Shown one piece after another: positions 1-64,000 of a DNA stretch of 64,000 nt. The notes below the pieces were generated by a model. That model did not search any database, was not told the DNA's origin, and saw only the letters and a program-made list of their open reading frames with translations. This stretch comes from Bradyrhizobium japonicum USDA 6 (lineage in GTDB: Bacteria > Pseudomonadota > Alphaproteobacteria > Rhizobiales > Xanthobacteraceae): contig NC_017249.1 of assembly GCF_000284375.1 (NCBI RefSeq), positions 558,001-622,000 of the forward strand, written 5' to 3'. Made by a program: the position numbers and the translations under genes. The first letter of the stretch is position 1. Every line of letters begins with the position of its first letter.

Positions 1-364
1 CGACGGCAATCACGATCGCGGCTGCGACCGCGCCGGAGAACGGCGCAATGACCCAGGGCGACACCGGTGCCGACGCGGGAGCGGAAGCGACCGCGGCCTC
101 CGCGTGCGCGGGCTCCGGGTCGGGCTTGGCCTCTTCGTCGGGCTTGGCCTCTTCAAACTTGGCCTCTTCGAATTTGGGCTCTTCGACCGCGGCCTGCTCT
201 GGGGTGGCCTGCTCCGGCGTCGGCTGAAACTCCGGTTCGGCGGCCGCCGTCGACTGCGGCTGGGTCGAGATTTCGGTTGCCTCAAGGTCGATGGTGGGCG
301 GGGTGCGCTTGGCACGGCCTGACTCGGGAGCCAGTCCTGCGTCTTCAGGCTTGTCGTCGGCCAT
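1..364 (-). CDS. Mitofilin-like (COG4223/Mic60 homologue) inner-membrane protein, N-terminal part
   Basis: Partial gene running off the left edge; it starts at the ATG at 362-364 and 121 codons are visible. The first ~100 residues are low-complexity and acidic, rich in Glu, Pro and Ala, with an imperfect repeat of the type FEEAK/PDEEAK. A hydrophobic segment (WVIAPFSGAVAAAIVIAV) then begins, as expected for one N-terminal membrane anchor. No catalytic motif is visible. The placement directly downstream of hemD, on the same strand with a 65-bp gap, is the reason for the call: in alphaproteobacteria the Mic60/mitofilin homologue sits beside hemD and helps shape intracytoplasmic membranes. The mitofilin domain itself lies outside the window, so the call rests on context and N-terminal architecture. 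Confidence 0.65.
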   Translation of the reverse strand, partial: MADDKPEDAGLAPESGRAKRTPPTIDLEATEISTQPQSTAAAEPEFQPTPEQATPEQAAVEEPKFEEAKFEEAKPDEEAKPDPEPAHAEAAVASAPASAPVSPWVIAPFSGAVAAAIVIAV

Positions 365-429
365 CGTGACGGTTCCTCACACTCAAATGCCCTAAACGGA
401 CCCGATCGCGTCGGATTCGGCCCGACCTC

Positions 430-1191
430 TTACGCCAAACGGGTCCGCAAAGCACGCTCCAAGGTATCAAATAGGGCATTTTCGTCCGGCGTCGCGGCCC
501 CCAGAACCTGCGACGCACCGGCATCGCGCAGCACGCTGGCGACCGTCTCGGACAGGCAGCATTGCGGGATCGCCAGCGCCGAGATTTCGACGCCTTCGTC
601 TCGTGCCGCATCCAGGAAGGCCCGCGCGCTGCGACGGGAGTAGTGCAGCACCGCCTCGATCCCATGCGCGGCAAAGCCATCGCAGACATCGCGCGGCAGT
701 ATCTTGACCGGAGTCATGCGATAGGTGGTCTGCGTCACCACGCTGAAGCCCTCGGCGCCGAGCTCGGCGCCGAGATCGCGCGACAGATCCGCGCCCGCGA
801 GATAGAGCAGCGTGCCTTTCTTCTTCAGCAGCTTGTCGCGTGCGCTCCGCATCACCTTGTCGCGCAAGGCCGCGGCATCGCCGCCGGCGACGATCACCTC
901 GGCGAAGCCGGCGTCGCGCGCCGCGGCAGCCGTGTGCTCGCCGACCGCAAACAGCGGCAGCTCGAAAAGGCCAAGGTTCTTTAAGCCAAGGGCCTGCAAT
1001 TGCGGCGCGACGGCGCGGATCGCATTGGCCGACGTGACGATGATGGCGCCGTAGTCGGCCTCACTCTCGTCATGGAAGGCGACCGGCTCGAACTTGAGCA
1101 TCGGGGCGAGCAGCACCGCATGACCCCGCGCCCGCAAATTTTTCGCCGTCGCCTCATTGTCGGGATGCGGCCGTGTGACAAGAATGGACAT
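430..1191 (-). CDS. hemD: Uroporphyrinogen-III synthase
   Basis: About 253 aa. It converts hydroxymethylbilane to uroporphyrinogen III in cytosolic tetrapyrrole (haem, cobalamin) synthesis. The N-terminus MSILVTRPHPDNEATA is the typical HemD opening (VTRP near the start), followed by the two-lobed family pattern with IIVTSANAIRAVAP in the middle and a late LHYSRRSARAFLDAA block. Length is normal. An upstream in-frame ATG at 1228-1230 would add 13 residues (MNASPPRGSGTQA) without similarity to the family, so the ATG at 1189-1191 is preferred. It is divergent from tsaD and is followed on the same strand by the mitofilin-like gene, probably as one operon. Confidence 0.93.
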   Translation of the reverse strand: MSILVTRPHPDNEATAKNLRARGHAVLLAPMLKFEPVAFHDESEADYGAIIVTSANAIRAVAPQLQALGLKNLGLFELPLFAVGEHTAAAARDAGFAEVIVAGGDAAALRDKVMRSARDKLLKKKGTLLYLAGADLSRDLGAELGAEGFSVVTQTTYRMTPVKILPRDVCDGFAAHGIEAVLHYSRRSARAFLDAARDEGVEISALAIPQCCLSETVASVLRDAGASQVLGAATPDENALFDTLERALRTRLA

Positions 1192-1342
1192 CGCTTGTGT
1201 TCCCGAACCACGTGGCGGTGACGCATTCACGAAGGCGGCTGCGCGTGACGATTGCGCAGGTGGACCCCGGAATGCTACCGGACGTACCAGAACTCTGCTT
1301 TACGGATGAGCGCAAGGGCGCAAATTGGATAACAATTCGCCA

Positions 1343-2416
1343 ATGCTGGTACTGGGCATCGAAACCACCTGCGACGAGACCGCCGCGGCCGTGATCGAGC
1401 GCGCGCCGGACGGCAGCGGCAAGATCCTGTCCAACATCGTGCGGTCCCAGATCGAGGAGCATGCCCGCTTCGGCGGCGTGGTGCCGGAGATCGCCGCGCG
1501 CGCGCATGTCGACGTCCTCGACGGCATCATCGACCGTGCCATGCACGAGGCCGGCATCGACTATGCGCAGCTCAACGGCGTCGCGGCCGCGGCGGGGCCG
1601 GGGCTGATCGGCGGCGTCATCGTCGGCCTCACCACCGCGAAGGCGATCGCGATGGTGCATGACACGCCGCTGGTTGCGGTCAACCATCTCGAAGCGCATG
1701 CACTGACGCCGCGCCTCACCGACGGAATTGAATTTCCCTACTGCCTGTTCCTCGCGTCGGGCGGCCATACCCAGATCGTCGCCGTCACCGGTGTCGGCCA
1801 ATATGTGCGGCTCGGCACCACCGTCGACGACGCGATGGGCGAAGCCTTCGACAAGGTCGCGAAGATGCTGGGCCTGCCCTATCCGGGCGGGCCGCAGGTC
1901 GAACGCGCCGCGGCAAGCGGCGATGCCACCCGCTTCGCCTTCCCGCGCCCGATGCAGGGACGGCCCGATGCCAATTTCTCGCTGTCGGGATTGAAGACGG
2001 CGGTGCGCAACGAGGCGAGCCGGCTAACCGAGATCGCGCCGCAGGATATCAGCGATCTCTGCGCGAGTTTTCAAGCCGCCGTGCTCGACTCGACGGCCGA
2101 CCGGTTGAGCGTCGGCCTGAGGCTTTTCCGCGAGCGGTTCGGCGCTCCGCATGCCCTCGTCGCCGCCGGCGGCGTCGCGGCCAATCAGGCGATCCGCGGC
2201 GCCCTGCATGACGTCGCGCGGCAGGCCGGGACGCGACTGATCATGCCGCCACCCGCGCTCTGCACCGACAACGGCGCGATGATCGCCTGGGCCGGCGCCG
2301 AGCGCCTGGCGCTCGGCATGACCGACACGATGGAAGCCCAACCCCGCGCACGCTGGCTGCTCGATGCCAACGCCACGGCGCCGGCCGGTTACGGCAACAC
2401 GCGGGCGGGATTCTAG
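1343..2416 (+). CDS. tsaD: tRNA N6-adenosine threonylcarbamoyltransferase
   Basis: 357 aa. It transfers the threonylcarbamoyl group from TC-AMP to A37 of ANN-decoding tRNAs (t6A), acting in the cytosol with TsaB and TsaE. The start [16 protein letters not shown] is the canonical Kae1/TsaD opening. The metal-binding HLEAH motif lies at about residues 115-119, followed by [10 protein letters not shown] and a C-terminal [11 protein letters not shown] block with the third metal ligand. A TTG at 1325, with AAGGG six bases ahead of it, would add six residues; the ATG matches family length better. It is the first gene of a tight tsaD-gpsA-EVE run (2-bp gaps). Confidence 0.96.
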
Positions 2417-2418
2417 CC

Positions 2419-3399
2419 ATGACGGCGTTCCGGTCCGTCGCAGTGATTGGTGCGGGCGCGTGGGGCACGGCACTGGCGACGGTCGCGGCGCGCGCCGGAC
2501 GCAACGTGACGCTCTGGGCGCGCAACAGCGAACATGCCGCGCGAATCGCCTCGACCCGCGACAATCCACGGCTGCCCGGCGTGCAGCTGGCGCCGGAGAT
2601 CGTCGTGACGCACGAGCTTGCGGAGGCCGCGCGCGCGGACATGGTGCTGATCGCGACGCCAGCACAGCATTTGCGCGGCGCGGTCAACATGCTGGCCTCG
2701 CATCTGACAAGGCCGGTGCCGATCGTCGCCTGCGCCAAAGGCATCGAGCACGGCACCCATAAATTCATGACCGAAATCATCGCGGAAGCGGCACCTCACG
2801 CGCAGCCGGCGATCCTGTCAGGCCCGAGCTTTGCCGACGACGTCGCGCGCGGCCTGCCGACCGCGGTGACGCTGGCGGCGAAGGACGAAGCGCTGGCGAG
2901 CGCGCTGGTGCAGGCGCTGGGCTCGGCGACCTTCCGGCCCTATCACGCGACAGATGTCCGCGGCGTCGAGATCGGCGGTGCGGCCAAGAACGTGTTGGCG
3001 ATCGCGGTTGGCATCGCGGTCGGGCGCAAGCTCGGCGCCTCCGCCCAGGCTGCGCTGACGACCCGCGGCTTTGCCGAGCTCACGCGCCTCGGCCGTGCCC
3101 TCGGCGCGCGCGGCGAGACGCTCACGGGCCTGTCCGGCCTCGGCGATCTGATCCTGACCTGCTCGAGCCCGCAATCGCGCAATCTCGCGCACGGCCTGGC
3201 GCTGGGCCGCGGCGAGCAGCCGCCCGCGGGCAAGCTCGCCGAAGGCGAGTTCACCGCACCTGTGTTGATCGAACTCGCAGCTTCGCACGACATCGAGATG
3301 CCGGTATCAGAAGCGGTCGCTTCGATCCTGAGCGGCCGGAGCACGATCGACGCTGCGATCTCGGGGCTGTTGACGCGCCCCTTCAAGGCAGAGGAATAA
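2419..3399 (+). CDS. gpsA: NAD(P)+-dependent glycerol-3-phosphate dehydrogenase
   Basis: 326 aa, a full-length cytosolic enzyme that reduces dihydroxyacetone phosphate to sn-glycerol-3-phosphate for phospholipid synthesis. The Rossmann motif [12 protein letters not shown] is at residues 9-20. The catalytic lysine region [11 protein letters not shown] lies near residue 190 and the substrate-binding [13 protein letters not shown] block near 235. The gene starts two bases after the tsaD stop and ends two bases before the next start, so the three are presumably co-transcribed and translationally coupled. Confidence 0.96.
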
Positions 3400-3401
3400 A
3401 C

Positions 3402-3824
3402 ATGGCGTATTGGCTGGTGAAATCCGAACCGTCGGTGTGGTCCTGGGACCAGCAGGTGGCGAAGGGTGCCAAGGGCGAGGCCTGGACCGGCGTGCGCAAT
3501 TACACCGCGCGCCAGAACCTCGTGAACATGAAGAAGGGCGACAAGGCGTTCTTCTATCATTCCAACGAGGGCAAGGAGATCGTCGGCATCGCGGAGATCA
3601 TCAAGGAGGCCTATCCCGATCCGACCGACAAGACCGAAAAATTCGTCTGCGTCGATATCAAGGCCGACAAGCCCTTGAAGACGCCGGTGACGATGGCCGC
3701 GATCAAGGCGGACAAGAAGCTCGCTGATATGGCGCTGGTGAAATATTCGCGTCTGTCGGTGCAGCCGGTGACGGCGGAAGAGTGGAAGCTCGTCTGCAAG
3801 ATGGGTGGGATGTCATCGACGTGA
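3402..3824 (+). CDS. EVE domain protein
   Basis: 140 aa, essentially one EVE domain (PUA-like fold). The start MAYWLVKSEPSVWSWDQ and the following WTGVRNYTARQNL and KGDKAFFYHSN blocks are the typical signature (thymocyte nuclear protein 1 family). EVE domains are related to YTH and PUA domains and are thought to recognise modified bases in DNA or RNA; no catalytic residues are expected. The ligand here is unknown. It is the third gene of the tsaD-gpsA operon. A link to the tRNA-modification gene tsaD is suggestive but unproven. Confidence 0.9.
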   Translation: MAYWLVKSEPSVWSWDQQVAKGAKGEAWTGVRNYTARQNLVNMKKGDKAFFYHSNEGKEIVGIAEIIKEAYPDPTDKTEKFVCVDIKADKPLKTPVTMAAIKADKKLADMALVKYSRLSVQPVTAEEWKLVCKMGGMSST

Positions 3825-3829
3825 ACGGC

Positions 3830-3931
3830 AGAGTGGGCGAAGCGTAGCATGCCCGCCAACCGAGACCGGAGCTTGCCGTGAGATGGTGGGCACGGCGCGC
3901 AAGAGCGCAGCCTTGCCCACCCTACGGCAGC
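3830..3931. repeat. Palindromic intergenic repeat, GTGGGCA/TGCCCACC family, copy 1
   Basis: A segment between two convergent genes with GTGGGC-type arms and a terminal TTGCCCACCCTACGGCAG. The same end sequence occurs near 50181-50198 and 63314-63331. The terminal CTA at 3922-3924 supplies the stop codon of the minus-strand cyclase gene, so the repeat reaches into the coding end. This is a small non-autonomous element; no transposase is nearby. Confidence 0.7.
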
Positions 3932-4995
3932 GTAAACACCTCGCATGGCGACGCGATGCCGCGCAGCGGATGCGATCCGAGCGCGACGAGAGGCGTGTCC
4001 GTCTCCGCGGCCAGCGCCCCCGATACCAGCACGGTCCGTTCCAGGGGCTTGCACAATCCCTCCAGCCGGCTGGCGAGATTGACGGCGGGACCGATCGCCG
4101 TGAAATCGAGCCTGTTGGCGGCGCCGATATTGCCCCAGAGTATTTCGCCGAGATGAAGGGCCGCGCCGAACGCAAGCGGCGGCAGTCCTTGAGCGCCGCG
4201 CTCCCCGTTGAGATACGCCATGCCGGCTTCGGCTGCGCCTGCGGCACGCAGGGCGGCGTCGCAGGCGCGGCGCGGTGAGGCCTCGACCACCGGGAAGATC
4301 GCGAGCACGCCGTCGCCGATGAATTTCAGCACCTCGCCGCCGAAGGCATGAACGGCACCGGCGATGCGATCGAACCAGGCGTCGAGCGCAGCGATGACGT
4401 CGGCCGGCGGTGTGGTCTCCGACAAGGTCGTGAAGTTGCGCAGATCTGCATAGAGCAGCGCGGCTTGAATGGTCTCGCCGAGATCGCGCCGCAGCGGCGC
4501 CGCCAGCACCCGCCCTGCACTGCGCTTGCCGAGATAGGCATCGAGCGTCGCGCGCAACGTGGCGCGCGCAGCGAGCACGGCCAGCGGCGTCGCGGCGAAG
4601 CGCGCAGCCTGGCGCAATTGCTCGATCTCGTCTGCGGTGAACGGACGCGGCCCGATCCAGCCGAGCTGCGGCCCATCTGGTCGTCCGACCACCTCTTCGT
4701 GCACCTCGCCGCCCGCGATGTCGCGTAGCCAGCGGCGACCGGCATCATCGGGCGGGTCGGGCGCCAGCCCGCTTGGTGCGAAGCCGAGGGCCTCGATGAC
4801 CCGGCCGTTCTCCGCGCGCCACAGCCAGGTCCGCTTCGCGATCAGCGGATGCGGCACCTCCAACGTCAGGCTGCCTGCCGCAAGCGGCACACCGTCGGCG
4901 ACCAGATGAGCGCCGAGTTCCGCGAGCAGACGGTCGGCCCCGGGGCAGTCCGAGGCGACATCGACGAGCCAGGCGAGGGTCCGGGAGAGTTGCAT
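3922..4995 (-). CDS. Class III adenylate/guanylate cyclase
   Basis: About 357 aa, soluble; predicted to make cyclic nucleotide from NTP. Residues 1-165 form an N-terminal region of no recognised family, perhaps sensory. The catalytic domain follows. The metal-binding aspartates are in LLYADLRNFTTLSE (~184) and KFIGDGVLAIFP (~228), and the transition-state Asn/Arg pair is in AIGPAVNLASRLE near residue 315. Substrate specificity cannot be settled by eye: the LDFTAIG segment carries the position that usually distinguishes ATP from GTP. The start at 4995 (MQLSRTLAWL) is preferred over an upstream ATG at 5049 that adds 18 residues. The stop codon lies in a repeat. Confidence 0.87.
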   Translation of the reverse strand: MQLSRTLAWLVDVASDCPGADRLLAELGAHLVADGVPLAAGSLTLEVPHPLIAKRTWLWRAENGRVIEALGFAPSGLAPDPPDDAGRRWLRDIAGGEVHEEVVGRPDGPQLGWIGPRPFTADEIEQLRQAARFAATPLAVLAARATLRATLDAYLGKRSAGRVLAAPLRRDLGETIQAALLYADLRNFTTLSETTPPADVIAALDAWFDRIAGAVHAFGGEVLKFIGDGVLAIFPVVEASPRRACDAALRAAGAAEAGMAYLNGERGAQGLPPLAFGAALHLGEILWGNIGAANRLDFTAIGPAVNLASRLEGLCKPLERTVLVSGALAAETDTPLVALGSHPLRGIASPCEVFTLP

Positions 4996-5097
4996 GGCCC
5001 GATGATGGCGAAGGTCGGCCGTCTTTGTCACGGGCAATCCTTGACGCACCGCTCCACCGCCGCCATGTGGCCAGTGTCAGCCCAGGGATGATCGCCG

Positions 5098-5553
5098 ATG
5101 ACCGAGCCATTCGTAGTGCGACGCGAAACCCAGATCGCAGCCCCCCGCGCCACCGTCTTCGCCTATTTGACCGACCCCGAGAAAATCCTGAGCTGGATGG
5201 GCTCCGACGCGACCACGGAGCCGCATCCCGGCGGTCTCTATCTCCTCAAGGGCATCGGCCCGCGCGGCGGCGTCGGCCGCGGCACCTTCCGCGAGGTCGT
5301 GCCGGTGCATCGTCTGGCCTACACATTCGGCTGGGAGGGCGGTCAGGAAGTGCCGCCCGGCTCGAGCCTGATCGAGATCGACCTGATCGAGCGCGACGGC
5401 GGCACGCTACTACGCATGACCCATAGTGGGCTCCCGACCGAGGAACAGGCCGCCGCGCACGCGAAAGGATGGGCGCATTATCTGGGCCGGCTCACGAGCG
5501 CAGCCGCGGGCAGCGATCCCGGTCCGGACAGGGGTGTATCCGACAAAATGTAG
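5098..5553 (+). CDS. SRPBCC (AHSA1/START-like) domain protein
   Basis: 151 aa. The start FVVRRETQIAAPRATVFAYLTDPEKILSWMG is the usual opening of the activator-of-Hsp90-ATPase-like branch of the SRPBCC fold: a beta strand, then the APR..VF..LTDPE..  ..W helix. The middle shows GGLYLLKGI and GRGTFREVVP strands, and the C-terminus HAKGWAHYLGRL is the long closing helix. Such proteins bind hydrophobic ligands; the ligand is not predictable. The gene stands alone, convergent with the topoisomerase gene, with a 14-bp gap. Confidence 0.85.
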   Translation: MTEPFVVRRETQIAAPRATVFAYLTDPEKILSWMGSDATTEPHPGGLYLLKGIGPRGGVGRGTFREVVPVHRLAYTFGWEGGQEVPPGSSLIEIDLIERDGGTLLRMTHSGLPTEEQAAAHAKGWAHYLGRLTSAAAGSDPGPDRGVSDKM

Positions 5554-5567
5554 CGACGCCGGGCGGA

Positions 5568-6737
5568 TCACACCGCCGCGGTCGCCACCACCTGCTGCAA
5601 GAGTTGCTCGCGCCTGGCCTGCGAACGCTGGCCCTTCATGGTGGCGGCGAAGCGTTCGAGGATACCGTCCTCGAAGGCGGTGACGATGGTGTCGTGGACG
5701 TAGCTCTTGCGGCAGATCGCCGGCGTGTTGGAGAGCTTGTCGGCTGCGGCGCGGATGGCGTCCAGCACCTGCTTCTTGCGGCCGCGCTGGCTGCTCGCCG
5801 GTGTGATCCGCGACAGCGATTCCACCACGACCGCGGACGCCATCAGCGTGCGAAAATCCTTCAGCGAAATCTTGATGCCGGCGATCTCGCGCAGAAACGC
5901 GTTTACCTGCGTGGTGCTGACCGCGCGCACGATGCCGTAGGCGTCGCGATACTGGAACATGCGCTTGCCGGGAACGCCGTTGAGGATCCCGATGGCGCGT
6001 ACCAGCTTGGCCGCGTCGCACTCCTTGCGCACCGCCTTGCCGCCCTTGGCCTTGAAGGTCAGCACGAAGGAATCGTCATCGAGCGTAACGTTCGACTTCA
6101 ACATCGTGGTGGCGCCGCGGGTGCCGTTGAGGCGGGCATAGGATTCGTTGCCGGGACGGATCGCGGTGCGTGCGATCAGCTCGATCACGGCCGAGAGTGC
6201 GAATTCGCGCGTCGGCTCGTCACCCGACAGGAACGCCGAGACCTTGCGCCGGATCTTTGGCAGCGCGCCGACGAGCTTTTCCAGCCGGTGCGCCTTGCGG
6301 TGCTCGCGGACCTTTTCCCAATCGGCGTGATAGCGGTATTGCAGCCGGCCCGCGGCATCGCGTCCCACCGCCTGGAGATGCGAGCTCGGATCGGCCGAGT
6401 AACGCACCTCGCGATAGGCCGGCGGCACCGCCATGGCGTGCAGCCTGCGGATGGTGCGGGCGTCGCGAATATGCGCGCCATTGGGGCGGACGAAGGAATA
6501 GCCCTTGCCGCGCCTGATGCGGCGGATGGTCAGCTCGTTCTGGTCGCCGAGCCGCAGCCCCAGCTCCTTGGCGAGCGCCTCGACCGTCGCGGCGGGCGCG
6601 CTATCGAAGACCTTTTTCGGGCTGAGACGGGCCGAACCGGCGGGTTTCGGCCATTGTCCGAGGGCTTTGGCCAGCGCGACAGCAGCAGGATCGGCCGAAG
6701 CGAGCCGCATCGTCCCGAGATTCTGCTGATCCATCAT
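5568..6737 (-). CDS. DNA topoisomerase IB
   Basis: 389 aa (or 388 from a second ATG at 6734). Poxvirus-like type IB topoisomerase that relaxes supercoils through a 3'-phosphotyrosyl intermediate. The N-terminal DNA-binding part contains the signature LTIRRIRRGKGYSFVRPNGAHIRD and VPPAYREVRYS. The catalytic domain includes AIRPGNESYA (first Arg), ISLKDFRTLMAS (second Arg), and the nucleophilic Tyr in CRKSYVHDTIV near residue 358. All key residues are present and the length is normal for the bacterial family. It is a monocistronic accessory topoisomerase. Confidence 0.93.
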   Translation of the reverse strand: MMDQQNLGTMRLASADPAAVALAKALGQWPKPAGSARLSPKKVFDSAPAATVEALAKELGLRLGDQNELTIRRIRRGKGYSFVRPNGAHIRDARTIRRLHAMAVPPAYREVRYSADPSSHLQAVGRDAAGRLQYRYHADWEKVREHRKAHRLEKLVGALPKIRRKVSAFLSGDEPTREFALSAVIELIARTAIRPGNESYARLNGTRGATTMLKSNVTLDDDSFVLTFKAKGGKAVRKECDAAKLVRAIGILNGVPGKRMFQYRDAYGIVRAVSTTQVNAFLREIAGIKISLKDFRTLMASAVVVESLSRITPASSQRGRKKQVLDAIRAAADKLSNTPAICRKSYVHDTIVTAFEDGILERFAATMKGQRSQARREQLLQQVVATAAV

Positions 6738-7158
6738 AGTCTTAAGCCTTAGCCCTGTCTGTTATCGGTCAATGCCGCTGTTCTGATTTTTGTTCCAAGG
6801 TCTCCTGGAGGGTCTCTTGGACGGTCTTTGGGGACCCGGGTTAGCCACTTAGGGTGTTCCGAACCGCATTGCGAGTCCCGAATCAGTGACATGCGGTTTC
6901 TAAATACCTCCTGCGGCGCATGGGCGCCCTGCACGGGCCTATTCCGGCGTCTTGGTAAAGACCTGGAAAGCCGCGCCGGCCTGTTTCAGATCTGCGACAG
7001 TCGCGCCAGGCGGCGTTGATCTTCCGCATGGCCGGCCGCTCGCCGAAGGTCCAGCTTGTGCTCCTTGTCGGGTCCGGTTAGGCGGACGCATAATCGGTTC
7101 AATGATGACGTCGGCTCGCCAGTCACCTGGGCTCGGCTTGCCGTATCTGGAGGGAAGC
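6738..7158. other. 421-bp intergenic region with a small tandem repeat
   Basis: No convincing gene: the short open frames have no recognisable composition or start signals. At about 6799-6832 there are three imperfect head-to-tail copies of GGTCTCCTGGA-like units (GGTCTCCTGGA, GGGTCTCTTGGA, CGGTCTTTGGGG). The last few bases hold the strong Shine-Dalgarno GGAGGG (7149-7154) of the acetyl-CoA synthetase gene. The acs promoter presumably lies here, but I cannot place it. Confidence 0.5.
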
Positions 7159-9105
<1,947 letters not shown>

Positions 9106-9500
9106 GGCACGCCCTCGTGCCCCGGACGCAGCGCAGCGCTTCTTCAGCGGTGCACCGCAGAGCCGGGGCCGATCCAACGGCAGAGCGTGTGGCCCCCTGT
9201 GTCCCGGCTCTGCGCTGCAGCGCGTCCGGGACACAGAGTCCCGGCGAAATAACGGCCATTCACACCCTCACGCACTTGTCAGGACGCGATCCGCCGCGCC
9301 CGCGTCTTTCCAGCCAAGTGTTGTTTTCTTGTCATTTACTTTATTTCGAACATTTTCTTTGTTCCGCGTGCTGGCGGGCCCTTGGCGGCCGCGCGTGGAA
9401 ACCATCCGGTTAACAGGCGCGGTTAAGAATATCCGGGCAAGCGGGCAATTGCCGGTGCTGCGTAGTTTTGGACGATCCGTTCGGGGCAGAGGAAAAATTG
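9106..9500. other. 395-bp region between acsA and the L,D-transpeptidase gene
   Basis: Its first third is the palindromic repeat at 9116-9235. The rest (9240-9500) is more AT-rich around 9318-9362 and probably holds the promoter of the downstream gene. It contains an inverted GAAC-N9-GTTC (9348-9364) and a TTAA-N9-TTAA (9410-9426); neither matches the spacing of the LexA or CtrA sites it resembles. GAGGAAAAA at about 9489-9497 is the ribosome-binding site of the next gene. No gene is seen. Confidence 0.5.
9116..9235. repeat. Palindromic intergenic repeat, CCCGGACGC/GCGTCCGGG family
   Basis: Two nested hairpins downstream of acsA. The left arm is GTGCCCCGGACGCAGCGCAG and the right arm ends GCGCGTCCGGGACAC. 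The inner arms GCACCGCAGAGCCGGGG and GTCCCGGCTCTGCGCTGC are complementary in parts. Composition and structure match the short palindromic elements seen elsewhere in the window. It may also serve as a transcription-end structure for acsA. Confidence 0.7.
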
Positions 9501-10016
9501 ATGTCGGTAAGAATTGCTGTGGCGCTCGCCGCCACCATTGGGGCCGGGGTCTTGATGTCGACGGCGGCGCAGGCGCGGCCGGAAATGGTGGGAGCGCACC
9601 TGGCCGACTATTCGCCGGGCACCATCGTGGTCAAAACCAACGAGCGGCGGCTCTATCTCATCCTCGATAACGGCCACGCCGTGCGCTACCCGGTCGGCGT
9701 CGGCAAGTCCGGCAAGCAATGGGCCGGCACCACCCGCATCGACGGCAAATATCTCAACCCGGCCTGGTCGCCGCCTGCGGAAGTGAAGCGCGACAAGCCC
9801 AGCATCCCCGACGTCATTCCAGGCGGCTCACCGCGCAACCCGATGGGCGTTGCGGCGATGACGCTGGCCGGCGGCGAATATGCGATCCACGGCACCAATG
9901 TGCCGGGCTCGGTCGGCGGCTTCGTCTCCTATGGCTGCATCCGCATGCTCAACGACGACATCACCGACCTCTACAGCCGCGTCTCGGTCGGCACGACGGT
10001 GGTCGTGACGCGCTGA
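9501..10016 (+). CDS. L,D-transpeptidase (YkuD domain), exported
   Basis: 171 aa. Starts MSVRIAVALAATIGAGVLMSTAAQA, a Sec-type signal peptide with a likely cut after AQA (~residue 25). The YkuD domain follows: TIVVKTNERRLYLIL at the front and the catalytic block YAIHGTNVPGS...SYGCIRMLNDDI near residues 130-155, with the conserved His and nucleophilic Cys. Such enzymes make 3-3 peptidoglycan cross-links or attach proteins to peptidoglycan in the periplasm. The start at 9501 is favoured by GAGG upstream and by the signal peptide; an ATG at 9468 is in frame but unlikely. A hairpin terminator follows. Confidence 0.93.
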   Translation: MSVRIAVALAATIGAGVLMSTAAQARPEMVGAHLADYSPGTIVVKTNERRLYLILDNGHAVRYPVGVGKSGKQWAGTTRIDGKYLNPAWSPPAEVKRDKPSIPDVIPGGSPRNPMGVAAMTLAGGEYAIHGTNVPGSVGGFVSYGCIRMLNDDITDLYSRVSVGTTVVVTR

Positions 10017-10038
10017 CCGCGGGGATCAGGCAAGCAAG

Positions 10039-10065
10039 AGCCGCGTCTTTCGACGCGGCTTTTTT
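10039..10065 (+). terminator. Intrinsic terminator after the L,D-transpeptidase gene
   Basis: A perfect 9-bp stem AGCCGCGTC/GACGCGGCT (10039-10047 with 10052-10060), loop TTTC, followed by a run of six T. It is placed 23 bases after the stop codon. There is no A-run on the left side, so it works in the plus direction only. Confidence 0.9.
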
Positions 10066-10066
10066 A

Positions 10067-10654
10067 TTACCAGAAGCGCCAGCCGCGCGCGCACCAGCCG
10101 TCGCGATGGCCGCCGTTGTAGCTCCGCGCGTAACCGCCCGCGAGCAACGCGGCAGATACGTCCGCAGTTCGCCTTGTCGCAACGTTGGCGAGAACACGGC
10201 CGTATTTGTCGGGGCCGAGATTGGTGATCGTCACGCCGCCCTGGCCGAGCAGATCGCGCAGCGCGCCGGTCGCCGCTTGAGCCTTGTCCAATTCATCCTG
10301 GCAGGATGCCTTCATCTCCGGCGCATCGATACCGCGCAGGCGAACGCGCGCAACGAGAACGCGTCCGTCGCGCTGGTGCACGCGAGCGAGAAAGGTATCG
10401 CCGTCGATCGTGCGAATGACGTCGACCGGCTGACGGAGGTCCGGATTGGCCTGCTGCAAAATGATCTGGGCATCTCGCGATTGACCGTCGATTGCATGCG
10501 GGAAGGGCCAGTTCATCCCGTGCCGGAACGTAAGCACGACGGCCACCACGATTGCGACCACGAACATCCACGGCAACAGCCCCGAGAAGTGACGGCCGAA
10601 CGGCGAACCACTGTATGAGGGCCGGTATGAATGGCTGGGATCGAAACGCGGCAT
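10067..10654 (-). CDS. Staphylococcal-nuclease-like (thermonuclease family) protein with membrane anchor
   Basis: 195 aa. Residues ~25-42 (GLLPWMFVVAIVVAVVLTF) form a membrane segment or uncleaved signal anchor that places the nuclease domain in the periplasm. The SNase domain starts with VIRTIDGDTFLARV (calcium-binding Asp), then VRLRGIDAPEM (catalytic Arg and Glu region), then DKYGRVLANV (second Arg). The C-terminus YNGGHRDGWCARGWRFW is short and aromatic. Predicted to hydrolyse DNA or RNA; the physiological role is unknown. It is convergent with the L,D-transpeptidase gene. Confidence 0.85.
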   Translation of the reverse strand: MPRFDPSHSYRPSYSGSPFGRHFSGLLPWMFVVAIVVAVVLTFRHGMNWPFPHAIDGQSRDAQIILQQANPDLRQPVDVIRTIDGDTFLARVHQRDGRVLVARVRLRGIDAPEMKASCQDELDKAQAATGALRDLLGQGGVTITNLGPDKYGRVLANVATRRTADVSAALLAGGYARSYNGGHRDGWCARGWRFW

Positions 10655-10710
10655 CCGCGCACGCTAGGGCTGAGTCGGGCGATCCGGCAAGATCGCCTCA
10701 AAAGCCAGCC

Positions 10711-10908
10711 TCAAAAGTCCGACGCGATGCCCTTACGCTCCCAATCGCCATAGCGGGTGGGCTCAGGTCCCTTCGGCCCCTGCAATTCCTTCGGCGCCGC
10801 CGCGTCGTGGGCGGCAGCAGCCTGCCGGCGCGCCTCGGCCTCGGCCAGCGCGCGCTGGGCGGCCGGAGGGAGCGGCTTGCGATCGGGAACGGGGGGCTGG
10901 TCACTCAT
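10711..10908 (-). CDS. DUF1674 protein, succinate dehydrogenase assembly factor 4 homologue
   Basis: 65 aa. The C-terminal half GPKGPEPTRYGDWERKGIASDF is the DUF1674/SdhAF4 signature (P-TR-[YF]-GDWE-KG---DF). In eukaryotes SDHAF4 binds flavinylated SdhA and protects it during complex II assembly; the bacterial proteins are thought to act alike, but sdh genes are not nearby. The N-terminal half is an Ala/Arg-rich helix. It lies between the nuclease gene (same strand) and rsmB (divergent). Confidence 0.88.
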   Translation of the reverse strand: MSDQPPVPDRKPLPPAAQRALAEAEARRQAAAAHDAAAPKELQGPKGPEPTRYGDWERKGIASDF

Positions 10909-11096
10909 CTCGGTGGTTCCTAGCGCAGGATCACGGGGTGCGCGACGTCCAATAACGCATTGCTGAGATGGTCATGGCAGGCTGTAAACGCGAGAGGCCA
11001 TTCTTACATTTGGCATATTCGCGTGCCAGAGATAGCTCTCTCGAGGCATGCGCCCATTGCGGCGGAACTGCCGCTCGCTCAGAACCTTGCGTCCGC

Positions 11097-12443
11097 ATGC
11101 CATCTCAACGTTTCGCTCCTCCGTCCGAAGTGCCCGGTCTCGCGGCGCGGCGGATTGCCGCCGACATCGTCGACGGCGTGCTGCACAAGCACCGCACCCT
11201 TGACGATCAGCTCGACGGCAGCGGTGCCCATCCCGGATTGAAGACGCTCGCCGACCGCGACCGCGCGCTGATGCGCCGCCTGGTCGCGACCGTGCTGCGC
11301 CGGCTCGGCACGCTCGGCCATGTGCTGTCCCGCCTGCTCGACAAGGGCATTCCCTCCGAAGCGCCGCGCGCGCAGAGCGCACTTCTGATCGGCGCCGCCC
11401 AGATCCTCTGGATGGACGTGCCCGATCACGCCGCGGTCGATCTCTCCGTCCGCCTCGTGCAATCCGACCGGCGTGCCGCGCGTTATGCCGGCCTCGTCAA
11501 TGCCGTGCTGCGCCGCTGCGCGCGCGAGGGCAAGGCGCTGGTGGATGAAGTTGCCAATCAATCGCTGGACCTGCCGCCCTGGCTGCTCGCGCGCTGGAGC
11601 GCGCATTACGGCGAGGCAACCGCAAGGGACATGGCGCTGGCGCTCGGCCACGAGCCCTCGCTCGACCTCACCGTGAAATCGGACGCCGCGCAATGGGCGA
11701 GCCGCCTGCATGGCGAGACGCTGCCGACCGGCACGGTGCGGATGCTGCTGCACGGCTCGGTGACGGTGCTGCCGGGCTTTGCCGAAGGACAATGGTGGGT
11801 GCAGGACGCCGCCGCGGCGCTGCCGGCGCGGCTGTTCGGCGACATCAAGGGCAAGGCCGTTGCCGATCTCTGCGCCGCCCCGGGCGGCAAGACCGCGCAA
11901 CTGGCACAGGCCGGCGCGCATGTCACGGCGATCGACCGCTCACCCGCCCGGGTGGCGCGTCTGCGCGAGAATCTGACGCGGCTGTCGCTCCAGGCCGAGA
12001 CCGTCGTCGCCGACGCCGTGGAATGGGCCGGCCCTGCCGAGGGTTTTGACGGCATCCTGATCGACGCGCCCTGCACGTCGACCGGCACGATCCGGCGCCA
12101 TCCCGACGTCGCGTGGCTCCAGCAGGAATCCGACGTCGCCGCCCTGACCGCGCTGCAAGGGCGGCTGCTGAAGAAATCCGTCTCGCTGCTCAAGCCGGGC
12201 GGGACGCTGGTCTACTGCACCTGTTCGCTGGAACCCGAAGAGGGCGAGCAGGCGATCGCGGCGCTGCTGGCCACGGAGGGTAGCCTGCGCCGTGTGCCGA
12301 TCGAAGCTTCCGAGGTCTCTGGACTCAGCGAGATCATCACCGCGGAGGGCGACCTGCGCACGCTGCCCAGCCACCTGCCGAACGCCGATCCCAAGCTCGG
12401 CGGGCTCGACGGTTTCTACGCAGCCCGGCTCGTTAAATCCTGA
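11097..12443 (+). CDS. rsmB: 16S rRNA (cytosine-967-C5)-methyltransferase family protein
   Basis: 448 aa. The N-terminal NusB-like helical domain (residues ~1-140, GLAARRIAADIVDGVL, LIGAAQILWMDVPDHAAVDLSV) is followed by a SAM-dependent RNA m5C methyltransferase. Motif I is CAAPGGKTAQLA; the catalytic cysteines are in DAPCTSTGTIRRHPDV and YCTCSLEPEEGE, both present. The ATG at 11097 is preferred because the preceding in-frame sequence (from 10968) has no family similarity. Confidence 0.93.
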   Translation: MPSQRFAPPSEVPGLAARRIAADIVDGVLHKHRTLDDQLDGSGAHPGLKTLADRDRALMRRLVATVLRRLGTLGHVLSRLLDKGIPSEAPRAQSALLIGAAQILWMDVPDHAAVDLSVRLVQSDRRAARYAGLVNAVLRRCAREGKALVDEVANQSLDLPPWLLARWSAHYGEATARDMALALGHEPSLDLTVKSDAAQWASRLHGETLPTGTVRMLLHGSVTVLPGFAEGQWWVQDAAAALPARLFGDIKGKAVADLCAAPGGKTAQLAQAGAHVTAIDRSPARVARLRENLTRLSLQAETVVADAVEWAGPAEGFDGILIDAPCTSTGTIRRHPDVAWLQQESDVAALTALQGRLLKKSVSLLKPGGTLVYCTCSLEPEEGEQAIAALLATEGSLRRVPIEASEVSGLSEIITAEGDLRTLPSHLPNADPKLGGLDGFYAARLVKS

Positions 12444-12559
12444 TTTTGCACCGGTTTTTGCGCCGGCGCTGATTCGCGACGCTTCAAGATGGTGTCAGAG
12501 GTCCGATTTTGGGATTAAGAAGGATTCGTCGTTAATCCTCTCCCCCTTCAAGGCAAGGC

Positions 12560-14317
12560 GTGTCGGTCGCTCAACGCAGACGTATCTCGACGCTGGTGAT
12601 GAACCGCTTCGCGCGGAACATGCTCGCGCGCGCGAGCGGCGGTTCCGTTGCGCTGTCGCGGGTCTGGCCCGGCCGTACCGACCGGCTGATCATCGCGCCG
12701 CATGACCTGCGCACGGCGGATGCGACCCGCGCCGCTGAGATCTATGCCGGCCGCTTCGTCTTCGCCGGCAAGATCGTCAATTGCCACGGCCGCTCGATCT
12801 TCGATCTCGAACCGCCGTCGGAAGACTGGGAGGTCGCGCTGCTCGGCTTCGGCTGGCTGCGCCATCTGCGCGCCGCCGACACCGCGCTGACGCGCGCCAA
12901 TGCGCGCGCGCTGGTCGAGGACTGGATCGCCAACCCCGCCAACAAGCGCCGCGCCGTCGCGCGGCGTGCCGACGTGCTGGCGCGGCGTGTGATCTCGCTG
13001 CTGTCGCAGGCGCCGCTGGTGCTCAACGACACCGACAACAAATTCTACCGCCGCTATCTGCGGGCGCTGGCGCGGGAGATCCGTCTCCTGCGCTACACCA
13101 TGGTCAACATTCCCGACGGGGTGCCGAAGCTCCAGGTGCTGATCGCGCTGTGCTACGCGGCGCTGTGCCTTGCCAACCAGGCGCGACAGATCCGCAGCGC
13201 GTCGAAAAAGCTCTCGGACGAGTTGCAGCGGCAGATCCTGCCCGACGGCGGCCACATCTCGCGCAATCCGGGCGCGCTGATCGAGCTCCTGATCGACCTG
13301 TTGCCGCTGCGGCAGACCTTTGCCGCGCGCAACATCGCGCCGCCGCCGGCGCTGCTCAACGCGATCGACCGCATGATGCCGATGCTGCGCTTCTTCCGGC
13401 ACGGCGACGGCAATTTCGCGCTCTTCAACGGCATGAGCGCGACGCCCTCGGATCTGCTCGCCACGCTGCTCGCCTATGACGACACCCACGGCGCGCCGAT
13501 GGCGAACATGCCGCATACCGGCTTCCAGCGCCTCGACGCCGGCCAGACCACGCTGATCATCGACACCGGCCCGCCGCCGCCGGCCGGCGTCAGCCACGAC
13601 GCCCATGCCGGCTGCCTGTCGTTCGAATTGTCTTCCGGCATCAGCCGCATCGTCACCAATTGCGGCATGCCGACCACGGGCCGCGACAATTGGCGGCCGT
13701 TCGCACGCGGCACCGCGGCGCATTCGACGCTGACCTATCACGAGACGTCCTCATGCCAGTTCGTCGAGATGTCGGCGATGAAGCGCCTCCTGCACGGCTC
13801 GCCCGTCACCAGCGGCCCCGTCGAGGTCGAGAGCTATCGCGAGATCGTTCAGAACGGCACGCTGCTCACGACCTCGCATGACGGCTATCTCGCGAAATTC
13901 GGCGCGATCCATCGCCGCGTGCTGATGGTCGCCAATGACGGCGCACGCATCGACGGCGAGGACACGCTGTCGCCGCCGCAGGGCGGACGCTTCAAGGGCG
14001 CCGACGCGGATTTCGCACTACGCTTCCATCTGCATCCGGCGGTGAAAGCAAGCCGGCTGTCGGATGCCCGCGGTGTCATGCTGGTGCTGCCCAACCGCGA
14101 CGTCTGGACCTTCGAGGCGCTCGACGACAAGGTCGATCTCGAGGACAGCGTGTTCCTGGCCGGCAATGACGGCCCGCGCCGAACCGCGCAGATCGTGATC
14201 CGGCAGGATGCGCGGCAGGCGCCGTCGATCCGCTGGAGCTTCGTCCGCTCCACCGCTTCGCCGGCGGTCACCAATGCCCGCCGCAACGCCCGGCGCGAGC
14301 CGGAACTTCCGCTGTAA
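12560..14317 (+). CDS. Heparinase II/III-like protein
   Basis: 585 aa, GTG start (MSVAQRRRISTLVMNRFARNM). An N-terminal alpha-helical toroid-like region (~60-330) with WLRHLRAADTALTRANARALV and GGHISRNPGALIELLIDLLPLR is followed by a beta-rich C-terminal domain starting near residue 340 (LIIDTGPPPPAGVSHDAHAG, LSFELSSG, STLTYHETSS). This matches the alphaproteobacterial heparinase II/III family. No signal peptide is evident, and the family is usually annotated without a known substrate in rhizobia; a role in polysaccharide or envelope metabolism is inference. It precedes purH, which has its own riboswitch. Confidence 0.83.
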   Translation: MSVAQRRRISTLVMNRFARNMLARASGGSVALSRVWPGRTDRLIIAPHDLRTADATRAAEIYAGRFVFAGKIVNCHGRSIFDLEPPSEDWEVALLGFGWLRHLRAADTALTRANARALVEDWIANPANKRRAVARRADVLARRVISLLSQAPLVLNDTDNKFYRRYLRALAREIRLLRYTMVNIPDGVPKLQVLIALCYAALCLANQARQIRSASKKLSDELQRQILPDGGHISRNPGALIELLIDLLPLRQTFAARNIAPPPALLNAIDRMMPMLRFFRHGDGNFALFNGMSATPSDLLATLLAYDDTHGAPMANMPHTGFQRLDAGQTTLIIDTGPPPPAGVSHDAHAGCLSFELSSGISRIVTNCGMPTTGRDNWRPFARGTAAHSTLTYHETSSCQFVEMSAMKRLLHGSPVTSGPVEVESYREIVQNGTLLTTSHDGYLAKFGAIHRRVLMVANDGARIDGEDTLSPPQGGRFKGADADFALRFHLHPAVKASRLSDARGVMLVLPNRDVWTFEALDDKVDLEDSVFLAGNDGPRRTAQIVIRQDARQAPSIRWSFVRSTASPAVTNARRNARREPELPL

Positions 14318-14381
14318 ACGCGCACGATTCGGCCCCATCTCATCGTTGTGAAAACGGCCGAAAGCTGCTATCGAGCCCTCG

Positions 14382-14453
14382 CTCGCGCGACTGGCGACCT
14401 TGGATGGAGCACCATCGGGAAGCGCGGGATACAGAAGCCGCGCGCCTGGGCAT
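14382..14453 (+). promoter_or_regulatory. ZTP (pfl) riboswitch upstream of purH
   Basis: All hallmarks are readable. P1 is CTCGCGC (14382-14388) paired with GCGCGGG (14422-14428), 7 bp with one G-U. The conserved GACTGGCGA follows P1 at 14389-14397. P2 is GATGG (14403-14407) paired with CCATC (14412-14416), then CGGGAAGCG. The 3' element is CGCGCCTGGGCA (14441-14452), and its CGCC (14443-14446) can pair with GGCG (14393-14396) to form the pseudoknot. ZTP (AICAR triphosphate) builds up when 10-formyl-THF is short; PurH uses both AICAR ribotide and 10-formyl-THF, so the placement fits. The aptamer ends about 30 bases before the start codon. No strong terminator follows, so control may be at translation initiation. 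Confidence 0.87.
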
Positions 14454-14483
14454 AGACACTCCTTAAGACAGAGGATCTTGCTC

Positions 14484-16076
14484 ATGACTGACCATCCCCG
14501 CCGCGTCACCCGTGCTCTTCTCTCCGTCTCCGACAAGACCGGCCTGATCGAGTTCGCAAAGGCGCTTGCCGCGCACGATGTCGAGCTGGTCTCGACCGGC
14601 GGCACCGCCAAGGCGATCGCCGCAGCCGGCCTCAAGGTGAAGGACGTTTCCGAACTCACCGGCTTCCCCGAGATGATGGACGGCCGCGTCAAGACGCTGC
14701 ATCCGAAGGTGCATGGCGGCCTGCTCGCGATCCGCGACAACAAGGAACATGCGGACGCCATGAAGGCGCACGGCATCGCGCCGATCGATCTCCTGGTCGT
14801 CAACCTGTATCCGTTCGAGGCCACCGTCGACAAAGGCGCGGGCTTCGAGGATTGCATCGAGAACATCGACATCGGCGGCCCCGCGATGATCCGCGCCGCG
14901 GCGAAGAACCATGACGACGTCGCCGTCGTGGTCGAGGCCGAGGACTACAAGGCCGTGCTCGACGAGCTCGCCGCCAACAACGGATCGACGACGTTGAAGC
15001 TGCGCCGGCGGCTTGCCGCAAAGGCCTATGCGCGCACCGGCGCTTATGACGCCGCGATCTCGAACTGGTTCAACCGCCAGCTCGAAATCGACGCACCCGA
15101 CTTCCGCGCCTTCGGCGGCAGACTGATCCAGTCGCTGCGCTATGGCGAGAACCCGCACCAGACCGCGGCGTTCTATGCGACGCCCGACAAGCGGCCGGGC
15201 GTCTCGACCGCGCGCCAGCTCCAGGGCAAGGAGCTCTCCTACAACAACATCAACGACACCGATGCGGCCTATGAGTGCATCGGCGAGTTCGACGCCAAGC
15301 GCACCGCGGCCTGCGTCATCGTCAAGCACGCCAATCCGTGCGGCGTCGCCGAAGGCTCCGATCTCGTCAGCGCCTATCGCAAGGCGCTCGCCTGCGATTC
15401 CACCTCGGCTTTCGGCGGCATCATCGCGATGAATCGCGCGCTCGACGCCGACACCGCGCGCGAGATCACAAAGATCTTCACCGAGGTGATCATCGCGCCC
15501 GATGCCAGCGAGGAGGCGATCGCGATCATCGGCGCGCGCAAGAACCTCCGCCTGCTGCTCGCCGGCAGCCTGCCCGATCCGCGCGCGCCTGGCCTCACCG
15601 CCAAGACGGTGGCCGGCGGTCTTCTCGTGCAAAGCCGCGACAACGCGGTGGTCGACGACATGACCTTCAAGGTCGTGACCAAGCGTGCGCCCACCGACGC
15701 CGAGATGCGCGATCTGAAATTCGCGTTCCGCGTGGCAAAACACGTCAAGTCCAACACCATCATCTACGCCAAGGATCTCGCCACCGTCGGTATCGGCGCG
15801 GGCCAGATGAGCCGGGTGGATTCAGCGCGGATCGCGGCGCGCAAGGCGCAGGACGCAGCCAATGAGCTCAAGCTCGCCGAGCCGCTCACCAAGGGCTCGG
15901 TGGTGGCGTCGGATGCGTTCTTCCCGTTCGCCGACGGCATGCTCGCCTGCATCGAGGCCGGCGCCACCGCCGTGGTGCAGCCCGGCGGCTCCATGCGCGA
16001 CGACGAGGTGATTAAGGCCGCCGATGAGCACGGCATCGCCATGGTGTTCACGGGCACGCGGCACTTCAGGCACTGA
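14484..16076 (+). CDS. purH: Bifunctional AICAR formyltransferase/IMP cyclohydrolase
   Basis: 530 aa. Catalyses the last two steps of IMP synthesis in the cytosol. The N-terminal MGS-like cyclohydrolase domain holds [25 protein letters not shown] and [15 protein letters not shown]. The AICAR transformylase domain has [13 protein letters not shown] and the catalytic [12 protein letters not shown], ending with [14 protein letters not shown] and FTGTRHFRH. An upstream ATG at 14400 is rejected because it lies inside the riboswitch aptamer and because [17 protein letters not shown] matches the family N-terminus. Confidence 0.97.
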
Positions 16077-16123
16077 GTCGAGCGGCGGAGCGCACTGCCA
16101 GAGCTACGACGATTCCATCTACT

Positions 16124-16211
16124 CCGTCATTGCGAGCGCAGCGAAGCAATCCAGAATCTTTCCGCGGAGGAAGTCTGGATTGCTTCGTCGCTTCGCTCCT
16201 CGCAATGACGG
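16124..16211. repeat. Palindromic intergenic repeat, CGTCATTGCGAG family, full copy
   Basis: Starts CGTCATTGCGAGCGCAGCGA and ends TCGCTCCTCGCAATGACGG, with an inner palindrome GAAGCAATCCAGA / TCTGGATTGCTTC. It lies between the convergent purH and MFS genes. Shortened relatives are at 24564-24615, 53873-53902 and 62000-62115. Confidence 0.8.
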
Positions 16212-16232
16212 AGGTGAGATCGCGTAGCGCAG

Positions 16233-17618
16233 CTAATCCCGCACCCGCATCAACAGCCCCAGCCCGGCGACGAAAAACACCACCAGCACGGCCATGCCGG
16301 CCTTCTGGCTCGCCGTCACCGCGGTGATCATGCCGATCAGCAGCGGGCCGATGAAGGACGTTACCTTCCCCGTCAGCGCGAACAGGCCGAAATACTGCGC
16401 GATACGATCCTTCGGCGCGAGATGGATCAGCAGCGTGCGCGAGGCGGCCTGAAGCGGTCCGCCGGCAGCGCCGATGAGACAACCCAAAACGAGATAAGCG
16501 CGCTCGGCCGCGCTCGAGAACAAGGGCGCGCCCGGAAGAGGCGGCGCGACCTTGACGAACAGGACACTGTCCTTGTCGACCAGAAGAATCGCCGCCACCG
16601 CCAGCAACAGAACAAGCAGGCTGCCGGCGATGACGCGCTTCGGCCCGAGACGATCGTCGAGCTTGCCGCCAAGCCATGCGCCAAGGGCGCCGGCAATCGC
16701 GAGCATGATGCCGAAGGTGCCGATCTGGATCGTGTGCCAGCCGAAGGTGCCGGCGGCATAGATGCCACCGAACGCGAACAGCGACACCAGGCCGTCGGTG
16801 TAGATCATGTTGGCGAGCAGGAATGCCGCGAGCGATTTCCGCTGCGGCAGACCTTTGATCGATTGCCTGAGATCCGACAATCCCTCGCGCAGCGCCTCGC
16901 GCACCGGGAGCTTCGCCGGATAATCCGGCGTGAACAGGAACAATGGCGTCACGAAGATGATGAACCACAGCCCGGTCAGCGGTCCCACGATGCGATCGCC
17001 CTGATGGCTGACCGGATCGAGCCCGAACAGCGGCCTGAAGCCGAGCAGCGTGCGGCCGGTCTCGGGATTGGCGGCAAGGAAGCCGAGCACGATGACGAGG
17101 CTGACGATGCCGCCGATGTAACCCGTGGCCCAGCCGGTGCCGGAGAGCCGGCCGATCCGCTCGGGCGGCACCAGGGTCGGCATCATCGCGTTGTTGAAGA
17201 CGGTGGCGAATTCCGCGCCGACGCTGGCGAGCGCGACCGCGGTGAGCAGCGGCGGAATGATGGCGGGATCGCCGGGCTTGCCGATCCAGAGCGAGCAGGC
17301 CGCCAGCACCAGCAGCGCGCCGAATCCCGCGATCCACGGCTTCCTGCGGCCCGAGGCATCGGCAATGGCGCCGAGCACCGGCGACATCAGCGCGATCGCG
17401 AGGCCCGCGGCCGCCATCGCAAAGCCCCACAAGGACTGGCCGGTGGCGGGATCTGGCGCAATGCTGGTGGCGAAATAGGGTGCGAAAACAAAGGTCGTGA
17501 TCAGTGTGAAATAAGGCTGCGCGGCCCAGTCGAAAAAAATCCAGCTGATGATGGCGGCGCGCGGCGGATAGGTCCGCTGCGCGCCGGCCAAGCGCGCATC
17601 CGGGGCGATCGTCGTCAT
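16233..17618 (-). CDS. MFS transporter, Atg22/UMF1-like
   Basis: 461 aa with about 12 hydrophobic segments. The N-terminus SWIFFDWAAQPYFTLITTFVFAPYFA is the characteristic opening of the UMF1/Atg22 branch (FDWA..PY). It also has the loop motif GAIADASGRRKPWI between TM2 and TM3. Inner-membrane transporter; the substrate is unknown (yeast Atg22 exports amino acids from the vacuole). It is divergent from the gamma-glutamyltransferase gene, which liberates amino acids from gamma-glutamyl peptides; a functional link is possible but not shown. Confidence 0.85.
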   Translation of the reverse strand: MTTIAPDARLAGAQRTYPPRAAIISWIFFDWAAQPYFTLITTFVFAPYFATSIAPDPATGQSLWGFAMAAAGLAIALMSPVLGAIADASGRRKPWIAGFGALLVLAACSLWIGKPGDPAIIPPLLTAVALASVGAEFATVFNNAMMPTLVPPERIGRLSGTGWATGYIGGIVSLVIVLGFLAANPETGRTLLGFRPLFGLDPVSHQGDRIVGPLTGLWFIIFVTPLFLFTPDYPAKLPVREALREGLSDLRQSIKGLPQRKSLAAFLLANMIYTDGLVSLFAFGGIYAAGTFGWHTIQIGTFGIMLAIAGALGAWLGGKLDDRLGPKRVIAGSLLVLLLAVAAILLVDKDSVLFVKVAPPLPGAPLFSSAAERAYLVLGCLIGAAGGPLQAASRTLLIHLAPKDRIAQYFGLFALTGKVTSFIGPLLIGMITAVTASQKAGMAVLVVFFVAGLGLLMRVRD

Positions 17619-17720
17619 ATTCCAGTCCCCATCACGAACAGTTTTGCCTCTGTAAGGGCAAACCGTATAGCATTGAAGCGACGCGTGTGAACCGGCCCGA
17701 GGCCACGACGGAAGCTTGGT

Positions 17721-19469
17721 ATGTCGTCATATTCGACACGGCGGACATTTTTCGCCTTCGTTGCCACTCTGGCGTTTGGTCTTGCGCCTGCGGCCGCACA
17801 GGATGCGCGGCGGACCTATGTCCCACCCGCGCTCGACACGGTGCACGCCGTTCCGTCCGAGCACGGCATGGTGGTGGCGCAGGAAAGAATATCGGCGCAA
17901 GTCGGCGCCGACATCCTGCGCCTCGGCGGCAACGCGGTCGATGCCGCGGTCGCCACCGGCTTTGCGATGGCCGTGACGTATCCGCGCGCCGGCAATATCG
18001 GCGGCGGCGGATTCATGGTGATCCATTCGGCCGAGCGCAACGAGGACATCACGATCGACTATCGCGAGACCGCGCCGGCCGCGACCACCCCGCAGATCTT
18101 CCTCGGCGCTGACGGCAAGCCCGATGCGGCGAAGTCGCGGGATTCCGCGCTCGGCGTCGGCGTGCCCGGCACCGTCGCAGGTCTTGCGCTGGCCTTGGAA
18201 AAATACGGCTCGGGCCGGTTTACGCTAGCACAGCTGCTCGAGCCCGCGATTGCGCTCGCCCGCGACGGTTTTGTCGTCACCGACGACATTGCCGACACGC
18301 TGCCGGGTTGGCACCGGCGGCTGGCGCGCTGGCCGTCGTCGGCCAAGATCTTCTCGCGCCCCGACGGCACGGCGCTCGGCGAAGGCGACAGGCTGGTCCA
18401 GAGCGATCTCGCCGAAACACTGTCGGCCGTCGCTGCACAGGGGCCACGCGGCTTCTATGAGGGGCCGGTCGCGGACAAGCTCGCCAAGGCCGTGGCTGAC
18501 GCCGGCGGGATCATGACGCCGGCCGATCTGAAATCCTATTCTGCGGTGATCCGTGCCCCGGTGCGCGGCACCTATCGCGGCTACGACATTGTCTCGATGC
18601 CGCTGCCTTCATCCGGCGGCGTGGTGCTGGTGGAGACGCTCAACATCCTCGAGGGCTTTCAACTGGCCGATCTGAAACAGGGGTCGCCCGCTTCGCTGCA
18701 TCTGCTGATCGAAGCCATGAAGCGCGCCTATGCGGATCGTGCGCGCTATCTCGGCGATCCCGCCTTCGTCAATGCACCGATCGAGACGCTCACTGCGAAG
18801 GACTACGCCGCCAAGCTCCGGGCCGGCATCTCCACGGAGCGCGCTACGCCGTCGAAGCAGCTCGTCTCCGCCCCTCCCGCGCCGCGCGAGGGCACCAACA
18901 CCACGCACTTTTCCGTCGTCGATGCCGGCGGCAATGCCGTCAGCAACACCACCACGCTGAATTTCAGCTATGGCGTCGGCCTCGTTGCCGACGGAACCGG
19001 CGTGCTGCTCAACAACGAGCTCGACGATTTCACCGCGGCGGTCGGCGCTTCCAACGCCTACGGCCTCGTCGGTTTCGAGCCCAATCTGCCCGGGCCCGGC
19101 AAGCGGCCGTTGTCCTCCATGTCCCCGACCATCGTGCTCAAGGACGGCAAGCCGGTGCTGGTGACGGGTTCGCCCGGCGGCAGCCGCATCATCTCGACCG
19201 TGCTCCAGGTCATCGTCAACGTGCTCGACTACAAGATGGATGTGGCCGCCGCCGTCGCTGCGCCACGGCTGCATCACCAATGGCTGCCGGACGAGGTGCG
19301 CGTCGAGAGCGGCTTTCCCGGCGATGTGCTGTTCGAGCTGAAGGCGATGGATCACCTCATCGTCGAGCCGATGGGACAGACCTCGGCCAATTCGATTATG
19401 ATGACGCCGAACGGGCCACTCGGCGCGCCCGATCCGCGTACCCGCGGCGCGGAAGCCGCGGGACAGTAG
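17721..19469 (+). CDS. ggt: Gamma-glutamyltransferase
   Basis: 582 aa. Periplasmic Ntn-hydrolase that cleaves or transfers the gamma-glutamyl group of glutathione and related peptides. The signal peptide is at residues 1-26 (RRTFFAFVATLAFGLAPAAA|QD). The large-subunit motifs are GGNAVDAAVATGFAMAVTYP and NIGGGGFMVIH. Autocleavage is expected at the Thr of GTNTTHFSVVD near residue 394, giving the small subunit, which has NNELDDFT and PLSSMSPTIVLKDGK. The nucleophile and the SS pair are present. Length is typical. Confidence 0.95.
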   Translation: MSSYSTRRTFFAFVATLAFGLAPAAAQDARRTYVPPALDTVHAVPSEHGMVVAQERISAQVGADILRLGGNAVDAAVATGFAMAVTYPRAGNIGGGGFMVIHSAERNEDITIDYRETAPAATTPQIFLGADGKPDAAKSRDSALGVGVPGTVAGLALALEKYGSGRFTLAQLLEPAIALARDGFVVTDDIADTLPGWHRRLARWPSSAKIFSRPDGTALGEGDRLVQSDLAETLSAVAAQGPRGFYEGPVADKLAKAVADAGGIMTPADLKSYSAVIRAPVRGTYRGYDIVSMPLPSSGGVVLVETLNILEGFQLADLKQGSPASLHLLIEAMKRAYADRARYLGDPAFVNAPIETLTAKDYAAKLRAGISTERATPSKQLVSAPPAPREGTNTTHFSVVDAGGNAVSNTTTLNFSYGVGLVADGTGVLLNNELDDFTAAVGASNAYGLVGFEPNLPGPGKRPLSSMSPTIVLKDGKPVLVTGSPGGSRIISTVLQVIVNVLDYKMDVAAAVAAPRLHHQWLPDEVRVESGFPGDVLFELKAMDHLIVEPMGQTSANSIMMTPNGPLGAPDPRTRGAEAAGQ

Positions 19470-19566
19470 TCGCGCCGTTGCATGGCACGGGAGCGCGCGG
19501 CTGCTTGCGCGGGCTGCCCCGCGTGCTACCACCGCGCAGCTTTAAGGGACCGCCGGGGAAACGCAC

Positions 19567-20862
19567 ATGAGCACAGCCGATCCGACCCAGCGCATTGAGC
19601 GCGCGGAGATCGAAGACACCAGCCTTCTCGCCTTCTACCGCGACATGAACGCGCCGGAGCGGCGGACATTCTGGGCCTGCGCCGCGGGCTGGGCGCTCGA
19701 CGGCATGGACTTCATGATCTATCCGCTGGTGATCGGCACCATCATCGCGCTGTGGAAGGTCGATGCGGCCTCGGCCGGCCTCGCCGGCACCGTGACGCTG
19801 CTGGCTTCCGCGATCGGCGGCTGGCTCGGCGGCTACCTCTCCGATCATATCGGACGTGTCAGGACGCTCCAGATCACCATCATCTGGTTCTCGTTCTTCT
19901 CGCTGGTCTGCGCGGTCGTGCAGAATTTCGACCAGCTCCTGATCGCACGCGCCGTGCTCGGCCTCGGCTTCGGCGGCGAGTGGGCGGCGGGCGCCGTGCT
20001 GATGGGCGAGGCGATCCGGCCGCAATATCGCGGACGCGCAGTCGGCTCGGTGCAGTCGGGCTGGGCGGTCGGCTGGGGTCTCGCGGTGCTGTCGCAGGCG
20101 ATCCTGTTCTCGCTGATACCGGCCGAGACGGCGTGGCGCTGGATGTTCGTGATCGGCGCGCTGCCGGCGTTGCTGGTGTTCTACATCCGCCGCTCCGTCA
20201 CCGAGCCCGAGATCGCGGCCGAGGCCCGCGCAAAGCAGGCCGCGAGCGGCGATCGTCCGGCGCTCTGGGAAATCTTCTCCGGCCCGATCCTGAAGACCAC
20301 GATCCTGGCCTCGCTGATGGCGACTGGCTGCCAGGGCGGCTACTACGCCGTCACCTTCTGGGTGCCGCAGTTCCTGACCAAGGAGCGGCACCTGTCGATC
20401 GTCGGTTCGACCGGCTATCTCTCGACGCTGATCATCGGCTCTTTCATCGGCTATCTCGTCGGGGCCTGGCTCGCGGATCGCATCGGCCGGCGCAATCTGT
20501 TCCTGATCTTCTCGATCGGCGCCATGGCCGTGGTGCTGCTCTACACGCAGCTGCCGCTGACTAACGAGATCCTGTGGGTGCTCGGCTTCCCGCTGGGCTT
20601 CTTCGCCTCGGGCTATTTCTCGGGAATCGGCGCGTTCCTGACCGAGCTCTATCCGACGCGGTTGCGTGGCTCCGGCCAGGGCTTCTGCTACAATTTCGGC
20701 CGCGGCATCGGCGCGCTGTTTCCGTTCCTGGTCGGCGCGCTCTCGGCGACGACGTCGCTCGCGAATGCGATCGCGATGTTCGCAGTGGTGGCTTACGCGC
20801 TGTTCTTCATTGCCGCCTTCGCGCTGCCGGAGACGCGCGGGCGCGTGCTGCACGCGGACTGA
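19567..20862 (+). CDS. MFS transporter (AAHS/sugar-acid symporter type)
   Basis: 431 aa with about 12 hydrophobic segments. It carries GWLGGYLSDHIGRVRTL (the D-x-x-GR-R loop 2-3 signature), LGFGGEWAAGAVLMGE in TM4-5, a second loop motif GAWLADRIGRRN after TM8, and ELYPTRLRGSGQGF. This pattern is typical of the metabolite:H+ symporter family that carries aromatic or sugar acids. The substrate is not determinable. GGGGAAA 7 bases upstream is a good ribosome-binding site. Confidence 0.87.
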   Translation: MSTADPTQRIERAEIEDTSLLAFYRDMNAPERRTFWACAAGWALDGMDFMIYPLVIGTIIALWKVDAASAGLAGTVTLLASAIGGWLGGYLSDHIGRVRTLQITIIWFSFFSLVCAVVQNFDQLLIARAVLGLGFGGEWAAGAVLMGEAIRPQYRGRAVGSVQSGWAVGWGLAVLSQAILFSLIPAETAWRWMFVIGALPALLVFYIRRSVTEPEIAAEARAKQAASGDRPALWEIFSGPILKTTILASLMATGCQGGYYAVTFWVPQFLTKERHLSIVGSTGYLSTLIIGSFIGYLVGAWLADRIGRRNLFLIFSIGAMAVVLLYTQLPLTNEILWVLGFPLGFFASGYFSGIGAFLTELYPTRLRGSGQGFCYNFGRGIGALFPFLVGALSATTSLANAIAMFAVVAYALFFIAAFALPETRGRVLHAD

Positions 20863-20870
20863 CTACTCGA

Positions 20871-20966
20871 CGTCATCCCGGGGCGGCTCGAAGAGCCGAA
20901 CCCGGGATCTCGAGATTGTGGCGCGAGATTCCGGGTTCGGTGCTGCGCACCGCCCCGGAATGACGG
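20871..20966. repeat. Palindromic intergenic repeat, CGTCATCCCGG/CCGGAATGACG family, copy 1
   Basis: Left arm CGTCATCCCGGGGCGGCTCG and right arm CGCCCCGGAATGACGG, with an inner pair GAACCCGGGATCTCG / CGAGATTCCGGGTTC. It sits between convergent genes. A relative is at 60854-60944. Confidence 0.8.
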
Positions 20967-20975
20967 AAGAGAGAC

Positions 20976-21641
20976 TTACCGTCCCACCTGATACGGCCCG
21001 CCCTTTTCCAGTGCACGCGCATAGGCCGGCCGCGCGTGGATGCGCTCCAGGAATGCCATCGCCTTGGGGTGGCCGAGCTCGAGTCCGCCACGCGCTTGCG
21101 CGGCTTCGAGCGGGAAGCTCATCTGGATGTCGGCGGCGGTGAACTCGTTGCCGGCAAACCACTCGCTCTTGCCGAGCTCGCCTTCCCAATAATCCATGTG
21201 CTGCTTGAGCTGCGGATTGACCAGCGCGGTGAGCGCCTGGTTCGAGACCTTGCGCACCAGCGGGCGAAGCAGCGCGGGTGCGCGCTTCGGCATCAGCGTG
21301 AACAGCAGCTTGAGCAGCAGCGGCTGCATCGCCGAGCCCTCCGCATAGTGCAGCCAATAGGTGAAGCGCAGCCGCTCCGGCGTGTTCGGCGGCGGAATCA
21401 GCCGGCCGTTGCCGTAGGTGGCGATGAGATATTCGATGATCGCGCCTGACTCGGCGATGGTGTTGCCGTTGTCGGTGATGACGGGCGACTTGCCGAGCGG
21501 ATGGATGGCGCGCAGCTCCTTCGGCGCGCGCATGTCCGGCTGGCGCTGATAGCGCACGATCTCGTAGGGCACGCCCAACTCCTCGAGCAGCCACAGCACC
21601 CGCTGCGAGCGGGAATTGTTGAGGTGGTGAACGGTCAGCAT
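20976..21641 (-). CDS. Glutathione S-transferase family protein
   Basis: 221 aa, cytosolic. The thioredoxin-like N-terminal domain (1-80) starts MLTVHHLNNSRSQRVLWLLEELGVPYEI, with the catalytic-site Ser in NNSRSQR, the cis-Pro region GKSPVITD, and the glutathione-binding TIAESGAIIEYL. The helical C-terminal domain has NEFTAADIQMSFPL (the conserved N-capping Asp). It is close to the YfcG/Tau-like enzymes that conjugate glutathione or reduce disulfides. Substrate unknown. Confidence 0.92.
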   Translation of the reverse strand: MLTVHHLNNSRSQRVLWLLEELGVPYEIVRYQRQPDMRAPKELRAIHPLGKSPVITDNGNTIAESGAIIEYLIATYGNGRLIPPPNTPERLRFTYWLHYAEGSAMQPLLLKLLFTLMPKRAPALLRPLVRKVSNQALTALVNPQLKQHMDYWEGELGKSEWFAGNEFTAADIQMSFPLEAAQARGGLELGHPKAMAFLERIHARPAYARALEKGGPYQVGR

Positions 21642-21733
21642 CGTTGAGGTCCCCAGGCTAGGCGTGGTCGGTCGGTCGCGCCGTTCGTGCCAGCCCGGGA
21701 ACGCAATGTCGAGCCATCCAGACGGATAATTTC

Positions 21734-21773
21734 ACCCGGGTATATTGACGCCAGGAATTTACCCGGATATTAA
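21734..21773 (+). promoter_or_regulatory. Direct-repeat motif upstream of the DUF2239 gene
   Basis: Two copies of a similar AT/GC-mixed motif in the same orientation: ACCCGGGTATATT (21734-21746) and ACCCGGATATTAA (21761-21773), 27 bases start to start. They lie 20-60 bases before the start codon in an otherwise AT-rich patch. This could be an operator for an unknown regulator or overlap the promoter. The function is inferred from placement only. Confidence 0.4.
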
Positions 21774-21791
21774 GAGGCCAACGTCATCAAT

Positions 21792-22388
21792 ATGGCAATG
21801 ATTTCAATGCAACGGATTTTCACGGCCTTCCAGGGTCATCGCCGCCTGGCGTCCGGGCCAGCAGGAGAGGTCGCGCTGGTCGTCAAGCGGATCACGCAGC
21901 CGCCGGACGAGCCCATCATCATCTTCGAGGACCACACGGGCCGATCGATCGACTTCGATCTGCGCGGCGGGGATCGCGAGGTGCTGGCGCGGGTGTCGAA
22001 GCTTGTCCCGCCGCCGGTCGAGGAGACCGCGCCACCGAGCGAGCCGCGCGGGCGCGGCCGGCCCAAGCTCGGCGTGGTCGCGCGCGAGGTCACGCTGCTC
22101 CCGCGCCACTGGGAATGGCTCAACGCGCAACCGGGCGGCGCTTCGGTCGCGTTGCGGAAGCTCGTCGACGAGGCAAGACGCGTAAGCGGCGACAAGGACC
22201 GCGAGCGGCAGGCCCGCGATGCGGCCTATCACTTCATGTCGACCATGGCGGGCAATCTGCCGCAGTTCGAGGAAGCTTCACGCGCCCTGTTCGCGGATGA
22301 CCGGCGGCGCTTCACTGGACTGATCGCCGACTGGCCGGTCGACGTCCGCGACCACATCGTCAAGCTCGCCTACAGCGACCGCGCGTAG
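21792..22388 (+). CDS. DUF2239 family protein
   Basis: 198 aa. The sequence TAFQGHRRLASGPAGEVALVVK, the IFEDHTGRSIDFDLRG strand, the RGRGRPKLGVVAREVTLLPRHWEWL block and the C-terminal MAGNLPQFEEASRALF match the DUF2239 family. The middle GRGRPKLGV resembles an AT-hook-like basic stretch, and REVTLLPRHWEWLNAQPGGASVALRKLVDEAR looks like a ribbon-helix-helix-like segment, so DNA contact is conceivable. No function is known. An internal ATG at 21807 (MQRIF) is an alternative start. A pair of direct repeats lies upstream. Confidence 0.85.
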   Translation: MAMISMQRIFTAFQGHRRLASGPAGEVALVVKRITQPPDEPIIIFEDHTGRSIDFDLRGGDREVLARVSKLVPPPVEETAPPSEPRGRGRPKLGVVAREVTLLPRHWEWLNAQPGGASVALRKLVDEARRVSGDKDRERQARDAAYHFMSTMAGNLPQFEEASRALFADDRRRFTGLIADWPVDVRDHIVKLAYSDRA

Positions 22389-22477
22389 GCGCAGCACTTT
22401 CTCCCACCCCATCGACGGCCAAGCCGCGCGTGCATCGCGCGGCAACGGCTTCGCACGCCCTGATGAAAGGCCCATCC

Positions 22478-23827
22478 ATGTCCGCGCCAAAGCCGCTCTG
22501 GACGACATTCCTCCGCTTCCTCGCACCGCTGGTGCTGAGCAACGCGCTGCAATCGCTGTTCGGGACCGTCAGCAACGTCTATCTCGGCCAGATGATCGGC
22601 GTCGACGCGCTCGCCGCGGTGTCTGCGTTCTTCCCGGTGATGTTCTTCCTGTTCGCCTTCGTCATGGGCCTGAGCACCGGCGCCACCGTGCTGATCGGCC
22701 AGGCCTTTGGCGCGGGCGAGCACGGCAGGATCAGAATCGTCGTCGGCACGACGCTCACGATCGGCCTGCTGCTCTCGCTTTCGGTTGCATTGGCCGGCGG
22801 CTTCTTCAGCCGGCAATTAATGACGATGCTCGCGACGCCAGCGGACATCCTCGACCAGGCGAGTGCCTATGCACGCATCATGCTGCTCACCATGCCGCTC
22901 GGCTTCGTCTTCCTGCTGATGACGGCGATGATCCGCGGCGTCGGCGACGCCGTGACGCCGCTGCTGGCGCTGGCCTTGTCGACCACCATCGGACTGATGC
23001 TGACGCCGATGCTGATCCGCGGCACGTTCGGGATACCTGCCGCCGGCATCACCAGTCCGGCCTGGGCGGCCGCGATTGCCAACGCAGTGACTTTGCCCGC
23101 GCTGGCCGTCTATCTGCAGCGAAAGAAACATGCGCTGGCACCGGATGCCGCACTGCTGCGTCATCTGCGGCTCAATCGTGCCGTGCTCGGAAAGATCCTC
23201 GCCATCGGACTGCCGAGCGCGGTCGGCATGGTGGTGATGGCAATCGCCGAGCTGGTGCTGCTCGGGCTCGTCAACGGCTTTGGATCGGATGCCACCGCCG
23301 CATATGGCGCGGTCAACCAGGTGATGGGCTACACGCAGTTCACGGCAATGTCGATTTCGATCGCGGTATCGATCCTCGGCGCACAGGCCATCGGCGGCGG
23401 CGACAGGACGCTGCTCGATGGCATCGTGCGCACCGGCCTCATGTTCAACATCGTCCTGACCGGCGGGCTGGTGGGGCTGATCTATCTGGCGCCGCGGCCC
23501 GTGCTCGGCCTCTTCATCACCGACAGTGCCGTGCTCGATCTCGCCGGGGGACTGCTTCACATCGCGCTGTGGAGCTCTGTGCCGTTCGGCCTTGCCACCG
23601 TGTTTTCCGGAGCCATGCGCGCGGCCGGAGTGGCCTTGACGCCGATGCTGCTCTCGATCTTCGCCATTGTCGCGATCGAGCTGCCGGCCGCGGTGTTCCT
23701 GAGCCGCGCGATCGGCCTTGAGGGCGTGTGGGCTGCCTATCCGATCGTGTTCTGCGCCATGTTGGTTTTGCAGATGGGCTATTACCTCGCGGTGTGGCGC
23801 AGGCGCGCGATCCGGCGTCTGATCTGA
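22478..23827 (+). CDS. MATE family efflux transporter
   Basis: 449 aa with about 12 hydrophobic segments arranged as two similar halves. The opening FLRFLAPLVLSNALQSLFGTVSNVYLGQMIG and the GLSTGATVLIGQAFGAGE segment are characteristic of MATE antiporters (multidrug or metabolite export coupled to H+ or Na+). The start at 22478 has GAAAGG eight bases upstream; a more upstream ATG at 22430 lacks family similarity. Substrate unknown. Confidence 0.92.
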   Translation: MSAPKPLWTTFLRFLAPLVLSNALQSLFGTVSNVYLGQMIGVDALAAVSAFFPVMFFLFAFVMGLSTGATVLIGQAFGAGEHGRIRIVVGTTLTIGLLLSLSVALAGGFFSRQLMTMLATPADILDQASAYARIMLLTMPLGFVFLLMTAMIRGVGDAVTPLLALALSTTIGLMLTPMLIRGTFGIPAAGITSPAWAAAIANAVTLPALAVYLQRKKHALAPDAALLRHLRLNRAVLGKILAIGLPSAVGMVVMAIAELVLLGLVNGFGSDATAAYGAVNQVMGYTQFTAMSISIAVSILGAQAIGGGDRTLLDGIVRTGLMFNIVLTGGLVGLIYLAPRPVLGLFITDSAVLDLAGGLLHIALWSSVPFGLATVFSGAMRAAGVALTPMLLSIFAIVAIELPAAVFLSRAIGLEGVWAAYPIVFCAMLVLQMGYYLAVWRRRAIRRLI

Positions 23828-23934
23828 CCGGATCATCAAGATATTATGACCATCATTAAACGGTGGACCCGTGGCGCACGCTGCGGCACAATGGGTGAAA
23901 AGCCAGATCAAAAGCCAGGTCAGGGAGAACGATT

Positions 23935-24543
23935 TTGACCCGCACAGCCCCGCAATTCCTGTTCGATTTCGGCAGCCCGAACGCCTATCTCAGTCATCTC
24001 GCGATCCCGGCGATCGAGCAGCGCATCGGCGTCAAATTCGAGTACGTGCCGATCCTGCTCGGCGGCATCTTCAAGTCGACCAACAACAAGTCACCGGCCG
24101 AGACGCTCGCCGGCATCAAGAACAAGCGCGAATTCCAGGCGGTCGAGACCGAGCGCTTCGTCAAGCGCTTCAAGGTCCAGCCCTATGTCATGAATCCGTT
24201 CTTCCCGGTCAACACGCTGAACCTGATGCGTACCGCGATCGCGGCACAGGCCGAGGGCGTGTTCGAAAAATATGTCGAGGCCGCCTTCCACCACATGTGG
24301 CGCGAGCCGAAGAAGATGGACGACCCGGAAGTCGCAGCGAAGGCGCTGGCGTCCTCCGGCCTCGATGCCCAAAAACTGTTCGCCCGCGCCCAGGAGCCCG
24401 AGGTCAAGGGCAAGCTGATCAAGAACACCGACGACGCCGTTGCCCGCGGTGCGTTCGGCTCACCCACCTTCTTCGTCGGTAACGAGATGTTCTTCGGCAA
24501 GGAGCAGCTGCGCGAGGTCGAGGAGATGGTGCTGGAGAAGTAG
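23935..24543 (+). CDS. 2-hydroxychromene-2-carboxylate isomerase family protein (DsbA/kappa-GST fold)
   Basis: 202 aa, TTG start preceded by AGGGAGA. The beginning FLFDFGSPNAYLSHLAIPAIEQR is the family signature (DF-SP-AYL), in which Ser replaces the DsbA cysteine motif. Further typical blocks are GGIFKSTNNKSP, FFPVNTLNLMR and the cis-Pro segment GAFGSPTFFVGNEMFFGKEQL. Members isomerise 2-hydroxychromene-2-carboxylate in naphthalene breakdown or act as glutathione-dependent enzymes. No aromatic-degradation genes are adjacent, so the substrate is uncertain. Confidence 0.88.
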   Translation: MTRTAPQFLFDFGSPNAYLSHLAIPAIEQRIGVKFEYVPILLGGIFKSTNNKSPAETLAGIKNKREFQAVETERFVKRFKVQPYVMNPFFPVNTLNLMRTAIAAQAEGVFEKYVEAAFHHMWREPKKMDDPEVAAKALASSGLDAQKLFARAQEPEVKGKLIKNTDDAVARGAFGSPTFFVGNEMFFGKEQLREVEEMVLEK

Positions 24544-24563
24544 TCCGTTCGTTCTCCGGCGAC

Positions 24564-24615
24564 AGAATGTGATCGCGGTAGCATTCTGGATTGCTTCGCT
24601 TCGCTCGCAATGACG
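24564..24615. repeat. Truncated CGTCATTGCGAG-family repeat
   Basis: Only the right half of the element remains: AGAATGTGATCGCGGTAGCATTCT followed by GGATTGCTTCGCTTCGCTCG and CAATGACG. The half keeps a short hairpin, AGAATG/CATTCT. Confidence 0.65.
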
Positions 24616-24656
24616 ACTATAGATAGGCCGCCAATAGCAACAATTAGGACAATCCC

Positions 24657-25580
24657 ATGCGTATCCTCGTGGTCGGCGCCGGCGCCATCGGCGGCTATTT
24701 TGGTGGCAGGCTGTTACAGGCCGGCCGCGACGTCACCTTCCTGGTCCGGCCGCGCCGCGCCAGCGAGCTCGCGAGCGCCGGCCTCGTCATCAAGAGCCCG
24801 AACGGCGATGTGACACTGAAGAATCCGCCGACCGTTCAAGCCGACGCGCTCAAGGACAAGTTCGACGTCGTGCTGTTGAGCTGCAAGGCATTCGACCTCG
24901 ACGACGCCATCAAGTCGTTCGCGGCCGCCGTCGGCCCTGATACGGCGATCATTCCCATGCTCAACGGCATGAAGCATCTCGACACGCTCGATGAAAAGTT
25001 CGGCAAGGAGCGCGTGCTCGGCGGCCTCTGCGCCATCGCGGCGACCCTGAACGAGAAGCGCGAAGTGGTGCAGCTCCAGCCGATGCAGTCGCTCAGTTAT
25101 GGCGAGCGCGACGGCAAGCTCTCGGACCGGGTCAAGGCGATCGACGAGGCCTTCAAGAGCGGCATCAATGGCGCCGCCGCCAGCCAGGACATCATGCAGG
25201 ACATGTGGGAGAAGTGGGTGTTCCTGTCTTCGCTCGCCGCAAGCACCAGCCTGATGCGTACCTCCGTCGGCAACATCCTCGCGGCCCCCGGCGGCAGGGA
25301 CTTTTTGCTCGGCATGCTGGACGAGACCAGCGCAATCGCCACCGCGTCGGGCTACACGCCGGGCGGCCCGTTCTTCGAGCGCGTGAAGGGCAACCTCACC
25401 ACCGAGGGATCGCCGATGACGGCATCCATGTTCCGCGACATCAAGGCGGGCCTGCCGGTCGAGGCCGATCACGTCATCGGCGATCTCATCGCGCGCGCCG
25501 ACGCCGCCAAGGTGCCGGTGCCGAAGCTGCGCATCGCGTATACCCATCTGAAGGCGTATGAGAAGCAGCGGGCGGGTTAG
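24657..25580 (+). CDS. 2-dehydropantoate 2-reductase (ketopantoate reductase family)
   Basis: 307 aa. NADPH-dependent oxidoreductase of the PanE/ApbA family. The Rossmann motif RILVVGAGAIGGYFGGRL is at the N-terminus, the basic NADPH-selecting FLVRPRRA follows, LLSCKAFDLDDAI comes next, and the catalytic lysine is in MQDMWEKWVFLSSLA near residue 185. The C-terminal MTASMFRDIKAGLPVEADHVIGD is also typical. Bradyrhizobia carry several paralogues, so I give no panE symbol; it may act on ketopantoate or another 2-keto acid. Confidence 0.88.
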   Translation: MRILVVGAGAIGGYFGGRLLQAGRDVTFLVRPRRASELASAGLVIKSPNGDVTLKNPPTVQADALKDKFDVVLLSCKAFDLDDAIKSFAAAVGPDTAIIPMLNGMKHLDTLDEKFGKERVLGGLCAIAATLNEKREVVQLQPMQSLSYGERDGKLSDRVKAIDEAFKSGINGAAASQDIMQDMWEKWVFLSSLAASTSLMRTSVGNILAAPGGRDFLLGMLDETSAIATASGYTPGGPFFERVKGNLTTEGSPMTASMFRDIKAGLPVEADHVIGDLIARADAAKVPVPKLRIAYTHLKAYEKQRAG

Positions 25581-25589
25581 CTCCAAGCT

Positions 25590-25636
25590 CCGCTGTCGTC
25601 CCGGATCTGCGCTTCGCTTGTCCGGGACGACAGCGG
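25590..25636. repeat. Perfect 16-bp hairpin repeat between convergent genes
   Basis: Arms CCGCTGTCGTCCCGGA (25590-25605) and TCCGGGACGACAGCGG (25621-25636), separated by a 15-base loop rich in GCTTCGCTTG. The stem is perfect. It probably acts as a two-way terminator structure and looks like another family of the small palindromic elements (GTCGTCCCGG core). Confidence 0.75.
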
Positions 25637-25658
25637 ATTTTAGTGATTGCACCTTCCG

Positions 25659-26252
25659 CTATTTGAAATACGCGAGATAGTGCGAGACGGCAGTGATTTC
25701 CTCATCGCTCATGTGATAGGCGACATCGGCCATCGCAGCGCCACCGCCGCCGACGCGCTGGCTGCTCTTGTAGTCGTGCAACGACTTGACCAGATATTCC
25801 TCGCGCTGGCCCGCGAGCCGCGCGACGGCCTTGGTGCCGGCGAAGCTATCCGTATGGCACGAGGCGCAGCGGCGGCCGACGGCAACTTGCGCGCCTTTTT
25901 TCGACAGATCCGGATCCCCGTCTTCCGCGGCCTTCGGTGGCGTCATCTGCGCAAAATAGGCACCGAAATTGCGGATGTCCTCGTTGGTGATCTCCTCGGC
26001 GATCGGCTGCATCTGGTCGTTCTTGCGCGAGCCGGCGCGGAAGAACACGAGCTGCCACTGGATGAATTGATCGGGCTGGCCGGCCAGCGAGGGGATGTTC
26101 TCCGTCTGCGAGATGCCGTTTTCGCCGTGACAGCCGGAGCAGACGGCGGCCTTCTCCTGGATCGCGGCGTTATCGGCGGCCTGAGCGCGGACGATTGCAA
26201 GTGCTGCGAGCGATAGCGTCACAGACAGAATTCCAAACCGAACGACTCGCAT
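25659..26252 (-). CDS. Dihaem cytochrome c (c4-like), periplasmic
   Basis: 197 aa. Signal peptide of ~25 residues (RFGILSVTLSLAALAIVRAQA). Two cytochrome c domains with haem motifs CSGCH (~39-43) and CASCH (~130-134); likely axial Met residues are in NDQMQPIAEEI and GAAMADVAYHM. The arrangement matches the cytochrome c4/class I dihaem family, which passes electrons in the periplasm. It lies downstream of, and on the same strand as, a PQQ-type dehydrogenase and could accept its electrons, but a terminator-like hairpin and a repeat separate the two. Confidence 0.9.
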   Translation of the reverse strand: MRVVRFGILSVTLSLAALAIVRAQAADNAAIQEKAAVCSGCHGENGISQTENIPSLAGQPDQFIQWQLVFFRAGSRKNDQMQPIAEEITNEDIRNFGAYFAQMTPPKAAEDGDPDLSKKGAQVAVGRRCASCHTDSFAGTKAVARLAGQREEYLVKSLHDYKSSQRVGGGGAAMADVAYHMSDEEITAVSHYLAYFK

Positions 26253-26268
26253 GGCTGATTTCTCCGAC

Positions 26269-26377
26269 TGTCATTGCCGGGCTTGCCCCGCCTGCTTGGC
26301 GTAGGCCCGGCAATCCATCCCGTTTGCAAGGAGGTTTCTCGTTTGATGGATGCCCGGATCAAGTCCGGGCACGACGA
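26269..26377. repeat. Palindromic intergenic repeat, TGCCGGGC/CCGGGCA family
   Basis: TGTCATTGCCGGGCTTGCCC ... GTAGGCCCGGCAATCCAT followed by GATGGATGCCCGGATC and AAGTCCGGGCACGAC. Two adjacent hairpins with matching ATCCAT/ATGGAT inner arms. It sits in the gap between the cytochrome c and the dehydrogenase genes. Confidence 0.72.
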
Positions 26378-26406
26378 ACGCGTTCCGCTGCAAGCCTGTC
26401 ACAAAC

Positions 26407-26443
26407 AAAAGAGGCTGCGGCCGTCATCCGGTCGCAGCCTCTT
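26407..26443 (-). terminator. Hairpin terminator after the PQQ-type dehydrogenase gene
   Basis: An 11-bp stem AAGAGGCTGCG (26409-26419) / CGCAGCCTCTT (26433-26443), just beyond the stop of the minus-strand gene. Read on the minus strand it is followed by TTTTGTTTGT, a fair U-tract. Confidence 0.82.
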
Positions 26444-26454
26444 GTCGTCGTACG

Positions 26455-27735
26455 CTACTTCTTGCTGTAGCTGATGCGATAGATCGCGCCGGCCCAGTCG
26501 TCGGCGACGAGGATCGAGCCATCCTTGGCGAGGATGATGTCGTTGGGACGGCCGAGATAGCCCTGGTCGCCCTCGATCCAGCCGGAGGCGAACACCTCCT
26601 TCTTGGCGTTCTTGCCGTCGGGGCCGACGATCACGCGCGTGATATTGCCGCCCTGGTACTTGTGGCGATTCCAGGAGCCGTGCTCGGCGATCAGGATGTT
26701 GTTCTTGTACTCGGCGGGGAATTGGTCGCCGGTATAGAACTTCATGCCGAGCGGAGCGACATGCGCGCCGAGGTTCAGCACGGGCGGCGTGAACTCGGAG
26801 CATTTGTGACCCATCGCGAACTTCGGATCGGGCAGGTCGCCCTGATGGCAATAGGGATAGCCGAAATGCTCGCCGATCTTGTTGATCATGTTCAGCTTGT
26901 CGCTGGGCAGATCGTCGCTGATCCAGTCGCGCGCGTTCTCGGTGAACCAGAACTTGCCGGTGCGCGGATCGACGTCGCCGCCGACCGAGTTGCGAACGCC
27001 GAGCGCATAGATTTCGGCGTTGCCGGTCTTGGGATCGACGCGGCGGATCTGCGAGACGCTGGTCGGGGGCACGCCGACGTTGAAGGGCGGGCCGAACGGC
27101 AGGTAGAACCAGCCTTCCTTGTCGACCGCGATGTACTTCCAGCCATGCGCGGCATAGGAGGGCATGTCGTCATAGACGACCTTGCCGTCGCCGAGCTTGT
27201 CGAGATTGGCTTCCGCGTTATCGTAACGGATCAGCTTGTCGACCGCGATGACGTAAAGCGCGCCATCCCTAAAGGCGAGACCGGTGGGCATGTTCAGCCC
27301 CTTCAGGATGGTCTTGACCTCTTTCTTTCCGTTGTTGTCCTTGATGGCATAGACGTTGCCGAGGCCGAACGAGCCGACGAACAGCGTGCCCTTGTCACCC
27401 CAGGCCATCTGCCGCGCGGCGAGAACGCCGGGCGCATAGACTTCGATCTTGAAGCCGGCCGGCAGCTTGATCTTCTTCATCATCGCGGCGAGCTCGGCCT
27501 CCGACGCGCCGGTCGGCGGGCCCGACGGCGGCGCGAGGCCCTTCTGCGCCTCGGTCTCGTCGCCGAGGAACCAGTCATCCGGCGGATGGGTCCAGAACTC
27601 CTTGGTGCCGGATTCGTACTTCTTCAGCTGGCGGTTCTTGTCCTGCTGTTGCGCGCTGACTGCGCTTGTCCCCGCGAGAAGGGCAACCGCTGCAAGCGCC
27701 AGGACGGATTGAAAGACGGATCGATGGAATTTCAT
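26455..27735 (-). CDS. PQQ-dependent sugar/sorbosone dehydrogenase-like protein, periplasmic
   Basis: 426 aa. Signal peptide of ~28 residues (VLALAAVALLAGTSAVSAQ). The rest is a six-bladed beta-propeller typical of soluble glucose/sorbosone dehydrogenases: KLPAGFKIEVYAPGVLAARQMAW, LNMPTGLAFRDGALYVIAV, TGKFWFTENARDWISDDLP, NILIAEHGSWNR and GYLGRPNDIILAKDGSILVADDWAGAIYRI. It would oxidise a sugar or alcohol with PQQ as cofactor; substrate and cofactor are inferred from the family. GGGGAGTG precedes the start. A weak hairpin (27753-27769) lies in the leader. Confidence 0.86.
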   Translation of the reverse strand: MKFHRSVFQSVLALAAVALLAGTSAVSAQQQDKNRQLKKYESGTKEFWTHPPDDWFLGDETEAQKGLAPPSGPPTGASEAELAAMMKKIKLPAGFKIEVYAPGVLAARQMAWGDKGTLFVGSFGLGNVYAIKDNNGKKEVKTILKGLNMPTGLAFRDGALYVIAVDKLIRYDNAEANLDKLGDGKVVYDDMPSYAAHGWKYIAVDKEGWFYLPFGPPFNVGVPPTSVSQIRRVDPKTGNAEIYALGVRNSVGGDVDPRTGKFWFTENARDWISDDLPSDKLNMINKIGEHFGYPYCHQGDLPDPKFAMGHKCSEFTPPVLNLGAHVAPLGMKFYTGDQFPAEYKNNILIAEHGSWNRHKYQGGNITRVIVGPDGKNAKKEVFASGWIEGDQGYLGRPNDIILAKDGSILVADDWAGAIYRISYSKK

Positions 27736-28114
27736 CGCGTCACTCCCCTAAGGCAGCCGTCAGGGCTGCACGTTATTTTGTTTTGCTAGTCGAGAGGCGA
27801 AGTTCGGACTCTGTCAGGACGACAGACGCAAAAGGTTAGCACATCTGCGGACGGTGAGAAGCGCGTCGGAAGCACTGCAGTCAGACTCAATAGAAATTGA
27901 GACTGAATGCCACGAAGATTTGCACGGCGACGATCACGGTCACGCTGCAACGCGGAATCAAAATGGCGCGTGACTGATTTGCAGGCAGCAGGCGGGGCGG
28001 TCGCACAAAAATTGCGAAAACAACCCCATGCACAGTAGAACGGCTCTGCCCGGTCTGCTGCCGGTGAAGCCGGGCAGACATTTGATGCGTCGAGCAAAAC
28101 GGCAAAGACGGCGA
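27736..28114. other. 379-bp intergenic region without a convincing gene
   Basis: Holds the leader of the dehydrogenase gene on its left, with a small hairpin GCAGCC/GGCTGC at 27753-27769. On the right, near 28005-28040, is AAAATTGCGAAAACAACC followed by CCATGCACAGTAGA, which I recall as a recurring motif in bradyrhizobial intergenic DNA. A minus-strand frame at 27887-28105 could code 72 residues but shows no family features. No RNA gene is recognised. Confidence 0.4.
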
Positions 28115-29095
28115 TTACGAGGCGACGGGATAGGGTCCGTCGTCGAATACGGTGTCGTGATAGCCTTTCGACCCGATCGCGCGCGCCAGCGTGCTGCGAA
28201 AATCCGTGCCCTCGCGCAGGCTGTTCAGGACGTGCGCGAAGTCGAATTCGGGCCGCCAGCCCAGCTCGCGCCGCGCGCGGTCGTTGACATAGACGCGGTC
28301 GATCTCGGGGAATAGCCGCCATCCGCGCGCCGCATAGAGCTGCGCGCAATCCGGGTAGAGCTCGCGCACGACACCGGCCGCGTCGCGCGCGAGCGCCGCG
28401 AGATGACGGGGCTCGAACGGGCTGGTGGCGGAGATGATGTAACGGGCAAAGCCGATCTTCGGCGCGCGCTCGACGGCGAGCAGATGGGCGCTCACCGCGT
28501 CCGCTATATCCAGCCGTCTATAGAGCAGCTCGTTGGCCTGCGCATTGTCCAGCGGGTAGGCCGATCGCATCGCCGGATCGTCATCGTCCTCAGGGAAGAA
28601 GCGCGAGGTCCTCAAGATCACGACGGGCAGGCCGCGCTCGCGAAAGAACAGCTCGCACAGAGTCTCCGCCATCAGCTTCGTCGTGCCGTAGATGTTCTTC
28701 GGCACCGGCGCCAGGTCCTCGGTGACCCACACCGCGGCCTGTCCGGCCTCGGGTCGAAGCTGCGAGCCGAATGCGCTGGTGGTGCTGGTGAAGACGAAGC
28801 TGCTCACGCCGGCCGCCGCCGCGGCCTCGAGCAGATTGAGCGTGCCGGTGACATTGGTGTCGACGAAATCCTGCTTGCCGTGGGTCGCCACATGCGGTTT
28901 GTGCAGCGTCGCGGTGTGAATGACGGCGCTGACGCCCTCCATCTGCCGCCGCACGAAGTCGGGATCGACGATCGAGCCGACGGCATCGGTGAAGGGCGAT
29001 GGCTTGAGATCGATCCCACGCACGGCGGAACCGCGAAACATGCGGAGGATAGCCTCCCCGAGGTGGCCTGCGCTGCCCGTGACCAGTATTGTCAT
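28115..29095 (-). CDS. NAD-dependent epimerase/dehydratase (extended SDR)
   Basis: 326 aa. The Rossmann motif TILVTGSAGHLGEAILRMF is at the very start, the catalytic YxxxK is in NIYGTTKLMAETL near residue 147, and the upstream Ser/Thr is in VFTSTTSAFGS. C-terminal NDRARRELGWRPEFDF is the usual sugar-nucleotide epimerase ending. Typical size for UDP-glucose epimerase-like enzymes; the substrate is not evident. The start at 29095 is chosen because the frame upstream (from 29134) adds unrelated residues. Confidence 0.9.
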   Translation of the reverse strand: MTILVTGSAGHLGEAILRMFRGSAVRGIDLKPSPFTDAVGSIVDPDFVRRQMEGVSAVIHTATLHKPHVATHGKQDFVDTNVTGTLNLLEAAAAAGVSSFVFTSTTSAFGSQLRPEAGQAAVWVTEDLAPVPKNIYGTTKLMAETLCELFFRERGLPVVILRTSRFFPEDDDDPAMRSAYPLDNAQANELLYRRLDIADAVSAHLLAVERAPKIGFARYIISATSPFEPRHLAALARDAAGVVRELYPDCAQLYAARGWRLFPEIDRVYVNDRARRELGWRPEFDFAHVLNSLREGTDFRSTLARAIGSKGYHDTVFDDGPYPVAS

Positions 29096-29171
29096 TTGAG
29101 ACCCAATACAGCCGCCAGCGGCGTGGAAAACCACGGCCCGACCCGGTTTGGCTGGATGCTTTGGGAAAAAT

Positions 29172-29246
<75 letters not shown>

Positions 29247-29521
29247 ATCCTGTGTCGGTCGCGTGACGCGCCGGCAACGGCTGTCGTATGCCAAAAGCGG
29301 ACGGCGAATGCAACAGCTACCGGCAGCATAGATTCGCAATTGAAGGACCCATATGGACCCCGAATGCGGCCAAATCGCCCGAAAACGCTCCGGAACCAGC
29401 GAATCGACCCTGATGGATTGAAATTCGGCCCATTCGGCCCAATCTAGGAGCCGACAACGAAGCATATGAATCGGCGACGTGCTAAAGACCCGCCATTCCA
29501 GCCATCAGACGAGGGGATCCC

Positions 29522-30445
29522 GTGACGATCATCGACCAGGGTAACGGAGCGGCGGGCCCGGCTGCGGCCGATCTGATCAAGGACACCACCACCCAGACCT
29601 TCGTGAAGGACGTCATCGAGGAATCGAAGCGCCAGCCGGTGCTGATCGACTTCTGGGCGGAGTGGTGCGGCCCCTGCAAGCAGCTCACGCCCGTGCTGGA
29701 AAAGGCGGTCAAGGCGGCCAAGGGCAAGGTCAAGCTGGTCAAGATGAACATCGACCAGCATCCGGCGATCCCGGGCCAGATGGGCATCCAGTCGATCCCG
29801 GCCGTGATCGCCTTCGTCAACGGCCAGCCGGCCGACGGCTTCATGGGCGCAGTGCCGGAGAGCCAGGTCAACGCCTTCATCGAAAAGGTGACCAAGGGCG
29901 TGACGGCGCCGGGCGAGCCCAATATCGCCGAGATCCTGCAAGAGGCCGAGGCGGTGCTCGCCGAGGGAGACGCCGCCGCCGCGGCGCAGATCTATGCCGA
30001 GGTGCTGCAGCACGATTCGACCAACATCGCGGCCCTTGCCGGACTCGCGAAATGCTACGCCGTCTCCGGCGCGATGGAGCAGGCCAAGCAGACGCTGGCG
30101 ATGGTGCCGGAATCCAAGCGCAACGACCCCGCCGTGAAGGCCGTGCAGACCGCGATCGATCTCGCCGAGCAGGCGGAGCAATTGGGGCCGGTGGCCGAGC
30201 TCGAACAGAAAGTCGCCGCAAACCCGCTCGATCATCAGGCTCGCTTCGACCTTGCGACTGCGCTGAATGCGCAAGGCAACCGGGCGGCGGCGACCGAGCA
30301 GTTGCTGGCGATCATCAAGCGCGACCGCAAGTGGAACGACGACGGCGCCCGCAAGCAGCTCGTGCAATTCTTCGAGGCCTGGGGTGGCACGGATGATGCT
30401 ACCGTCGAGGGACGAAAGCGCTTGTCGACGATCCTGTTTTCGTAA
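29522..30445 (+). CDS. Thioredoxin-TPR co-chaperone, CnoX/YbbN-like
   Basis: 307 aa, GTG start behind GAGGGGATCC. Thioredoxin domain at residues ~20-130 with FWAEWCGPCKQL (C49-G-P-C52), the cis-Pro segment QSIPAVIAF, and MNIDQHPAIPGQMGI. A C-terminal tetratricopeptide-like helical region (~140-300) contains AEAVLAEGDAAAAAQIYAEVLQHD and NPLDHQARFDLATALNAQGNRAAA. E. coli CnoX protects GroEL substrates and lacks the redox pair; this protein keeps a full CGPC, so it could be redox active. It precedes a Lon-N domain gene, a conserved neighbour in alphaproteobacteria. Confidence 0.92.
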   Translation: MTIIDQGNGAAGPAAADLIKDTTTQTFVKDVIEESKRQPVLIDFWAEWCGPCKQLTPVLEKAVKAAKGKVKLVKMNIDQHPAIPGQMGIQSIPAVIAFVNGQPADGFMGAVPESQVNAFIEKVTKGVTAPGEPNIAEILQEAEAVLAEGDAAAAAQIYAEVLQHDSTNIAALAGLAKCYAVSGAMEQAKQTLAMVPESKRNDPAVKAVQTAIDLAEQAEQLGPVAELEQKVAANPLDHQARFDLATALNAQGNRAAATEQLLAIIKRDRKWNDDGARKQLVQFFEAWGGTDDATVEGRKRLSTILFS

Positions 30446-30456
30446 GGATTATTGTT

Positions 30457-30507
30457 GGAGCATGATCTTGTCGGAAAACCGCTTCACACTTTTCCGAATC
30501 ATGCTCC
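30457..30507. repeat. Palindromic repeat GGAGCATGAT/ATCATGCTCC
   Basis: Arms GGAGCATGAT (30457-30466) and ATCATGCTCC (30498-30507) with inner GGAAAA/TTTTCC pairing around CCGCTTCACAC. A structure of this kind recurs in Bradyrhizobium intergenic regions. A degenerate relative may be at 32198-32253 (GAGCATGA ... GATCAGCGTGCTC). It sits between the CnoX-like and Lon-N genes and may form part of the transcript. Confidence 0.75.
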
Positions 30508-30528
30508 AGCGCGTCTAGCGGGGTCCAG

Positions 30529-31206
30529 ATGCCGATCAATATCGAATATCGCGGCCCCGCCGACCTGCCGGAGATCATTCCGGTATTTCCGCTGCCGGGC
30601 GCGCTTTTGCTGCCGCGCGGCCAGATGCCGCTCAACATCTTCGAGCCGCGTTACCTTTCGATGGTCGACGATTCCTTGCGCGACGGCCATCGCCTGATCG
30701 GCATGATCCAGCCCGACGTCGCCCACTCGCCGAAGAATTCCGACAGGCCGGCGCTGTTCCGCGTCGGCTGCGTCGGCCGCATCACCCAGCTCGCCGAATC
30801 CGGCGACGGCCGCTACCTCCTCGAGCTCACCGGCGTCTCGCGCTTCAAGGTGGTCGAGGAGCTCGAAGTGCTGACCGCCTACCGCCAGTGCAAGGTGGAC
30901 TTCTTCACCTTCGTCGACGATTTCACCGCGCGCATGGGCGAGGAGGAGGTCGATCGCGAGGCGCTGCTGACCGTGCTGGCGGATTTCTTGAAGGCCAATA
31001 ATCTCAAGGTCGACTGGGAAGGCGTCGAGAGCGCGCCCAACGAGGCGCTCGTCAACGCGCTGGCGATGATGTCGCCCTATGGCCCCGCGGAAAAGCAGGC
31101 CATGCTTGAGGCGCCGGATTTGAAGACCCGCGCCGAAATCCTGATCGCGGTGACCGAGATGGATCTCGCCAAGAAGCGCACCAGCGGCGATCCGCCGCTG
31201 CAGTGA
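30529..31206 (+). CDS. Lon N-terminal (LON substrate-binding) domain protein
   Basis: 225 aa. Starts with IPVFPLPGALLLPRGQMPLNIFEPRYLSMV, the standard opening of the Lon/ClpX-adaptor-like PUA domain, followed by IGMIQPD and GCVGRITQLAESGDGRYLLELTGVSRFKV. There is no AAA+ or protease domain, so it is a stand-alone Lon-N protein, thought to bind substrates or partners. Stand-alone members are common next to thioredoxin-TPR genes in alphaproteobacteria. The exact role is unknown. Confidence 0.92.
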   Translation: MPINIEYRGPADLPEIIPVFPLPGALLLPRGQMPLNIFEPRYLSMVDDSLRDGHRLIGMIQPDVAHSPKNSDRPALFRVGCVGRITQLAESGDGRYLLELTGVSRFKVVEELEVLTAYRQCKVDFFTFVDDFTARMGEEEVDREALLTVLADFLKANNLKVDWEGVESAPNEALVNALAMMSPYGPAEKQAMLEAPDLKTRAEILIAVTEMDLAKKRTSGDPPLQ

Positions 31207-31208
31207 TC

Positions 31209-31802
31209 TCAGTTGTGATGCCGGATGCGCTTGCGGCCGGTGAACATCGCGCGGATCAGGTTCTCGCGCTGAAGAAGCCCCATCAGCACCACGCCCAGCA
31301 CGTGCACCACGACCAGCACGATGACGGCGTCCGACGCGTAGGCATGGGTGTCCTCGATCCACCAGATGCCGAAGAAGGTCACGGTCACCGACAGCGCACC
31401 CGTGATGGCCGAGACGGCGATCGACAGCAGCAGCGCCACCAGCATCGACGTGCCGGCCGGATTGAGCCCGATATAGCGGCCGGTGATGCCGCGGCGCAGA
31501 TTCCAGAGATAGCTTGGCGCGGCCCGCAGCCTGACGCCGACCATGCGGAAGCGCGAATAGCGGCTTCCCCAAAGACCCCACACCAGACGGAAGGCGAGAA
31601 GCCCGAGCACCGTATAGCCGACGATGCGGTGAAGGGTGTCGTAGACGGTGGGCGTGAACCACGCGGCCAAAATGCTGGCCGCGAGAGCCCAGTGCCACAG
31701 GCGCAACGGAAGGTCCCAGACAGCGACGGTCCGCGATGCAGTTCGATCCGCGGGGGCCCTGTCGGACACCCCGCGCGCTTCTGGCACCGCTTCGTCGATC
31801 AA
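31209..31802 (-). CDS. Cytochrome b/b561-type haem membrane protein
   Basis: 197 aa with four predicted membrane helices after a ~28-residue soluble N-terminus. Candidate haem-ligating histidines are in LPLRLWHWALAAS (helix 1), DTLHRIVGYTVLG (helix 2) and AVIVLVVVHVLGVVL (helix 4). This is the cytochrome b/b6-like di-haem family that often passes electrons between quinones and periplasmic cytochromes or iron reductases. It lies 32 bp downstream of a small PepSY-like gene on the same strand, and the two form a probable operon. This pairing is frequent. Confidence 0.87.
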   Translation of the reverse strand: MIDEAVPEARGVSDRAPADRTASRTVAVWDLPLRLWHWALAASILAAWFTPTVYDTLHRIVGYTVLGLLAFRLVWGLWGSRYSRFRMVGVRLRAAPSYLWNLRRGITGRYIGLNPAGTSMLVALLLSIAVSAITGALSVTVTFFGIWWIEDTHAYASDAVIVLVVVHVLGVVLMGLLQRENLIRAMFTGRKRIRHHN

Positions 31803-31834
31803 GCCGTGACTATCCTTGAGCCTTACTTGAGACC

Positions 31835-32113
31835 TTACTTGGCAACCGTCTTCTTCAGGCTGAGATCTTCCGGGCTGTAGAACAGCTCGTAGAGCTTGCC
31901 TTCCTTGACGCCATAGACCTCATAGCACGAGCCTTCGATCTTGGAGCGCCGCACCTCGTAACCCAGCGCCTTGGCCTTGGCTTCGGCTTCGCTGGCCGGC
32001 TTCCACGACGCCTTGTCGAGCTTGGTGCAATCTTTGAAGCCGTCGGCCATGGCCGCCGAGCTCATTCCCAAGCCGACCGTCAGTGCAATTGCAACAACAC
32101 GAATGACCTTCAC
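31835..32113 (-). CDS. Small exported PepSY-like protein
   Basis: 92 aa. Signal peptide residues 1-23 (VIRVVAIALTVGLGMSSAAMA|DG). The mature part KLDKASWKPASEAEAKAKALGYEVRRSKIEGSCYEVYGVKEGKLYELFYSPEDLSL is the PepSY/DUF-type repeat found beside cytochrome b genes, with two Cys (DCTKL and GSCYE) that could form a disulfide. A periplasmic partner for the membrane cytochrome is likely. GGAGGAG precedes the start. A possible iron-regulator box lies about 100 bp upstream. Confidence 0.8.
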   Translation of the reverse strand: MKVIRVVAIALTVGLGMSSAAMADGFKDCTKLDKASWKPASEAEAKAKALGYEVRRSKIEGSCYEVYGVKEGKLYELFYSPEDLSLKKTVAK

Positions 32114-32210
32114 GAACGTCTCCTCCTCTGTCGTGTGCGCGCATGGCGCGAAGCGGGACCGAAGGAAGCAAAGGAGAGGCTGAAGTCAATCCGGTTCGAG
32201 CATGACGGGG

Positions 32211-32227
32211 TTTAGAGTTATTCTAAC
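32211..32227 (-). promoter_or_regulatory. Possible Irr (iron control element) box
   Basis: TTTAGAGTTATTCTAAC matches the inverted-repeat form TTTAGAA-N3-TTCTAAA at 12 of 14 arm positions. It is 98-114 bases before the start codon of the PepSY-like/cytochrome b operon. Irr controls haem and iron genes in Bradyrhizobium, so the target makes sense, but the same bases sit inside a degenerate palindromic repeat and could be coincidental. Confidence 0.4.
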
Positions 32228-32307
32228 GATCTAAAAAGATCAGCGTGCTCCGTGCGCAGCATGGATTTGGACAGTCGCTGCGGCCTTACGCCTCACGGCT
32301 TGGAGGG

Positions 32308-33120
32308 TTAGGCCGCACTTCGCGTCTCAGGAGAGTTACGCCGCAGCCAGTCCGCCCAGGTGAGGCGTCCGCGCACGCCCTGACTGACGACGAAGCCCAT
32401 GCCGCGCGCCCCTGTCTCCGAAAGATCGATCGGCAGGATCTTTCGATGCAGTCGTCTCGCATCCTGATACTGGCGGGCGAAGAGGACCAGATCGAGCGTT
32501 TCTGGCCCGCCGATCTCCGCGCGCACGCCGCGCTGTCCGTCGAACGCGCAGGTGACGACGTGGTCGGCCACATCGGACGTGTCGACCGGATTGAATCGCG
32601 TCGTCGGCACCGGCCACACCGGAAGCCAGGCGAGGCCCGAAAGCAGCCTGTCGAGCAGATAATAGAACGGCATCGCGCGGACGACGGACCAAGACAGGCT
32701 GGATGCACGCACCAGCCGTTCGCCGGCGAGCTTGACCCGCGAATAGGGCAGGGTCGCTTCGTCGAGACCGACGATCGAGACGTGGAGGAAGTGCCGCACC
32801 CCGGCTTCCGCACCGAATGCCAGCAGCCGCTCGGTACCCTCGACATCGACCGCCGAAGGCGATCTGAAGAAGTCGATCGGACGGATGCCGCCGCGCCGTG
32901 CGATCGGCGACCAGGTCGCCGCATGGATAACAGTGTCGACATCATGCAGCGCGGTCCGCAACCCGACGCCTGTGGCGAGATCACCTGCCGCCCATTCGAC
33001 GTCCGATCGCGTACCCGGTGCGCGCGCAAGCACTCGGACGCGATGCCCGGCACCAACGACACGATCGACGATATCCCGGCCGAGATGACCTGTGCCTCCG
33101 GTGACCAATGTCAGCGCCAT
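32308..33120 (-). CDS. NAD(P)H-binding SDR-like protein (atypical SDR)
   Basis: 270 aa. N-terminus MALTLVTGGTGHLGRDIVDRVVGAGHRVRVLAR is the atypical-SDR nucleotide motif TGGTGHLG. The central region contains FLHVSIVGLDEATLPYSRVKLAGERLVRAS in place of the classical YxxxK arrangement (Y-S-R-V-K is present). Resembles the NmrA/complex I subunit-like family. It is the last gene of a four-gene minus-strand operon controlled by the divergent TetR; the thioesterase stop is three bases upstream. Substrate unknown. Confidence 0.85.
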   Translation of the reverse strand: MALTLVTGGTGHLGRDIVDRVVGAGHRVRVLARAPGTRSDVEWAAGDLATGVGLRTALHDVDTVIHAATWSPIARRGGIRPIDFFRSPSAVDVEGTERLLAFGAEAGVRHFLHVSIVGLDEATLPYSRVKLAGERLVRASSLSWSVVRAMPFYYLLDRLLSGLAWLPVWPVPTTRFNPVDTSDVADHVVTCAFDGQRGVRAEIGGPETLDLVLFARQYQDARRLHRKILPIDLSETGARGMGFVVSQGVRGRLTWADWLRRNSPETRSAA

Positions 33121-33123
33121 GGC

Positions 33124-33567
33124 TCAGCTCCCGTCAGCCTTGCGCGGCTCACCTGTGGGAACGAGCACAGTTTCACCGGTCGCGACGAGAGCCAGATCAT
33201 CTCGCTGATCGGCCGCGAAAAGCTCGGCGCGGGCAAACACCTGCCTGTGCCCGGCGCGGAGCGTCGTTCCCTTCGCGACGAAATAAGTGCCGATCGCCGG
33301 TCTCAGGCAATTCATCGAGAAATGCGACGCAGTGACCGGACCCACGAGCGTCGCAGCGGCGAAGCCACAGGCGGTGTCGAGCAGGGCCGCAATCAGACCG
33401 GCGTGCAGATGTCCGGAATATTGGGTGAGGTCGTCGCGCCAGCTCATGCGGATGGTCACCTCGCCTCTGCCGGCCGCAGCGACTTCGAAGCCCACGGAGC
33501 GGTTGAACGCCGCGGAGGCGTTGACCGCGTGGAGCGTTTGCGGGTCGAATCCATGGGTCTCACTCAT
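33124..33567 (-). CDS. PaaI-type hotdog thioesterase
   Basis: 147 aa from the ATG at 33565-33567. The hotdog helix motif HAGLIAALLDTACGFAAATLV with the catalytic Asp of the PaaI family is at ~60-80; GEVTIRMSWRDDLTQYSGHLHAG precedes it. It hydrolyses acyl-CoA. The start overlaps the stop of the crotonase gene as ATGA (33564-33567), which decides the start and implies translational coupling. An alternative ATG four residues upstream is less likely. Confidence 0.9.
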   Translation of the reverse strand: MSETHGFDPQTLHAVNASAAFNRSVGFEVAAAGRGEVTIRMSWRDDLTQYSGHLHAGLIAALLDTACGFAAATLVGPVTASHFSMNCLRPAIGTYFVAKGTTLRAGHRQVFARAELFAADQRDDLALVATGETVLVPTGEPRKADGS

Positions 33568-34367
33568 GCCTGGCTCCATCGCGGTGCGCGGTTCTCAAGG
33601 TTGCTTCTGACGGCCTCGATGTGATTGGGCGCGCCGAGCAGTGCCGCCTGTTCGGCGGTTTCCGCGGCGAGACCGGTCGCCGCATTGGAGGTCGCCGACA
33701 GGTTCAACAGGCGCTTGGCCGCGCGGACGGCATCGGGGCTGCGACTCGCGATCTCCTGCGCCGTGGCGAGCGCAGTCGACACAGGATCCTCGGTGAGCCG
33801 CGTCGCAAAGCCATAGGCAAGCGCTTCTTCCGCTGAAAAGACGCGGCCGGAATAGGTCAGCTCGCGCACGACATCGTCGCGCGCGAGGTGGCGCATCAGC
33901 TGGGTGCCGCACATGTCGGGCACGAGGCCCCATTTGGCCTCGATGACTCCTAGCCTTGTTCCGGGCGCGAGATAGCGGAGATCAGCCCCCAGCGCGAGCT
34001 GGAAGCCGCCACCGAAGGCAACGCCGTGCACCGCTGCGATCACCGGCACCGGCAGCTCACGCCAGAGCCAGACGAGATGCTGGGCGTAGTTCGCGATACC
34101 GTGTGTCCGGCGCGTCAGGTCAATGGACGGGAGCAGCGGATCGCCGTTCGCAGTGGCGAGAAGGCGGTCGAGGTCGAGGCCTGCACAGAACGCACGCCCT
34201 TCGCCGGAGAGAACGACGGCGCGGAGGTCCTTGCGCGTGTCAAGCTGCGCGCCTGCTGCGATGATCGCATCGAACATCGCGGAGTCGAGCGCATTCATCT
34301 TGTCCGGACGGTTCAGCCGGAGATGAGCCACGCCGTTCTCGATGGTCAGTCGAACCCGATTTTCCAT
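33564..34367 (-). CDS. Crotonase/enoyl-CoA hydratase family protein
   Basis: 267 aa. Starts MENRVRLTIENGVAHLRLNRPDKMNALDSAMFD, the family opening. Oxyanion-hole and active-site loops are SGEGRAFCAGLDLDRL and AAVHGVAFGGGFQLALGADLRY, followed by IEAKWGLVPDMCGTQLM, with one of the two hydratase Glu positions replaced or shifted, so the exact reaction (hydratase, isomerase, hydrolase) is uncertain. The start at 34367 excludes 124 unrelated upstream residues of the long open frame. It is the second gene of the TetR-linked operon, 41 bp after the membrane protein. Confidence 0.9.
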   Translation of the reverse strand: MENRVRLTIENGVAHLRLNRPDKMNALDSAMFDAIIAAGAQLDTRKDLRAVVLSGEGRAFCAGLDLDRLLATANGDPLLPSIDLTRRTHGIANYAQHLVWLWRELPVPVIAAVHGVAFGGGFQLALGADLRYLAPGTRLGVIEAKWGLVPDMCGTQLMRHLARDDVVRELTYSGRVFSAEEALAYGFATRLTEDPVSTALATAQEIASRSPDAVRAAKRLLNLSATSNAATGLAAETAEQAALLGAPNHIEAVRSNLENRAPRWSQA

Positions 34368-34408
34368 GACGCCGCTCCGCTTGACTGCGTGGCTTGTCGT
34401 CTCGAGGC

Positions 34409-34759
34409 TCAGTAACCGGCCACCGCCATCGCGACGACCACGCTGAGCATCATCCAGCCGAAGTGCCGGCCGCGCGTCGCCCATGCGTTGGCGACAGCCG
34501 AGAAACCGAACACACAGGCCATGGTGACGACGATCCAGCGGCGCGCCGGCTCCGATTCCATCCAGGGTGCCGCGATCAGGAGCACGCCGCCGCCGATCCA
34601 GGCGACGGTCGAGGCTTGCCAGACCAGGCGAATCAGGGTGCGGAGCCGTTCCGGCTCGATGCGGGCGCGGGCAAAGACCTTGGTCTCGCCGAGAATGCCA
34701 TGGATGAGGGCCACAATGATGGTCAACCCGCCGGCGCACTGGAGCAAAAGGTCACGCAT
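34409..34759 (-). CDS. Small hypothetical membrane protein, TetR-linked
   Basis: 116 aa from MRDLLLQCAGG. Four hydrophobic segments: LTIIVALIHGILG, ASTVAWIGGGVLLIAAPWM, WIVVTMACVFGFSAVAN and FGWMMLSVVVAMAVAGY. A conserved-looking His in ALIHGILGETKVF sits in the first. I do not recognise a named family. It is the first gene of an operon with crotonase, thioesterase and SDR genes, directly behind a palindromic operator shared with the divergent TetR gene. An upstream frame (to 34828) crosses the operators and is not the start. Confidence 0.78.
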   Translation of the reverse strand: MRDLLLQCAGGLTIIVALIHGILGETKVFARARIEPERLRTLIRLVWQASTVAWIGGGVLLIAAPWMESEPARRWIVVTMACVFGFSAVANAWATRGRHFGWMMLSVVVAMAVAGY

Positions 34760-34780
34760 CGCCACACCTTCCCGGATCTT

Positions 34781-34843
34781 CCATACATCTGTGTATGGTG
34801 AGATAGGCGCTAGCCCGCGACCTGTCAATACACTAGTGTATGG
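34781..34843. promoter_or_regulatory. Two palindromic operators between tetR and its divergent operon
   Basis: Operator 1 CCATACATCTGTGTATGG (34781-34798) and operator 2 CAATACACTAGTGTATGG (34826-34843). They share the half-site CCATACA/TGTATGG and are centred about 45 bp apart. Operator 2 contains a perfect 14-bp palindrome ATACACTAGTGTAT. Both lie between the start of the small membrane protein and the TetR start. This is the classic layout for a TetR repressor controlling itself and a divergent operon. Confidence 0.83.
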
Positions 34844-34863
34844 TCAAATTCCGGGACCCCGCC

Positions 34864-35394
34864 ATGACCGAACAGCTTACCGCCGACGACTGGATCAAGG
34901 AGGGGCTGAAGGCGCTCGCCAAAAACGGCTTCACGGCCTTGAGGGCCGATCCGCTGGCGAAAGCCATGGGCGTTTCGCGCGGCAGCTTCTACTGGCATTT
35001 CGCCGATCTCGGCGCGTTCCACGCAGCCATCCTGAAGCGCTGGCGCGAGATCGCGGCCGAGCAGATCATCGCGGACGTCGAGGCCACCAGTGACGAGCCG
35101 CTCAAGGCGCTGCTGCGGCGATCCTTCGGCGCGCGGCTCGACCTGGAGCGCGCCGTGCGCAACTGGGCGGCGTTCGATGCGGCCGCGCAGGGCGCGGTGC
35201 GCGCAATCGACCGCCGCAGGATCGACTATATCGAGACGCTGCTTGCGACGCGGGGGCTCGCGCCGGCAACGGCGCAGGCCCGCGCGCAGGTCCTGTACTG
35301 GACGTTTCTCGGTTTTGCCTTGTCGGGCGCGCCGGTGCCGGCGGCACGGCTCCAGGGACTGCTGGACGAGATCCTGACGATGGTGTCCGCCTGA
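34864..35394 (+). CDS. TetR family transcriptional regulator
   Basis: 176 aa. N-terminal helix-turn-helix: [50 protein letters not shown], with the recognition helix [11 protein letters not shown] near residues 36-46. The C-terminal ligand domain is short and all helical ([28 protein letters not shown]). The ATG at 34864 is preferred; the in-frame ATG at 34840 lies inside operator 2. It probably represses the divergent acyl-CoA-type operon, and an acyl-CoA or related effector is a reasonable guess. Confidence 0.92.
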
Positions 35395-35455
35395 ACGGCG
35401 ACGATGGGCGAGCGCAATTTTCTGTGCTAGAGGCTCCGGACTGCCGGAGACCCCA

Positions 35456-35653
35456 ATGAACGCGCCCACCGAACGCCCCGAAACCAGCGTCGATCCCAAA
35501 TTGCTGGAAATCCTGGTCTGCCCGCTGACCAAGGGTCCGCTGGAGTTCGACTCCGCGAAGCAGGAGCTGATCTCGCGCAGCGCCAAGCTCGCCTACCCGA
35601 TCCGCGACGGCATCCCGATCATGCTGCCGGAAGAGGCGCGCAAGATCGATTGA
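35456..35653 (+). CDS. Trm112-like (YcaR/UPF0434) protein
   Basis: 65 aa. [21 protein letters not shown] and [25 protein letters not shown] are the Trm112 signature. Only one Cys of the metal-binding set remains (LVCPL), as is common in this group. In eukaryotes and archaea Trm112 activates methyltransferases; the bacterial role is poorly known. It stands 61 bp after tetR and may or may not be co-transcribed. Confidence 0.93.
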
Positions 35654-35658
35654 GAGCG

Positions 35659-35748
35659 CGTAGCCCGGATGGAGCGCAGCGCAATCCGGGGATTCCTGCG
35701 CTGACGATGCAGCGGCCCCGGATTACGCTTCGCGCAATCCGGGCTACG
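35659..35748. repeat. Palindromic intergenic repeat, CGTAGCCCGGAT/ATCCGGGCTACG family
   Basis: Perfect 12-base terminal arms CGTAGCCCGGAT (35659-35670) and ATCCGGGCTACG (35737-35748). Inner arms GCAATCCGGGG and CCCCGGATTACGC pair as a second hairpin. It lies between convergent genes. Confidence 0.82.
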
Positions 35749-35765
35749 AAGATCCGAGCCTTTTC

Positions 35766-36986
35766 CTACAACGCCTCGCCCTTCAGCAACCGCGGGATCT
35801 CACCGGTCAAACCGGCGGCCTGGCGGATGAAGAGGTTCTTCAGTGGCGGGGCGCGGTCGACGAGGCCGAGGCCGATGTCGCGCACCGTGCGCAGCAGCGT
35901 CGACTGGTTGGAGAACAGGAAGTTCAGCGAGTTGGTGGCAACGCCCATCGCCATGGTGTCGAAGCGGCGCCAGCGCTGGTAGCGTTCGAGCACGTCGGCG
36001 CCGCCGAGATCCATGCCGAGCCGCGCGGCATCGACCACGACCTCGGCAAGTGCTGCGACATCCTTCAGCCCCATGTTGAGGCCCTGGCCCGCGATCGGGT
36101 GGATGACATGCGCGGAATCGCCGACCAGCGCGAGCCGCTCGGCGATGAAGGAGCGCGCCACGAAATAGGACAGCGGGAACGCGCGCGGCTTGTCGAGCGC
36201 CTTGATCTCGCCGAGATGCAGGCCGAACCGGCGCTCGAGCTCGCCGTGGAACTCCTCGTCGCTCAACGCGATGATGCGCGCGGCCTCGCTGCGGCGCTCG
36301 GTCCACACCAGCGATGATCGTTTTCCTGAGAGCGGCAGGATGGCGAAGGGACCCGCCGGCAGGAAATGCTCTTCGGCGCGGCCATCGTGATCGCGCTCAT
36401 GGCCGACGGTGACGACGATGCCGGATTGATCGTACTCCCAGCCATGGGTGACGATGCCGGCTCGCTCGCGCAGTTTCGACCGCGCGCCGTCGGCGGCGAC
36501 CAGCAGGCTTGCCGCAATCACGCTGCCGTCGCCGAGCGTCACGTCGACGCCTTCCGGGCGCGCGTCATAGGACGCGACCGTCGTGGCGCGGAGATCGACG
36601 CCCTCGGCCTCGGCCCGCACCACCAGCGCGTCGATCAGGCGGCGGTTCTCGACCATGTGCGCAAACGGCTCGCCGGGCGCGACATCGCCGGCAAAGTTCA
36701 GAAAAACCGGACGGGTGGCGTCTTCCAGCTTTGAATCGGTGACGACCATGTCGAGGATCGGCTGCGCCTCGCCCCTGACGGCGTCCCAGGCGCCGATGGC
36801 CTCGAACAGGCGGCGGCAGGCGGCCACGATCGCGGTCGCGCGCGGGTCGCGGCTCGGACGGGTCGCGAGCGCGGGGTCGGCGACGATGACGGGAATCTCG
36901 GGCCCGAGCCCCTGGCGCAACGCCAGGGCCAGCGCGAGGCCGGCAAACGCGCCGCCACCAATGACAATGCTACCCTGTACCGGCAT
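35766..36986 (-). CDS. FAD-dependent hydroxylase, UbiH/UbiF/COQ6 family
   Basis: 406 aa. FAD-binding SIVIGGGAFAGLALALALRQGLG at the N-terminus, the middle LLVAADGARSKLRERAGI (DG motif), and RLALVGDSAHVIHPIAGQGLNMGLKDVAALAEVV (GD motif near residue 290) are the marks of ubiquinone-biosynthesis aromatic hydroxylases. Which ring carbon it hydroxylates cannot be told. AGGA seven bases upstream sets the start at 36986; 27 further residues of open frame upstream lack similarity. Divergent from tesB. Confidence 0.92.
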   Translation of the reverse strand: MPVQGSIVIGGGAFAGLALALALRQGLGPEIPVIVADPALATRPSRDPRATAIVAACRRLFEAIGAWDAVRGEAQPILDMVVTDSKLEDATRPVFLNFAGDVAPGEPFAHMVENRRLIDALVVRAEAEGVDLRATTVASYDARPEGVDVTLGDGSVIAASLLVAADGARSKLRERAGIVTHGWEYDQSGIVVTVGHERDHDGRAEEHFLPAGPFAILPLSGKRSSLVWTERRSEAARIIALSDEEFHGELERRFGLHLGEIKALDKPRAFPLSYFVARSFIAERLALVGDSAHVIHPIAGQGLNMGLKDVAALAEVVVDAARLGMDLGGADVLERYQRWRRFDTMAMGVATNSLNFLFSNQSTLLRTVRDIGLGLVDRAPPLKNLFIRQAAGLTGEIPRLLKGEAL

Positions 36987-37117
36987 ACCAAATTCCTGGC
37001 TCACACTTCGGCTTTTTCTTGGTCTTGCTAGCAGACTTGAGGTGGGCGAAACAGTGCGGTGAAACAAGGGCGGAACTGCCCAATTGTGCCATTCCGGGGC
37101 GATGCGAAAGCACCATC

Positions 37118-37981
37118 ATGTCCAAAAGCCTGATCGACCTGATCTCGATTCTCGACCTCGAACAGCTCGAGGTGAATCTGTTCCGCGGCAACAGCCCGAA
37201 GACGAGCTGGCAGCGGGTGTTCGGCGGCCAAGTGATCGGGCAGGCGATGGTTGCGGCCTGCCGCACGGTCGAGGGCCGGCTGCCGCATTCGCTGCATTGC
37301 TATTTCATCCTGCCGGGCGATCCGCAGATCCCGATCATCTACCAGGTCGAGCGCCTGCGCGACGGCAAGAGCTATTCGACCCGCCGCGTCACTGCGATCC
37401 AGCACGGCAACGCGATCTTCTCGATCATGGTGTCGTTCCACACCGACGAGGAGAGCGCGTTCGATCATCAGGACAAGATGCCCGACGTGCCGCCGCCGGA
37501 AAAGCTCACGGCGGAGGAGGTGGCGAAGCAGCCGATGTTCAAGGAGATGCCGGAGTTCATCCGCCGCTACTACGAGTCCGATCGTCCGATCGAGCTGCGC
37601 CCGGTCGAGCTCAGCCGTTATTTCGGCGAGAAGATCGACGACGGCCGCATTCACGTCTGGATCAGGACCGCGGCGAAGTTGCCCGACGATCCGGCGCTGC
37701 ACATGTGCGCGCTCGCCTATGCCTCGGACTTTTCGCTGCTCGACGCGATCATGGCGCGCTACGGCCGCACGCTGTTCGACAAGCGCATGATGCCGGCGAG
37801 CCTCGACCACGCGATGTGGTTTCACCGCCCGTTCCGCGCCGACGAATGGCTGCTTTACGCGCAGGATTCGCCGAACGCACGAGGCGGCCGCGGCTTCACC
37901 CGCGGCTCGATCTTCAGGCCGGACGGTACGCTGGTGGCCTCCGTCGCGCAGGAAGGTTCTGTGCGCGAGCGCAAGTCCTAG
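37118..37981 (+). CDS. tesB: Acyl-CoA thioesterase II
   Basis: 287 aa, nearly the same length as E. coli TesB. Double-hotdog enzyme hydrolysing medium and long acyl-CoA. Typical blocks: LIDLISILDLEQLEVNLFRG, RVFGGQVIGQAMVAA, LHCYFILPGDP, the second-domain YASDFSLLDAI with the catalytic Asp, SLDHAMWFHRPFRADEWLLY, and SVAQEGSVRE with the Gln near the C-terminus. The upstream in-frame ATG at 37019 overlaps the divergent promoter region and is rejected. Confidence 0.95.
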   Translation: MSKSLIDLISILDLEQLEVNLFRGNSPKTSWQRVFGGQVIGQAMVAACRTVEGRLPHSLHCYFILPGDPQIPIIYQVERLRDGKSYSTRRVTAIQHGNAIFSIMVSFHTDEESAFDHQDKMPDVPPPEKLTAEEVAKQPMFKEMPEFIRRYYESDRPIELRPVELSRYFGEKIDDGRIHVWIRTAAKLPDDPALHMCALAYASDFSLLDAIMARYGRTLFDKRMMPASLDHAMWFHRPFRADEWLLYAQDSPNARGGRGFTRGSIFRPDGTLVASVAQEGSVRERKS

Positions 37982-37983
37982 AG

Positions 37984-38010
37984 CCCAGGCGCGAGTTCTT
38001 CGCGCCTGGG
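37984..38010. terminator. Hairpin between convergent tesB and GYF_2 genes
   Basis: A perfect 11-bp stem CCCAGGCGCGA/TCGCGCCTGGG with loop GTTCT, directly after the tesB stop. It lacks a clear T-run (ATTTGC only) but is strong and likely serves both directions. Confidence 0.7.
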
Positions 38011-38018
38011 ATTTGCGA

Positions 38019-38927
38019 TCAAGCTCCGAGCGACCCGCGCGGAGCGAGCTCGGTCTGCGATGCGAACCAGTTCATGATCCAGCGATACACCCACGGGATC
38101 GGGATGATGAAGCTGGACAGGATCGCGGCGACGATGCCGCGCCAGAGAATGCCGAGACCGCTGCCCTTGAACACGATCTCGCGGCGCGTGCCTTCGATGC
38201 TGCGGCAGAACCAGCGCATCTGAGCCGCGGCGACCCAGGCCCAGCCGATGATCGTGATGATCGAGATCGCGAACAGCAGGTTCCAGCCGATATAGGCCCA
38301 GACCGAGCCGGAGAAGCTCAAGCCCAGCGGCTGCCCGTTGGAGGCGAGGTTCGCGACCATCCATTTGATCAGCAGCCAGTAGAGCGCGATCTGCGCGATC
38401 AACAGCAGATTGCTGAGCAGCGCACTGCCGATGACGCCGATCGCGATTGCCAGGACGATGAAGCCGAAGAACCAGGGCACCAGCGTCATCGCATTGCCGG
38501 TGAAGCTGAGATTGGGCCGGCCGGGCACCTTCACGCAGGACACGATCCATTTCGTGTACCAGACGAACACCCACGGCACCGGAATGATGAAGCACATGCC
38601 GATCAGCATCACGATGCTGCGCCAGGTGAACTCGAGGATGCCGAAATCGACCGACAGCGCTCCGCCGCTGCCGCCGCCACCAGCGTAGCCGGCGCCAGCG
38701 TAACCACCGGAGCCCATCATCGGCGGACCACCAGCCGGCATCATCGGGGGCGCACCGCCGCCGCCGATCAGGCCTGGGATTTCGGCGGCCTTCTGCCAGC
38801 CGGCCATGCCCTCGGACCACACCAGCGTGTCCGGGCGCACAACTCCCTGCGCGACCAGGTCGCGGAATTGCCCTTCCGGATAGGGCCCCTGTTGCTTGCC
38901 CTCGGATGCGTAGAACCAACTCGCCAT
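38019..38927 (-). CDS. GYF_2 domain membrane protein with duplicated YjgN-like region
   Basis: 302 aa. Residues 1-50 form a GYF_2 domain (WFYASEGKQQGPYPEGQFRDLVAQGVV...LVWSEGMAGWQ). A Gly/Met/Pro-rich linker (~52-90) follows. The rest has about six membrane segments. Two segments are alike: FTWRSIVMLIGMCFIIPVPWVFVWYTKWIVS near residue 97 and LWRGIVAAILSSFIIPIPWVYRWIMNWFAS near 262, sharing FIIP[VI]PWV[FY]-W---W. The middle resembles DUF898/YjgN. No enzymatic motif. GYF_2 usually binds peptides, so this may be an inner-membrane scaffold. It is a lone gene. Confidence 0.82.
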   Translation of the reverse strand: MASWFYASEGKQQGPYPEGQFRDLVAQGVVRPDTLVWSEGMAGWQKAAEIPGLIGGGGAPPMMPAGGPPMMGSGGYAGAGYAGGGGSGGALSVDFGILEFTWRSIVMLIGMCFIIPVPWVFVWYTKWIVSCVKVPGRPNLSFTGNAMTLVPWFFGFIVLAIAIGVIGSALLSNLLLIAQIALYWLLIKWMVANLASNGQPLGLSFSGSVWAYIGWNLLFAISIITIIGWAWVAAAQMRWFCRSIEGTRREIVFKGSGLGILWRGIVAAILSSFIIPIPWVYRWIMNWFASQTELAPRGSLGA

Positions 38928-39026
38928 GAAGCGCCCCCCTCAAACATACTTTTGTACCGGCCAGGAAGCTTAGGTTCACCGCTTCGGTTCACCGCATCCA
39001 TGCCAAAAACGCATTGTGGAGGATGA

Positions 39027-39518
<492 letters not shown>

Positions 39519-39589
39519 GAAAACTTCTTCGATCGCACCGGGCAACGACGCCACAGCGTGCGACGCCAATTGATGCCGGGGGGAATGAC

Positions 39590-40891
39590 ATGGCGGGATT
39601 GTTGCGCCGCGCAGCTGTTATGGCTGCGCCGCTGGGATTTGTGACGTTCGTTGCGGCGCCCGCATCCGCCGCGGGCTCCGAGATCAACACCGCCGACACC
39701 GCCTGGATGATCGTCGCCACCGCGCTGGTGCTGATGATGACGATCCCCGGCTTGGCGCTGTTCTATTCCGGCATGGTGCGCAAGAAGAACGTGCTCGCCA
39801 CCATGGCGCAGAGCCTCGCCGCGGTGACGATGATCTCGATCCTCTGGGTGGCGTTCGGCTATTCGCTCTGCTTCGTCGGCGACGGGCCGTGGATCGGAAC
39901 GCTCGATCGCTGGTTCCTCGCGGGCATGACGATGGACAGCGTCAACCCGGCGGCGAAGACGATCCCGGAAGCGCTGTTCATGCTGTACCAGATGACCTTT
40001 GCCATCATCACGGTGGCGCTGGTCGCGGGCTCGGTCGCCGACAGGATGCGATTCTCCGCCTATCTGGTGTTCTCGGTCGCCTGGTTCATCTTCGTCTACA
40101 TTCCGCTGGCGCATTGGGTGTGGGGCGGCGGCTTCCTCGCCAGCATGGGCGTGCTGGATTTCGCCGGCGGCCTCGTCGTGCATCTGTCGGCCGGCACCGC
40201 CGGCCTCGTCGCCGCCAAGGTGATGGGCCGCCGCCACGGCTACGGCACCGAAAATCTCTCGCCGTTCGATCTGTCGCTCGCGGTGATGGGCACCGGCCTG
40301 TTGTGGGTCGGCTGGTTCGGCTTCAACGGCGGCTCGGCGGGCGCGGCCAATTCGCGCGCGGTGCTGGCGATCATCGCGACGCATCTCGCGGCCTGCTCCG
40401 GCGCGCTGACCTGGGGCGCGATCGAATGGTCGACCCGGCGCAAGCCGTCGGTGCTCGGCATGATCTCCGGCGCGGTCGCCGGGCTCGGCACGATCACGCC
40501 GGCCTCGGGCTTCGTTGCGCCATGGCATGGCATCGTCATCGGCATCGTCGCCGGCGCGGTCTGCTACTGGGCCTGCACCTGGCTGAAGCACCGCTTCAAC
40601 TATGACGATTCCCTCGACGTGTTCGGCGTCCACGGCATCGGCGGCCTGACCGGCACGCTGCTGGCCGGCGTGTTCGCGACCAGCGCGATCGGCGGCACCG
40701 CCGGCCTGATCGAGGGGCATCCGCAGCAATTGCTGATCCAGCTCTACGGCGTCGCCGTCACCTTCGTCTGGGCAGCCGGCGTGAGTTTCGTCCTGCTCAA
40801 GCTGGTCGCGCTGTTCGTGCCCTTGCGTGTATCCCGTGAGCACGAGCTCGAGGGGCTCGATATCTCGCAGCACGGCGAAGCGCTTCAGTAA
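39590..40891 (+). CDS. amtB: Ammonium transporter (first copy)
   Basis: 433 aa. Signal-like N-terminus (VMAAPLGFVTFVAAPASAAG), then about 11 membrane helices. The AMT opening TAWMIVATALVLMMTIPGLALFYSGMVRKKNVL is clear. The pore twin histidines are in PLAHWVWGGGFL and FGVHGIGGLTG. The cytoplasmic tail VSREHELEGLDISQHGE is the PII-contact/C-terminal region. Channel for ammonium uptake under nitrogen limitation, gated by GlnK. It pairs with the upstream glnK. Parts of its tail are repeated as a relic at 42302-42394. Confidence 0.96.
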   Translation: MAGLLRRAAVMAAPLGFVTFVAAPASAAGSEINTADTAWMIVATALVLMMTIPGLALFYSGMVRKKNVLATMAQSLAAVTMISILWVAFGYSLCFVGDGPWIGTLDRWFLAGMTMDSVNPAAKTIPEALFMLYQMTFAIITVALVAGSVADRMRFSAYLVFSVAWFIFVYIPLAHWVWGGGFLASMGVLDFAGGLVVHLSAGTAGLVAAKVMGRRHGYGTENLSPFDLSLAVMGTGLLWVGWFGFNGGSAGAANSRAVLAIIATHLAACSGALTWGAIEWSTRRKPSVLGMISGAVAGLGTITPASGFVAPWHGIVIGIVAGAVCYWACTWLKHRFNYDDSLDVFGVHGIGGLTGTLLAGVFATSAIGGTAGLIEGHPQQLLIQLYGVAVTFVWAAGVSFVLLKLVALFVPLRVSREHELEGLDISQHGEALQ

Positions 40892-40904
40892 TAGGGGCTT
40901 GCGC

Positions 40905-40930
40905 AACACATAAGTAAATGCTTATGTGTT
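40905..40930. promoter_or_regulatory. ArsR-type operator palindrome
   Basis: A perfect 10-base inverted repeat AACACATAAG (40905-40914) / CTTATGTGTT (40921-40930) with a 6-base spacer, ending three bases before the arsR start codon at 40934. ArsR/SmtB repressors bind AT-rich inverted repeats placed like this. It probably gives self-regulation of the arsR-SRPBCC(-clpP) unit. Confidence 0.82.
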
Positions 40931-40933
40931 GGC

Positions 40934-41248
40934 ATGATCGAAGCCGACATCTTCAAGGCACTGGCCGACCCGACGCGCCGAAAGGTCTTTGAGAAGCTCG
41001 CCGGCGGAAGCCTGAATGCCAGCGCCTTGCGCGACGGTTTGGAGATCAGCCAGCCGGCGATGTCGCAGCATCTTTCGGTGCTGCGCGCGGCAGGCCTCGT
41101 GCGCGAACAGCGGCAGGGCCGCTTCGTGAACTACGAAGTCGACCCGGACGGAATCGTGGCCATCGGCACATGGCTCGCGCGCTACCGTGCCTACTGGCCG
41201 AAGCGCATGGAAGCACTCGCCGATCTCCTCAAGGACATGGATCAATAA
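40934..41248 (+). CDS. ArsR family transcriptional regulator
   Basis: 104 aa. Winged helix protein: IFKALADPTRRKVFEKLAGG, then the recognition helix ISQPAMSQHLSVLRAAGLVREQRQGRFVNYEVD. It has no metal-binding Cys box, so it is a non-metal ArsR of the type paired with SRPBCC proteins. An operator palindrome overlaps its promoter, and the SRPBCC gene follows after 12 bp. Confidence 0.94.
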   Translation: MIEADIFKALADPTRRKVFEKLAGGSLNASALRDGLEISQPAMSQHLSVLRAAGLVREQRQGRFVNYEVDPDGIVAIGTWLARYRAYWPKRMEALADLLKDMDQ

Positions 41249-41260
41249 GGACTGGGATCA

Positions 41261-41614
41261 ATGAGCGACGCCGCGAAGCCTGATCGTCCCGACGAAGCCC
41301 TGGTACTTGAATATGAACTCGATGCGCCCCCGGCAAAGGTCTGGCGCGCCGTGACCATTCCGGCCTTGCGCGAGCGCTGGTTGCCGGATTGCGACCTTGC
41401 AGGCGCCGAGCCTGAATCAACGATCGCCGGCGAAGAGGTGCGCTACCGGCTTCGCGATTCAGAGCCGCCGTTTCGCGAGAGCCACGTCATCTTCCGGATC
41501 GAGCCGAACGAGGACGGCGGCACCCGCTTCCGCATCATCCAGCAAGCCTGCGAAGAGCGAACAAAGCTGCCGCAGCCGGCCAATACCAATTGCTGCCTAA
41601 TGCTGGCGGCCTAA
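41261..41614 (+). CDS. SRPBCC (AHSA1-like) domain protein, ArsR partner
   Basis: 117 aa. [29 protein letters not shown] is the AHSA1 opening; the later strands [34 protein letters not shown] and the C-terminal CCLMLAA complete a short START-like fold. It forms the common ArsR-SRPBCC pair, thought to sense or handle a small hydrophobic ligand. The ligand is unknown. It is a little shorter than usual (about 140-150 aa in other members). Confidence 0.85.
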
Positions 41615-41655
41615 CACCAAACAGACTTCATCACCTGCAAACGTGGAGGTCGCCA

Positions 41656-42258
41656 ATGCGCGACATGCTTCAGCTCGTCCCTATGGTCGTCGAACAATCC
41701 GCCCGCGGCGAGCGATCCTTCGACATCTATTCGCGGCTCCTGCGCGAACGCATCATCTTCCTCAACGGCGAGGTCAATGATGCGATGTCCGGACTGGTCT
41801 GCGCGCAATTGTTGTTCCTGGAGGCGGAGAATCCGAACAGGCCGATCAATCTCTACATCAACTCCTATGGCGGCGTGGTTACCTCTGGTCTCGCCATGTA
41901 CGACACCATGCAGTTCATCAAGGCGCCGGTTCATACGCTGTGCATGGGCACCGCACGCTCGATGGGCTCGTTCCTGCTGATGGCCGGCGAGCCTGGTCAC
42001 CGCGCCGCGCTGCCCAATGCGAGCCTTCACGTGCATCAGCCGCTCGGCGGCTTCCAGGGCCAGGCGTCCGACATCCTGATCCATGCCAACGAAATGCAGG
42101 AGACCAAGCGGCGCATCACCCGGCTCTACGCCCAGCATTGCGGGCGCACCGAGCCGGAGGTGGAACGGACCCTGGACCGCGACCACTTCATGACCGCGCA
42201 GCAGGGGGTCGAATGGGGATTGATCGACCGGGTCTTTGCGGAGCGCGAGGCCGCCTGA
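41656..42258 (+). CDS. clpP: ClpP-type ATP-dependent protease proteolytic subunit
   Basis: 200 aa, ATG preceded by GGAGG. Serine peptidase forming double heptamers with ClpA/ClpX ATPases. Catalytic Ser is in [12 protein letters not shown], His in [18 protein letters not shown], Asp in the [14 protein letters not shown] region. The Ser motif differs from the common GQAASMG (it reads GTARSMG), and the MIHQP block reads LHVHQP, marking it as a paralogue rather than the main ClpP beside clpX. It lies 41 bp after the SRPBCC gene, so it may be part of the ArsR-controlled unit. Confidence 0.94.
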
Positions 42259-42273
42259 GGGTCCGACGCGGCC

Positions 42274-42299
42274 GTCAGCCGGATGGGTATCCGGCTGAC
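42274..42299 (+). terminator. Hairpin after clpP
   Basis: A perfect 11-bp stem GTCAGCCGGAT / ATCCGGCTGAC with loop GGGT, 15 bases after the clpP stop. The following bases (TTCGCCTGTTC) are only mildly T-rich. Confidence 0.75.
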
Positions 42300-42301
42300 T
42301 T

Positions 42302-42394
42302 CGCCTGTTCATCCTGCTCAGGCCGTTCCGCGTATCCCGTGAGCACGAACTCGAAGAGCTTGGTATTTCGCGGCACGGCGAAACCTTTCGGTGA
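42302..42394 (+). pseudogene. Relic of an amtB 3' end
   Basis: Frame read to the stop at 42392-42394: RLFILLRPFRVSREHELEEL followed by GISRHGETFR. It matches the tail of AmtB1 (VPLRVSREHELEGLDISQHGEALQ) at most positions, while AmtB2 ends quite differently. At the nucleotide level GTATCCCGTGAGCACGA is shared with 40829-40845. There is no start codon or upstream amtB sequence. The relic and the AmtB1 tail flank the arsR-SRPBCC-clpP block as direct repeats. Confidence 0.8.
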
Positions 42395-42583
42395 GCGTTT
42401 CCTGTACCAAAATACCTTTTAGCTGCCCGACACATGAGCAACATTGTGTCGGCGGCTTGTCGTGCATTCTTTTTGAGCAGGCGTGACCACGTTTTGAGCG
42501 CGACGTAATAGCGCACTGCACCGCGATACGCGTCAAACGCGAAAACACCCGTTTTCATAATCCGTTAGGCAACGCGCCCGATC

Positions 42584-42599
42584 TGGCACGGCATTTGAT
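42584..42599 (+). promoter_or_regulatory. Sigma-54-like promoter of the second glnK-amtB pair
   Basis: TGGCACGGCATTTGAT fits TGGCACG-N4-TTGCW at the -24 element exactly and at the -12 element except for A in place of the C. The GG and the -12 block have the correct spacing. It lies about 106 bases before the glnK2 start. PII-AMT operons are classic RpoN/NtrC targets in rhizobia. The changed -12 base lowers confidence. Confidence 0.5.
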
Positions 42600-42704
42600 T
42601 CTAGGGGTGCTGGCTGTGCCCGCGTAGTGAATTTCTCCCTCGTGGCGAACCAGTCGAGAAACGCCCGGCCATGTCCGGACCGGGCCCAAGCGGGGATAGG
42701 ACCC

Positions 42705-43043
42705 ATGAAAATTGTTATGGCGATTATCAAGCCATTCAAGCTGGAAGAAGTCCGTGACGCCCTGACCGCCATCGGCGTTCACGGTCTCACGGTGACGGAA
42801 GTCAAGGGATATGGCCGCCAGAAAGGCCATACGGAAATCTACCGCGGCGCTGAATATGCCGTGAGCTTCCTGCCCAAGATCAAGATCGAGGTCGCTGTCG
42901 CCTCCGACCAGGTCGACAAGACCATCGACGCCATCACGTCCGCCGCGAAAACCGGGCAGATCGGCGACGGCAAGATCTTCGTCATCAACCTCGACCATGC
43001 GGTTCGCATCCGCACCGGCGAGGCCGATGCCGCGGCCCTTTGA
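42705..43043 (+). CDS. glnK: Nitrogen regulatory protein PII (second copy)
   Basis: 112 aa. [21 protein letters not shown]-loop [22 protein letters not shown] with Tyr51, C-terminal [26 protein letters not shown]. Very close to the first copy; differences cluster in residues 3-20 and 60-75. It forms an operon with the following amtB, 37 bp away. The start at 42705 gives the standard N-terminus; the frame upstream is not PII. Confidence 0.96.
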   Translation: MKIVMAIIKPFKLEEVRDALTAIGVHGLTVTEVKGYGRQKGHTEIYRGAEYAVSFLPKIKIEVAVASDQVDKTIDAITSAAKTGQIGDGKIFVINLDHAVRIRTGEADAAAL

Positions 43044-43080
43044 TTTCGCGCACAACCTTTACCAATCAGGAGTGAATAAA

Positions 43081-44529
43081 ATGACGTTTAAGCGTCCCTA
43101 TGGCGCGGGATTAGCGGCTCTCGCAGTCGGCATGTTCGCTGCGACCGCAGCCTACGCCGAGCCAACGGTCAACAAGGGAGACAACGCCTGGATGCTGACA
43201 TCGACAGTGCTCGTGCTGTTGATGACCATCCCCGGCCTCGCGCTGTTCTACGGCGGCCTCGTCCGTTCCAAGAACATGCTCTCGGTGCTGATGCAGGTGT
43301 TCTACACCGTCTGCGTCGTCACCGTGATCTGGGCCGTGTACGGCTACAGCCTCGCCTTCACTGGCGGCTCCGACTTCATCGGCGGCTTCTCCAAGGCCTT
43401 CATGATGGGCGTCACCACCGACTCGAAGGCCGCGACCTTCTCGGTCGACGCCAACATCTCGGAGCTCATCTATATGTGCTTCCAGATGACCTTCGCGGCG
43501 ATCACGCCCGCCCTCATCGTCGGCGCCTTCGCCGAGCGCATGAAGTTCGCGGCCATCGCTCTCTTCATCCCGCTCTGGGTCACGCTGATCTACTTCCCGA
43601 TCGCGCACATGGTCTGGTACTGGCCCGGCCCGGACGCGATCCAGGACGCTGCCAAGGCTCTGGCTGCTGCGGGTGACGCAGCTGCGAAGACCGCGGCGCA
43701 GGCCAAGCTCGACGAGATCAACGCCGACGCCGGCTGGATCTTCAAGAAGGGCGCGATCGACTTCGCTGGCGGCACCGTGGTGCACATCAACGCCGGCATC
43801 GCAGGTCTCGTCGGCGCTCTGCTGATCGGCAAGCGCGTCGGCTACGGCAAGGAGCTGATGGCTCCGCACTCGCTGACCATGTCGATGATCGGCGCCTCGC
43901 TGCTCTGGGTCGGCTGGTTCGGCTTCAACGCCGGCTCCAACCTCGAAGCCAACGGCGGCGCAGCCCTCGCCATGACCAACTCCTTCGTCGCCACCGCAGC
44001 CGCCGCGCTGTCGTGGATGTTCGCGGAGTGGATCGTGAAGGGTCACCCGTCGGTGCTCGGCGTCATCTCCGGCGCTGTCGCGGGCCTCGTGGCCGTCACG
44101 CCTGCCGCCGGCTTCGCCGGCGTGATGGGTGCGATCGTCCTCGGTCTCGTGGTCGGCGTGGTCTGCCTGTTCTTCTGCACCGTGGTGAAGAATGCGCTCG
44201 GCTACGATGACAGCCTCGATGTGTTCGGCGTGCACTGCATCGGCGGCATCGTCGGCGCCCTCGGCACCGGCATCCTCGTCAATCCGGCGCTGGGTGGTGC
44301 GGGCATCATCGACTACACCGCGATCCCGCCGAAGGTTGCCGATTACGACTTCGCGGCGCAGATGACCTCCCAGCTCTGGGGCGTCTGCACCACGCTGGTG
44401 TGGTCGGGCATCGGTTCGGCGATCCTCTACAAGGTCGTCGATGTGATCGTTGGCCTCCGCGCCAATGTCGAGACCGAGCGTGAAGGCCTCGACATCACCG
44501 AGCACACCGAGCGCGCCTACAACATGTAA
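43081..44529 (+). CDS. amtB: Ammonium transporter (second copy)
   Basis: 482 aa, start behind CAGGAGTGAATAAA. Signal peptide ~1-25 (GAGLAALAVGMFAATAAYA|EP), then 11 membrane helices. AMT features: DNAWMLTSTVLVLLMTIPGLALFYGGLVRSKNM, pore histidines in FPIAHMVWYWPG and FGVHCIGGIVG. Compared with the first copy it has an Ala/Lys-rich insertion after helix 5 (DAIQDAAKALAAAGDAAAKTAAQAKLDEIN, ~residues 185-215) on the periplasmic side, and a different tail (VETEREGLDITEHTERAYNM). Pairs with the upstream glnK. Confidence 0.96.
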   Translation: MTFKRPYGAGLAALAVGMFAATAAYAEPTVNKGDNAWMLTSTVLVLLMTIPGLALFYGGLVRSKNMLSVLMQVFYTVCVVTVIWAVYGYSLAFTGGSDFIGGFSKAFMMGVTTDSKAATFSVDANISELIYMCFQMTFAAITPALIVGAFAERMKFAAIALFIPLWVTLIYFPIAHMVWYWPGPDAIQDAAKALAAAGDAAAKTAAQAKLDEINADAGWIFKKGAIDFAGGTVVHINAGIAGLVGALLIGKRVGYGKELMAPHSLTMSMIGASLLWVGWFGFNAGSNLEANGGAALAMTNSFVATAAAALSWMFAEWIVKGHPSVLGVISGAVAGLVAVTPAAGFAGVMGAIVLGLVVGVVCLFFCTVVKNALGYDDSLDVFGVHCIGGIVGALGTGILVNPALGGAGIIDYTAIPPKVADYDFAAQMTSQLWGVCTTLVWSGIGSAILYKVVDVIVGLRANVETEREGLDITEHTERAYNM

Positions 44530-44612
44530 CTCTCCTCCCGGGCGCGGCCTCCTCGGGGGCCGTGTCCACGACTACGGTTTGGGGCACATACCCGGCAATG
44601 TCCCGACCGTTG

Positions 44613-44647
44613 AGGGGCTTCAGCGCAAGCTGAAGCCCCTTTCTTTT
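44613..44647 (+). terminator. Intrinsic terminator after the second amtB
   Basis: Stem AGGGGCTTCAG / CTGAAGCCCCT with loop CGCAAG (44613-44640), followed by TTTCTTTT. A strong rho-independent terminator about 85 bases after the stop. Confidence 0.9.
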
Positions 44648-44744
44648 GGCCTTCTTTGCCCTGCGCGACAAAGAAAGGGATTGCCATTTCAGATTGCCGG
44701 CGCAGAAATATCGACCACAACGAAAAACAAACCGGGAGGTCGTC

Positions 44745-45149
44745 ATGCGTTTGGAAGGCGGATGTTATTGCGGCGAAGTGCGCTACGTGGCCGAAGGCGA
44801 TCCGATGATGCAGGCCCAGTGTCATTGCCGCGAGTGCCAGTACATCTCGGGCGGCGCGCCCAACACCTTCATCGCGATGCCGGTGGCCGGCTTCAGCTAC
44901 ATCACCGGGCAGCCCAAGCAGTTCACGCGCAAGGACCTCGAACGCGCGGTCACGCGCGAATTCTGCGCCGAATGCGGCACCCATCTGGTGACCAAGGTTC
45001 CGGGCCTGCCCGCGGCGATCCTGAAGGTCGGCACGCTGGACGAGCCAAAGCAGTTCCATCCGCAGATGGCGATCTACACCTGCGACAAGCAGGAGTTCCA
45101 CGCGATCCCCGCAGGGCTGGCGACGTTCGAGAAGCTGCCGGGGCACTGA
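44745..45149 (+). CDS. GFA/CENP-V family zinc-binding protein
   Basis: 134 aa, start behind GGGAGG. Zinc ligands are visible as GGCYCGEVRY (CxC, residues 6-8), QCHCRECQY (CHxxC region ~28-33) and FCAECGTHLV (~75-80). This is the glutathione-dependent formaldehyde-activating enzyme (GFA) fold; few members have proven activity, so the reaction is unassigned. An upstream frame from 44646 lacks the motif and overlaps the terminator region. Confidence 0.92.
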   Translation: MRLEGGCYCGEVRYVAEGDPMMQAQCHCRECQYISGGAPNTFIAMPVAGFSYITGQPKQFTRKDLERAVTREFCAECGTHLVTKVPGLPAAILKVGTLDEPKQFHPQMAIYTCDKQEFHAIPAGLATFEKLPGH

Positions 45150-45173
45150 GCGCGCCCATCCCGAGAGACTCCT

Positions 45174-45248
45174 CATGCCCGGGCTCGTCCCGGGCATCCA
45201 CGTTCTTGGGCGTGCCAGGAAGGCCGTCATGGCCGGGACCAGGGCCCA
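45174..45248. repeat. Palindromic intergenic repeat, ATGCCCGGG/CCCGGGCAT family
   Basis: Core hairpin ATGCCCGGGC/TCGTCCCGGGCAT (45175-45197), followed by CCACGTTCTTGGGCGTGCC and GGCCGTCATGGCCGGGACC. It falls in the ~300-bp gap between the GFA gene and the aminotransferase gene. The remainder of that gap holds the CtrA-type site and no gene. Confidence 0.65.
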
Positions 45249-45350
45249 CCCCGTATCCGTTGGATCCGACCTCATTATTCCCCCTCTGGACGGGCCAAAC
45301 CTCGAATCCGGGTCACGGAAATGACTCTTGATGGCGCGGAAAGCCGATGG

Positions 45351-45365
45351 TTAATCGCGTCTTAA
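45351..45365 (+). promoter_or_regulatory. CtrA-type binding site upstream of aminotransferase-ftsK
   Basis: TTAATCGCGTCTTAA is an exact TTAA-N7-TTAA, the full CtrA site. It is 84 bases before the ATG of the aminotransferase gene, which leads into ftsK. CtrA is the master cell-cycle regulator in alphaproteobacteria and division genes are known targets. Whether it activates or represses here is unknown. A TATCTAT stretch 9 bases downstream could be a -10 element. Confidence 0.72.
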
Positions 45366-45448
45366 CCTCGCCCTATCTATGGTGAAGTGAACCGCTTCCC
45401 GCCGGCGCCTTGGTGCGACCGGCTGTTCCAAGAGTGCTGGCGTCCAGA

Positions 45449-46663
45449 ATGGCTATAACCGCTTCATCCCGTGCGCCGCAGGACAGTGGAAGCTCCGATA
45501 GCGAACGCTCGCCCTTCGTCCGGCTGAACGAGCTGCTGGCCCCCCATCAGCCGGGTAAGCCCTTGATTACGCTTGCAGTCGGCGAACCCCAGCATCCCGT
45601 GCCTGACTTCGTCGGCCCGGTGCTGGCCAAGCACATCGCCGATTTCGGCCGTTACCCCGCGAACAAGGGCACCGACCCGTTCCGCACGGCAGCGGGCGCC
45701 TGGCTGTCGTCGCGCTTCAAGCTGCCGCGGCCGCTCGATCCCGAAAGCGAGATTCTCGTCCTCAATGGCAGCCGCGAGGGGCTGTTCCTCGCCGCGATCG
45801 CGGCCGCGCGCTATGTCGGCCCGCGCCCCGGCAAGCCCGCAATCCTGATGCCGAACCCGTTCTATCCGGTCTATGGCGCCGGCGCCCGCGCCGCGGCCTG
45901 CGAGCCGGTCTACCTGCCGACCACCGTCGAAAACGGCTTTCTGCCCGATCTCGATGCCATCGACGAAGCGACGCTGGCGCGCACGGTGGCGTTCTATCTG
46001 GCCTCGCCCGCCAATCCGCAGGGCTCGGTCGCCAAGCCTGACTATTTCAGGCGGTTGAAGCAGCTCGCCGACCGCTACGGCTTCGTGATCCTCAGCGACG
46101 AGTGCTATTCCGAGATCTACACCCGCGAGGCCCCGGGCAGCGCGCTCGAATGCGCCGGCCCTGATTTCACCCGCGTGGTTGCGTTCCAGTCGCTGTCGAA
46201 GCGCTCCAACCTGCCGGGTTTGCGCGTCGGTTTCGCCGCCGGCGACAAGCGATTCATCGGCATGTTCCTCGAGCTGCGCAACATCGCGGCGCCGCAGGTG
46301 CCGGTGCCGCTCCAGCATGTCGCGACCGTTGCTTACGGCGACGAGGCGCATGTCGAGGAGAACCGCAGGCTCTACCGGATCAAGTTCGATCTCGCCGACC
46401 AGATCATCGGCGATCGTTACGGCTATCGCCGGCCTGACGCCGGCTTCTGCGTCTGGCTCAACACGTCCGCGCTCGGCGACGACGTGTCGATCACGCTCAA
46501 GCTCTTCAAGGAAGCAGGCGTACGCGTGGTGCCCGGCAGCTATCTGGCGCGGCTCCAGCCCGACGGCTTCAATCCGGGCGCAGGTTTCATTCGCCTTGCG
46601 CTGGTGCAGGATGGCGAGACCACGGCGCAGGCGCTGCACCGCCTGGTCGAGACTCTGGGTTAG
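45449..46663 (+). CDS. PLP-dependent aminotransferase, class I/II
   Basis: 404 aa from MAITASSRAPQ. Motifs: ITLAVGEPQHPVPDFV, FGRYPANKGTDPFRTAAGAWL, YLASPANPQGSVA (Asn/Pro), ILSDECYSEIYT (Asp/Tyr of PLP site), and the Schiff-base Lys in FQSLSKRSNLPGLRVGF near residue 250. Resembles the succinyldiaminopimelate/LL-DAP-type aminotransferases (DapC) of the family, so lysine or cell-wall DAP synthesis is plausible. A TTG at 45410 could add 13 residues. It is 9 bp from ftsK and co-transcribed by layout. Confidence 0.88.
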   Translation: MAITASSRAPQDSGSSDSERSPFVRLNELLAPHQPGKPLITLAVGEPQHPVPDFVGPVLAKHIADFGRYPANKGTDPFRTAAGAWLSSRFKLPRPLDPESEILVLNGSREGLFLAAIAAARYVGPRPGKPAILMPNPFYPVYGAGARAAACEPVYLPTTVENGFLPDLDAIDEATLARTVAFYLASPANPQGSVAKPDYFRRLKQLADRYGFVILSDECYSEIYTREAPGSALECAGPDFTRVVAFQSLSKRSNLPGLRVGFAAGDKRFIGMFLELRNIAAPQVPVPLQHVATVAYGDEAHVEENRRLYRIKFDLADQIIGDRYGYRRPDAGFCVWLNTSALGDDVSITLKLFKEAGVRVVPGSYLARLQPDGFNPGAGFIRLALVQDGETTAQALHRLVETLG

Positions 46664-46672
46664 GCGGGGCCC

Positions 46673-49156
46673 ATGAGCATGTCGGCAATCGAACGTGTCA
46701 TTCCACTGGTCGGCCATCTGCCGCCGTCGATCCGCGAGGGGCTGGCGCGGCGTATGCGCGAGCTCACCGGTCTCGGCCTGATTGCATTGTCAGGCGTCGC
46801 CTCGGCCGCGCTGATGACCTGGTCGGTGCAGGATCCAAGCCTCAGCCACGCGACCTCGCGGCCGATCCGCAACATTCTCGGCTATGCCGGCGCGATCGGC
46901 GCCGACCTTGCGATGCAGATCCTCGGGCTCGGCGCGATCATGCTGATCCTGACGGTCGCGGTCTGGGGCTGGCGCATGATGACCCATCGCCCGTTCGACC
47001 GCGAGGCGCTGCGGCTCGGTTCCTGGATTCTCTGCACCGTGATCGCGGCCGGCTTCGTCAGCTGCTGGCCGCATGGCGGCGCCTGGCCGCTGCCGACCGG
47101 CCTCGGCGGCGTGGTCGGCGATGCCTTGGTGCGCGCGCCCGCGGTGATTTTCGGACCGGCGGGCACGATCTATCGCATGGTGCTGGGCACGATCCTGTTC
47201 GCCGCGATGGGCGCGACCTTCCTGATCGCCTGCGGCCTCGGCGCGCGCGAGCATGACGACGAGCTCGCGGAGATCGAGGACGACGACAAGCCGCTGGACG
47301 AGGACGAGGAGAGCGATCGCGGCTCGGTGTCGTTGGGCTGGCTGTTCCACGCATTGATGAGCACGAAGGCGCGGCTGATCTGGCTGCTCGGCACCGCTTA
47401 CCGCTCGCTGGTCTCGAGCGGACCGAAGACCAAAGCCGTTGCGTTCAGTCGCCAGGAGCCGAATCTCGGCGGCGGCCGCGCCGCGCCGTCGATCTCGCCG
47501 CAGTCCGAAGACGAGATTGACGAGGACGAGCACGAAGAAGAGGAAGACGAGGAGGAGGAGGAAGAGGAGGAGCCGGCCGCGCGCGCCCCGCGCAAGAAGG
47601 CTGCACCGAAGGGCGCTTCCAAGAAATCCTCCGACAAGTTCGAGCTTCCGTCCGTGTCCGTTCTGGCCGCGCCCAAGGCGGGCGATCGCCAGCCGCTCAG
47701 CAAGGCCGAGCTGGAAGCCAATTCGCGCTCGCTCGAAGGCGTGCTGCAGGATTTCGGCGTGCGCGGCGAGATCGTGAAGGCCAATCCGGGTCCCGTGGTC
47801 ACGCTGTACGAGCTGGAGCCGGCGCCCGGCATCAAATCGTCGCGCGTGATCGGGCTCGCCGACGATATCGCCCGCTCGATGAGCGCGCTGTCGGCGCGCG
47901 TGGCGGTCGTGCCGGGCCGCAACGCCATCGGTATCGAACTGCCGAACGCGCATCGCGAAAAGGTCTATCTGCGCGAACTGCTGATCGCAAAGGAAGCGAC
48001 CGACACGGTTGCGAAGCTGCCGCTCTGCCTCGGCAAGACCATCGGCGGCGACCCCGTCATCATCGACCTCGCGCGCACGCCGCACATGCTGATCGCCGGC
48101 ACCACCGGCTCCGGCAAGTCGGTCGCCATCAACACCATGATCCTCAGCCTGGTCTACCGGCTGCGCCCGGACCAGTGCCGCCTGATCATGGTCGATCCGA
48201 AGATGCTCGAACTCTCCGTCTATGACGGCATTCCCCATCTGCTCACCCCCGTCGTGACCGACCCGAAGAAGGCGGTGGTCGCGCTGAAATGGGCCGTGCG
48301 CGAGATGGAAGAGCGCTACAAGAACATGGCCAAGCTCGGTGTGCGCAACATCGACGGCTACAATACGCGCCTGCTCGAATTGAAAGCCAAGGGCGAGGAA
48401 CCGACGCGCACGGTGCATACCGGCTTCGACAAGGAAACCGGCAAGGCGATCTACGAGGAAGAGAAGCTCTCGCTCGACCCGCTGCCCTACATCGTCATCA
48501 TCGTCGACGAAATGGCCGACCTGATGATGGTTGCCGGCAAGGACATCGAAGGCGCGGTGCAGCGCCTCGCGCAGATGGCGCGCGCCGCCGGCCTGCATGT
48601 GATCCTCGCGACACAACGCCCGTCGGTCGACGTCATCACCGGCACCATCAAGGCGAACTTCCCGACCCGCATCGCCTTCCAGGTGACGTCCAAGATCGAC
48701 AGCCGCACCATTTTGGGCGAGATGGGCGCCGAGCAGCTGCTCGGGCAGGGCGACATGCTCTACATGGCGGGCGGCGGCCGCATCAGCCGCGTGCACGGAC
48801 CTTTCGCGTCGGACGAAGAAGTCGAGAAGGTGGTGCGTCACCTCAAGACGCAGGGCCAGCCCGAATACCTCGAGGCCGTCACGGCCGAAGAGCCGACCGA
48901 GGACGAGGACGGTGGCGCCGTGTTCGACGCCAGCGGCATGGGCGCGGATGGCGGCGGCGATCTCTTCCAACAGGCCGTGGCCATCGTCAAACGCGACCGC
49001 AAGGCCTCGACCAGCTACATCCAGCGCCGGCTCCAGATCGGCTATAACCGCGCCGCTTCGCTGATGGAGCGCATGGAACTGGAAGGCATCGTCGGACCCG
49101 CCAACCACGCCGGAAAGCGCGAGATTCTGGTCGAGGAAGAAGACAGCCATATGTGA
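46673..49156 (+). CDS. ftsK: DNA translocase FtsK
   Basis: 827 aa. Septal protein that pumps DNA and helps chromosome dimer resolution and division. About four membrane helices in residues 30-190. A linker follows with a very acidic run (residues ~278-301, mostly Glu/Asp) and a Lys-rich patch. The motor domain starts near 340 with Walker [13 protein letters not shown] (~477), Walker [14 protein letters not shown] (~605), and [25 protein letters not shown]. The C-terminal gamma winged-helix domain ([40 protein letters not shown]) is intact. Confidence 0.97.
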
Positions 49157-49250
49157 GGCAGAGCCGCCTCTGAACATAATTTCACGCAAAATCGATATCT
49201 GCATTTGCGAAATCACGCTAAAAAGGCGCCCAGCCACACAGGACGACGCG

Positions 49251-50060
49251 TTGATCAGACATCCGGACATTCGATTCGCTGCCACCATCGCTGCGCGAAG
49301 CGCGCGTATGACCGGCGTGCTTCTCGTCACCGCCGCGATGGTGACTGCGGCGTCGTTCGCGCAGACCGTGCCCGTGCCGAAGCCAGCGCCGAAGGGCCGC
49401 GATGGCGGTTCAGCCGGCGGGCCCGCCGTCACTGGCGCAACGCAGACGCCGCCGAACCCGGTCATTCCGGATCCGCGCCGCAACGTGCCGAGCAGCATCT
49501 TCCAGACCTTCGATGCCAACCAGAAGGCGCAGGCGGCCAAGGTCAGCGCCTATCTGTCCTCGCTGTCGACGCTGGTTGGAAATTTCGTCCAGGTCGGTCC
49601 CGACGGCAGCAAGACGCAGGGCGACTTCTACATCCAGAAGCCCGGCAAGGTGCGCTTCGAATATGACGCGCCGAGCCCGATCGACATCGTCGCCGACGGA
49701 TCGTCGCTGGTGGTGCGCGACCGCAAGCTCGCGACCCAGGACGTCTATCCGCTGTCGCAGACGCCGCTGCGCTTCCTGCTGTCCGATCGCATCGACCTGA
49801 TGAGGGACACCAACGTCGTCAACGTCTCCGCTGACGACGTGTTCGTCAGCGTCACCATCGAGGAGAAGCAGGCGCTGGTCGGCACCAGCCGCTTGCTGCT
49901 GATGTTCGGCGCCAAGGACGGCCAGTTGAAGCAGTGGACCGTCACCGACCCGCAGGGCTACGACACCACGATCGCGGTCTACAATCTCGACGCGACCAAG
50001 AAGCTCGATCCCGGCATGTTCAAGATCGATTTCACCAATTACGGCCCATCGCCGGGATAG
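49251..50060 (+). CDS. lolA: LolA-like outer-membrane lipoprotein carrier protein
   Basis: 269 aa from a TTG behind AGGA; an ATG at 49308 would give 250 aa. Signal peptide at about 20-40 (MTGVLLVTAAMVTAASFAQT), then a Pro/Gly-rich segment and the LolA beta domain: LVGNFVQVGPDGSKTQGDFYIQKPGKVRFEYDAPSPIDIVADGSSLVVRD and the hydrophobic-cavity strands. Periplasmic chaperone that carries lipoproteins to the outer membrane. Follows ftsK, as is common in alphaproteobacteria. Confidence 0.9.
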   Translation: MIRHPDIRFAATIAARSARMTGVLLVTAAMVTAASFAQTVPVPKPAPKGRDGGSAGGPAVTGATQTPPNPVIPDPRRNVPSSIFQTFDANQKAQAAKVSAYLSSLSTLVGNFVQVGPDGSKTQGDFYIQKPGKVRFEYDAPSPIDIVADGSSLVVRDRKLATQDVYPLSQTPLRFLLSDRIDLMRDTNVVNVSADDVFVSVTIEEKQALVGTSRLLLMFGAKDGQLKQWTVTDPQGYDTTIAVYNLDATKKLDPGMFKIDFTNYGPSPG

Positions 50061-50119
50061 GCGCCGTGCTATCGTGGGGTGCAAAGGCGCACTTGCGCCG
50101 TGCCCACCATCTTTCCTCC

Positions 50120-50198
50120 TTACAGCAGGCATGGTGGGCACGCTTCCGCCTTCGCTCTTCGAGCTACGGCGGACAAGTCGCTTTGCCCACCCTACGAG
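50120..50198. repeat. GTGGGCA/TGCCCACC-family repeat, copy 2
   Basis: Starts near CATGGTGGGCACGCTTCCGC and ends TTTGCCCACCCTACGAGAG. It lies in the 194-bp gap between lolA and xthA. Same family as 3830-3931 and 63243-63331. Confidence 0.72.
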
Positions 50199-50254
50199 AG
50201 CTCGCTGTGGACAAGCATTTTCCCCGCGCCAATCCATGCTAAGACGCATCCCTC

Positions 50255-51070
50255 ATGCGTCTTTCCCTGACAACCTGGAACATCAATTCGGTGCGGCTGC
50301 GCATCGACCTGGTCGCGAAGTTTCTCAAGAGCGCGCGGCCGGACGTGCTGTGTCTCCAGGAGACCAAGTGCATCGACGATGCCTTTCCGCTGAAGCGTTT
50401 CAAGCGGCTCGGCTACGAGCATGTCGCGCTGAACGGGCAGAAGGGCTATCACGGCGTCGCCATCGTCTCGAAGATTCCGTTCGAATCGAAAGACATCCGC
50501 ACCTTCTGCGACAAGGTGGATTCGCGCCACATCTCGGTCTCGTTCGGCGAGAAGGCCAGCATCGCAAAGCCGCTGGTGCTGCATAATTTCTACGTCCCCG
50601 CCGGCGGCGACATTCCCGATCCCGCGCTGAACGAGAAATTCGACCACAAGCTTCGCTTCCTCGACGAGATGAAGGCCTGCGAGCCGCTGCATCCGCGCGG
50701 GGAGGATCGCCACATCCTGGTCGGCGATCTCAACGTCGCGCCGCACGAGAACGACGTGTGGTCGCACAAGCAGCTTCTGAAAGTGGTTTCGCATACGCCT
50801 GTGGAGACCGAGAAGCTGCAAGCCGCGCTGGCAGCCGGTGAGTGGGTCGACGTCGCGCGCGAGCGTTTTCCGATGTCGGAGAAGGTCTACACGTGGTGGA
50901 GCTATCGCTCCGCCGACTGGACCGTCGGTGATCGCGGCCGCAGGCTCGACCACATCTGGGTCTCGCGCGCATTGAAGGACGCGGTCAGTGATTTCAAGAT
51001 CCTGCGCGACGCGCGGAGCTGGGAGCGCCCGTCGGACCACGTGCCGGTGACGGTGACGCTGGAGGTGTGA
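50255..51070 (+). CDS. xthA: Exodeoxyribonuclease III
   Basis: 271 aa. AP endonuclease/3'-5' exonuclease of base excision repair. All family motifs are seen: TTWNINSVRLR (Asn), LCLQETKCID (Glu), FYVPAGGD (Tyr), LVGDLNVAPHENDVW (Asp/Asn), RLDHIWVS and ERPSDHVPVTVTL (Asp/His). Length is normal. Convergent with the cyclic-nucleotide-binding gene. Confidence 0.95.
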   Translation: MRLSLTTWNINSVRLRIDLVAKFLKSARPDVLCLQETKCIDDAFPLKRFKRLGYEHVALNGQKGYHGVAIVSKIPFESKDIRTFCDKVDSRHISVSFGEKASIAKPLVLHNFYVPAGGDIPDPALNEKFDHKLRFLDEMKACEPLHPRGEDRHILVGDLNVAPHENDVWSHKQLLKVVSHTPVETEKLQAALAAGEWVDVARERFPMSEKVYTWWSYRSADWTVGDRGRRLDHIWVSRALKDAVSDFKILRDARSWERPSDHVPVTVTLEV

Positions 51071-51097
51071 CGGCGCCGTCCTGGCTACGACGACGTC

Positions 51098-51541
51098 TCA
51101 CGACGTCAGCTTCGCGCCCGCCATCAGGATATCGCTCGCGATCTGGCTGGAGCGCACCGCGAATTCGTCGCGGAGGCGAACGGCCGCGGCCGGGTCGCTC
51201 TCGAGCACGCGTTGAAACAGGCTGCGCGCGACGCGGATGACGGAGGCGTGCTCAAGCGCGACCGCGCTCGACGGCCGCTTCATCGGCACCACCAGCGCGA
51301 GCTCGCCGATCAGCGCGCCGGGACCTGCGATCATCTCCGCGCCGGCGCCGTCGTCGACCCGAAAGGCGCCGCGTTGAACCACGTATCCGGCATCGGCTTC
51401 GTCGCCGAGATTGAACAGGACGTCGCCGCGGACGAAATTACGCTGCTCGGAGCCGATCGCCAGCATGCGCAACGACGCATCTCCCAACAAGCGCAGTGTC
51501 GGGACACGCTCGAGAAGCGCTACGTCGTCGTCGATTGACAT
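51098..51541 (-). CDS. Stand-alone cyclic nucleotide-binding domain protein
   Basis: 147 aa, consisting of one CAP-family cNMP domain. Features: LRLLGDASLRMLAIGSEQRNFVRGDVLFNLGDEADAGYVVQRGAF and the phosphate-binding cassette GALIGELALVVPMKRPSSAVA (Glu-Leu-Ala and Arg-x-Ser-Ser-Ala). The C-terminal helix LRDEFAVRSSQIASDI is followed by no helix-turn-helix, so it is not a transcription factor. It may act as a cyclic-nucleotide sensor subunit. It lies 59 bp downstream of the cenR-like gene, same strand. Confidence 0.86.
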   Translation of the reverse strand: MSIDDDVALLERVPTLRLLGDASLRMLAIGSEQRNFVRGDVLFNLGDEADAGYVVQRGAFRVDDGAGAEMIAGPGALIGELALVVPMKRPSSAVALEHASVIRVARSLFQRVLESDPAAAVRLRDEFAVRSSQIASDILMAGAKLTS

Positions 51542-51600
51542 TCAGGTCCGGGGCTCAAAGGGCATGCGATCTAAAACGATTCGCACGCCCCCAAAGCGTA

Positions 51601-52287
51601 TCACGGCACCAGCTTGTAGCCACCGGCTTCCGTGACCAGGATCTCCGGATTGGCGGCGTCCTTCTCGATCTTCTGGCGGAGGCGGTAGATGTGGGTTTCC
51701 AGCGTGTGGGTGGTGACGCCGGAATTATAGCCCCAGACCTCCTGGAGCAGGGTCTCGCGCGAGACCGGCATCTGGCCGGCCCGGTAAAGGAAGCGGAGGA
51801 TGGCGGTTTCCTTCTCGGTGAGCCGGACCTTGCGGGCATTGGCCGCGGTCAGCATCTTCGAGCCGGGGCGGAAGGAGTAGGGGCCGACCGAGAACACCGC
51901 GTCCTCGCTCGCCTCGTGCTGGCGGAGCTGGGCGCGGATGCGGGCCAGCAGCACGGCGAAACGGAAGGGTTTTGCAACGTAGTCGTTGGCGCCGGATTCC
52001 AGCCCCAAAATCGTGTCGGAATCGGTGTCATGCCCGGTGAGCATGATGATCGGAGCCTTGAAGCCGCCCTTGCGCAAGGAACGAACCACCTCGCGGCCAT
52101 CGGTGTCGGGCAGGCCGACATCCATCAGGACCAGATCGGGGGCATTGGCCTTCGCGGCGCTCGCGCCCTTGGCGCCGGTATCGACGGCGGAGGCCTCAAA
52201 TTCTTCGTGCAGCGATAATTGCTCCACCAACGTATCGCGCAGATCGGTATCGTCATCCACGATGAGGATCTTGCGGGCATTGGCCAT
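51601..52287 (-). CDS. cenR: OmpR-family response regulator, CenR/OtpR-like
   Basis: 228 aa. Receiver domain with acidic pocket VDDDTDLR (10-13), phosphoacceptor Asp56 in VLMDVGLPD, and the KPF lysine near residue 108 (YVAKPFRFAVLLARIR). C-terminal winged helix: VRLTEKETAILRFLYRAGQMPVSRETLLQEVWGYNSGVTTHTLETHIYRLRQKIE. The whole closely resembles the CenR/OtpR regulator that controls envelope integrity in Caulobacter and Brucella. The usual histidine kinase CenK is not adjacent, as in those organisms. An L,D-transpeptidase gene lies divergently next to it. Confidence 0.87.
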   Translation of the reverse strand: MANARKILIVDDDTDLRDTLVEQLSLHEEFEASAVDTGAKGASAAKANAPDLVLMDVGLPDTDGREVVRSLRKGGFKAPIIMLTGHDTDSDTILGLESGANDYVAKPFRFAVLLARIRAQLRQHEASEDAVFSVGPYSFRPGSKMLTAANARKVRLTEKETAILRFLYRAGQMPVSRETLLQEVWGYNSGVTTHTLETHIYRLRQKIEKDAANPEILVTEAGGYKLVP

Positions 52288-52467
52288 AGGGGGTCATCCT
52301 TTTGGAGTCCGGCTCGGCGCGCATGCATGCTGCACCCAACCGCGAGGGAAAGTTAGGGGGGTCGCCGTTATTATTGTTGTTCGTGTTGAAGTAGTGGGCT
52401 GTTACCGATTCACAAGCCAGAACCACTCTAACTCAAAATCTCAGGCCGTTTTGATGAATGTCCTGTA

Positions 52468-53061
52468 ATGAATTCGACATCGCACGTTCCCATGAAAAAC
52501 AAAGCGGATTCAGCTAGTTATCCAAGGAATCGAAGCTCCGGACCGCTCCAAGCGATCCGCGTTAAACCTGCTGCCGGGAATCCGCGCCGGGGGTGGCTGA
52601 CGGCCGGCGCGCTGACGATCCCGGTGGCGCTGGGGCGGGGCGGAATCCTGGCAAACAAGCGGGAGGGCGATGGCGGCACCCCGCGGGGCAGCTTCCGTCC
52701 CAGGCAATTATGGTGGCGGGGCGATCGCCACAGCCGTCCGCGGACCTTTCTTCCGGCCCGGACCATCGGCGACACGGACGCCTGGTGCGAGGACGCCGGG
52801 GACCGCCACTACAATCAGGCGATCCGGCTCGGGCCGGAGCAGGGCGGTGACCGTCTCAAGCGGACCGACCATCTCTATGACTTCATCATCGAAATCGACC
52901 ACAACACCAGACCGCGCATCGCCGGCCGCGGTAGCGCGGTGTTCTTGCATCTGGCGCGCGACAATTTCGGACCGACCGCGGGCTGCGTCTCGATGACCAA
53001 AGCGGCGATGCTGCAATTGCTGCGGCGACTGGGACCAAGAACAAGAATCATCATCGGGTGA
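52468..53061 (+). CDS. L,D-transpeptidase catalytic domain protein (second in window)
   Basis: 197 aa (or 189 from an ATG at 52492). YkuD-type domain with GRGGILANKREGDGGTPRGSFRPRQLWWRGD, an early substrate loop, and the active site SAVFLHLARDNFGPTAGCVSMTKAAML near residue 160-180 (His and Cys present). No clear signal peptide, so export or location is uncertain. This is the COG3786 type (short, Lys/Arg-rich N-terminus). It precedes a hydratase gene by 6 bp. Divergent from cenR. Confidence 0.85.
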   Translation: MNSTSHVPMKNKADSASYPRNRSSGPLQAIRVKPAAGNPRRGWLTAGALTIPVALGRGGILANKREGDGGTPRGSFRPRQLWWRGDRHSRPRTFLPARTIGDTDAWCEDAGDRHYNQAIRLGPEQGGDRLKRTDHLYDFIIEIDHNTRPRIAGRGSAVFLHLARDNFGPTAGCVSMTKAAMLQLLRRLGPRTRIIIG

Positions 53062-53067
53062 GGGCAC

Positions 53068-53853
53068 ATGCTCGACAAGGATCAGATCGCCGCCGCATCG
53101 CAGGTCCTGGTCAGACATTGGCGCGACGGCACCAAGTTTGACGCGCTGGAGCCGCGGTTGCGGCCGCAGAGCCGCGCCGATGGCTATGCCATCCAGGCCG
53201 TCCTCGAAAACCAATCGCTTGGAAACCTGTTCGGTTGGAAGATCGCGGCGACAAGCGAGGCCGGACAGAAGCACATCAACGTCGCGGGACCGCTGGCCGG
53301 CCGCATCATGAGCGACACCGTGATCGCCGACGGTGGCACGGCGTGGATGAAAGGCAACGAGATGCGCGTCGGCGAGCCCGAGTTCGCCTTCGTCATGGGC
53401 CGCGATCTGCCGCCGCGCGCGACGCCGTACAGTGTCGACGACGTGCTCGCCGCCGTCGACACCCTGCATCCCGCGATCGAGATTCCCGACTCGCGCTTTG
53501 GCGATTTCGCCAGCGCCGGCGAGGCGCAGCTGATCGCCGACAATGCCTGCGCGCATCTGTTCGTGCTGGGCGCAGCGACGAGTGCAAACTGGCGCGCCAT
53601 GAATCTCGTCGAGGAGCGGCCGCAGATCACGCTGCGCGGCCGGCGCTATCTCGGCCACGGCAAGAACGTGCTCGGCGATCCCCGTGTTGCCCTGGCCTGG
53701 CTTGCCAACGAGCTGCGCGGGCTCGGCATCACCTTGCGGGCAGGGGAGGTGGTGACGACAGGCACATGCCATCCGCCGCTGCCGATCCAGGCCGGCGATC
53801 ATTTCGCGGTGGATTTCGGTGTGCTGGGGCAGGTGTCGGTGGGGTTTGCGTAG
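53068..53853 (+). CDS. 2-keto-4-pentenoate hydratase family protein (MhpD/FAH)
   Basis: 261 aa. The FAH-fold family with SLGNLFGWKIAATSEAGQKHINVAGPLAGRIM, the Glu-rich metal region EMRVGEPEFAFVMGRDL and HPAIEIPDSRF, and the C-terminal VVTTGTCHPPLPIQAGDHFAVDF. Members hydrate 2-hydroxypentadienoate in aromatic meta-cleavage or decarboxylate 4-oxalocrotonate. No other meta-cleavage genes are nearby; the pairing with an L,D-transpeptidase gene is unexplained. Confidence 0.87.
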   Translation: MLDKDQIAAASQVLVRHWRDGTKFDALEPRLRPQSRADGYAIQAVLENQSLGNLFGWKIAATSEAGQKHINVAGPLAGRIMSDTVIADGGTAWMKGNEMRVGEPEFAFVMGRDLPPRATPYSVDDVLAAVDTLHPAIEIPDSRFGDFASAGEAQLIADNACAHLFVLGAATSANWRAMNLVEERPQITLRGRRYLGHGKNVLGDPRVALAWLANELRGLGITLRAGEVVTTGTCHPPLPIQAGDHFAVDFGVLGQVSVGFA

Positions 53854-53872
53854 AGGCGGCCTCACACACCGC

Positions 53873-53902
53873 CGTCATTGCGAGCGCAGCGAAGCAATGA
53901 CG
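53873..53902. repeat. Minimal CGTCATTGC-GCAATGACG hairpin repeat
   Basis: CGTCATTGC ... GCAATGACG, a perfect 9-bp stem with a 12-base loop (GAGCGCAGCGAA). It looks like the two outer ends of the CGTCATTGCGAG-family element with the middle deleted. Confidence 0.75.
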
Positions 53903-53944
53903 AATTCGAAAGCCGTTGCTGGGCGCGGCCGCCGATGACGACCC

Positions 53945-54634
53945 TTACCGATGTCCGAAGATCGCACTCCCGACGCGCACATGGGTGGCGCCGAGCATGA
54001 TCGCGGTGGCGAAGTCCGCGCTCATGCCCATCGAGAGATTCTTCAATCCATTGCGCTCCGCGATCTTGGCGGTCAGCGCGAAATGCGCCGCCGGCGGCTC
54101 GTCGACCGGCGGGATGCACATCAGGCCGGAGATCGTCAGCCCATAGCTGTCGCGACAGCTCGCGATGAAGGCGTCGGCCTCGCCGGGAGCGATGCCGGCC
54201 TTCTGCGGCTCCTCGCCGATGTTGATCTGGACGAACAGTTCCGGGTGCCTGTTCTGGGATTCGATTTCCTTGGCTAACGCCTGGCAAATGCTCGGGCGGT
54301 CGACCGAATGGATGGCATCAAACAGTGCCACCGCCTCCTTCGCCTTGTTGGATTGCAGCGGCCCGATCAGATGCAGCGCGATGCCGGAATAAGCGGACGT
54401 TAACGCCGGCCACTTGCCTTTGGCCTCCTGCACGCGATTTTCGCCGAATACGCGCTGTCCGGCGTCGATGACCGGGATAATTGCATCCGCGGCGAACGTC
54501 TTGGACACCGCGATCAGCGTCACGGAGGCGCGATCGCGCCGCGCTTCCTTGCAGGCGCGGACAATTTCGGCTTCGACCGCGGCGAGCGCGTTTGGTGAAT
54601 GGCCGGTTACCGGCGCGGCGTTGGTTTCGGTCAT
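53945..54634 (-). CDS. PLP homeostasis protein (YggS/PLPBP family)
   Basis: 229 aa. A TIM-barrel PLP-binding protein without known catalysis that keeps free PLP in balance. PLP lysine is in LIAVSKTFAADAI near residue 45; further family blocks are RVFGENRVQEAKGKWPAL, HLIGPLQSNKAKEAV, VQINIGEEPQKAGIAP, GLMCIPP and LSMGMSADFATAIMLGATHVRVGSAIFG. Length is typical. Divergent from the diguanylate cyclase gene at 54726. Confidence 0.94.
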   Translation of the reverse strand: MTETNAAPVTGHSPNALAAVEAEIVRACKEARRDRASVTLIAVSKTFAADAIIPVIDAGQRVFGENRVQEAKGKWPALTSAYSGIALHLIGPLQSNKAKEAVALFDAIHSVDRPSICQALAKEIESQNRHPELFVQINIGEEPQKAGIAPGEADAFIASCRDSYGLTISGLMCIPPVDEPPAAHFALTAKIAERNGLKNLSMGMSADFATAIMLGATHVRVGSAIFGHR

Positions 54635-54725
54635 GACGTCGGTTCGGACTGGATTGTTGCGGAGCTAGTTCTAATTTTACCGAGTTCAAGAAAGAGTTTT
54701 TGAACCCTTCGCTTTACCTTGGCCG

Positions 54726-56447
54726 ATGGGGTGGGCAGCGAAGATGGCAAACGTCAGTTTCAACCGCAAACGAGTGAAACTCAAGCAGGTTCTCGGAATC
54801 CGGGCACGGCTTGCGTTGCTCGCGGTGATTCTGGTGACGCCCTTGATGTTCGAGCGCATCCGTTCGCTCGAGGACACGCGCGCGCGGCAGATCGCGCAGG
54901 CCGCGACCGAATTCACCACCATTGCAAGACACAGCGCGGATGCGCAGCGCGAAGTGATCTCGTCGGTCGAAACCATCCTGAAATCGGAGGCCTTCATCCG
55001 CGCCTCCGCCGGCGGCATCAGCAAGAGCTGCGACGTGTTGCGCGCGAGCCTGCCGTCGAACCTTCCCTGGATCCGCACGCTGTTGATCGCCGGCCAGGAC
55101 GGACGCATCCAGTGCGCCACCAACAACATGTATGTCGGCCTCGACCTCAGCGACCGGCCCTACTTCCAGCAGGCGCAGGAAACCGGCCGCTTCGTGCTGA
55201 GCGACTTCATCCTGTCGCGGCCCGTGCCGTCGCCGACTGTGATGGCGGTTTATCCGGTGTCGGCCTTCAGCGGCGTGGCGGATGCCGTCGTGCTCGCCAC
55301 CGTGAACCTCGACTGGATGTCGAAGGTCATGAGCAATCTCGGCGGCCGTGCCGGCATCACCGCGGTGCTGGTAGACAGCGCCGGTACCGTGCTCGCCGCG
55401 CCGGCTGACCAGCACAGCGCGATCGGCCGTCCGCTCGACAACATGCCGCTGATGTCGGCGATCGCCGACAGGGCGCTGCGTTCGGACCAGGACGAGGGCT
55501 CACTCTCTTTCCTCGCCGCCGACGGCTCCCGCCGCGCGGTGAGCTATATCCGCATCGCCGGCACCAATGCCCGCCTGATTGCGAGCATCGACGAGGACAA
55601 GGTGTCCGCGGCGGTCAGCCGCGACATCCGCACCGCCTATCTCCAGCTCGCATTCGTCGTGCTGTTCGTCCTGCTCGGCGCGCTGATCGCCGCCGAGAAG
55701 CTCGTGATCAAGCCGATCGAGATGCTGGCCGACATGGCCAAGCGCCTCGGCGAAGGCGATCTCTCGGCCCGCGCCGCGCGGAACCGGCTGCCGGCCGAGT
55801 TCGTGCCGCTGGCCCGCGCCTTCAACGCGATGGCCGCGCAGCTCAGCCAGCGCGAGCGCGAGCTGATCGCGAGCAACGACCGCCTGACCGTAATGGCCTC
55901 GATCGACATGCTGTCGGGGCTGGCCAATCGCCGCGGCTTCCAGAGCCGGCTCGACTTCGAATGGATGCGCGCGCAGCAATATGGCAGCGAGCTCGCGCTG
56001 CTGATGATCGACGTCGATCACTTCAAGCTGTTCAACGACACCTATGGCCATCTCGAAGGCGATTCCTGCCTGACCCGGCTCGGCGAATCCTTGTCCGGCA
56101 TCGCCGCCGACACGATGGGCTTTGCGGCCCGCTATGGCGGCGAGGAATTCTGCCTGCTGCTGCCGAACACCGACGTGAACCGCGCCGTCGAGATCGGCGA
56201 GCAGGTGCGCGCGGCCGTTCTGAAGCTGTGCCTGCCGCACATCACCTCCGCCCACATGATCGTCACCGTCTCGATCGGCGTTGCCGCAACGAAGCCGAAC
56301 GAGACGCTGCGCCCCGGCGATCTCATCGAAGCCGCCGACGCCGCGCTCTACGCCGCAAAACACCGCGGCCGCAACAATGTTATGGAGCACGGCATCCAGG
56401 TGATCGAGAACGGCGCGGCCGACATGATGCTGGCGGCGAGCGCCTAG
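54726..56447 (+). CDS. Membrane diguanylate cyclase with Cache, HAMP and GGDEF domains
   Basis: 573 aa (567 from an ATG at 54744). Membrane helix ~27-45, a periplasmic dCache-like sensor domain (50-300, with GLDLSDRPYFQQAQETGRFVLSDFI), a second helix (LQLAFVVLFVLLGALIAAEKLVI), HAMP (PIEMLADMAKRLGEGDLSARA), and a GGDEF domain with SIDMLSGLANRRGFQ, LLMIDVDHFKLFNDTYGH and the active site ARYGGEEFCLLL near residue 472. Makes c-di-GMP. The C-terminal stop TAG overlaps the stop of the convergent cyclase. Confidence 0.93.
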   Translation: MGWAAKMANVSFNRKRVKLKQVLGIRARLALLAVILVTPLMFERIRSLEDTRARQIAQAATEFTTIARHSADAQREVISSVETILKSEAFIRASAGGISKSCDVLRASLPSNLPWIRTLLIAGQDGRIQCATNNMYVGLDLSDRPYFQQAQETGRFVLSDFILSRPVPSPTVMAVYPVSAFSGVADAVVLATVNLDWMSKVMSNLGGRAGITAVLVDSAGTVLAAPADQHSAIGRPLDNMPLMSAIADRALRSDQDEGSLSFLAADGSRRAVSYIRIAGTNARLIASIDEDKVSAAVSRDIRTAYLQLAFVVLFVLLGALIAAEKLVIKPIEMLADMAKRLGEGDLSARAARNRLPAEFVPLARAFNAMAAQLSQRERELIASNDRLTVMASIDMLSGLANRRGFQSRLDFEWMRAQQYGSELALLMIDVDHFKLFNDTYGHLEGDSCLTRLGESLSGIAADTMGFAARYGGEEFCLLLPNTDVNRAVEIGEQVRAAVLKLCLPHITSAHMIVTVSIGVAATKPNETLRPGDLIEAADAALYAAKHRGRNNVMEHGIQVIENGAADMMLAASA

Positions 56448-57490
56448 CGGGCAGCCGTAGCGCGATCGAGCTCGACCTCCGTCACCATGCGATTACGACC
56501 GCCGCCCTTGGCGAGATAGAGCGCGCGGTCGCAGCGCTCGATGAGATCGGTGATCGCCTCGCCGGTCCGGTACTGCGCTACGCCGATCGACACGCTGATG
56601 TTGGGCAGGGTCTCCCCGGTCGAGCGGCGCGTGATCGTGCATTCGACGATGGCGCGCCTGATGCGCTCGGCGATCTCGGCGCAAGTGGCGAGATCGGCAT
56701 CCGGCAGCACCGCGATCAGCTCCTCGCCGCCATAGCGGGCCGGCAAATCCTGCTCGCGAACTTTTTCGCGCAGCACTTTCGCAATCAGGCGCAGCATCTG
56801 GTCGCCGACACCATGGCCGAAATTGTCGTTGAAGGTCTTGAAGTGGTCGATGTCGAGCATCAGCACGCCGAGCGGCTCGCCCCAATCCGCGGTCGTCTGT
56901 GCCTTGCGCAGGAATTCATCGAGCGCCCGCCGGTTTGCCAGCCCCGTCAGCGTATCGGTCCGGGCGCGCTCCTCGGACTTGGAGAGCGAGTCGCGGATCA
57001 CGTCGAGCTCGCGGGTCTTTTCGGCAAAGCCAGCCTCGAGCCTGGTCGCCCTGGTGGCCGCCCGCGCCAGCTCGTTCATGAGCTGGGCGACCAGCGCCTT
57101 CGGATCGACGCCGGCCCTGCCCCGATCGGCGACCTCGCTGATCGCCCGCATCTGGGAATGATTGTCGGCCATGGCCGTCGCCAGAAACTCCTTCGCTGCC
57201 CCCATGAGGGCATGCAGCCGATCGGACGTCTCGGAGGCGACGGTGCCCGCCCGGGGCGCGACATAGGTCTCGAACAGATCCTGGTTGGTCCTGGCGTCGA
57301 AGGGGCGATTGTGGTCGATCAGGAGTTCGATGGCATTGCGCAAATCGTCATGGCTGCCTGCGAAATAGTGGAACCAGACGGCAAAATTGGTCGGCGTCGG
57401 CGGAATCCGCTGCTCGGCCATGCTCCGCACCGCCCGTCCGGCGATGGACGCGGCATAGTCGTAATCGAGATCGTCGAAGCCTGATTCCAT
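56444..57490 (-). CDS. Diguanylate cyclase, soluble
   Basis: 348 aa from MESGFDDLDYDYAAS. Residues 1-170 are a helical N-terminal region (RIPPTPTNFAVWFHYFAG..LRNAIELLIDHN), the type seen in PdeD/DgcA-like alphaproteobacterial cyclases, followed by a coiled coil and a GGDEF domain: RTDTLTGLANRRALDEFL, VLMLDIDHFKTFNDNFGH and the active site ARYGGEELIAVL (GGEEL rather than GGEEF). The variant is likely still active. The 12 residues ahead of 57490 in the open frame are unlikely to be coding. Confidence 0.92.
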   Translation of the reverse strand: MESGFDDLDYDYAASIAGRAVRSMAEQRIPPTPTNFAVWFHYFAGSHDDLRNAIELLIDHNRPFDARTNQDLFETYVAPRAGTVASETSDRLHALMGAAKEFLATAMADNHSQMRAISEVADRGRAGVDPKALVAQLMNELARAATRATRLEAGFAEKTRELDVIRDSLSKSEERARTDTLTGLANRRALDEFLRKAQTTADWGEPLGVLMLDIDHFKTFNDNFGHGVGDQMLRLIAKVLREKVREQDLPARYGGEELIAVLPDADLATCAEIAERIRRAIVECTITRRSTGETLPNISVSIGVAQYRTGEAITDLIERCDRALYLAKGGGRNRMVTEVELDRATAAR

Positions 57491-57682
57491 CGCCTGGCGG
57501 GGTGCTGTTGGCGGCCAACCTCGCACCGACCCCTTAATCCGATCTCAATGGGCTGGTCCGTACTTTAGCGGAGCAGCCTTGCGGGGGGCCGCCGCCAGCG
57601 GCAACCCATTGACCCCCTAAGGACTTCTATGGCCTAGTCCGCCGTCTTTAGACGGCCGAATCCACGAAAACCCAACGATTCC

Positions 57683-60307
57683 ATGACCTCCGAACGCTAC
57701 AACGCCCGCGACGCCGAACCGCGCTGGCAAGCCGCCTGGGACCAGCAGGCGATCTTCGTCTCCAAGAACGACGACTCGCGGCCGAAATACTACGTGCTGG
57801 AGATGTTCCCCTACCCTTCCGGGCGCATCCATATCGGCCATGTCCGCAACTACACGCTCGGCGACGTGCTGGCCCGCTTCATGCGCGCCAAGGGGTTCAA
57901 CGTGCTGCACCCGATGGGCTGGGACGCCTTCGGCCTGCCGGCCGAGAACGCCGCCATCGAGCGCAAGGTCGCGCCGAAGGCCTGGACCTACGACAACATC
58001 GCCGCGATGAAGAAACAGCTCCGCTCGATCGGGCTGTCGCTGGACTGGTCGCGCGAATTCGCGACCTGCGACCCCAGCTACTACAAGCATCAGCAGAAGA
58101 TGTTTCTGGACATGCTCGCCGCCGGCCTCGCCGAGCGTGAGAAGCGCAAGCTCAACTGGGACCCGGTCGACATGACCGTGCTCGCCAACGAGCAGGTGAT
58201 CGACGGCCGCGGCTGGCGCTCGGGTGCCGTTGTCGAACAACGGGAAATGAGCCAGTGGGTCTTCAAGATCACGAAGTACTCGCAGGAGCTGCTGTCGGCG
58301 CTGGATGGGCTGGACCGCTGGCCCGACAAGGTGCGGCTGATGCAGCGCAACTGGATCGGGCGCTCCGAGGGCCTGCTGGTCCGCTTCGCGCTGGATCAGG
58401 CGACGACGCCCGCCGGCGAGAGCGAGTTGAAGATCTTTACGACGCGCCCGGACACGCTGTTCGGCGCCAAATTCATGGCGATCTCGTCGGATCATCCGCT
58501 GGCTCAAGCAGCCGCCGCGAAGAACCCGAAGCTTGCCCAGTTCATCGCCGACATCAAGAAGATCGGCACCGCGCAAGAGATCATCGACACCGCGGAAAAG
58601 CAGGGTTTTGACACCGGCATCCGCGCGGTGCACCCGTTCGATCCGAGCTGGAAGCTGCCGGTCTATGTCGCGAACTTCGTGCTGATGGAATACGGCACCG
58701 GCGCGATCTTCGGCTGCCCCGCGCACGACCAGCGCGACCTCGACTTCGTCAACAAGTACAATCTCGGCAACACGCCGGTGGTGTGTCCCGAGGGCCAGGA
58801 CCCGAAGACATTCGTCATCACCGACACCGCCTATGACGGTGACGGCCGCATGATCAATTCGCGCTTCCTCGACGGCATGACCATCGAGCAGGCCAAGGAC
58901 GAGGTCGCACAGCGGCTGGAAGGCGAGTTGCGCGGCAACGCGCCGGTTGGCGAGCGTCAGGTCAATTTCCGCCTACGCGACTGGGGTATTTCGCGGCAGC
59001 GCTATTGGGGCTGCCCGATTCCCGTCATCCATTGCCCCAGATGCGATGTGGTGCCGGTGCCAGACGCCGATCTGCCGGTGACGCTGCCGGATGACGCGAC
59101 CTTCGACAGGCCGGGCAACGCGCTCGATCATCACCCGACCTGGAAGCACGTCACCTGCCCGAAATGCGGGGCTAAGGCCCAGCGCGAAACCGACACCATG
59201 GACACCTTCGTGGATTCGTCCTGGTATTTTGCGCGCTTCACCGATCCCTGGAACCAGAACGCACCGACGACGCCAGCTGTCGCCAACCGGATGCTGCCGG
59301 TCGACCAGTATATCGGCGGCGTCGAGCACGCGATCCTGCATCTGCTCTACAGCCGCTTCTTCACCCGCGCGATGAAGGCGACCGGTCACATTGCGCTGGA
59401 CGAGCCGTTCGCCGGCATGTTCACCCAGGGCATGGTGGTGCACGAGACCTACCAGAAGGCCGACGGCACCTATGTGCAGCCGGCCGAGGTGAAGATCGAG
59501 GTCGGCGGCAACGGCCGGCGCGCGACGCTGTTGACGTCAGGCGAAGACATCCAGATCGGTCCGATCGAGAAGATGTCGAAGTCGAAGAAGAACACCGTCG
59601 ACCCCGACGATATCATCGAGACCTACGGCGCCGACGTCGCCCGCTGGTTCATGCTGTCGGACTCCCCGCCCGACCGCGACGTGATCTGGAGCGACGAGCG
59701 CGTCCAGGGTGCCTCGCGCTTCGTGCAGCGGCTGTGGCGGCTGGTGAACGATGCAGTGGAACTCGGCCAGGCCGCGCCGGCAGATCGTCCGGGCTCGTTC
59801 GGCCCGGATGCAACCGCCTTGCGCAAGGCTGCCCATGGCGCGCTGGACAAGGTCACCACCGGCATCGAGCGGCTGCACTTCAATGTCTGCCTTGCCCATA
59901 TCCGCGAATTCGCCAATGCGTTTTCGGAGGTGCTCCAGCGCCCCGGCCAGCCCACGGCTGACCTCGCCTGGGCGGTCCGGGAGGCCAGCCAGATCCTGGT
60001 CCAGCTGTTCTCCCCGATGATGCCGCATCTGGCCGAGGAGTGCTGGCAGGTTCTGGGCCATAGCGGGCTGGTTTCCGAGGCCGATTGGCCCCAAATCGAA
60101 CGCGATTTGCTGGTTGAAGACAGCGTGACCCTGGTGGTCCAGGTCAATGGCAAGAAGCGGGGTGAGGTCACAGTTGCAACAGCGGCCCAGAATCCGGAAA
60201 TCGAGGCTGCCGTTTTGGCCCTCGATGCGGTAAAGCTGGCCCTGGACGGCAAGCCCGTCCGCAAGGTGATCATCGTCCCCAAGAGGATCGTGAATGTTGT
60301 CGGCTAG
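57683..60307 (+). CDS. leuS: Leucyl-tRNA synthetase
   Basis: 874 aa. Class I synthetase charging tRNA-Leu. HIGH motif [15 protein letters not shown] near residue 50, the CP1 editing domain (~225-420), [14 protein letters not shown], zinc-type CPRCDVVP and [18 protein letters not shown], and [14 protein letters not shown] near residue 632. The C-terminal anticodon/leucine-specific domain is complete. It overlaps lptE by 14 bp. Confidence 0.98.
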
Positions 60308-60845
60308 GATCCGCATCGCAGCCCGTTTGCTGGCGGTCGCCGCATTGGCGGCGCTGACGGCTGGCTGCTTCCAGCCGATGTATGCCGAGCGTACCGATGG
60401 CACCCCCGGCCTGCGCGAGAAGCTGATGGGGGTCGACCTTCCGCCGATCAACAAGGCCAATGCCTCCCGCGAGGCTCGCGTCGGCGTCGAGGTCCGCAAC
60501 GCCCTGGCCTTCAAGCTCTACGGCAGCGCCACGGGCATGCCGCCGACCCATCGCCTGGAGATTCGCTTCGCGACCAGCAAAACGTCGCTGATCGTCGATC
60601 CCAATACTGGCCTGCCGAACAGTGAAAACTACGGCATCGACGCCCAGTACAATCTGATCGAGGTCGTCAGCGGCAAGTCGGTCATGACCGGCACGACGTT
60701 CGCGCGCGTGTCCTATGACATGCCCGGCTCCTACCAGCGCTTTGCTCGCAACCGGGCCCTTCGCGATGCCGAGGATCGTGCCGCCAACGAGATCGCCGAG
60801 AACATCAACACTCGCCTCGCCTCGTTCTTCACCGCCGGCACTTAA
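60294..60845 (+). CDS. lptE: LPS-assembly lipoprotein LptE
   Basis: 183 aa. Lipoprotein signal with lipobox LAALTAGC (Cys at ~25), so anchored in the outer membrane. The mature part ([32 protein letters not shown] and the strand-rich [32 protein letters not shown]) is the alphaproteobacterial LptE type. It helps LptD insert LPS. The leuS-lptE-holA order is conserved. The start overlaps the leuS end. Confidence 0.92.
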
Positions 60846-60853
60846 GTCATCCC

Positions 60854-60944
60854 CGTCATTCCGGAGCGCCCGCACGGCGGATCCGGAATCCAGAGATTAT
60901 TGATCGAGATTTCCGGGTTCGCGCTTTGCGGGCCCCGAAATGAC
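60854..60944. repeat. CGTCATTCCGG/CCGAAATGAC-family repeat, copy 2
   Basis: Begins CGTCATTCCGGAGCGCCCGC and ends GCGGGCCCCGAAATGAC, with inner GGATCCGGAATC / GATTTCCGGGTTC pairing. It is inserted between lptE and holA, and its right end touches the annotated holA start codon at 60940 (AATGAC). Confidence 0.78.
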
Positions 60945-60954
60945 AGTTGGCCCG

Positions 60955-61983
60955 ATGGTCGCGCTGCGCGGAAAAGAGATCGACGCCTTCCTCGCCCGTC
61001 CCGACGGGGGCCGACCGATCATCCTGCTCTACGGTCCCGATGCCGGCCTCGTGCGCGAGCGCGCCGATGCACTGATTGCCTCGGCCGTCGACGACCCCAA
61101 CGATCCCTTCTCACTCGTCAAGCTCGACGGCGACGAACTCTCCGCCGAGCCGTCGCGGCTCGTCGATGAAGCCATGACGGTGCCGTTGTTCGGCGGTCGC
61201 CGCGCCATCCGCGTCCGCGCCGGCTCGCGCAGCTTTGCCAGCGGTATCGATACGCTGGCGGAGATGAGCGTGAAGGATTGCCGCATCGTGATCGAAGCCG
61301 GCGAGTTGCGCCCGGAATCGCCACTGCGCAAGGCCTGCGAGAAGGCCAAGACGGCCGTGGCGATCGGCTGCTATCCCGACACCGAGCGCGACCTTGCCAA
61401 GCTGATGGACGACGAGCTCCGCATCGCCAATCTGCGCATCGCGCAGGATGCCCGCGCGGCGCTGATGTCATTCCTCGGCGGCGACCGCCAGGCCTCGCGC
61501 AATGAGCTGCGCAAGTTGACGCTCTATGCGCATGGCAAAGGCGAGATCACGCTGGATGACGTGATGTCCGTCGTTGCCGATGCGTCCGAGCTGAAACTCG
61601 ACCCCATCGTCGACGGCGCCTTCGCCGGCCGGCCCGACATCGTCGAGACCGAATTTGCAAAGGCCATGATCGCCGGCACCTATCCCGGCGTGATCATCTC
61701 CGCTGCGCAGCGCCAGGCTGCGTGGCTGCACAAATCTGCGCTCGCGATCGCCGACGGCCAGCCTGCCTCCGCCGTGCTCGAGGGCGGCTATCCGCGCCTG
61801 CATTTTTCGCGAAAGCCCGCGGTGGAAACGGCGCTGCGCAATTTCAGCGTAGCGCGGCTCGCCGCAATCATCGAGCAGCTCGCGACCGCTGCGCTCGACA
61901 CCCGCAAGCAATCCACCCTCGCCGCCGCCATCGCCCAGCGCACGCTGATGGCCATCGCCGCGAATGCGAAGCGGCGCGGCTGA
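60955..61983 (+). CDS. holA: DNA polymerase III subunit delta
   Basis: About 342 aa from 60955 (347 from an ATG at 60940, which is part of the repeat). Clamp-loader subunit that opens the beta clamp. Motifs: RPIILLYGPDAGLVRERADAL, LVDEAMTVPLFGGRRAIRVRAG, CRIVIEAGELRPESPLRKACEK and the helical NELRKLTLYAHGKGEITLDDVMSVV. MVALRGKEIDAFLARPDGG is the natural family start. Follows lptE. Confidence 0.93.
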   Translation: MVALRGKEIDAFLARPDGGRPIILLYGPDAGLVRERADALIASAVDDPNDPFSLVKLDGDELSAEPSRLVDEAMTVPLFGGRRAIRVRAGSRSFASGIDTLAEMSVKDCRIVIEAGELRPESPLRKACEKAKTAVAIGCYPDTERDLAKLMDDELRIANLRIAQDARAALMSFLGGDRQASRNELRKLTLYAHGKGEITLDDVMSVVADASELKLDPIVDGAFAGRPDIVETEFAKAMIAGTYPGVIISAAQRQAAWLHKSALAIADGQPASAVLEGGYPRLHFSRKPAVETALRNFSVARLAAIIEQLATAALDTRKQSTLAAAIAQRTLMAIAANAKRRG

Positions 61984-61999
61984 GGCACCGCTCTCTCCA

Positions 62000-62115
62000 C
62001 GTCATTGCGAGGAGCTCGTGACAAAATTGCGAAGCAATTTTGCACTGAAGCGACGAAGCAATCCAGAGTCCCTCCGTGGGGACACTCTGGATTGCTTCGC
62101 TTCGCTCGCAATGGC
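62000..62115. repeat. CGTCATTGCGAG-family repeat with an extra inner palindrome
   Basis: CGTCATTGCGAGGAGCTCGT, then a small palindrome AAAATTGCGAAGCAATTTT (62023-62041), then GAAGCAATCCAGAGT ... ACTCTGGATTGCTTC and TCGCTCGCAATGGCG. The extra palindrome is not present in the copy at 16124-16211. Confidence 0.75.
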
Positions 62116-62161
62116 GTGTGGAGAGAGTTGCGCGTCGCAATGACGGTGCGAAGCGCCAAAT

Positions 62162-62292
62162 CCGTCATCCTGAGGTGCGAGCCGCGCGGCGCAACGCGGC
62201 GCGTGGGGAGCCTCGAAGGATGAACGGCCCCGATGCAGCGAAGCCGTCGCCCTTCGAGGGCCGGTGAAGAAGCGGCCACCTCAGGGTGACGG
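62162..62292. repeat. Palindromic repeat, CCGTCATCCTGAGGTG/CACCTCAGGGTGACGG family
   Basis: Left end CCGTCATCCTGAGGTGCGAG, right end GGCCACCTCAGGGTGACGG, with inner arms GCCTCGAAGGATGAACGGCC and CCCTTCGAGGGCC. Length ~131 bp. Confidence 0.78.
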
Positions 62293-62309
62293 TGATAGAG
62301 TCGGTGCGT

Positions 62310-63197
62310 CTACAGCGCGCCCTTCGCCAGCCGCTTCATCACCTCGTCGAGCTGATCGAGGTTGCGGTAGTTGATCTGGACGGAGCCGCCGGGGTCGCGG
62401 TGATTGACCGTGACCTTGAGGCCGAGCGCATCGCTGACGCGCTTTTCGAGATCGATCGTGTCGGGGTCCTTTTCCTTCCCCCCGGTGCTGCGCGCCTTCT
62501 GCGGCTTGCGCTCCGGCACACCCTCTTCATGCGCGAGCGCCTCGGCCTGGCGCACGTTGAGGCCTTCCGCGACGATACGCCTGGCTGACGCGACCGGATC
62601 GGGCACGCCGATCAGCGCGCGGGCGTGGCCGGCGGTCAGCTCGCCGCTCGTGATCAAGGCCTGCACTTCGGCCGGCAGCTTCGTCAGCCGCATCATGTTG
62701 GCGATGTGGCTGCGGCTCTTGCCGACGACCTTTGCGATGTCGTCCTGGCTGCGTTTGAACTCGTTGGCGAGCGCGTGATAGCCGAGCGCCTCTTCCATCG
62801 GGTTGAGGTCTTCGCGCTGCACGTTCTCGACGATCGCGAACTCCAGCGCATCGCTGTCGCTGATGTCGACCGGCACGATCGGCACTTCGTGCAGGCCGGC
62901 CATCTGCGATGCGCGCCAGCGCCGTTCGCCGGCGATGATCTCGAAGCGATCCTGCGCGCCCTTCACCGGACGCACGACGATCGGCTGGATCACGCCGTGC
63001 TGCCTGATCGAATCAGAGAGCTCCTTGAGCTCCGTTTCCGAAAAGGCGCGGCGCGGGTTGCGCGGATTGGGCTTGATGAATTCGATCGGCACCTTGCGCT
63101 GCGCGCGCGGACGATCGACATGCTGAGCCTCGCCGCCGACATCACCGATCAGACTCGCAAGACCCCGACCCAGTCGCGAACGCGCTTCGTCGGCCAT
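62310..63197 (-). CDS. parB: Chromosome-partitioning protein ParB
   Basis: 295 aa, start MADEARSRLGRGLASLIGD behind AAGGGAG. CTPase clamp that loads at parS. Motifs: IKPNPRNPRRAFSETELKELSDSI, the CTP-binding GERRWRASQMAGL (box GERRxRA), VENVQREDLNPMEEA, a helix-turn-helix QDDIAKVVGKSRSHIANMMRLTKLP, GHARALIGV, and the C-terminal dimerisation domain (GSVQINYRNLDQLDEVMKRL). Faces holA. Confidence 0.97.
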   Translation of the reverse strand: MADEARSRLGRGLASLIGDVGGEAQHVDRPRAQRKVPIEFIKPNPRNPRRAFSETELKELSDSIRQHGVIQPIVVRPVKGAQDRFEIIAGERRWRASQMAGLHEVPIVPVDISDSDALEFAIVENVQREDLNPMEEALGYHALANEFKRSQDDIAKVVGKSRSHIANMMRLTKLPAEVQALITSGELTAGHARALIGVPDPVASARRIVAEGLNVRQAEALAHEEGVPERKPQKARSTGGKEKDPDTIDLEKRVSDALGLKVTVNHRDPGGSVQINYRNLDQLDEVMKRLAKGAL

Positions 63198-63242
63198 CGC
63201 CAGCTCCCTTGGATTCACTGTGCAACACTCCAGAACTGAATT

Positions 63243-63331
63243 ATCGTAGGGTCGGCAAGCGAAGCGTGCCCACCAGTTGTGTGCAGAAGATGGTGGGCAC
63301 GGCGAAGACGCCTTTGCCCACCCTACGGCAG
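63243..63331. repeat. GTGGGCA/TGCCCACC-family repeat, copy 3, inside the parA-parB gap
   Basis: CGTAGGGTCGGCAAGCGAAG ... GTGCCCACC and GGTGGGCACGGC ... GCCTTTGCCCACCCTACGG: two facing hairpins. It takes up most of the 136-bp gap between parA and parB. Same family as 3830-3931 and 50120-50198. Confidence 0.78.
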
Positions 63332-63333
63332 CT

Positions 63334-64000
63334 TCAATGCGTGGTGCGCAGCTCGCGCTCGCGCTGAATTACTTCGGTGGCGAGCCGCAGATACGCTTCG
63401 CTGCCGACGCATTTGAGATCGTAGACCAGGACCGGCTTGCCGTAGGACGGCGCTTCCGAGATGCGCACGTTGCGCGGGATCATGGTCTTGTAGACCTTCT
63501 CGCCCATGAACTGACGGACGTCGGCGACGACCTGGTTCGAGAGGTTGTTGCGCGAGTCGAACATGGTCAGCACGATGCCGTGGATCGACAGGTTCGGATT
63601 GAGCGTCGAGCGCACCTGCTCCACCGTCTGGAGCAATTGCGACAGACCTTCGAGCGCGAAGAACTCGCACTGGAGCGGCACCAGGATCGCATCGGAGGCC
63701 GCCATCGCGTTCACCGTGAGCAGGTTGAGCGAGGGCGGGCAGTCGATCAGCACATAGGTGTAATCGGCGTCCGGCGAAACGTTGTTGTTGAGCGCGCCGA
63801 TGGCGTCGCGCAGCTTGAAGGCGCGGCCGGGCGTGGTGCCGAGCTCGAGCTCGAGGCCGGAGAGGTCCATGGTCGAGGGTGCGATGTGCAGCCGCGGCAC
63901 CGCGGTCGAGACCACCGCTTCGCGCAGAGGGGCTTCGCCGATCAGCACGTCATAGGTCGAGCAGGAGCGGTTGCGGCGATCGATGCCGAGGCCGGTCGAG
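63334..64000 (-). CDS. parA: Chromosome-partitioning ATPase ParA (C-terminal part)
   Basis: Partial; the gene continues past the right edge, 222 codons visible. The Walker A motif lies outside. Visible: NRSCSTYDVLIGEAPLREAV, the Walker B-like YVLIDCPPSLNLLTVNAM, and MIPRNVRISEAPSYGKPVLVYD, all typical of ParA/Soj. It works with ParB to move origins. Ends three bases after the repeat-derived CTACGG sequence. Confidence 0.96.
   Translation of the reverse strand, partial: STGLGIDRRNRSCSTYDVLIGEAPLREAVVSTAVPRLHIAPSTMDLSGLELELGTTPGRAFKLRDAIGALNNNVSPDADYTYVLIDCPPSLNLLTVNAMAASDAILVPLQCEFFALEGLSQLLQTVEQVRSTLNPNLSIHGIVLTMFDSRNNLSNQVVADVRQFMGEKVYKTMIPRNVRISEAPSYGKPVLVYDLKCVGSEAYLRLATEVIQRERELRTTH

Follow-up and report, generated by a model that had tools for sequence, protein, structure and literature searches.

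The 5' leader of purH carries a ZTP riboswitch aptamer and probably functions as a single-aptamer ZTP (pfl-class) riboswitch that acts as a translational ON switch. Computational analysis places the leader in the riboswitch family and reveals a predicted hairpin that competes with the aptamer, recurs in related leaders and is absent from the examined aptamer-less purH leaders. The class is already known and the aptamer itself is a routine annotation; what adds moderate interest to an ordinary riboswitch is its predicted translational control and a probable exchange of leaders, both described below.

The aptamer and its gene

Positions refer to the window, the whole stretch of 64,000 nucleotides that was analysed. 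The elements of the aptamer and the gene downstream are as follows.

14377–14458 (+), ZMP/ZTP riboswitch aptamer, full RF01750 model
14382–14388 (+), P1 5' strand CTCGCGC, partner GCGCGGG at 14422–14428 (RF01750 alignment)
From 14389 (+), GACTGGCGA, read from the sequence
14393–14396 (+), GGCG, pseudoknot partner of 14443–14446
14403–14407 (+), P2 5' strand GATGG, partner CCATC at 14412–14416
14412–14416 (+), P2 3' strand CCATC (RF01750 alignment, 138-aptamer comparison)
14422–14428 (+), P1 3' strand GCGCGGG (RF01750 alignment, 138-aptamer comparison)
14437–14439 (+), P3 5' strand GCC, partner 14449–14451
14443–14446 (+), CGCC, pseudoknot partner of 14393–14396 (138-aptamer comparison)
14443–14452 (+), CGCCTGGGCA, read from the sequence
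14447–14452 (+), UGGGCA, containing the P3 3' strand (14449–14451) and the 5' arm of the predicted start-blocking hairpin
14470–14475 (+), AGAGGA, putative Shine-Dalgarno sequence of purH, judged by its position
14484–16076 (+), purH, bifunctional AICAR formyltransferase/IMP cyclohydrolase of 530 aa (TIGR00355, PRK00881, PF01808, PF02142)

The cmscan search matched RF01750 (ZMP-ZTP) at 14377–14458 with 60.4 bits (gathering score 39), and the alignment spans the whole model (positions 1–86 of 86). The E-value was 7.9e-9 when 2 kb were searched with permissive filters and 2.5e-7 when the whole 64 kb window was searched with 4227 families. This significant score confirms the original prediction of a ZTP (pfl) riboswitch, and P1, P2, the conserved segments, the 3' element and the possible pseudoknot were each found where that prediction had placed them; the extent given by the covariance model is a little wider than the earlier 14382–14453. 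The aptamer is the sole RF01750 match in its own genome. The Rfam scan of the window also returned the BjrC68 Bradyrhizobiaceae small RNA at 44566–44648 (+, 93.9 bits) and a tRNA at 29175–29246 (−). In a plain thermodynamic calculation the leader does not fold better than shuffles (z −0.47), and the whole-leader minimum free energy was dropped as aptamer evidence; it says little about the aptamer because the pseudoknot cannot be modelled.

The 530-aa product scores above the cut-offs of TIGR00355 (687 bits) and PRK00881 (781 bits) and matches PF01808 and PF02142, which bears out the identification of the gene as purH. The closest named purH genes among the matches listed, 97–98% identical, come from Bradyrhizobium. 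The aptamer ends 25 bases before the ATG at 14484. An upstream in-frame TTG at 14400 falls within the aptamer, and the distance from the aptamer core to the ATG varies modulo 3 among 103 purH leaders (55, 37 and 11 leaders in the three classes). The start at ATG 14484 fits, as had been proposed.

The leader precedes a gene of the purine and one-carbon/folate group in which RF01750 members are found, and purH was given among the target genes of the class in 2010 (PMC2864571). PMC7266159 reports evidence for triggering of the class by ZMP and ZTP and for ZTP as a signal of 10-formyl-THF deficiency. By analogy with other RF01750 members, we infer that the purH leader senses ZMP/ZTP. The ligand of the class was reportedly identified by Kim et al. 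in 2015, a study cited in PMC7266159.

Conservation of the aptamer structure

Pairing was compared in 138 distinct aptamers of all gene classes from 159 loci; all were found by the same RF01750 model, and the set therefore leans towards the structure. In this set, 83% of the pair cells of the Rfam structure hold standard pairs, compared with 31–45% when the partners are slid by 1–3 columns. The P1 pairs of 14383–14388 are kept in 96–100% of the aptamers, the pair 14382–14428 in 79% and the three outermost model pairs (14379–14381) in only 28–56%. The P2 pairs are 99% paired, with the pair 14403–14416, which is absent from the Rfam structure, left out of the counts. Thus the pairing of P1 and P2 in relatives, whose absence the original prediction had named as a refutation, is kept for inner P1 and for P2. 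The three inner P3 pairs are kept in 138 of 138 aptamers and the two outer model pairs in 36% and 22%.

Two-sided changes that keep the pairing were found at three positions: 14383–14427, paired in 100% (TA 59, TG 58, CG 20, GT 1); 14384–14426, paired in 99% (CG 119, TA 13, TG 4); and 14404–14415 (AT 119, GC 17). All 138 aptamers have the GGCG/CGCC pseudoknot paired and without any variation, and for that reason it gives no covariation support. Counted alone, the covariation amounts to 11 two-sided changes and 35 extra pair types, and the slid controls reach 11 and 41. The case for the aptamer structure accordingly rests, as far as covariation is concerned, on the percentage paired.

A diverged third aptamer (L118, G110:C1:1670753-1670835) scores 44.6 bits and has GACTGGCG replaced by AACTGGAG, which changes one half of the pseudoknot; it has possibly decayed or altered in specificity. 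The aptamer before an ABC transporter gene (L202, G478:C22:33336-33447) is 112 bases long and has a large insert separating P1 from P3.

Predicted start-blocking hairpin

The minimum-energy fold of 14445–14489 is a hairpin of −13.1 kcal/mol, which also appears in the whole-leader fold. The hairpin is predicted to pair UGGGCA (14447–14452) with UGCUCA (14479–14484), AGA (14454–14456) with UCU (14476–14478) and UCCUU (14460–14464) with GAGGA (14471–14475) of the Shine-Dalgarno sequence. Two further elements are thus defined.

14460–14464 (+), UCCUU, predicted partner of the Shine-Dalgarno bases 14471–14475 without ligand (minimum-energy folds)
14479–14484 (+), UGCUCA, predicted partner of UGGGCA 14447–14452, its last base being the A of the start codon

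The hairpin and the aptamer are mutually exclusive because UGGGCA includes the 3' side of P3. The predicted helix would therefore hide the Shine-Dalgarno sequence and the start codon and exclude the aptamer helix, the arrangement expected of start-site sequestration. Since UGGGCA can pair with the start-adjacent UGCUCA and the hairpin covers the Shine-Dalgarno sequence, ligand should turn translation on. The likely platform is translational, and the earlier suggestion that it works by hiding the ribosome-binding region is now supported by a specific predicted competing hairpin.

The start-adjacent element differs among purH leaders, being UGCUC, UGCCC or UGUCC before the AUG in most of them, yet the pairing is maintained through G-C and G-U pairs. 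As UGGGCA is nearly invariant in these aptamers, the blocking helix can show mainly one-sided changes and no true covariation. The pairing was measured as the longest run between UGGGCAxx and positions −10 to +3. Runs of at least 6 pairs were found in 19 of the 22 distinct purH leaders with the aptamer, to which 103 leaders reduce, and in none of 40 aptamer-less purH leaders. Among 265 background starts, 4 had such a run. The background was drawn from twenty 20-kb stretches of the same genome, where the first ATG carrying a Shine-Dalgarno-like word was taken within long ORFs; with so simple a rule, some of these starts are not real. The difference between purH with and without the aptamer gives a Fisher p of 4e-13, which is uncorrected for relatedness and is indicative only, because the test choices followed earlier results. 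Runs of at least 5 pairs occur in 22/22 aptamer-bearing purH leaders, 3/40 aptamer-less ones and 37/265 background starts. Among distinct pairs from other gene classes, the same run length is reached for glyA in 7/7, folD in 2/3 and folB in 4/5; for the folB leader scored as a miss (L203), the start used was probably too far upstream. Of 8 leaders that precede assorted other genes, with starts set by hand, 6 reach it as well. L115, L175 and L202 were omitted from this test. Six distant leaders linked to glyA, which give 3 distinct pairs and whose first ORF encodes a short peptide, have a longest run of only 4. When the region is restricted to −9 to −1, runs of at least 5 pairs are present in purH 15/15, glyA 7/7, folD 6/7 and folB 5/6, compared with 0/16 aptamer-less purH leaders and 7–11% of the background.

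The run test, applied to −9 to −1 and then to −10 to +3, replaced a test based on the duplex energy of CCUGGGCA with positions −14 to +3. The latter was rejected as confounded because CCU pairs with Shine-Dalgarno sequences too. On average, the share of the 265 background starts with a duplex at least as strong as that of the distinct leaders was 10% for purH, 6% for glyA, 6% for folB and 45% for folD, and a duplex energy of −9 kcal/mol or stronger was reached in 5/16 aptamer-less purH leaders.

When the aptamer core was barred from pairing elsewhere, the mean unpaired probability of positions −14 to +3 in purH leaders rose from 0.28 to 0.46, with higher values in 93 of 98 leaders, compared with 0.27 when a control block of equal length was barred instead. 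The purH leader of the window itself changed from 0.20 to 0.46. Similar calculations gave 0.33 to 0.47 for glyA and 0.42 to 0.58 for folD, and a small change for folB (0.31 to 0.35).

Proposed mechanism and alternatives

A shortage of 10-formyl-tetrahydrofolate would lead to accumulation of AICAR ribotide (ZMP), on which PurH acts, and of the corresponding triphosphate, ZTP. Binding of ZMP/ZTP to the aptamer would stabilise P1, P2, P3 and the GGCG/CGCC pseudoknot, and the bound aptamer would retain UGGGCA at 14447–14452, leaving the ribosome-binding site open for PurH to be made. Without ligand, UGGGCA would pair with UGCUC and the A of the AUG at 14479–14484, AGA at 14454–14456 with UCU at 14476–14478, and UCCUU at 14460–14464 with GAGGA at 14471–14475, and the Shine-Dalgarno sequence and the start codon would both be hidden. 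The direction of control and its level, translation, are what we infer from these predicted folds.

Control could instead act on transcription, through a terminator or a Rho-dependent stop in the leader or early purH that the ligand prevents. A scan of 14000–14700 gave no terminator-like site, which is weak evidence since 0.5 were expected by chance; it agrees with the lack of a clear terminator after the aptamer reported at the outset, and no intrinsic terminator overlapping the aptamer 3' end, as in a transcriptional ZTP switch, was found there. The gap between the aptamer and the ATG is just 25 bases, and no U tract follows the competing hairpin, which takes in both the Shine-Dalgarno sequence and the AUG. 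A transcriptional switch is therefore unlikely.

That relatives have purH without the aptamer (40 leaders examined) would also suit an aptamer that is structurally intact but whose regulation has been lost or is too weak to matter, its leader being easily lost or replaced. The near invariance of the core in 138 aptamers, the survival of P1/P2 pairing through sequence change, and a start-adjacent complement that is kept with the aptamer and not kept without it all argue against such a relic, making it quite improbable. As for chance resemblance or a coding artefact of a longer ORF from TTG 14400, the covariance-model E-value over the whole window, the aptamer-ATG reading frame that is not conserved in 103 leaders, and the fact that glyA, folD and folB in the genus are preceded by aptamers of this type leave practically no room for it, even though an ORF does begin at 14400. 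A translational ON switch is the preferred reading.

Comparison with known ZTP switches

The aptamer shows no evident difference from the RF01750 class: the whole aptamer model, the conserved core, P1/P2/P3, the possible pseudoknot and the purH target are the same. The difference is that no intrinsic terminator was found after the aptamer within 14000–14700. In terminator-type ZTP switches, the terminator invades the 3' strand of P3, as described in the available portions of PMC10085676 and PMC7337938. According to the same portions, the invader also pairs with the 3' side of P3 in the Clostridium beijerinckii pfl and Thermosinus carboxydivorans switches, and the ON logic, in which ligand holds P3 and the pseudoknot closed, is the same as that predicted here. 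In contrast to those two switches as covered there, the predicted invader in the purH leader is the stretch just upstream of the start codon plus its A; the predicted output is therefore translation and not termination.

A covariation model of the whole ZTP switch was seeded with 187 predicted-terminator sequences before it was run against 3458 sequences of RF01750, according to the accessible part of PMC13273304. Given that search, the model may already include translational-type hairpins; a start-codon-blocking ZTP platform is not described in that part of the paper. In the literature searched, no paper links a ZTP riboswitch to Rhizobiales or Alphaproteobacteria, or ZMP-ZTP to Bradyrhizobium, and we make no claim that translational ZTP switches are undescribed. 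The useful part would be a defined translational platform that is easily tested by mutation, in a class whose terminator-type members are what the cited papers study.

Distribution among relatives

At least one RF01750 match is present in 98 of 117 genomes of the genus sample. The 118 aptamer loci of the genus, the window's own included, were assigned by sequence pattern to purH (80), folD (14) and glyA (13), with 10 unassigned and L118 unclassed; thus the purH switch is seen at 80 loci and not in all 98 genomes. The glyA example L004 is above the family-model cut-off, and the folD example L016 has an E-value of 7.5e-115 and lies below the curated cut-offs shown. In nine of the 10 unassigned loci the downstream gene begins like FolB, L042 having been checked against family models; the tenth is L115. 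Under stricter filters that can lose weak matches, the larger scans, both including genus members, gave matches in 37 of 248 genomes and 9 of 47 genera for the family sample and in 18 of 297 genomes and 6 of 122 genera for the order sample. A motif scan of named records found the aptamer in 7 of 78 purH loci, all 7 named Bradyrhizobium (two of the 80 loci, cut near a contig end, were skipped), and one record named Bradyrhizobium (L241) has purH without the aptamer in the same scan.

Further genes preceded by ZTP aptamers encode DJ-1/PfpI (L165, L173), EamA (L161), LysE (L168), PTP-NADK (L157), the ABC transporter of L202, a stand-alone AICAR formyltransferase (L179) and an F420_ligase protein (L189), the last near a putative folate gamma-glutamate ligase model and below its cut-off. 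Several of these targets are without an evident purine or folate role.

In six loci from another family of the order (L158, L159, L160, L162, L163 and L164), the ZTP aptamer is followed by an ORF of 34–38 aa. These ORFs have a WNR core in common, in most of them RPWNR.LSRDKA, and the stop codon of each overlaps the ATG that opens a glyA-like gene (ATGA in 6/6). The six loci also contain a recurring hairpin-like motif ATCGCG...GTGAT, recognised by eye. This arrangement could represent a second RNA element or a leader peptide with coupling to glyA. An Rfam search of L158–L164 at E up to 1 for a further RNA family in the interval from the aptamer to glyA gave ZTP aptamers only, apart from a single hit below threshold at another place in L160.

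Two purH leader types

Forty aptamer-less purH leaders were compared with 103 distinct aptamer-bearing loci. In the window, a promoter-like block lies upstream of the aptamer.

14345–14373 (+), GTTGTG...AAAGCTGCTATCG, probable purH promoter (pattern at 14345–14370)

The pattern GTTGTG-N-AA.CTG[CT]TA is present upstream of the aptamer in 98 of the 103 aptamer-bearing leaders and in 0 of the 40 aptamer-less ones. A consensus sigma-70 scan found nothing, and the block is therefore a putative promoter. A different pattern, GGTTTC.TG.CCG-N-AAACC.TGCTAC with at most 5 mismatches, occurs in 28 of the 40 aptamer-less leaders, including 16/16 in the genus, and in 0 of the 103 aptamer-bearing ones. It is shared by L119–L134 and part of L211–L224, contains the partial inverted repeat GGTTT...AAACC and is possibly a promoter with an operator.

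purH is detectable in 17 of the 19 genus genomes without an aptamer match, 16 of which gave leaders (L119–L134). In the family, purH was found in 59 of 61 genomes; 24 of the 30 closest are without the aptamer and six are with it. A purH tree was built from the first 420 bases after the start region with 143 rows (154 loci minus the false match L168, the duplicate L136 and nine repeat fetches). Aptamer presence and absence are scattered on this tree with 14 changes, at least 11 of them forced by well-supported branches, the tree being based on one short stretch with a bootstrap that is not fully settled and rooted at the midpoint. The most closely related pairs combine L034 and L030, which have the aptamer, with L121 and L119, which do not; in them purH is 95–97% identical over ~390 bases, the leaders are 58–60% identical compared with 61% for random pairs, and the similarity ends within the first purH codons.

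The scattered state and the dissimilar leaders on near-identical purH genes suggest repeated leader exchange. Judged from these sequences, recombinational exchange of whole leaders appears to fit best; independent replacement of leaders may be an alternative. Loss of the aptamer by simple deletion is not favoured, because in the compared pairs the difference extends over the entire intergenic region, promoter-like block included. On balance, it seems slightly more likely than not that purH in the family stands behind one of two old, unrelated leaders: one combines a promoter with a translational ZTP riboswitch, and the other is a short promoter leader that has no riboswitch. The two would often have been swapped by homologous recombination, the break point lying within the first purH codons. 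ZTP control would then be toggled as a cassette between close relatives, the start-adjacent anti-aptamer sequence moving along with it. Near-identical purH genes that differ in whether they have the switch would provide natural pairs for judging the worth of ZTP control to the cell.
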